Translations under genes and position numbers: made by a program
In this document: piece by piece, positions 1 to 22,544 of the stretch
Layout of the letters: every line of letters starts with the position of its first letter
Position numbering within the stretch: position 1 is the first letter of the stretch
Virus record (IMG/VR): IMGVR_UViG_3300025671_000586
Coordinates: 1-22,544 of that record
From: a virus
Length of the DNA stretch: 22,544 bases
Reading direction: 5' to 3' (one strand)
The notes under the pieces: generated by a model
What the model saw: the letters and a program-made list of their open reading frames with translations, nothing else
Database searches by the model: none
Told to the model about the DNA's origin: nothing

Positions 1-1
1 T

Positions 2-208
2 TTATAATTTTATATTATTACCGTTTTCTTGTAGTATGTTTCCTCCTGATTCTAATAATAAAACACCTACTCCTGATATTCTACCTACACCTTGACTTCT
101 TAAAGTTCCATCACAACATTTTCTTGAATATGTGCCGTCTTTACACATACAACCTCTTCTGCTACCACTTGGAACAGCGTTTCCTACAGTTTCATTTGTT
201 TTTCTCAT
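2..208 (-). CDS. Small Cys-rich conserved phage protein (68 aa)
   Basis: The protein has a compact Cys cluster, RGCMCKDGTYSRKCC, at about residues 20-34, followed by a Gly-rich stretch containing GVGRISGVG. I chose the ATG at 208 because it lies 3 nt after the stop of the protease gene; an in-frame TTG at 229 would extend into that gene. I remember short proteins with an RGC-C-DGTY---CCDG pattern from structural regions of Bacteroidetes phages, but no function is known to me. The Cys pairs could bind a metal or form disulfides in a virion component; this is inference. Its place at the end of the tail/protease run suggests a virion-related role. Confidence 0.7.
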   Translation of the reverse strand: MRKTNETVGNAVPSGSRRGCMCKDGTYSRKCCDGTLRSQGVGRISGVGVLLLESGGNILQENGNNIKL

Positions 209-210
209 AG

Positions 211-1218
211 CTATTGTTTTGGCACACAATTAGGCACTTTTCTACCATCTTTATCTTTCATTCCTATTTGTTCATAGCCTGCTTGACATGGATTATCATC
301 GTTTAAATCTAATTCACCAAGTTCTCTTAGTTTTCCTCTTGACCAGTTTAATCCTGCTTTGCCGCCCCATAATAAATAAGATATAGTTCCACAAGCTTTA
401 GTATCAGATTCATCATAATAGGTTTCTGCTCTACTTAAATAACTGTACATTCTTTTGATTGTAGATACAGAAAGTTTTTCACCTCTTGCTAATTGTTGAG
501 CTCTTACTTTGCCAACATTAGTGGCACATTTATTATTTACTTTTTGATTTAATTCAATACCTCTTTTAGCATTGTTTCTAACACCACTTCCATAATCGCT
601 ATAAGTTTGCAATTCATATTTATTGTCTAGTATTGAATTGGCAATCTCTAACAATATTTCTCTCGCTTCTTCTTCTTCATTTACTTCTTCTATTTTACTC
701 ATAGCAATTTTATCAGTAAAATATCCTTCTATAGAAAATCCTTTAACTAAACCTGTTTTAACATAATCATTCCAAACTTCATCGTTGTTTACCTTCATAG
801 AAACCATCCAAGTACCTACAGGTAAATCCATATCGTATTTTCTAGACTTGTCGTGCACATCGTCTTCTATAATCCAAGATTCAACTACAGACAGTCCATA
901 CAATTCAGCTTGATGTTCTAATGTAGATTTGTTTTGATTGCCTCTCATTAAGAATAATTCAGATGCTTTTCTTACAGTATCTTCACTAAAGAATATATAA
1001 TACTCATCTTCTCCGTTACGTCTATAAATATTCTTATTAGGAACTAAAGCAGCACCCATTAATATTTTCTTTTCTTTATCTACTTCAGCTAGTTTGATCT
1101 CATGCTGTTTAGATAATGCAATAAAGTTTTCTTCTATTGCTGGTTCATCTACAATAGATATTGCTTCTATTCCAGATAATTCTTGTTCTTCGTCTATAAT
1201 TAATTCTACTATTTTCAT
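211..1218 (-). CDS. XkdF-like prohead protease with C-terminal extension (335 aa)
   Basis: Residues about 50-170 resemble the PBSX XkdF-like / Peptidase_S78_2 domain, which processes scaffold and capsid precursors during head maturation. The likely catalytic His lies in STLEHQ (H102) and the likely Ser in KGFSIEGYF (S163). The N-terminus (MKIVELIIDEEQELSGIEAI) with the following SIVDEPAIEENF is typical of the family. After an acidic linker at about 173-190 comes a second region with RAQQLARGEKLSVSTIKRMY and YLLWGGKAGLNWSRGKL (about 238-298). The end, NPCQAGYEQIGMKDKDGRKVP, is a short motif I also associate with phage head proteins. The gene follows the tape measure after 19 nt. Capsid and portal genes would be expected beyond the left edge. 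The domain call is fairly sure; the exact substrate is not visible. Confidence 0.8.
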   Translation of the reverse strand: MKIVELIIDEEQELSGIEAISIVDEPAIEENFIALSKQHEIKLAEVDKEKKILMGAALVPNKNIYRRNGEDEYYIFFSEDTVRKASELFLMRGNQNKSTLEHQAELYGLSVVESWIIEDDVHDKSRKYDMDLPVGTWMVSMKVNNDEVWNDYVKTGLVKGFSIEGYFTDKIAMSKIEEVNEEEEAREILLEIANSILDNKYELQTYSDYGSGVRNNAKRGIELNQKVNNKCATNVGKVRAQQLARGEKLSVSTIKRMYSYLSRAETYYDESDTKACGTISYLLWGGKAGLNWSRGKLRELGELDLNDDNPCQAGYEQIGMKDKDGRKVPNCVPKQ

Positions 1219-1237
1219 ATTGAATTTATTTTTATAA

Positions 1238-3022
1238 TTAATCTATTGTTGCTCCTGCTGTTATATTTCTTTCTAGTTCTTGAGCTGATGATATATCTCC
1301 ACTTACTACGTAAGCTCTTATAGGTTGACCAAATTGTGCTCCTATAACTTGACCTAATTGATTTACTCCTCCTTGACCAACTACATTAAAATCTGGTGCT
1401 TGTACTGAAATTGCACCTGTTCCTCCAGAAACCGAAGTTGTCTCTTTCATAGCAGGTGATTTTACAGACATAATAGCTTTCACATTTGCTAATCCTTGTA
1501 ATATTGCTGCTGCTCTAGCAATCTGTGCTCTTATGGGCGCATCTGGTGTTAATATCATTTGACTTTCATAAGCTTTTTGACCTGCAGAATAAGTAGAAAC
1601 TAAAGTTCCTGCAACAGCTAAAGCTTTACCTACTCCAGTAGATTCTCCTGCTATTTTAGATGCACTAATTAATCCTTTACCTATATTGTCTAATGCTTCA
1701 AGTTTTGATTCAGTTTCAAGTTTATCTATTTTAGCTTTTGCTTGCCTTGCTTCCTCTGCATTTTTTAAATCTTCATCATTAAATTCTTTTCTTTTTTCAG
1801 CTATAGCTTTTAATTTATATTCTTCTAATAACAAAGTGTCTTCATCAAAAATCATTGCCTGATCTATTAAATTATCATAATAATCTCCTATTTCAGCTAA
1901 TTCTGACTGCCTCTTCTCTTCTTCAGTAATAGTGGTTGCTTTGTCTATTTCTTGTAGCAATTTAATGTGATCTTTAGCATAATTAATTTCAGCCTCTAAT
2001 CTCTTTTTTAAAGCATCGTCAACACCATCTTTTTTAGGAGGCTCTAAAACAATACCTTCTTCTGATAAATTTTTAATATCTTCAGTTAAATTAAAAACAT
2101 CTTTTCTTGTTTCAACTAATTGCGCTTTTAACCTATTTATAAAACCCTGATCTGCTTCTTGTCCTTTAGCAGCTTCTTTATTTAAAAGTTCTCTAATTTG
2201 TAATAATTTAGTTTCTTTATTGTATATTTCAATCAATTTTACAGCGATTCTAACTCTATCTCCTTGTATTATGTTTTCGTCTTTTAATAATTTAGCTCTT
2301 TCAAATCCTAGTCCCATAAAAAGTTCTGACAACTCATATAGTTTAGCTTCTGTTTTTGAAGAATCGTAATCTATAGATTCTAATATTAATTGAAAATCTT
2401 GTGTAAATAAATTTATAAAATCCCTTGCTTGCTGTGCATTTTTAGTTCGTAATTTTATATTATCTCTAAATTGATCATTTTGTCTTTTTAGTGCTTCAGT
2501 CTCTTCATCAACAGCCTCAGCATTTTTCTTAAACAGTTTTTCTAATTTAGGCAAGAATGATATTAATAATTGAACGGCTATTAAAACACCACCAGTACCC
2601 ATTAATGATCTTCCTAACTCTTTTAATGATGCAACTACACCTCCATTTGTTCTTGCAAACGACTGAAATAATGTAACTAACTGACCTAAGTTGTTAGCCA
2701 TACCATTAAAACCATACGAAGCATCTGAAGCTAAACGACCTGTTTCTAAAAGTATAGCATTATTTAATCCAGATTGTGCTCTACCTGCTTTTGTTGCTTC
2801 AGTAGCGTTTAATTCAGCCATAGCCTTAGCTTTTGTTGCTGCTTCAGCTTCTCTGGTTAGTATTTTATATTTTTCTATTTCTACATTAGTAGGCTGTAAT
2901 GCTTCAAAATATTTTTGTTGAGCTCTAGTTATACCATCAACTGATTTAGATATTTTATTAGATTTTGACGCTACATTTTTGTCGTCAAGTATAACTTGTA
3001 TTAATATTTTTTTAGTTGCCAT
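1238..3022 (-). CDS. Tape-measure-like tail protein (594 aa)
   Basis: The protein has an N-terminal head (residues 1-45), a helical Ala/Lys/Glu-rich part, a hydrophobic segment with SLMGTGGVLIAVQLLISFL (about 139-157), a long charged coiled-coil region (about 160-450), and a second small-residue-rich region with AAAILQGLANVKAIMSV near 500-520. This arrangement, including the 'NNLGQLV..FQ....GG' stretch before the membrane-like segment, matches tail tape-measure proteins of Bacteroidetes phages. Those proteins set tail length and often help DNA pass the cell envelope. At 594 aa it is short for a siphovirus tape measure. If the usual 1.5 angstrom per residue holds, the tail would be roughly 90 nm. 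The start ATG at 3022 overlaps the 48-aa gene upstream by 11 nt. Confidence 0.75.
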   Translation of the reverse strand: MATKKILIQVILDDKNVASKSNKISKSVDGITRAQQKYFEALQPTNVEIEKYKILTREAEAATKAKAMAELNATEATKAGRAQSGLNNAILLETGRLASDASYGFNGMANNLGQLVTLFQSFARTNGGVVASLKELGRSLMGTGGVLIAVQLLISFLPKLEKLFKKNAEAVDEETEALKRQNDQFRDNIKLRTKNAQQARDFINLFTQDFQLILESIDYDSSKTEAKLYELSELFMGLGFERAKLLKDENIIQGDRVRIAVKLIEIYNKETKLLQIRELLNKEAAKGQEADQGFINRLKAQLVETRKDVFNLTEDIKNLSEEGIVLEPPKKDGVDDALKKRLEAEINYAKDHIKLLQEIDKATTITEEEKRQSELAEIGDYYDNLIDQAMIFDEDTLLLEEYKLKAIAEKRKEFNDEDLKNAEEARQAKAKIDKLETESKLEALDNIGKGLISASKIAGESTGVGKALAVAGTLVSTYSAGQKAYESQMILTPDAPIRAQIARAAAILQGLANVKAIMSVKSPAMKETTSVSGGTGAISVQAPDFNVVGQGGVNQLGQVIGAQFGQPIRAYVVSGDISSAQELERNITAGATID

Positions 3023-3158
3023 ATCTTAATCTTTTAAGCTGTTCTTTCATTTGTTTAAAATCTTTTACACCAGAGTATTTACCTTTAGCAATCTCTATAT
3101 TTTCGCTTACACCGTACCAGTGATCTGCATTTAATAAGTCAAGTATATTTTTAATCAT
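3012..3158 (-). CDS. Small conserved tail-region protein (48 aa)
   Basis: This short gene begins MIKNILDLLNADHWYGVSEN and ends with a Lys/Arg-rich helix (FKQMKEQLKRLRYGN). It fills the 147-nt space between the 909-aa structural gene and the tape measure, starts 11 nt after the former and overlaps the start of the latter by 11 nt. That tight packing is the main evidence that it is translated. No domain is recognised. It could be a tail-assembly accessory peptide, or it could promote tape-measure expression by translational coupling; both are inference. Confidence 0.65.
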   Translation of the reverse strand: MIKNILDLLNADHWYGVSENIEIAKGKYSGVKDFKQMKEQLKRLRYGN

Positions 3159-3169
3159 AATTTTTTATT

Positions 3170-5899
3170 TTATCCACCCCCACTACAAGTTAACGGATAA
3201 CTAACACTTATGTCGTATTCAGAATACCACCAACCTTGCTCTCTTAAAGAAGGTGTTGTTGGTGTCATGCCATCTGCATACCATGTGTCGTAATTAGTTC
3301 CATTACTGTATTTACCGTTAGGAGCATATATAGTTAATGATTTGTTGGCATATATTTTTCCTGTAGTTTCAGAACCAAAAGTTATAGATGCTACATCTGA
3401 ATATACTGTAACTAAAGTTCCTGTATCACAGGTGTCTCCACTAAAACTATAATATAATTGTATTTCATAATATGTTGGAGGTAATACATTTAATAATTCT
3501 AAATTACTTTTTTCTGTATTAAAATTAGTTCTAACTTGATTTATAGTATATTCATTGTTGTCTATAATAAATTTGTCATTAAGATTGTAATTAACCAATA
3601 TCTCTTCAGACAAATGGCTTTCTATTTTCAATATTCTTTTTCTTTTATCAAAAAGGTCTCTTATATAATTGCTGTAGAAATTCCTAAACAAAGAGTTTGT
3701 GTTTCCATTATAATCTGTTAAAGTCCATTCGTCTACTTCATTATCAAAATTTAAAGTATAATTTGGATAAATATTTGCATTATCGCTATAATTATTATTG
3801 TAATTATATAAAACTTCACTTTGTCCTGATTCATTGGTATTGCTAGGTCTCCAATATCTTGTTATATTATTAGGGGGACTATTAGGTATATTATCAACAT
3901 CAATCCAGTTTATATATTGAGTTGTTCCAACCATACTTTCTCTAATGCCATAAAATAACAATGGATTAGTTAAAACTGGATCATAATCTCCTTTTGCTGG
4001 ATATGTTTCTATTTTAGAATCAAACTTACCGTCTGCTGCGTAACCCCAAAGTATTTCAGTTATATCACCATTATCTTCATCAAACAATCTTTCGTATTTC
4101 ATGTGTTCAAAAGGCAATTCTACCTTATATGTTTTTCCTGAATCTATACCTTGTAAAGTAAATTTTTCATCTCCAAAAATATCATTAAATTCTTCTTTAT
4201 GTTCTTGAGCCAGTAACGTTTTAGGTTCTTTATATTTAAAATCTATTGTTTTGTAGGCTATAGGAGCTTCTATTGTAGATTTTTCAACATTAACTTGATC
4301 AGATATATCATAACTACCAGTAGAAGGATTGTTTACAGCGTCTGCATAAAAATCATCTAATGTTTCTACTATGATTTTGCCAAAATTAGAACTAGCATAA
4401 TTGTCTTCATAATATGCCGTTAGATTAAACATTTTAAATATACCTGTTAAAAAGTCAATAACTTTTATTTTAGGCAAATGATCTTTTATTACAATTTGAC
4501 TTAATGTGTTTATTTCTGTAGGGCTTGTAATATATATGGCTTGTTCTATTGTATCTGGGTCTTCATCACCACTAAATTCTGTATAATCTAGAGTTAATGT
4601 TGGTGTAAAAAACAAAGTGGATTCTGCTGTTACCGTCCAACTAATATTATAATCTCTTCTAGGTATATCTTCTTCAAAGCTTACACCCCAACTTAAAGTG
4701 CTATCATTAGAAACGTCTTTAATTTCAGCTACAACAACACCAGACACTGAATCATACGCTTTTACAGTATACTTAACGTCAGTGTAACCAGTTTTAACGT
4801 CAATATTTAAAGTAAAATCATACTGCTCTCTCCCTTCTCCTACAATATCAAATGTCCAATTAGTGTCGCTTACATCAAAAGAAGTGTCACCAGATGACCT
4901 TACTAAGTTTCCTATTATTTTGCTTTGTATCCCTTCTGTTGTTAATCCACCCTTATTTCTATGTAGCCAAATGTATAGATTACTAAAAGCATCTGAAGTA
5001 AAAAAGTCTCCTACAAAATCTATAGAATATTTGTTTTCTATTGCCTTGATTATTTCACTACACAATATAGCTGGTTTTATATCAACGTAAGATAATCCTC
5101 TTTTATATTGAACATTGTCAAAATACAAATTACCATCGTATTGTATTTTTTCATAAATTTCATAATTTTCATTATTATTAAAAATATCTTCACTTAAAGA
5201 CAGTGTAGTTGATGATTGAATTTGAGTAACTAAAGCTGATGTGTTGTTAGTTGTATTTACAACATAATATCCAATACTTACTCCAGCAAAATTAGCACCA
5301 CTATCAAAAAGAGCACTAGCGTTTTGACCTGTTGTTGTCCCTGATTTTATATAACCTGCTGAGTCAAAATACAATCTTTTAGTGTGTGTTATTAAAGGAT
5401 ATATGACAGAGTAGTTTACAGAATTTAAAGTAAGACCTGTTTGAAATCCTAAATAAACATTTCCTGCATTGTAATCGTGATTGTAATTGTCAAGATAATC
5501 TAATTGCTGTAATTCATCTTCATTCATTACATCTTTTAGATTTACTGTATTGCCATAAAAAACAATATTATAGGAAAAAGGAACTCCGTTTTTTAATACT
5601 ACCTTTTTAAGCTGAACCCTACCTCTTCTAAATGGAGTATAACTAACTTCTAGTATAGCGTCTTTTTTTATTCTATAATCAAATCCATCTTCAATACTGC
5701 TATTGTACCAGTGTTGTAATATTTTATTATTTTCTTTTGACGCAGGAATATTAAAAGCTTGAGTAAAATCAGTAAATATTTTATCTGGTTCTTTTACATC
5801 TTGTATTTTAGACGTAATACTGATAGTCTCATCACTAAACATTTCTGCTTGCTGATAGTTACCGTCTTTATCTTTTATGTATAATACTGGTTGCTCCAC
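3170..5899 (-). CDS. Large tail/baseplate-associated structural protein (909 aa)
   Basis: The N-terminal 120 residues contain DETISITSKIQDVKEPDKIF and FNIPASKENNKIL, a signature I associate with large tail or baseplate proteins of Bacteroidetes phages. A beta-rich insert follows (about 170-260, with repeated Thr/Asn/Ser). The last ~100 residues form a separate Cys-containing beta domain (DTCDTG...LTCSGGG), possibly a surface-exposed or receptor-contacting tip. The start is GTG at 5899: the preceding gene's TAG shares its G with this GTG (TAGTG), and no nearby ATG fits. The neighbours (382-aa structural protein before, tape measure after) place it in the tail tip. Enzymatic activity is not visible. 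The structural call is good; the exact position in the virion is inference. Confidence 0.7.
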   Translation of the reverse strand: MEQPVLYIKDKDGNYQQAEMFSDETISITSKIQDVKEPDKIFTDFTQAFNIPASKENNKILQHWYNSSIEDGFDYRIKKDAILEVSYTPFRRGRVQLKKVVLKNGVPFSYNIVFYGNTVNLKDVMNEDELQQLDYLDNYNHDYNAGNVYLGFQTGLTLNSVNYSVIYPLITHTKRLYFDSAGYIKSGTTTGQNASALFDSGANFAGVSIGYYVVNTTNNTSALVTQIQSSTTLSLSEDIFNNNENYEIYEKIQYDGNLYFDNVQYKRGLSYVDIKPAILCSEIIKAIENKYSIDFVGDFFTSDAFSNLYIWLHRNKGGLTTEGIQSKIIGNLVRSSGDTSFDVSDTNWTFDIVGEGREQYDFTLNIDVKTGYTDVKYTVKAYDSVSGVVVAEIKDVSNDSTLSWGVSFEEDIPRRDYNISWTVTAESTLFFTPTLTLDYTEFSGDEDPDTIEQAIYITSPTEINTLSQIVIKDHLPKIKVIDFLTGIFKMFNLTAYYEDNYASSNFGKIIVETLDDFYADAVNNPSTGSYDISDQVNVEKSTIEAPIAYKTIDFKYKEPKTLLAQEHKEEFNDIFGDEKFTLQGIDSGKTYKVELPFEHMKYERLFDEDNGDITEILWGYAADGKFDSKIETYPAKGDYDPVLTNPLLFYGIRESMVGTTQYINWIDVDNIPNSPPNNITRYWRPSNTNESGQSEVLYNYNNNYSDNANIYPNYTLNFDNEVDEWTLTDYNGNTNSLFRNFYSNYIRDLFDKRKRILKIESHLSEEILVNYNLNDKFIIDNNEYTINQVRTNFNTEKSNLELLNVLPPTYYEIQLYYSFSGDTCDTGTLVTVYSDVASITFGSETTGKIYANKSLTIYAPNGKYSNGTNYDTWYADGMTPTTPSLREQGWWYSEYDISVSYPLTCSGGG

Positions 5900-7047
5900 T
5901 ATTGTATATTATTTATTTTGTCAAACGCATAATCAAATTGAACTGTATATGATATTAATTTATCATTTACTGATTTCTTAAATTGTAAACTATTAGATTT
6001 AAGGTTTATTGGTAAAGTGTTAGTTCCGTCATATACCCAAACCTGTTCTGCAAGCATCATTTGTCTTACTATCTCATTATGATCTTCAGGATAGAAACCA
6101 GTGCTTATTGTAATAGATTCTTTTCCATTAGCAATAAATTTCTTTTCTTGATGTTTAGATAATGAATATGTTGGTGAACCTCCATTGTTATCAAAATCAA
6201 TAATGTTATTTCTAAATGTTTCTGAAGTTATATTAATATTGGTTGTAGATTTTTTAAAGAACCACATATTCTGTAAAGCACCATATTTATTATAAAATAT
6301 TATATTTAGAGGAGTAAATTTAGGTTCGCATACTTTTCTAAGTGTTATAATAACATCGTCAGGATAATCTGCACTATCGCTTGATATTGTAACCGTATCT
6401 CCGTCTGATAAATATTCTGTGTCTGTTAATATAAGGTATTGTATTTTTTGATTTGTGTTTCCGTTATCTGTTATTTCTTGGTCTTCGTCTCCATCACCCC
6501 AATTTACATCGTAAGTGTCCCAAAAGACATTTGCTTCGTTCCAATTAACATTAGCACCAGCGTCTGTATCTAATACAGCGGTTACTGTTGCAGCTTCAGC
6601 ATATATAGGAATCTTTATATCATCACCATCGTTGTAATAGATAGAAGTATTATCTTGAAGTACCATAGGTGTAGTATACTCTGTACTTCTAGGGTTTATT
6701 CCATTTTCAAAATATCCATAACCGTCTATTGCTAAATAATTAGTTGTGGTTGTAGATACTGTACCTCCTGATGAATTGTATATAACAACTACAGTTTCAA
6801 TCCATAATGTGTCTGTAGCATAGTTATTATATTCAGTAATCATGTAATCCCTTATAAGCTTACTTAATTCAAAAGTAACATAAGTGTTGCTACCTATTGC
6901 TTGTTTTTTTAATGTGTATTTTTTATCTGCACTTGTTTTGTCTGATATTACACCAGTCCAAATAGATAATTCTAGTTTGGCAGAAAACAAAGATGCATTG
7001 CTTATTTTTTTATAGAATGGCGATCTGGTATTTATTATTGTTGACAT
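5899..7047 (-). CDS. Tail structural protein, probably tail tip/baseplate (382 aa)
   Basis: The protein is beta-rich, acidic, Asn/Thr-rich and low in Lys outside its ends. The N-terminus carries INTRSPFYKKISNASLFSAK, the middle has a WNEANVFWDTYDVNWGDGDED stretch (about 170-190), and the C-terminal third contains NMWFFKKSTTNINITSETF and a QVWVYDGTNTLPINLKSNS segment. It has no signal peptide, membrane helix or catalytic motif. Its start ATG at 7047 shares one base with the preceding TAA (TAATG), and its stop shares one base with the next gene's GTG, so it is translationally coupled on both sides. Its position between tail-completion-like genes and the 909-aa protein suggests a tail-tip component. 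I recognise the general type from Bacteroidetes phages but cannot name the family. Confidence 0.65.
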   Translation of the reverse strand: MSTIINTRSPFYKKISNASLFSAKLELSIWTGVISDKTSADKKYTLKKQAIGSNTYVTFELSKLIRDYMITEYNNYATDTLWIETVVVIYNSSGGTVSTTTTNYLAIDGYGYFENGINPRSTEYTTPMVLQDNTSIYYNDGDDIKIPIYAEAATVTAVLDTDAGANVNWNEANVFWDTYDVNWGDGDEDQEITDNGNTNQKIQYLILTDTEYLSDGDTVTISSDSADYPDDVIITLRKVCEPKFTPLNIIFYNKYGALQNMWFFKKSTTNINITSETFRNNIIDFDNNGGSPTYSLSKHQEKKFIANGKESITISTGFYPEDHNEIVRQMMLAEQVWVYDGTNTLPINLKSNSLQFKKSVNDKLISYTVQFDYAFDKINNIQ

Positions 7048-7628
7048 TATCTAATTGTTTTTGTTTCTATAGTATAAGTTTCTTTACCTGTTTTTTCATA
7101 ACCTGCTCTTTTTAATATATTATCAATATCTACAACTACATCCTTTACTACAGGTATATAAACTTTCTCTAATTGTTTAAATTCATTGTTTACTAAATCT
7201 GTTATAAATCCAGTTTTTTGTATTCCTTTAACGCTTAATGATTTTTGTATTGCAAATGCAATGCGTCTTAATTTTTTATAATCGTTTAAGTTTACTGTAT
7301 TTCCAGCTAAATCTACTAATCTCCTGTTTTTTGATATAAGCCAATTAATTAACTTTTGTACAGGAGGATTTGATCTACTTGTTCCTTCGTCTACAGCTTC
7401 TCCATAAGCATTACCAATAATATTAAAACTTGCAATTCCTGTTTTTCTGCTTTTGTGATATTTATAACTTTCTTGTAAGCTTCCTGATGCCGTAATAGGT
7501 GATGTTATTGATTGAGAAACATAAGATCTTGTTCTGTCGGTTCTTGCCGTTTCTACGATTAACATATCTTTTAGCCTCATTGTGTATCCTTCTAAATATT
7601 TTTCAGTATTTTTTAGTTTTAAACTCAT
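7047..7628 (-). CDS. HK97 gp10-like / tail-completion-like protein (193 aa)
   Basis: A Lys/Arg-rich protein that starts MSLKLKNTEKYLEGYTMRL. The middle motif, GNAYGEAVDEGTSRSNPPVQ followed by KLINWLISK (about 75-103), resembles the 'G..Y...VE.GT....P....' turn of HK97 gp10 / tail-completion proteins, where a wall of small virion proteins meets the tail end. The upstream in-frame TTG at 7634 is unlikely as the start because the ATG at 7628 overlaps the previous gene's TAA by one base (TAATG). Gene order agrees with a connector or tail-terminator role. The family match is by eye only. Confidence 0.6.
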   Translation of the reverse strand: MSLKLKNTEKYLEGYTMRLKDMLIVETARTDRTRSYVSQSITSPITASGSLQESYKYHKSRKTGIASFNIIGNAYGEAVDEGTSRSNPPVQKLINWLISKNRRLVDLAGNTVNLNDYKKLRRIAFAIQKSLSVKGIQKTGFITDLVNNEFKQLEKVYIPVVKDVVVDIDNILKRAGYEKTGKETYTIETKTIR

Positions 7629-8119
7629 TAGCAAGGAGATTGACCGTTAGCATTAATATCTGATATTTGATTGTTTGCCACTGTGATTGATATATCTAAG
7701 CTCCAACCAGCAAGAAGATTCTCAAATCTGTCTTCAAACATATTGGCAGTGTAATCTGTGTCTATTTGATACAAGTCAGTAAACAACTCTCCTCTTCTAA
7801 GCGCCGATTGTAAACCATTGACTACAGCAAACTGAGTATTCAATACGTCTTGTTTGTTGTTTATGTCGTGAAAGTAGTTGTTTAAATCTTTCTTATCTTC
7901 TTTAGTTTCATTTACAATATCCATACAAAGAACCTGTAGATTAAATTGCACTACATGATCTTGAAACGTACAACTGTTTACAATTATGTGTGATAATGGA
8001 AATATAGTTTGTTTAGCTAAGTCAACTTCAAATATGTCTCCAAACGTAACTGAGTTTACATTGGTATTGCCTTGAAGGTATGTTTTCAGTGTATCTAATA
8101 TGTCGTAAAAACTTGTCAT
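7628..8119 (-). CDS. Conserved tail-region protein, tail-terminator/completion candidate (163 aa)
   Basis: The protein begins MTSFYDILDTLKTYLQGNTN and contains VTFGDIFEVDLAKQTIFPLS, a QDVLNTQFAVVNGL helix, and a C-terminal DRFENLLAGWSLDISITVAN. It is small, mixed alpha/beta, without catalytic motifs. I recognise the pattern as a widespread, unnamed Bacteroidetes phage protein that sits next to the tail chaperone and gp10-like genes. Size and position would fit a tail terminator or neck protein; this is inference. Its ATG at 8119 overlaps the TGA of the frameshifted chaperone extension (ATGA), which supports both readings. Confidence 0.6.
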   Translation of the reverse strand: MTSFYDILDTLKTYLQGNTNVNSVTFGDIFEVDLAKQTIFPLSHIIVNSCTFQDHVVQFNLQVLCMDIVNETKEDKKDLNNYFHDINNKQDVLNTQFAVVNGLQSALRRGELFTDLYQIDTDYTANMFEDRFENLLAGWSLDISITVANNQISDINANGQSPC

Positions 8120-8277
8120 TGTCTATATGCTTTTTTTAATTCTTGTTGTTCTATTTGTATCTTTTCTTTTTCAAATGCTAAATAATTTAAACACTGATAG
8201 AGTGGAAGCTCGGTAACTTCGTTAAAGTTCCTGACATCTCCTTTAGCGAGTGCATAAATTGATTGATACCAACCCCA
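8116..8277 (-). CDS. -1 frame extension of the tail chaperone (53 codons, no start codon)
   Basis: In the -1 frame after the seven-A run at 8278-8284 the reading continues WGWYQSIYALAKGDVRNFNE and then VTELPLYQCLNYLAFEKEK before stopping with TGA at 8116-8118. The motif KWGWYQSIYALAKGD is one I associate with Bacteroidetes phage tail-chaperone extensions. The frame is open upstream to about 8446 but contains no ATG, GTG or TTG, so it can only be reached by frameshifting. Its TGA overlaps the next gene's ATG as ATGA, the same coupling used elsewhere here. A fused product would have about 262 residues. The slip would re-read A AAA AAT as AAA AAA. An indel error in the A run is the competing explanation. 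Confidence 0.6.
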   Translation of the reverse strand, partial: WGWYQSIYALAKGDVRNFNEVTELPLYQCLNYLAFEKEKIQIEQQELKKAYRQ

Positions 8278-8903
8278 TTTTTTTCCAAATGCGTCTCTAG
8301 CTGTTGCATATCCTCTTTCGTTAGATTGTCCTTCAAATATTTCGGTATAGCTTCCAGTAAGTCCTTCCCTAAATCGTAAAAAAAAACCATTGAACTGATT
8401 GCTACGTCTAATGGCATCTCTTTCATTAACTCTTGTATTTCTTCATTTACTTTGTAAGGTGCAATATCGTATTTATCTTTTGCCTTAAAATTAACTGGTC
8501 TATACAATACAGCCATAGCTTTATGCATCTTTTGCCAATCTGTAATATTAGTTTCAATATCTACATACTCACCAAGAGTTATATCGTCAAGCTTAGGTAT
8601 GAATCCCATATCTACATCTAACAACTTAAATCTTTGTATTAACTTAGGTTTCTCTGCAAATGCCTTATTTAATATTTCTAATATTTTATTGTATTCACTC
8701 AAAGGTATCCTAATAACGTCTCTTAGTGAAACATTACAGAATATTTCTACAAGTTTCATATTTAAGAAATCGTTTATCTTATCTTCATCTTCGGCATCCT
8801 CTGTTTTGTTCTGCTCTATGATCTTCATATACTTTTGGTATTGCCAAAGTTTAATGTCAGATAGAGTTGTTGGTACTTCTAGTTCTATTTGTTTTAGTGC
8901 CAT
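8187..8903 (-). CDS. Tail assembly chaperone-like protein, short form (238 aa)
   Basis: An acidic, alpha-helical protein beginning MALKQIELEVPTTLSDIKLW. It has FIPKLDDITLGEYVDIE (about 101-117) and a KAMAVLYRP motif (about 128-136), followed by MPLDVAISSMVFFYDLGKDL. It precedes the tail genes, as lambda gpG-type tail assembly chaperones do. In that class a -1 frameshift near the end of the gene makes a longer gpGT-like product. Here the sequence GGAAAAAAATGGGG (8273-8286) lies near the end of the frame, and the -1 frame continues into a conserved-looking domain (see the extension entry). The short form ends at 8187 with a Ser/His-rich tail. The chaperone function is inferred from position and the frameshift arrangement, not from a strong sequence match. 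Confidence 0.6.
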   Translation of the reverse strand: MALKQIELEVPTTLSDIKLWQYQKYMKIIEQNKTEDAEDEDKINDFLNMKLVEIFCNVSLRDVIRIPLSEYNKILEILNKAFAEKPKLIQRFKLLDVDMGFIPKLDDITLGEYVDIETNITDWQKMHKAMAVLYRPVNFKAKDKYDIAPYKVNEEIQELMKEMPLDVAISSMVFFYDLGKDLLEAIPKYLKDNLTKEDMQQLETHLEKNGVGINQFMHSLKEMSGTLTKLPSFHSISV

Positions 8904-8947
8904 ATTATAATTAATAATTTTATTAGTTTTTGTACTTTACTTATTGC

Positions 8948-8966
8948 ACCTGAATATATGTCAGGT
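8948..8966. repeat. Short inverted repeat upstream of the tail chaperone gene
   Basis: The arms ACCTGA (8948-8953) and TCAGGT (8961-8966) are perfectly complementary around a 7-nt loop, ATATATG. It lies 45 nt upstream of the chaperone start, between that gene and the 17-bp repeat array. There is no U-run after it on either strand, so it is more likely an operator or a hairpin in the leader than a terminator. Confidence 0.5.
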
Positions 8967-8988
8967 ATATATGTATTATATATGTATA

Positions 8989-9101
8989 TGTTACATACTA
9001 TGTATTACACTATGTATGTATTACATGATGTATATATACACTATGTAATATATTACACTATGCAATATAATACATTATGTAATATAATACACTATGTATA
9101 T
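8989..9101. repeat. Tandem 17-bp near-palindromic repeats (left array)
   Basis: The unit is TATTACACTATGTAATA, with arms TATTACA/TGTAATA around CTA. Four variants abut exactly at 9034-9050, 9051-9067, 9068-9084 and 9085-9101. Two more sit at 9003-9019 and 9019-9035, and a degenerate copy is near 8989. The core ACACTATGTA recurs at 9038, 9055, 9072 and 9089 with a strict 17-bp step. No ORF crosses the array; it fills the gap between the 80-aa gene and the tail chaperone. The same unit occurs at 21566-21626. Head-to-tail palindromic units suggest cooperative binding of a dimeric protein. The role, iteron or operator, is not determinable from sequence. Confidence 0.85.
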
Positions 9102-9123
9102 ATATATAATATAAATAATATGA

Positions 9124-9366
9124 CTATTTGTCGGTTGGGTTATGTTTATAGTAGTAGAACGTATATAACTCTATGATCTTATCACTCCATTGTTTTAATC
9201 CATAAGTATCTGGTGAACGTATAATTTGACTATTGTCATTAACTTCAACATAATATTCTCGTTGGTTCTTTGGCACAGCATATATCTTAATATTGTTGTC
9301 TATACAAAAAGATATGTGCCTAAGATAATTCTTATCGTAAGTTACTAGTTTCTTTTTTTTACCCAT
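9124..9366 (-). CDS. Small basic conserved phage protein (80 aa)
   Basis: The protein starts MGKKKKLVTYDKNYLRHISF, has IKIYAVPKNQREYYVEVNDN in its middle, and ends with a Tyr-rich helix (IIELYTFYYYKHN). I chose the ATG at 9366; an ATG at 9375 (MNLMGKKKK) is equally possible. A longer reading would need a TTG at 9405. It is the first gene after the long leader that opens the left-hand region. I remember similar small proteins from Bacteroidetes phages but know no function. The basic N-terminus would allow nucleic-acid binding; this is inference. Confidence 0.6.
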   Translation of the reverse strand: MGKKKKLVTYDKNYLRHISFCIDNNIKIYAVPKNQREYYVEVNDNSQIIRSPDTYGLKQWSDKIIELYTFYYYKHNPTDK

Positions 9367-9405
9367 TAGATTCATAAAGGTATTGAATTCATAAAGAACA
9401 TACAA

Positions 9406-9719
9406 GTGTCAGATGGAAAGTATGATATGTAGAGAGAGTTAGTTCCTTACACCACCACCGATCAAAACACCGAGAGTGTCCAAATATTACATAAAAACTA
9501 GATAAAAAATAATATATAATGAATTTAAAGCGATTTAAGAGCGTTTTAGATCGCTAGCTATATGAATATACCAGAATTGAATTAAAGTGGCTTAAATCTA
9601 ACGTGAGATAGCTTAATATGGCTACTTTTGTAGCTGATTAAGACAAAAAAATATACTTATTTGTATTTTAATTAATCATAACTAACTGAATGTTAGAGAT
9701 CTAACAAAATGTCACAAAT
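9406..9719. other. Noncoding leader region before the late genes
   Basis: No convincing ORF of 40 codons or more begins or ends here on either strand. The region holds several structures: an inverted repeat AGCGAT/ATCGCT (9529-9534 and 9550-9555), a GGCTAC-TTTT-GTAGCT hairpin (9620-9635), a GTTAGA-GA-TCTAAC palindrome (9692-9705), and a 28-nt segment at 9469-9496 that resembles the promoter region of the lipoprotein gene. It follows a terminator (9720-9743) on the minus strand, so it is likely a transcription start and leader region for the structural genes. An ncRNA cannot be excluded. Confidence 0.5.
9677..9708 (-). promoter_or_regulatory. Possible promoter with internal palindrome
   Basis: On the minus strand TTTG (9705-9708) is followed after 20 nt by TAGTTATG (9677-9684), one mismatch from the Bacteroidetes -7 box TAnnTTTG. 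A GTTAGA-GA-TCTAAC palindrome (9692-9705) lies between the boxes and could be an operator. It is placed just after the terminator of the small-gene block and would start transcription of the late region with a leader of about 300 nt. Confidence 0.35.
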
Positions 9720-9743
9720 AAAAAAACCCCTAATTAAAGGGGT
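9720..9743 (-). terminator. Rho-independent terminator of the small-gene block
   Basis: Read on the minus strand, ACCCCT-TTAATT-AGGGGT forms a perfect 6-bp stem with a 6-nt loop, followed by a run of T. It lies about 40 nt after the stop of the 70-aa gene and ends the transcript that begins near 11200. Confidence 0.85.
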
Positions 9744-9780
9744 GTAATATTAATAAAAGATGCTAAAAGATTAATATAAT

Positions 9781-9993
9781 TTAATTTATAGTTTCAATTT
9801 CGCTTTCTGAACAACATGAACCATTATTTAAAATATAATATCCATCTTCATCATGTTCTATTATTTTTAAGATACTATTTTGTTTATAGTTTGGATGCTC
9901 TTCAAAATTATCAACTATCTTGACTTTAGTACCTGTCTTAATCATTGGTTCGTTACAACATGAACAATTTAAGTTTCTTTGATTTGTTTTCAT
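9781..9993 (-). CDS. Small Cys-rich protein, unknown function (70 aa)
   Basis: The N-terminus has a CSCC cluster (about residues 10-13) and the C-terminal part a second pair in NNGSCCSESEIETIN. The middle, KTGTKVKIVDNFEEHPNY, resembles a short SH3-like beta barrel, as in KOW-type or 'restriction alleviation-like' small phage proteins, but I cannot assign it. The Cys arrangement could bind zinc. It is the last gene before the terminator at 9720. The leader before its ATG is AT-rich with no Shine-Dalgarno sequence. Confidence 0.6.
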   Translation of the reverse strand: MKTNQRNLNCSCCNEPMIKTGTKVKIVDNFEEHPNYKQNSILKIIEHDEDGYYILNNGSCCSESEIETIN

Positions 9994-10011
9994 ATTAATA
10001 TATTTTAATTA

Positions 10012-10149
10012 TTACCAATCATAAGGATAAGTATTGTTTATGTTTCCCGTTCCATATTTGAACTCTAAATATTTTTCTCTGTTAGTTAGTTTTCTTTGCT
10101 CTCTCTGTTTCTTTGCGTGGTGTAAGATGTTTTTTTCTAGTCGGTGCAT
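10012..10149 (-). CDS. Small basic protein, unknown function (45 aa)
   Basis: The peptide is highly charged: MHRLEKNILHHAKKQREQRK, then a Tyr-containing tail (YGTGNINNTYPYDW). The His/Lys/Arg/Gln-rich N-terminal helix could bind nucleic acid or a protein partner. It lies between two other small genes in the same orientation with gaps of 18 and 20 nt, which fits operon packing. No family is recognised. Confidence 0.5.
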   Translation of the reverse strand: MHRLEKNILHHAKKQREQRKLTNREKYLEFKYGTGNINNTYPYDW

Positions 10150-10169
10150 AATATTTATTTTTAATTAAT

Positions 10170-10352
10170 TTATGAGTGTTCTTTCATTAGGTCATTATAT
10201 AAATTATCTTCTTTTAGTTTATCTATAACTTCGATTAAACTCCATTTTGTATCTTCAATATCAAAGATAAACCCATTTTTATAATCGATTTTATTTGCTT
10301 CCTCATAGTATTTTTTACACTCTTTTATTTCTTGTAATTGTTTAATGTTCAT
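10170..10352 (-). CDS. Small acidic helical protein, unknown function (60 aa)
   Basis: The sequence begins MNIKQLQEIKECKKYYEEAN, has a central IFDIEDTKWSLIEVIDKL and ends in a charged helix. It has no transmembrane segment or catalytic motif. Its ATG lies 4 nt after the stop of the 94-aa gene, so the two are probably co-translated. Acidic small proteins in such blocks can act as inhibitors of host enzymes; nothing here proves that. Confidence 0.55.
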   Translation of the reverse strand: MNIKQLQEIKECKKYYEEANKIDYKNGFIFDIEDTKWSLIEVIDKLKEDNLYNDLMKEHS

Positions 10353-10356
10353 AATA

Positions 10357-10641
10357 TTAGTTTAAATTAGTTAGTATTATATCTTTGTTTTTAATTGCGT
10401 TTGTTCTTTCTTTTGTGTTCATATTTAAGAACTGCGTTAAATATTTAGATGTAGTTCTTGAGTAATTATGATAATATTCATCTAACATAATTTGTCCGAA
10501 TTTATCTACAAAGGCGATAATACTTCTATATGATTGGAAATACTTTCCTTCTGGCGTGTAGATTTCAAATTGATTTGCAACAGGGTTGCCTGTTCTGGGT
10601 GATGTCATGGAATAAGTTTTAATTTTCTTAATTGTTTTCAT
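10357..10641 (-). CDS. Conserved small phage protein, DUF8033-like (94 aa)
   Basis: The central signature MTSPRTGNPVANQFEIYTPE followed by GKYFQSYRSIIAFV and DEYYHNYSRTTSKYLTQFL belongs to a small family I have seen in many phages and mobile elements, sometimes labelled DUF8033. Its function is unknown to me. I chose the ATG at 10641 over the in-frame TTG at 10656 because the TTG lies inside the preceding small gene and the ATG has a typical A-rich leader (AAAACAATG). It is the best conserved-looking member of the small-gene block. Confidence 0.65.
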   Translation of the reverse strand: MKTIKKIKTYSMTSPRTGNPVANQFEIYTPEGKYFQSYRSIIAFVDKFGQIMLDEYYHNYSRTTSKYLTQFLNMNTKERTNAIKNKDIILTNLN

Positions 10642-10645
10642 TGTT

Positions 10646-10762
10646 TTATATTTCAAGGGTTAATAATAAGGTTAAAATAAAAGCGCAGGAATAAACGAAC
10701 ACTTTTATAAAAAGATCACTTAAAATGATTTTTGTGAATAGGTTTTTAATTCTTGTTTTCAT
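10646..10762 (-). CDS. Tiny single-pass membrane protein (38 aa)
   Basis: A basic N-terminus (MKTRIKNLFTKIILSDLFIK) is followed by a hydrophobic stretch, VFVYSCAFILTLLLTLEI, long enough for one membrane helix, predicted N-in by the positive-inside rule. The stop is 4 nt before the next ATG, and the start is 10 nt after the preceding stop. Such peptides in phage early blocks may interfere with host membrane processes or superinfection; no homologue is recognised. Confidence 0.55.
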   Translation of the reverse strand: MKTRIKNLFTKIILSDLFIKVFVYSCAFILTLLLTLEI

Positions 10763-10772
10763 AGTTATTTTT

Positions 10773-11072
10773 TTATTGAATTATTAATTCATGATTATCA
10801 TAATCATAATGAAAAAACACTTTACCATTGTTTAAATGTAAATCTTTAGTCATTTTATATTCTTTTGATTCTTCAAGTGAACAATGAAAGCAAAATGACA
10901 TTTTAACTAAATCAGGGTCGCATATTGTCCATTCATTTAAGTGCTCAGCATATTCTTGCAAAGTATATTTATTTAAAGCATCAGTAACATAATGTTCTGC
11001 GACTTCCTGTCTTGATTCATTTGTCCATGAATTATAAAACGTTAATATTAATTGATATTTAATTTTTTTCAT
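10773..11072 (-). CDS. Unknown small protein (99 aa)
   Basis: The protein begins MKKIKYQLILTFYNSWTNES and has CDPDLVKMSFCFHCS (about 51-65), with three Cys and one His close together, then NNGKVFFHYDYDNHELIIQ at the end. The fold is probably mixed alpha/beta. The Cys/His cluster might bind a metal. It starts 2 nt after the stop of the 33-aa membrane peptide, so it is likely translated from the same mRNA from the promoter at about 11199-11230. I do not recognise the family. Confidence 0.6.
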   Translation of the reverse strand: MKKIKYQLILTFYNSWTNESRQEVAEHYVTDALNKYTLQEYAEHLNEWTICDPDLVKMSFCFHCSLEESKEYKMTKDLHLNNGKVFFHYDYDNHELIIQ

Positions 11073-11074
11073 GA

Positions 11075-11176
11075 TTATATAAATAGATTAATTAATAGCA
11101 TAAGACAAACGCCCATAATAAAAGCGAATGATCCAAATGCGAAAATGTTTAATAATGTTTTTAATACGTTTTCCAT
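11075..11176 (-). CDS. Tiny membrane peptide, first gene after an early promoter (33 aa)
   Basis: Nearly the whole peptide is one hydrophobic helix: MENVLKTLLNIFAFGSFAFI followed by MGVCLMLLINLFI. The ATG lies 23 nt downstream of the -7 box of a good Bacteroidetes-type promoter, and its stop is 2 nt before the next ATG, so it is the first gene of that transcript. It could be an inner-membrane peptide acting on the host; it is too short and too early to be a typical holin. Function unknown. Confidence 0.55.
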   Translation of the reverse strand: MENVLKTLLNIFAFGSFAFIMGVCLMLLINLFI

Positions 11177-11198
11177 ATTGTTTGTTTTAATGTTTACA

Positions 11199-11230
11199 CA
11201 AATATATATATAAATATTCCAACTGACAAA
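11199..11230 (-). promoter_or_regulatory. Bacteroidetes-type promoter with GTCAGTTGGAA element (copy 1)
   Basis: On the minus strand TTTTG (TTTG at 11227-11230) is followed after 20 nt by TATATTTG (11199-11206), matching TAnnTTTG. Directly downstream of the TTTG box lies TCAGTTGGAA. Together with the G of the box this gives GTCAGTTGGAA (11217-11227), identical in two other promoters of this block. It drives the 33-aa gene and those after it. Confidence 0.75.
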
Positions 11231-11329
11231 ATAATTAACAAACAAAGTTAATAATTTATATTAATTCTAAATAAGAACATTAATTTGCTTTTATGCTTTT
11301 ATTGTTTTTAGCTTTGCAGGTTATCGAAC

Positions 11330-11358
11330 AAAAAACCCCCCTACAAAATGCAGGAGGG
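11330..11358 (-). terminator. Rho-independent terminator after the 172-aa gene
   Basis: On the minus strand CCCTCCTGC-ATTTT-GTAGGGGGG folds into a nine-pair stem (two G-T pairs) with a 5-nt loop, followed by TTTTTT. It lies about 95 nt after the stop of the 172-aa gene, beyond the 12-bp repeat array, and separates that transcript from the next promoter at 11230. Confidence 0.85.
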
Positions 11359-11378
11359 CAAACAAACAAACAAACAAC

Positions 11379-11456
11379 TATTAAATTTATGTATTGAATT
11401 TATATTGAATTCATAGGTATTAAATTTATTCTATTAAATTCATATATTGAATTTAT
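11379..11456. repeat. Six-unit 12-bp repeat array, TATTRAATTYAT
   Basis: Units start at 11379, 11392, 11403, 11418, 11432 and 11445, each fitting TATTRAATTYAT (ATRAATTYAATA on the minus strand), with steps of 11-15 bp. The last unit covers the stop codon of the 172-aa gene (11453-11455). The array stands between that stop and the terminator. Single or degenerate copies occur at 9381-9392 and 12159-12183. This may be a protein-binding array or a tandem duplication of the AT-rich leader motif. Confidence 0.7.
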
Positions 11457-11971
11457 AATCTTTCGCCATCTTTTTTAAATTCATATTCATTAACAATAAT
11501 AGTTTCTTTTATTGCCTCATCACTTAAATAATAATCGTATTCACTATTTAATTGTCTTAATATTTCATTTTGTAAACTGCAATGAAAAACGTCTTCAATA
11601 GCGTTAATTTCATTATCATAATCATTATAAAAATCTTCTTTTATTTTATCCTTTTCGCCATACTTTTTAAATAGATTATTTCTGTCTTTTAAAAACTTCT
11701 TTGTAGCAATATAAATTTGCTCTGTTGTATTAAATCCATAAGACATAATTAAATTTGCAGTTTCCTCATAAGAGCTATAAATTTCGATTTCAATTTCTCT
11801 TCTGTATAAATCAAAACCTTTTATTATAATCTCTACTTGTTTAAATTCCTCGTAAACTAAATCCCACCAATCATGGTGTACATTTATATCATAATGATTT
11901 TTAATAATTTTTTGTTGCGTTTGCTTATCTAATTCATCAAATTGATAAGCTTGAATTTCTATTGTTCTCAT
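11453..11971 (-). CDS. Conserved phage protein of unknown function (172 aa)
   Basis: The N-terminus, YQFDELDKQTQQKIIKNHYD followed by INVHHDWWDLVYEEFK, matches a signature (FDEL...Q..I..H.D.N....WW) that I know from many phage early proteins. Some of these are labelled as toxin-antitoxin stability proteins without evidence. The rest is acidic and helical, with a Cys at FHCSLQNEIL. It has its own promoter at 11995-12025, its own terminator at 11330, and a 12-bp repeat array at its end, so it is probably a monocistronic early gene, expressed strongly. Function not assigned. Confidence 0.65.
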   Translation of the reverse strand: MRTIEIQAYQFDELDKQTQQKIIKNHYDINVHHDWWDLVYEEFKQVEIIIKGFDLYRREIEIEIYSSYEETANLIMSYGFNTTEQIYIATKKFLKDRNNLFKKYGEKDKIKEDFYNDYDNEINAIEDVFHCSLQNEILRQLNSEYDYYLSDEAIKETIIVNEYEFKKDGERL

Positions 11972-11994
11972 TGTTTTTTATTTTAAATTTATAT

Positions 11995-12025
11995 CAAACA
12001 TACAACAATATTTCCAACTGACAAA
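11995..12025 (-). promoter_or_regulatory. Bacteroidetes-type promoter with GTCAGTTGGAA element (copy 2)
   Basis: On the minus strand TTTG (12022-12025) is followed after exactly 19 nt by TATGTTTG (11995-12002), a perfect TAnnTTTG box. GTCAGTTGGAA lies at 12012-12022, in the same position relative to TTTG as in the other copies. It is 24 nt before the ATG of the 172-aa gene. Confidence 0.8.
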
Positions 12026-12045
12026 ATATATTTAAATTATTTTGT

Positions 12046-12213
12046 TTATTTATTACTTTTATTAATTTTGTATTTTCTACATACAAAAAAATAATGCTTT
12101 AATGCTTTTTTTCGTTTAGCTAATTTTCTTTGATTTAAGGGTGTTAAACTCATTACTCTATTAAATTCATATATTGAATTTGGCGATGGCGTGAATATTG
12201 TTTTATCGTCCAT
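12046..12213 (-). CDS. Small basic protein, unknown function (55 aa)
   Basis: The frame begins MDDKTIFTPSPNSIYEFNRV and ends in a Lys/Arg-rich half (LNQRKLAKRKKALKHY). It overlaps the end of the 46-aa frame by 61 nt in another reading frame. The basic C-terminal half could bind nucleic acids. The start has a plausible A-rich context, but the long overlap makes it less certain than its neighbours. No family is recognised. Confidence 0.4.
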   Translation of the reverse strand: MDDKTIFTPSPNSIYEFNRVMSLTPLNQRKLAKRKKALKHYFFVCRKYKINKSNK

Positions 12214-12293
12214 TGAATTGATCTATCCGTATTGAATTGCTTTTTGTACGGCTCTTGTCCCACTTCTTTTATTTCAAACGTTAGAACTCTCAT
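12153..12293 (-). CDS. Small protein after the ParB-like gene, unknown (46 aa)
   Basis: The peptide begins MRVLTFEIKEVGQEPYKKQF and ends RQIQYMNLIE. Its ATG lies 3 nt after the stop of the ParB-like gene, which suggests translational coupling. Its last residues are encoded by a 25-bp sequence that is repeated exactly at 11430-11454. No domain is recognised. Confidence 0.45.
   Translation of the reverse strand: MRVLTFEIKEVGQEPYKKQFNTDRSIQWTIKQYSRHRQIQYMNLIE
12157..12181. repeat. 25-bp perfect direct repeat (second copy at 11430-11454)
   Basis: The sequence TCTATTAAATTCATATATTG and the next AATTT are identical at 11430-11454 and 12157-12181. It contains the palindrome AAATTCA-TATAT-TGAATTT. 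Here it is inside two overlapping small genes, while the other copy lies at the end of the 172-aa gene and in its trailing repeat array. The two copies are 727 bp apart and flank the 172-aa gene with its promoter. Confidence 0.8.
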
Positions 12294-12296
12294 CTA

Positions 12297-13010
12297 TTAA
12301 ATTTCTAATTTATTACTTCTAAGTTTGTAATTATAAACGTCCATTATCTCTTGTATAATATCATATTCATTATTATAAATATAAATCTTTTTAACGCTTT
12401 TACAATTCTTTATTAATCTGTCAACATCAAAGTGTTCGTTCTTAAACATTATCTTTTTTAGTGCCCTAACGAATTTAGTAGATATAGCATTTTTTCCTAT
12501 CACATCTTTTAAACTTAAGCAATTTTCTAAAACCTGTTCGCCTAAATCCTCATTCATTTCATAAATACCTTTTTTAATTAAAGAGGTAGAGCCTTTGTTT
12601 AATTTTGAATTGAAAGCATCTGTAATTCCAGAAAGCGTAAAATCATCAATAAAATCATCAATTATTTCTAATAATCTTTTATATTCCAGATTACCTTTAA
12701 CTGCATAAGATTTGATGTGGTTTATAACTTTCCAACCTCTTTGATTAGTATTTATATCAACAACACAATCTTTATTTACGTTATTATTTATTACATAAAA
12801 TACAGGTTTCTGTAATTGAATTAACGCTTCTAATCTATGTTGACCGTCAATAACGTAATTATCATTAGTTACAATTATCGGCACAACTAAGCCAAATTTA
12901 GTAATTGAATTACAAAGTAAATCAACATGCTTTTTATCTACATCTCTATTAAATGTCAAGTATTTAAACAAGCCATAGTTTTTAGTTTCAAATATCTCAA
13001 ATTTTTTCAT
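12297..13010 (-). CDS. ParB/Srx-domain protein (237 aa)
   Basis: Residues about 15-80 form a ParB N-terminal-like domain: FKYLTFNRDVDKKHVDLLCN, SITKFGLVVPIIV and the diagnostic IDGQHRLEAL (about 54-63). Members of this fold bind CTP in true partition ParB proteins or act as nucleases or modification cofactors in others. Here no HTH of the ParB type and no ParA neighbour is visible. The C-terminal part is helical and Lys-rich (DINTNQRGWKVINHIKSYA, about 85-103). I chose the ATG at 13010 rather than an upstream codon at 13079 because it has the AAAACAATG leader common here and does not run into the previous gene. The role could be DNA binding, partition-like or regulatory. Confidence 0.75.
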   Translation of the reverse strand: MKKFEIFETKNYGLFKYLTFNRDVDKKHVDLLCNSITKFGLVVPIIVTNDNYVIDGQHRLEALIQLQKPVFYVINNNVNKDCVVDINTNQRGWKVINHIKSYAVKGNLEYKRLLEIIDDFIDDFTLSGITDAFNSKLNKGSTSLIKKGIYEMNEDLGEQVLENCLSLKDVIGKNAISTKFVRALKKIMFKNEHFDVDRLIKNCKSVKKIYIYNNEYDIIQEIMDVYNYKLRSNKLEI

Positions 13011-13026
13011 TGTTTTCTGTTTTAAT

Positions 13027-13197
13027 TTATACTTTACTTTCTTTATATTCTTGTTCTTGTTGTTGCATATACAATTCAACAGTGGCTTGCAGTGTTCGAT
13101 TCATATCTTTAAGCTTTATTATTTCAGCTTTAAATATTTGATTCATTTCTCTTAAGTGTTTAATCTCTATTCTGTTTAAATCTTCTAAATGTGTCAT
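13027..13197 (-). CDS. Small coiled-coil protein, unknown (56 aa)
   Basis: The sequence MTHLEDLNRIEIKHLREMNQ, followed by IFKAEIIKLKDMNRTLQATV, is a continuous amphipathic helix with heptad-like Leu/Ile/Met spacing, ending in a Gln-rich stretch (YMQQQEQEYKESKV). It probably oligomerises. It starts 5 nt after the stop of the 63-aa gene and ends 17 nt before the ParB-like ATG. Function unknown. Confidence 0.55.
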   Translation of the reverse strand: MTHLEDLNRIEIKHLREMNQIFKAEIIKLKDMNRTLQATVELYMQQQEQEYKESKV

Positions 13198-13201
13198 GGT
13201 A

Positions 13202-13393
13202 TTAAATTTCTTTTTTATATCTATATTTATAATGTTTATATGTAGTTTCTAAAGCTTCGATAATATTATCTTTTTCTTTTCCTAGTAATGCTGATTCAAT
13301 TAACCATCTTATTTCATCGTAAGGGCAAGAGCACTCATCATTGAACCAATCATAATAAACATCTATTAAATTTTCTTTGTGTTCTTGTGTCAT
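13202..13393 (-). CDS. Small acidic protein, unknown (63 aa)
   Basis: It begins MTQEHKENLIDVYYDWFNDE and has a CSCPYDEIRWLIESALLGK segment (about 21-39) with two Cys. It is mainly helical. Its ATG overlaps the stop of the upstream 65-aa gene as ATGA, which supports translation of both. No recognisable family. Confidence 0.6.
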   Translation of the reverse strand: MTQEHKENLIDVYYDWFNDECSCPYDEIRWLIESALLGKEKDNIIEALETTYKHYKYRYKKEI

Positions 13394-13587
13394 ATTTTTA
13401 TATCTATTCTATTATTTAATAATTCTATTATGGCATAAATTTGCTCTTCTTTTTCCTCTTGCGTTTCAGCAATTTCTTTTACTCTTATCCAGAAATGATT
13501 AGATTGCTTTGGCATAAATATATCCTTTATTAAATTGCCAAACTTTCGCATTGGGCGTACTGTTTTATATACTCTGTTTACTTTCAT
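13390..13587 (-). CDS. Small basic protein, unknown (65 aa)
   Basis: The N-terminal half is strongly basic (MKVNRVYKTVRPMRKFGNLI and KDIFMPKQS), and the C-terminal half is an acidic helix (EIAETQEEKEEQIYAIIELL). I chose the ATG at 13587; the in-frame TTG at 13602 would extend into the upstream gene. The ATGA overlap with the next gene supports its stop. Unknown function. Confidence 0.55.
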   Translation of the reverse strand: MKVNRVYKTVRPMRKFGNLIKDIFMPKQSNHFWIRVKEIAETQEEKEEQIYAIIELLNNRIDIKI

Positions 13588-13588
13588 A

Positions 13589-13726
13589 TTATTTGTTTTC
13601 AAATTGGTTTGCTAGTGAATAAAATTTATAAGTTTCATAAGGCATCTTATAACCTTTGCAATTATAACAAAATAACTGCTTCGCTTTCTGTTCTATTATT
13701 GCTGAACATTTGTTACACTTTCTCAT
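13589..13726 (-). CDS. Small zinc-ribbon protein (45 aa)
   Basis: Two CxxC knuckles are present: CNKC (residues 4-7) and CYNC (residues 20-23), separated by 12 residues, then a Tyr/Lys-rich helix. This is a classical minimal zinc ribbon, likely to bind nucleic acid or a protein. Its ATG overlaps the stop of the 87-aa gene as ATGA, which is strong evidence that this very short gene is real. Confidence 0.65.
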   Translation of the reverse strand: MRKCNKCSAIIEQKAKQLFCYNCKGYKMPYETYKFYSLANQFENK

Positions 13727-13986
13727 TTGATTTCTTTTAATGATTCCTTAATGCTATTAAGCTTCCATTCCTGCATTTTAGCTTGTTCTTTGACGACTTG
13801 ACTTATAATGAAGGGTAAGTCATCAAACATATCGTTAACGTCAAACACAACGCATTTATCGTCTCCATAATAAATATAGAGTTCTCCGTCGTTACAATGT
13901 ATTTGAATTGTGTCATAAACATAGGTGTGTCTTTTAGCAACTTCTAATTGCTTTTCTAAATCTTTGATTTTTTCTTTGAGTGTCAT
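13723..13986 (-). CDS. Small acidic protein, unknown (87 aa)
   Basis: The N-terminal helix MTLKEKIKDLEKQLEVAKRH is a coiled coil. It is followed by a beta-rich acidic core, YVYDTIQIHCNDGELYIYYG then DDKCVVFDVNDMFDDLPF, and a C-terminal helix. Acidic beta sheets of this kind occur in DNA-mimic inhibitors, but the composition alone is not proof. Its ATG overlaps the previous TGA as ATGA and its own stop overlaps the zinc-ribbon gene likewise. Confidence 0.6.
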   Translation of the reverse strand: MTLKEKIKDLEKQLEVAKRHTYVYDTIQIHCNDGELYIYYGDDKCVVFDVNDMFDDLPFIISQVVKEQAKMQEWKLNSIKESLKEIK

Positions 13987-14153
13987 ATTTCGTAAGTTTT
14001 TGTTGAGTTCATCATATAATTAGCGTAAACAGTAGCTTCGTTATCTAATTCACAATTCTTGTCTTCTAAGTATTTCATATAATGGTTTTGCCATTCAATG
14101 TCGTATTGTAAACTTTTTATTTCAGCTTCTAACTCTTCAATGATGTCTTCCAT
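13983..14153 (-). CDS. Small acidic coiled-coil protein (56 aa)
   Basis: It begins MEDIIEELEAEIKSLQYDIE with heptad spacing, then has a Trp/His/Tyr-rich centre (WQNHYMKYLEDKN). Its start overlaps the previous stop by one base (TAATG) and its TGA overlaps the next ATG (ATGA), so both ends are supported by coupling. Unknown function. Confidence 0.6.
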   Translation of the reverse strand: MEDIIEELEAEIKSLQYDIEWQNHYMKYLEDKNCELDNEATVYANYMMNSTKTYEI

Positions 14154-14296
14154 TATTGTTTTACTTGTTCTTCTATTATTTTGCCCTCTAAATCTACAAC
14201 AGTGTAGCCGTGACTTCTTAATAGATTAATTGATTTCTCTATTTGATTTACTCTTTTTCTGTAATGGTCAAAGGTTTCGTTTTCTATCCAGCTCAT
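14153..14296 (-). CDS. Small protein, unknown (47 aa)
   Basis: The peptide begins MSWIENETFDHYRKRVNQIE and continues KSINLLRSHGYTVVDLEGK. It is helical at the N-terminus with a short beta hairpin after it. Its TAA shares a base with the next ATG (TAATG), and its ATG lies 2 nt after the previous stop. No family is recognised. Confidence 0.55.
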   Translation of the reverse strand: MSWIENETFDHYRKRVNQIEKSINLLRSHGYTVVDLEGKIIEEQVKQ

Positions 14297-14298
14297 AA

Positions 14299-14415
14299 TT
14301 ATTTATTTTTAAATTGTTTACTTAATAGTTCTAACATACGATTTTGGTTACTCTTTTGTATCCAATCGTTTTTTAGATTAAAGTGTTTGTTAATGATTTC
14401 TTTCTTTGTTTTCAT
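14299..14415 (-). CDS. Tiny basic protein, first gene of the early block (38 aa)
   Basis: The peptide begins MKTKKEIINKHFNLKNDWIQ and ends LLSKQFKNK. It resembles a single helix-turn-helix-sized unit of the kind seen in very small DNA-binding peptides, but this is weak. It lies about 22 nt downstream of a promoter-like sequence (14437-14468) and 2 nt before the next gene, so it is the first gene of the transcript. Confidence 0.5.
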   Translation of the reverse strand: MKTKKEIINKHFNLKNDWIQKSNQNRMLELLSKQFKNK

Positions 14416-14436
14416 AGTTTTATTATTAATTATTAA

Positions 14437-14468
14437 CGAATCTAGTGAATTATTTCCAACTGACCAAA
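14437..14468 (-). promoter_or_regulatory. Promoter-like site with GTCAGTTGGAA element (copy 3)
   Basis: On the minus strand TTTGG (TTTG at 14465-14468) is followed after 20 nt by TAGATTCG (14437-14444), one mismatch from TAnnTTTG. GTCAGTTGGAA lies at 14454-14464, at the same distance from TTTG as in the copies at 11217 and 12012. It sits in the only gap between the terminase gene and the small-gene block. Confidence 0.7.
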
Positions 14469-14483
14469 TAAATATAAAAAAAA

Positions 14484-15698
14484 TTATCTAATAAAGTAAT
14501 TGCCATGAGGTACAGACCTAGTAAGTAGGTACTGAATTGCATATCGTGAAGCGTCTATTGCGTGATTAAATTTATCAATAGGTATTGCACCATTTAGTTT
14601 CCAAGTGTAATTATTAAACTCTCGGATTAGATTTACAGAATCGTTGTCAATAATAATCTGATAGTCTTGCATTAAAGAGATGCCTGCTAAAATACTTCCT
14701 TTCTTTTTTATTGTAGGAATTACATTTAGTCCTTTAGATTTAATTTCAGATAATAAACGAGGCTCAGAATTATCCATTACTGTTAAGCCACTTCCTGCAT
14801 ACCTTCTATTCAATTCATAAATTTGAGTGGTGCTTAATCCTGCTTTGTAATAGTGTTCTTTAAGCCAAATGATTTTTCTTCTCTTGTCCACTGCAACTTC
14901 AATAAGTGCCGTCTCATCTACCGAAAATCCTACGTCCATGCCAAATATTGAATCTATCTCATCATTGAATTTACCTATATTCCAATCAGTAAATATTACA
15001 CCCTCAGCTCGTTTCAACCAACCTCCTAATATTTGATGCTTATATTTCTCTGGTCTTCTCACTTTCATATCCTCAATCTGTTTTACAAACGATTCTGACA
15101 AGTGGTCTAAGTTGTCTAAGTAGGTTGTATGAATGTAAGTAATGTTTTCTTTTGTGCCGTTGAATCCGTCTGGTATTCCTCTATTCTGAAAGAATCTTTG
15201 ATATATCCAATTCTCTTTTGTAGTAGGGTTTAGAATTAATATACATCTGTTCTTAACTCCTTTTGCTCTAATACTAAAATCAATTTTATCAAAACTCTCT
15301 TCGTCTGTAAGCTCTTCTGCTTCATCTAAAACAAACGAACTAACACCCTGAATAGATTTAAGCTTTGCCGTTTGGTCTCCACTTGATGTTCTAATACCAC
15401 TAAAGTATATTGAACTCCCTGTTAAATTGTTTATGATTTCTGTTTTAGTTACAGTGAACTGGTCAAGTATTCCCATTAATTCTAACTTCTCAATAAACTC
15501 AGGTATAATAGACATACCTGCTGAGGTCATTGTATAACGAGTAAATAATATTCTATGTCCTTTTTCGTAAGTAAGTAACACTAAAAATGTGTTTGTAGCA
15601 AATGATTTTCCACTTCCTCTTCCTCCTGTAATCACATAGTATCTACTATCTGAATTAAATAGAGCTTGATATTTAGGATTAAGATTTAGTTTCTTCAT
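14484..15698 (-). CDS. terL: Terminase large subunit, PBSX/Terminase_3 type (404 aa)
   Basis: This is the DNA-packaging motor and nuclease. Residues 25-32 are the Walker A motif GGRGSGKS, the Walker B is FVLDEAEEL (about 122-130), and a coupling motif is at ILILNPTT (about 153-160). The C-terminal RNase H-like nuclease shows FGMDVGFSVDETALI (acidic D255), VMDNSEPRLL (D309) and HAIDASRYAIQYL (D382), the three metal-binding acids expected. Length is typical for the PBSX-type family. The ATG overlaps the small subunit gene by 20 nt. Unusually for a compact phage, the terminase sits beside recombination genes and is separated from the structural genes by the small-gene block. Confidence 0.93.
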   Translation of the reverse strand: MKKLNLNPKYQALFNSDSRYYVITGGRGSGKSFATNTFLVLLTYEKGHRILFTRYTMTSAGMSIIPEFIEKLELMGILDQFTVTKTEIINNLTGSSIYFSGIRTSSGDQTAKLKSIQGVSSFVLDEAEELTDEESFDKIDFSIRAKGVKNRCILILNPTTKENWIYQRFFQNRGIPDGFNGTKENITYIHTTYLDNLDHLSESFVKQIEDMKVRRPEKYKHQILGGWLKRAEGVIFTDWNIGKFNDEIDSIFGMDVGFSVDETALIEVAVDKRRKIIWLKEHYYKAGLSTTQIYELNRRYAGSGLTVMDNSEPRLLSEIKSKGLNVIPTIKKKGSILAGISLMQDYQIIIDNDSVNLIREFNNYTWKLNGAIPIDKFNHAIDASRYAIQYLLTRSVPHGNYFIR

Positions 15699-16050
15699 CT
15701 TTTATATCTTCTGATTCAATATCAATAGTTTTTTCTTTATCGGCAAAATTAATTACAGGAATGTTTACTTCTGTTTTAACATTAAGTTCTTTAAGTTCTT
15801 TTGGTTTACCATACTTGTATTCCCAAAGTAATCTCATGTGAGGGAAACTATCTTTTGCCTGTTTAGCAAGTTCAAGCCAAGCTTTCTCTTCACTACCAAA
15901 TACTTTTTTCATTGCACCTAAAGCATAGTTACCTAGCTTTTTTTCTCTTGCCTTTGGTGGTCTTCCTTGACCTCTGTAAACACCTTTTAAAGCACCGTTG
16001 TTTGCTCTTCCGTCTTTTTTCTTTTTGTTTTCGTCTTCTACTCCTTCCAT
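15679..16050 (-). CDS. Terminase small subunit-like protein (123 aa)
   Basis: The N-terminus is basic and disordered (KKKKDGRANNGALKG, then GRPPKAREKK, an AT-hook-like GRP). A helical core follows: AMKKVFGSEEKAWLELAKQA and SFPHMRLLWEYKYGKPKEL (about 47-86). This pattern (GRPPK...EKAW..LA......MRLLWEY.YGKP) fits small terminase subunits of Bacteroidetes phages, which recognise the packaging site. The 20-nt overlap with terL supports the pairing. The C-terminal tail is acidic. The match is from memory and position. Confidence 0.75.
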   Translation of the reverse strand: MEGVEDENKKKKDGRANNGALKGVYRGQGRPPKAREKKLGNYALGAMKKVFGSEEKAWLELAKQAKDSFPHMRLLWEYKYGKPKELKELNVKTEVNIPVINFADKEKTIDIESEDIKDEETKS

Positions 16051-16376
16051 AAACCTTTATTAATTAATTGGCATATAATAGAGTAATTACCTAAGTCTTG
16101 AAATGTATCTAACAGAGTTTCGTTGTTTCCCTTACGATTCTTAATAATTAGATTTTTCCATCTACTTATTTTATCGTTCATTCTAAACCATAAACCATGT
16201 AAAGCAAACTCTTTGCCTTCCTTAGTTTCTAGGTTTGCACCAGTACTTATATTACTAATGCCATAATCTAATTGCTTCTTTGCAAACAGTTCAAACTGCT
16301 CTTCAACAATATCCTCATAACTCTTATAAAGATTAGGTGCTTCCTTTTGTAATAGTTTTCTATACTTGTTTTTCAT
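16038..16376 (-). CDS. Nmad1/DUF1599-like protein (112 aa)
   Basis: The core FELFAKKQLDYGISNIS, EFALHGLWFRMNDKISRWKN and ETLLDTFQDLGNYSIICQLI resembles the nucleotide-modification-associated domain 1 (DUF1599). That domain is often found next to thymidylate synthase or base-modification genes and has a MazG-like helical fold. The conserved acidic residues in YG..N and D-K-I and the D-DLGNY motif (about 90-98) could bind metal or nucleotide. It overlaps the DnaA-like gene (17 nt) and terS (13 nt). No modification enzyme is visible in the window. A role in nucleotide metabolism is inference. Confidence 0.7.
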   Translation of the reverse strand: MKNKYRKLLQKEAPNLYKSYEDIVEEQFELFAKKQLDYGISNISTGANLETKEGKEFALHGLWFRMNDKISRWKNLIIKNRKGNNETLLDTFQDLGNYSIICQLINKGLWKE

Positions 16377-16773
16377 ATTCTAATTCTGGCATATTACTTA
16401 TTACCATTGTTAATTCATCTATATCTACACTTCTAAGTGTTTTTAATTTGCTTTTGATATATTCCTTTTTGCTTGCATTATCCATTTCATCTATTCTTAT
16501 AATAACTTGTTTAAGCCATATTTCCAATACATCATTATATTTTTTATGTAGCTTAAATGTATTAATAGAATATATTAAAGTAGCGTGATTTATGTCCCAA
16601 CCGTTTTGACTGTAAAACCTAACTATTTTGTGTAAAGGCATCTTTTTATATTTATATAATATAAAGTTAAGCAATGACCTTGCCTCAACATATTCTCTTT
16701 TTCTAGTAACTTTTAAAACATCAAGTCCAGATAATATTGAAATTTTATCTGCTATTTGCTTTGGTGTAATCAT
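16360..16773 (-). CDS. DnaA domain IV-like DNA-binding protein (137 aa)
   Basis: Residues about 1-75 resemble DnaA domain IV, the DnaA-box binding helix-turn-helix: MITPKQIADKISILSGLDVL, then KVTRKREYVEARSLLNFILY, then WDINHATLIYSI (in DnaA the last element is the DHSTVIHS-like signature). There is no AAA+ domain, so it is not a full initiator. Upstream codons would give a longer frame from 16833, but the ATG at 16773 overlaps the previous TGA as ATGA. Proteins of this type are seen in Bacteroidetes phages and probably recognise DNA sites or interfere with host DnaA. The C-terminal half is helical and unassigned. Confidence 0.7.
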   Translation of the reverse strand: MITPKQIADKISILSGLDVLKVTRKREYVEARSLLNFILYKYKKMPLHKIVRFYSQNGWDINHATLIYSINTFKLHKKYNDVLEIWLKQVIIRIDEMDNASKKEYIKSKLKTLRSVDIDELTMVISNMPELEYEKQV

Positions 16774-16961
16774 GGTAAATAATTTTGTTGAGCTTTGTAA
16801 TCCTCTAAAGCGTGTAGTATTGCACCACAACATTCATAGTGCTCTTCAAATTCATATTGCTCGATTAATATAGGTATTTCGTTTTCTGTTATTACTCTTT
16901 TTTTTAGACATAATAGAGTGTCTTCATAACAATCTAAGTAATCTAAATATTCATTGTCCAT
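16770..16961 (-). CDS. Small acidic protein, unknown (63 aa)
   Basis: The sequence MDNEYLDYLDCYEDTLLCLK and EEHYECCGAILHAL is rich in Glu, Tyr and Cys (five Cys) and helical. Its ATG comes immediately after the exonuclease stop with no gap, and its TGA overlaps the DnaA-like ATG. It is probably co-expressed with both. The charge suggests a protein partner rather than DNA. No family is recognised. Confidence 0.6.
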   Translation of the reverse strand: MDNEYLDYLDCYEDTLLCLKKRVITENEIPILIEQYEFEEHYECCGAILHALEDYKAQQNYLP

Positions 16962-17735
16962 TTATAAAGTGTCTTCTACTAAGTAGTTTTCTAAATCAAA
17001 TTCATTCTTAATATAGTTTTCATACACCTTGATAGCATATTCAACTTTTTGCTCACCACTAAAATAGAAATTTTCACTGACATTAAAAATACCAATTTCA
17101 TTTGTTGGTGATTTATCAATGACAATATACTTAAAATCTTTATAACTCTTATTAAACAAACTACAATAAATATAACATTGACTATCGTAATTATATTTGT
17201 TGGCACTGTATTTAAACGCCGATAGAATTTGAGTTGTCTTTAAATCAATAAGATGTTCTCCTAAAACATCTGCCTTAGCTCTAAAAGGGTATCCCATTAA
17301 ATTATTAACCATAGGCACTTCAAACTCACTATTCTCTATAAGTTCGCTTGCAGGTTTGCAATTATAAAACCTGTCTCTTAACCTTAATGCTTTGTCTCTA
17401 TCTTTTACAGTAAAGACATCCCAACGCTCTTCTTTGGCAAGTTTGTATTCTTTATTTGCCTTTGTCTTAACGTCTAAGAATAGACACTCGTTAAATTTAT
17501 CCTCTTCTAAAATACTAGCGTGAAATAAATAACCTTGTGCAAGTGCATCTGATTCAGTAGGTAGGTTTATTTGATTTAAGTATTCTAATGGTGATTTAAG
17601 TAATTGACTTATTGCACTACTTGATAAACAAGCTTTTGCCAAGTAGCCATAATAAAAGCTATCTTGAATTGCTTTTTGTGTGAGCTCATGTCTATCATGC
17701 ATCTCATTGTCTAGTGTGATAATTGGTTCTTTCAT
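16962..17735 (-). CDS. RecE-like PD-(D/E)XK exonuclease (257 aa)
   Basis: This fits the RecE C-terminal / DUF3799 type of phage exonuclease, which resects double-stranded DNA to give 3' single strands for an annealing protein. Diagnostic parts are LSSSAISQLLKSPLEYL (about 37-53), the His in ALAQGYLFHASILEEDKFNE (H72), FRAKADVLGEH (D156), IDLKTT (D164 and K166) and SANKYNYDSQCYIYCSLF (Q186). Together these give the H-D-DxK-Q active-site order. The ERF-type annealing protein at the right edge is the likely partner. It lies 1 nt after the lipoprotein stop. Confidence 0.85.
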   Translation of the reverse strand: MKEPIITLDNEMHDRHELTQKAIQDSFYYGYLAKACLSSSAISQLLKSPLEYLNQINLPTESDALAQGYLFHASILEEDKFNECLFLDVKTKANKEYKLAKEERWDVFTVKDRDKALRLRDRFYNCKPASELIENSEFEVPMVNNLMGYPFRAKADVLGEHLIDLKTTQILSAFKYSANKYNYDSQCYIYCSLFNKSYKDFKYIVIDKSPTNEIGIFNVSENFYFSGEQKVEYAIKVYENYIKNEFDLENYLVEDTL

Positions 17736-17736
17736 A

Positions 17737-17982
17737 TTAATTACAATTTGAGTTATACTGATATGAAACGTAATACTCCCAACACCCTCCTTCTATATAA
17801 TAGTTGTAAACTTCATTGTTATTGCCATTTCTACATAAATAAATGTATTTAACAGAGTTGTCTCCATACTCTGCATGATAAGGCTCATTAACAAAAGGTG
17901 CTGATGGATAATGGCTAAGATCACAATTATCACTGCAACTAAACAATGTAAATAAAATAAATGTGTAAAGTATTGTTCTCAT
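17737..17982 (-). CDS. Small predicted lipoprotein (81 aa)
   Basis: The N-terminus is MRTILYTFILFTLFSC: one Arg, a hydrophobic stretch and a lipobox, LFSC, with the acylated Cys at residue 16. The mature part is acidic and polar (SDNCDLSHYPSAPFVNEPYH, then NGNNNEVYNYYIEGGCWEYY) with three further Cys. It is predicted to be exported and anchored in the envelope. It has its own host-type promoter at 18003-18033 with a 5' leader of only about 12-20 nt, unlike the genes around it, which overlap. This pattern fits a lysogenic-conversion or superinfection-exclusion gene. Function not proven. Confidence 0.8.
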   Translation of the reverse strand: MRTILYTFILFTLFSCSDNCDLSHYPSAPFVNEPYHAEYGDNSVKYIYLCRNGNNNEVYNYYIEGGCWEYYVSYQYNSNCN

Positions 17983-18002
17983 ATTTCTTTGTTATTCACT
18001 TA

Positions 18003-18033
18003 CAAAGTTAATAAAAGAACCGAGATGTGCAAA
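18003..18033 (-). promoter_or_regulatory. Bacteroidetes-type promoter for the lipoprotein gene
   Basis: On the minus strand TTTG (18030-18033) is followed after exactly 19 nt by TAACTTTG (18003-18010), a perfect TAnnTTTG box. It lies 20 nt before the lipoprotein ATG. It lacks the GTCAGTTGGAA element of the three early promoters. Instead, the segment around its -33 box (18019-18049) resembles 9469-9496. Confidence 0.75.
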
Positions 18034-18039
18034 TATTTT

Positions 18040-18186
18040 TTACATAAAATTCTTTTTCCAAATATCCATACCTACTGCATAGCGTTGTTTTGTATCTGGA
18101 TATTCTAAAATCATTTTTGCATTATTCATAAATCTAGCCATGAAACTAGCTTTTTCTTCGTATTTTTTTGGTTTAAGTAGTGGCAT
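18040..18186 (-). CDS. Small conserved phage protein with QRYAV motif (48 aa)
   Basis: The peptide MPLLKPKKYEEKASFMARFM and NNAKMILEYPDTKQRYAVGMDIW shows the pattern P..KPKK.E....F..R.M.......EYP...QR.AV....W. This is recurrent in small phage proteins and in the ends of some prohead proteases. It overlaps the end of the preceding gene by 14 nt, as do most neighbours. The function is unknown to me. Confidence 0.7.
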   Translation of the reverse strand: MPLLKPKKYEEKASFMARFMNNAKMILEYPDTKQRYAVGMDIWKKNFM

Positions 18187-18655
18187 AAGGTAATTGTTTT
18201 AATTCTAAGTGTTTTATATGTTCGTGTTTAACTTTAATTATTTTATCGTCTCTTCCCCATTTTGATCTAGTGTACCATTTTAAATAATCAGTTTTATACG
18301 TTGTTGTTTCTTTAAACTTCTCTACATACTTTAAAAGATCAGTTCTTTTATAAAAACAAAAAGCGTTCAACTCTTTAATGTCAAACGCTATAAACTTTGC
18401 TTTGCCTTTTAACCAACCGTCTTTGCCTCTTACGTTTTGAATTTCTAACCATATGCAATCTAAGTGTCTATTACCTTTAACATCAAAACCCACTCCATCA
18501 ACATAAAAGTCAATGTGTTTGTGCATATCATCATTTCTATTAGACTTAACAACCTCCAAACCTTTTTCAGTCATTAGATCACAAAATACCTTTTCAGCAT
18601 GTTTGCCAGTTTTAAAAGATGTAGCCCACCGACTTTTAGTTATTTCTTTACTCAC
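18173..18655 (-). CDS. PD-(D/E)XK nuclease-like protein (160 aa)
   Basis: The N-terminal helix KTGKHAEKVFCDLMTEKGLE (about 16-35) is followed by HIDFYVDGVGFDVKGNRHLD and IWLEIQNVRGKDGWLKG. The E....D....D-x-K order (a helix Glu, then IDF, then FDVKG) and the E-x-Q strand resemble the PD-(D/E)XK core of phage endonucleases and resolvases. The rest is basic. The start is GTG at 18655, overlapping the end of the upstream gene by 8 nt; the next Met is too far inside. It may process recombination intermediates. A catalytically silent relative cannot be excluded. Confidence 0.65.
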   Translation of the reverse strand: MSKEITKSRWATSFKTGKHAEKVFCDLMTEKGLEVVKSNRNDDMHKHIDFYVDGVGFDVKGNRHLDCIWLEIQNVRGKDGWLKGKAKFIAFDIKELNAFCFYKRTDLLKYVEKFKETTTYKTDYLKWYTRSKWGRDDKIIKVKHEHIKHLELKQLPYATT

Positions 18656-19052
18656 TTTTATATTCTTTATAAACTCGTTCTAGTTTTTTATGTAGGTTGT
18701 TTTTAAAACAAGAGGAACAACTAGTAAGGCTCATTTTTTGATGAAATATTCTATTATATATTCTAAGCAATTTTTGTTGCGTTTGTGGATGTACAGTAGA
18801 CTTTGCCTCTGTAAAATACTTGTCTAAATATTCATATTCCTCTTCTGTTAAACACTCTGGTTTATAATAAGGGAATAAATAATTTAATTTAGCTTTACGC
18901 TCTTCGCATCCACAATCTTCACCAAGTACCCATTTAGCTACTTTGGATATTCCTGTTTTTTCAAGTACCTTTTCGACTGTGTCCCCAAGTCCTCTAGCCT
19001 TTGTACTTTCTGTACTCTTCTTTGCTTTCTTTTCTAATTTTTTCTTTGGCAT
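18648..19052 (-). CDS. Conserved Cys-rich phage protein, GEDCGCEERK type (134 aa)
   Basis: A very Lys-rich start (MPKKKLEKKAKKSTESTKAR) is followed by GLGDTVEKVLEKTGISKVAK and GEDCGCEERKAKLNYLFPY (C47 and C49), and later LTSCSSCFKN (C112 and C115). I recognise this two-part pattern as common in Bacteroidetes phages but without known function. The two Cys pairs could make a zinc site. It overlaps the sigma-like gene by 59 nt in another frame. The basic N-terminus suggests contact with nucleic acid. Confidence 0.7.
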   Translation of the reverse strand: MPKKKLEKKAKKSTESTKARGLGDTVEKVLEKTGISKVAKWVLGEDCGCEERKAKLNYLFPYYKPECLTEEEYEYLDKYFTEAKSTVHPQTQQKLLRIYNRIFHQKMSLTSCSSCFKNNLHKKLERVYKEYKSE

Positions 19053-19554
19053 TTGTTAATGTATTAAATATTGAACTTAAACTTATTTTTGTCTCTTTAC
19101 TAATGTCTCGCATACTCATATCCGTATTTAGATATAACTTAGTTAGCTTCTTATCGTACCAATACCACTCTTCAATTATTTCGTCTATTTTGTCATACAA
19201 CGCTTCTAAGTTAATCTTTTTTTCATAACTTTCTGTTTGCTCCTCAAAATCATAAAAATTTTTATTATTAAAAGTGCCTTTATAATCTGACAATAGTATT
19301 ATTTTTTTATTGTTATTATTATAATTAGTAAACTTACTATAATATAAATTTCTTAATGTAATGTATATATAAAATGTATTTATTTCGTTTTCATTATACA
19401 TAATTCTCTTTACGTCTTTTGTATAATCGTGCATCCTTATATACATTTCTTGTACTAACTCGTTTGCCTTGTCTTCATTTATTCTAAATCCTTTAGCCAT
19501 CTTAATCCAGTCCGTATGCCTTTTAGCTAATATGTCAAGTATCTTAGAGTTCAT
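18994..19554 (-). CDS. Sigma-70-like factor (186 aa)
   Basis: The protein has a two-part layout like small ECF-type sigma factors. A region 2-like helix pair (HTDWIKMAKGFRINEDKANE, then LVQEMYIRMHDYTKDV, about 13-48) is followed by a variable Asn-rich linker. A region 4-like helix-turn-helix closes it (TKLYLNTDMSMRDISKETKI, then SLSSIFNTLTNAKEKIRK). Small sigma-like proteins of this form are known from Bacteroidetes phages. It would redirect host RNA polymerase to phage promoters, perhaps the late ones. It overlaps both neighbours (11 and 59 nt). Promoter recognition is inference. Confidence 0.75.
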   Translation of the reverse strand: MNSKILDILAKRHTDWIKMAKGFRINEDKANELVQEMYIRMHDYTKDVKRIMYNENEINTFYIYITLRNLYYSKFTNYNNNNKKIILLSDYKGTFNNKNFYDFEEQTESYEKKINLEALYDKIDEIIEEWYWYDKKLTKLYLNTDMSMRDISKETKISLSSIFNTLTNAKEKIRKESKEEYRKYKG

Positions 19555-19834
19555 CTTTGAATATTATATCTCTAAGTTTATTAAACGAGTTCACAACATA
19601 ATAGTTACCTTGCCATTCTGCTTGAAACTTTATTTCGTCTGGTGTAAGCTTTTGTTGTGCTAATGGTTTGTCACCATCTTTAATTTCTATAAGATAATTG
19701 TTACCTGCATAACCAACTATAATATCTGGTGCACCTTTGCCTAATTGATGAGTATGGAGGACAGAGCATCCTATCTCTCTAAGTTGTGAGACAATCTTTT
19801 TTTGGTTAGCATCTACTCTAGCTCGTTTTCGCAT
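19544..19834 (-). CDS. VRR-NUC domain nuclease (96 aa)
   Basis: The whole protein is a single VRR-NUC fold: an N-terminal helix (QKKIVSQLREIGCSVLHTHQ), then GKGAPDIIVGYAGNNYLIEI-K (P36-D37 and E50-I-K52, the nuclease core), and LTPDEIKFQAEWQGNYYVV with the typical helix after it. Stand-alone VRR-NUC proteins in phages cut branched or single-stranded DNA intermediates. It overlaps the primase-helicase by 22 nt and is likely co-translated with it. Confidence 0.88.
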   Translation of the reverse strand: MRKRARVDANQKKIVSQLREIGCSVLHTHQLGKGAPDIIVGYAGNNYLIEIKDGDKPLAQQKLTPDEIKFQAEWQGNYYVVNSFNKLRDIIFKDEL

Positions 19835-21540
19835 CTGATATTATCAACTTCATCAAAGGGCGTTTGATTGTTAAAATAATATCTGTTTGATTTCCTATGA
19901 TATGTTATACCCTCTATATCTTGAGGATAACCTACCAATTTTTGTTTCTTTATTTTCTGACTGCCAAATGTAACTTGTGTATTACTAAAATCTAAAGCTC
20001 TATTTGGTCTCCATACAAAAAGTACATTATCACTTTTATCTGCAAAAGTACCACCACCTTTTATTGAATTAACATCTGGTTTTCTATACCTTCCGTTGTC
20101 ATCTTTTTGTGGTGTAACTTGGTGTGCAACTAAATGAACTGATATTTTATTCTCTACGGCAAACCTTTTTAGCTCACTCATAAATCTACTTATGTATAAA
20201 TCTTCTCTTTCACCTCTTTGCATCCTGTGTTGTACAGTATTGTATGGGTCAATAATCAATGAACGTATTCCTTTTGTCTTAACTAAAAACTTAGCTCTTT
20301 CAAATATGTCTTCTAATTTATAACTTTTTTTTGGATATATAATAAAAAAATGTTTTTTCATAAACTCCATGCCTTGTTTAAACTCCTTTTCACTCATATA
20401 ATTATTTTGATAAAAAGGGTCTGAACTTTTACCAATGTAACATTCTATTAAGTCATGGAAAAAATCATTTATTGGCATATTCTCTGGACTAAATACTGCA
20501 AACTTCCATCCATCGTGAAATGCCTTTAAAACTGATAATTGATTTAAAAACATACTTTTTCCTTCGTTTTGATAACCAGTCCAAATGTTTACTTCTCCAT
20601 TCCTCCAAGTCCATGCCCTATCTATGCAATCTATGTGAGTAGTAGAACCTCTTTCTTGTCCGTTCTTATAACCATCTAACATACTATCATAAATATCCTC
20701 AACACTAAATATACCCTCTACTTTTGGCACTCTAGCGTGTTTAAATCTATGTTGTAAAGATTTTATACCTTCATTAAGTAAAACTTCATTAGCATCTTTA
20801 TATGGGTTTGTGTCTATTAATCTTATTTTTTCAGCACCAATCCTTCTTATGAGTTCCTCTTCTAAGTACCTGCCGTTTTCATCATTGTCAGTACACAAAT
20901 AAACCACCTTTGCATTGTCAAACACTTCATAAGAATTTGTTATACATTCTAATTTCTTATCTAAGTTTTTGTCTCTGGCATTAGGAGCTCCCATATTTAC
21001 AGACGTATGCCAAGTAAAACCTGCTACCTCCCAACTTAATGAATCAAATTCACCTTCACATAATATAACAAAGTCTTGATTTACTACCCTGTCATAGTTA
21101 AATATTATAGGTTGACCATTTCTTGATTGTGTAAACGTTTTATTATCTATGCCTCTAGTTTTGTAATTAACAAGCTCATTGTTTTTAAGATAGGGAAATA
21201 CAACGCTTTTGCCATCTTTAGTAGTAGTAATCTTATTGTTTTCAATAACCTCATTTGTTATACCTCTACTATTAAGAAACTTAATGGCACTTGAATTTAT
21301 TTTCTTTAGGTTGTTTGTAGTGGGTTTAGTATATATTTTTTGTTCTATCATATTGTTGTTAGGGTTTACAGAACCGTTCCAACCACAATGGTGGCAGTGA
21401 TATAAGCCATCATCTAGGTTAATAGACAGTGATGTATCACTTTTATTTTTCCTAGTATGACTACATTTTGGGCATTTTACCTTCTGTTGAGAGTATTTGC
21501 CTTTAGGTACGATTCCAATTTTTCTAAAGTTTTCTTGCAT
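19813..21540 (-). CDS. Primase-helicase, zinc ribbon + Toprim + RecA-like helicase (575 aa)
   Basis: This resembles T7 gp4/Twinkle-type replicative primase-helicases. The N-terminal zinc ribbon has CPKC (23-26) and CHHC (49-52). The Toprim part shows CEGEFD (161-166) and TDNDENG (217-223), followed by DTNPYKDANEVL. The helicase has Walker A GYQNEGKS (322-329), a Walker B strand ending SLIIDPYN (D431), and VAHQ (H473). This order points to both primer synthesis and 5'-3' unwinding at the fork, though primase activity is inferred. The only gap in front of it (21541-21623) contains the 17-bp repeats that recur upstream of the tail genes. It overlaps the VRR-NUC gene. Confidence 0.92.
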   Translation of the reverse strand: MQENFRKIGIVPKGKYSQQKVKCPKCSHTRKNKSDTSLSINLDDGLYHCHHCGWNGSVNPNNNMIEQKIYTKPTTNNLKKINSSAIKFLNSRGITNEVIENNKITTTKDGKSVVFPYLKNNELVNYKTRGIDNKTFTQSRNGQPIIFNYDRVVNQDFVILCEGEFDSLSWEVAGFTWHTSVNMGAPNARDKNLDKKLECITNSYEVFDNAKVVYLCTDNDENGRYLEEELIRRIGAEKIRLIDTNPYKDANEVLLNEGIKSLQHRFKHARVPKVEGIFSVEDIYDSMLDGYKNGQERGSTTHIDCIDRAWTWRNGEVNIWTGYQNEGKSMFLNQLSVLKAFHDGWKFAVFSPENMPINDFFHDLIECYIGKSSDPFYQNNYMSEKEFKQGMEFMKKHFFIIYPKKSYKLEDIFERAKFLVKTKGIRSLIIDPYNTVQHRMQRGEREDLYISRFMSELKRFAVENKISVHLVAHQVTPQKDDNGRYRKPDVNSIKGGGTFADKSDNVLFVWRPNRALDFSNTQVTFGSQKIKKQKLVGYPQDIEGITYHRKSNRYYFNNQTPFDEVDNIRCENELE

Positions 21541-21565
21541 AGTAATTTTTTTTGTGTATATTTTA

Positions 21566-21626
21566 TATTACACTATGTAATATATTACACTATGTAATAT
21601 TTATTTATATATTACACTATGTATTA
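21566..21626. repeat. Tandem 17-bp near-palindromic repeats (right array)
   Basis: Two perfect copies of TATTACACTATGTAATA abut at 21566-21582 and 21583-21599, and a third, TATTACACTATGTATTA, lies at 21610-21626. They occupy the gap between the winged-helix gene and the primase-helicase, and the third copy covers the winged-helix stop codon. The shared 17-bp step with the left array (8989-9101) excludes simple AT-rich low complexity. Confidence 0.85.
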
Positions 21627-21929
21627 CATACAACTGACATTCTTGGCATCTGGACTAACGTAAATCTTACGCTCTTTGCCGTCATTTCCTAAGCTTTTTG
21701 TTATCCTGTTTATGTATTTCTTGTTTTCTAAGCTTTTAAGTATTCTATAAAGAGTTCTATCGTTTAAGTTTAATGCCATACAAATACTTTCGTTTGAGGC
21801 ATAACAATAACCTCTTTGTATTGACAATGAATCTATATAAGATAATACCGTAGCTTCTGATATTGATAAGTTTGTGTTCATAAATGCTAAATTAATGTTA
21901 ACGTATTTTGTGTTTTTTCTTTGTGTCAT
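21624..21929 (-). CDS. Winged-helix DNA-binding protein (101 aa)
   Basis: Residues about 22-80 form a winged helix-turn-helix: LSISEATVLSYIDSLS, then YASNESICMALNLNDRTLYR with ILKSLENKKYINRIT (recognition helix and start of wing) and GNDGKERKIYVS (wing). This resembles the helix-turn-helix domains of phage and plasmid replication initiators and DnaD-like proteins. I chose the ATG at 21929; the longer frame from 21965 begins with TTG inside the upstream hairpin. The 17-bp repeats start within its stop codon, so it is the prime candidate to bind them. That link is inference. Confidence 0.75.
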   Translation of the reverse strand: MTQRKNTKYVNINLAFMNTNLSISEATVLSYIDSLSIQRGYCYASNESICMALNLNDRTLYRILKSLENKKYINRITKSLGNDGKERKIYVSPDAKNVSCM

Positions 21930-21944
21930 AATGTGAGATAATAA

Positions 21945-21972
21945 TCCCCCAAAACAATTAAGCAATGGGGGA
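21945..21972. repeat. Inverted repeat between the SSB-like and winged-helix genes
   Basis: The arms TCCCCC (21945-21950) and GGGGGA (21967-21972) form a GC-rich 6-bp stem in otherwise AT-rich DNA, with a 16-nt loop. On the minus strand it is followed by ATTATTATC rather than a T run, so it may be an attenuator or a processing hairpin rather than a strong terminator. Confidence 0.45.
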
Positions 21973-21979
21973 ATGTTAA

Positions 21980-22240
21980 TTAAAATGGTAAATCTGGTGT
22001 TGGTAATGGTGCTGAAGGAGCTTCTACCGTTTTGTTCTCTGGAACGTACTCATCAATCCACACTGAGTGTGTTTTACCATATTGGTCAACTTCTTTTTTG
22101 TTACCAATAGTTAGTTTTAAATAACGCTTACCATTGTACTCAATCCAAGCGTCTCTTGTTTTTTCTTCACTAATTGTAAAGTTTACCAAGTCGTAGTTTC
22201 CAACTTTTTTTCCACTACCTACATACTTTTTTTCATTCAT
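21980..22240 (-). CDS. Small protein with SSB-like C-terminal tip (86 aa)
   Basis: The core is beta-rich, GKKVGNYDLVNFTISEEKTR and WIEYNGKRYLKLTIGNKKEV followed by SVWIDEYVPENK. It ends in a Pro-rich flexible tail closing with PLPTPDLPF. The end resembles the acidic SSB tip (DDxPF) that recruits replication and repair proteins in bacteria. The 70-residue core is small for an OB fold but possible. It sits directly after the ERF-type annealing gene and before the replication genes, so a role in covering or handing on single-stranded DNA is reasonable. The fold is not proven. Confidence 0.6.
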   Translation of the reverse strand: MNEKKYVGSGKKVGNYDLVNFTISEEKTRDAWIEYNGKRYLKLTIGNKKEVDQYGKTHSVWIDEYVPENKTVEAPSAPLPTPDLPF

Positions 22241-22254
22241 AATTTTAATTTAAT

Positions 22255-22544
22255 TTAGGTTAATAATAATTTTTCTACTTTCTTACTTACTTTATATTTT
22301 TTTCTAATATCGGTGATAGTAAAACCTTTCTCTTTAATAGCCTGTTTAGCTTTATTAAACTTATCACCCTTGTCTTCTAGCCAATCTTTATTTGGCTCTA
22401 ACACGCTTGTAGACGCATTTTGAGATGTCTTAGAGTGATTATTAGTAGCATCTGCATCTTTGGTATCATCAATTAAAAATAAGCCGTTTAAAGCGTACTT
22501 TCTAGCATAACTACTTGAAGCTCCATAACATTGAGCTACATCCA
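22255..22544 (-). CDS. erf: ERF-type single-strand annealing protein, C-terminal part (partial)
   Basis: Only about 96 C-terminal codons are in the window; the gene continues past the right edge. The visible part starts QCYGASSSYARKYALNGLFL and continues IDDTKDADATNNHS. It matches the conserved end of the ERF domain (GA..SYARRYAL..L.GI...DDDD). ERF proteins anneal complementary single strands in phage recombination, usually with an exonuclease; the RecE-like protein at 16962 is the likely partner. The C-terminal tail (KAKQAIKEKGFTITDIRKKY) is a basic helix that resembles a small DNA-binding segment. The stop is at 22255-22257. Confidence 0.8.
   Translation of the reverse strand, partial: DVAQCYGASSSYARKYALNGLFLIDDTKDADATNNHSKTSQNASTSVLEPNKDWLEDKGDKFNKAKQAIKEKGFTITDIRKKYKVSKKVEKLLLT

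Follow-up and report, generated by a model that had tools for sequence, protein, structure and literature searches.

Two distant arrays of one variable palindromic unit in uncultured phages, and an HTH_36 protein as their candidate reader

Bacillus phage SPP1 carries two origins, oriL and oriR, which lie 12-13 kb apart, share similar repeats and AT-rich DNA, and are both bound by the phage protein gp38 (G38P) (PMC3485210, PMC6316719). The SPP1 oriR occupies a long intergenic stretch among the late genes, and gp38 bound at this site has been proposed to halt the replication fork and to initiate the synthesis of concatemers (PMC3485210, PMC6316719). Plasmid initiators of the RepA_N/HTH_36 kind, such as those of pSK41 and pPR9, likewise bind origin repeats through a winged helix; in the pPR9 Rep a helix-turn-helix of pfam13730 (HTH_36) replaces the RepA_N domain, and the replicon works (PMC5703833). 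The plasmid Reps have a C-terminal domain that contacts the DnaG primase, and the rep gene itself contains their Rep boxes (PMC5703833); a second, distant array is undescribed there, whereas the phage studied here has two. MarR/PadR regulators also share a small winged-helix fold and palindromic sites before operons.

We analyzed an IMG/VR virus record of 22,544 b (hereafter the window), which is a linear fragment with almost all of its genes on the minus strand and probably belongs to a phage of marine Flavobacteria, a host assignment drawn solely from its nearest cultured relatives, Nonlabens phage P12024L (by terminase) and Tenacibaculum phage JQ (by primase). An alignment scan of genome contigs with the primase-helicase, for a host or prophage, returned no close relative and only one match (21%). 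The left array (8991..9101, minus strand) comprises seven 17-bp imperfect-palindrome units with the consensus TATTACATAGTGTAATA and the palindrome core TACATAGTGTA. Scored on the gene (minus) strand as matches out of 17 to TATTACATAGTGTAATA, four units abut exactly (9085-9101, 13/17; 9068-9084, 15/17; 9051-9067, 16/17; 9034-9050, 14/17), and three more follow (9019-9035, 12/17; 9003-9019, 14/17; 8991-9007, 12/17). A reading of the sequence alone had counted at least six units, four of them abutting; with seven, the array runs to 8991. A small uncharacterized gene of 93 aa (9124..9405, minus) lies directly upstream, and downstream is the gene of an uncharacterized 238-aa protein (8187..8903, minus). 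The sequence-only reading had called this neighbor a tail chaperone: it does open the structural gene block, which has a head maturation protease-like protein at its far end, but the label is unconfirmed and the protein belongs to phrog_32199.

The right array (21566..21626, minus) has three units, two of them perfect and abutting (21566-21582 and 21583-21599, both 17/17) and one at 16/17 (21610-21626). It lies between the start of a primase-helicase with Toprim and DnaB_C domains (19813..21540, minus), the first gene downstream, and the gene of a 101-aa HTH_36 winged-helix protein (21624..21929, minus, or extending to 21965 in a longer ORF with a TTG start); the array overlaps the stop codon of the HTH_36 gene. 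The distance from the array end to the primase ATG is about 15-40 bp. The replication module additionally encodes an Erf annealing protein and an exonuclease VIII-like protein. The same unit is thus arrayed at two places 12.5 kb apart, as had been noticed before, and the window holds no further array: allowing at most 3 mismatches on both strands, we found 10 matches, every one inside the two arrays (expected 0.53; maximum 3 among 100 shuffles), and the isolated 13/17 matches elsewhere (17610, 13405 and 5051) are at chance level. The left gap is richer in AT than the window (82% and 71%, respectively). Its array is nevertheless more than AT-richness, because it contains five non-overlapping units of at least 13/17 and none of 2000 simulations with the gap's own dinucleotides reached five. 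A single-stranded DNA hairpin was sought in the left array, and folding was no better than in shuffles (z = -0.92).

We retrieved 55-80 IMG/VR loci each for the HTH_36 protein, the primase-helicase and the 238-aa protein. The gap between the HTH_36 and primase genes carries an array in the window's clade and in relatives, and so does the gap before the 238-aa gene in relatives, the most distant group excepted. Arrays occur at both places in all 17 related contigs in which both sites are readable, 10-15 kb apart within genomes of about 34-36 kb, four of these being circular distances that assume a circle closed at the ends of incomplete contigs. In 17/17 genomes, both arrays rank among the six 100-bp stretches that melt most easily. 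Since the window is the entire virus record and a linear fragment, the full-genome count of the 17-mer that had been proposed was drawn from relatives, and it gives two arrays per genome with no third in the available sequence. None of the cultured relatives was found to carry the array, P12024L and JQ being without comparable ones. The left region of one contig, 3300046167_000393 (37,967 b; loci L091 and L092), is present at both contig ends, which suggests that this genome, of about 36 kb, is circular or terminally redundant.

The unit varies from phage to phage, AGTAACTGTATA being one of its forms. The window's clade carries TACATAGTGTA, 3300009104_000116 carries TACATAGAGTA/TACATAAAGTA, 3300026085_000008 TACACTTAGTGTA, 3300037961_001129 TACAATGTA, 3300048121_000536 TACATGTTATA, 3300025138_000152 AGTAACTGTATATA and 3300021373_000838 ATAACTATATA; units are weak in the low-complexity genomes 116_234 and 30389_1299. 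If one protein reads both arrays, the two arrays of a genome are expected to carry one unit, whatever the unit of other genomes. We measured left-right similarity by 7-mers, omitting AT-only words, in 14 representatives, and a genome's own pair was more similar (mean 0.42) than crossed pairs (0.13; permutation P = 5e-5). The own right array ranked top in 9/14, and three of the other five ranked it second behind phages with the same unit; concordance was weak in the low-complexity genomes 116_234 and 6752_2826. Scanning 100-bp windows in 17/17 contigs (leaving aside the duplicate of the left region close to the opposite end of 3300046167_000393), we found that the best match of either array is its partner, the next place scoring far lower. 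The own right array also beats the 30 most AT-rich other windows in 15/17 genomes; the two failures arose because trimming of the right region had removed the array, and both genomes pass the 100-bp scan.

The comparison of related phages thus bears out the suggestion that one factor serves both places: the paired arrays share a unit that varies between genomes and changes jointly at the two sites, so that, as far as sequence comparison can tell, one factor with two sites is well supported. Random scatter of the unit through AT-rich intergenic DNA, the outcome that was to count against this suggestion, is not what these genomes hold, given that stray matches stay at chance level and that the second-best place in relatives is always the partner array. 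The left units had also been described as more diverged than the right ones, with a difference in affinity or age as a possible reason. Most members of the window's clade show this divergence, 3300009104_000116 and 3300030108_001522 show the opposite, and the affinity or age idea does not generalize.

Judged from sequence, the strongest candidate for a reader of both arrays is the HTH_36 protein, whose gene adjoins the right one. The distance between units (one genome's left array against the other's right) was correlated with HTH_36 distance (r = 0.82) more strongly than with the distances of six other proteins (r = 0.54-0.78) in Mantel-type tests on 20 related genomes, a kind of test that can be biased; HTH_36 is also short and fast-evolving. 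With each of the other proteins controlled for singly, the HTH_36 correlation remained significant (partial r = 0.42-0.74, P <= 0.0025), and with all of them controlled for together it fell to a partial r of only 0.27 (P = 0.024); none of the six others was significant given HTH_36. The HTH_36 protein was found in 10/10 array-bearing records tested. In one further record (G019) and in P12024L, a homologue of the left gene is kept and both HTH_36 and the array are absent; JQ keeps a primase-helicase homologue and has neither HTH_36 nor a comparable array. Two other potential readers, ParB-like and DnaA-like proteins, were rejected as too rare, with 2/23 and 7/23 array-bearing genomes encoding them, respectively. 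The ParB-like protein of the window (12297-13079) has counterparts in few relatives, and its nearest cultured matches are in Streptococcus phages; a 157-aa protein (16360-16833) weakly resembles DnaA domain IV (Pfam 0.0097, NCBIfam 6.5e-4) and is without the ATPase part.

Sequence families and a structural model suggest that the HTH_36 protein is of the replication-initiator type. It matches HTH_36 (PF13730) in Pfam at 4e-10 (39.8 bits against a curated cut-off of 25) and phrog_428/270, replication initiation proteins, and 20/20 homologues match such PHROG families. Its AlphaFold model (mean pLDDT 86.6) is nearest in the PDB to 4pql, 5kbj and 4pt7, which we take to be DNA-binding domains of RepA_N-type plasmid initiators, the closest solved fold; the PDB titles of these nearest folds speak of an "N-terminal domain of DNA binding protein", a "Rep-DNA complex" and an "initiator". 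MarR/PadR regulators are nearly as close in fold, MarR ranking just behind these three entries. However, the sequence families and the neighborhood of the phage protein indicate replication, and each phage genome has its sites at two places only, in arrays of 3-7 units. With a length of 101 aa in the window and 73-119 aa in relatives, the protein consists of a DNA-binding domain alone and, judged by this length, lacks a C-terminal domain for recruiting helicase or primase. Both this lack and the closeness to MarR/PadR folds count against an initiator.

A promoter-like element, CAGNTG-N12-14-TACA (here CAGGTG...TACA, approximately 8930..8952, minus), separates the left array from the structural genes. 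It stands 45-50 nt before the ATG in 16/23 diverse left sites (null mean 0.09) and is rare elsewhere in the genomes. It resembles a late promoter, perhaps for a phage ECF-sigma-like protein. Such a protein, a candidate late sigma factor, is encoded at 18994-19554 of the window, with weak NCBIfam matches (~1e-6), and is present in 23/23 array-bearing genomes. A TGNCA dyad half often precedes the element (in the window and in relatives, loci L064-L136), and ahead of the right array the 3' end of the HTH_36 gene holds TGNCA-like dyads too. No Flavobacteria-type TAnnTTTG promoter was found at either array in the window. Elsewhere, at 12023-11995 and 11228-11199 (minus), TGTCAGTTGGAA...TA(TG/TA)TTTG precedes small genes and resembles the Flavobacteria -7 box (TAnnTTTG); the two elements have the upstream word TGTCAGTTGG in common, with a spacer of just 12-13 nt. 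A 27-nt repeat, CTATTAAATTTATGTATTGAATTTATA, has three copies (11378-11404, 11431-11457 and 12158-12184) and is unrelated to the 17-bp unit.

The layout bears a striking resemblance to that of SPP1 in having two distant AT-rich arrays and, as proposed here, one phage DNA-binding protein; the replication region holds one array, next to the candidate initiator gene, and an intergenic gap of the late region holds the other. The spacing, 12.5 kb in the window and within the range given above for the 17 contigs, compares with the 12-13 kb of SPP1, and AT-rich, easily melted DNA is present at both arrays. The differences are that SPP1 oriL lies inside gene 38, whereas the right array follows the HTH_36 gene and overlaps its stop codon only; that the HTH_36 protein, unlike gp38, is a single small domain; and that no separate helicase loader was identified in the phage, its helicase being fused to the primase. 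We propose, with moderate confidence, that an initiator-type HTH_36 protein has two sites, the left one also placed to influence late transcription. A dimer of the protein would read each palindromic unit and coat the array. The right array, AT-rich and directly before the primase-helicase, would most likely serve the replication module as its origin or control region. The left array would be a second, distant site of the same protein, by analogy with SPP1 oriR and gp38, and might act as a second origin or a fork barrier. As it adjoins the conserved promoter-like element just downstream, it may in addition couple late (structural) transcription to replication; its place upstream of that element suits a role in transcription at least as well as an origin.

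That position also suits an HTH_36 protein that is purely a regulator with no origin, an early-to-late switch in which the right array represses or roadblocks the primase-helicase operon and the left one activates or holds back the structural operon. Such a switch is a serious possibility, short of an even chance. Both arrays stand at the starts of gene blocks, the promoter-like element precedes the first structural gene downstream of the left array, and the protein consists of a winged helix alone, with fold matches of the MarR/PadR kind. The genome 3300025138_000152 adds to this: its HTH_36 gene is apart from the primase gene, and the array remains before the primase, in a divergent intergenic gap. 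(Genes for ssDNA-binding-like and ERF-annealing-like proteins are inverted between HTH_36 and primase there; L214, 241-1520.) On the other hand, the homologues all score best against replication-initiation families and the best PDB folds are initiator domains, the short distance from the right array to the primase ATG leaves little promoter room downstream, and neither array in the window has a TAnnTTTG promoter. We favor the HTH_36 initiator with two sites over the pure switch because of the SPP1-like layout, the easy melting and the arrangement in 3300025138_000152.

Centromere-like partition sites or packaging (pac) sites for a ParB-like, DnaA-like or terminase protein are improbable: the window does encode the ParB-like and DnaA-domain-IV-like proteins, but both are infrequent among array-bearing genomes, and the change in unit follows TerL distance no more closely than HTH_36 distance. 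Very improbable, in our view, is that the arrays have no common reader and owe their likeness to recombination or copying within the genome (concerted evolution). Words of up to 22 nt, longer than one unit, are common to both arrays in several genomes; however, long shared words are expected from abutting units, the two arrays differ in details of unit and spacing, both internally and from each other, and copying leaves unexplained both the two fixed places in 17/17 contigs and the joint loss with HTH_36. The gaps are 82-86% AT, and arrays could in principle be a chance product of such intergenic DNA, a probability that is close to nil and is refuted by the simulations, by the expected number of matches and by conservation in dozens of relatives.

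On the reading of an HTH_36 initiator with two sites, the analysis would place a probable replication origin and, coupled to it, a second control site on the genomes of many uncultured phages. This large group probably infects marine Flavobacteria, and we found no cis-acting elements described for it. It is possible, if on balance doubtful, that a lone winged helix lacking a helicase-loading domain is both an origin-binding initiator and a switch for structural genes, its arrays re-specified together, with at least six specificities in one environmental phage family. The six or more unit types with their matching HTH_36 sequences form a natural series of proteins and sites for decoding how this widespread kind of winged helix recognizes DNA. 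If the left site works, replication would be linked directly to particle building, via fork stalling as proposed for SPP1 or via control of the late promoter.
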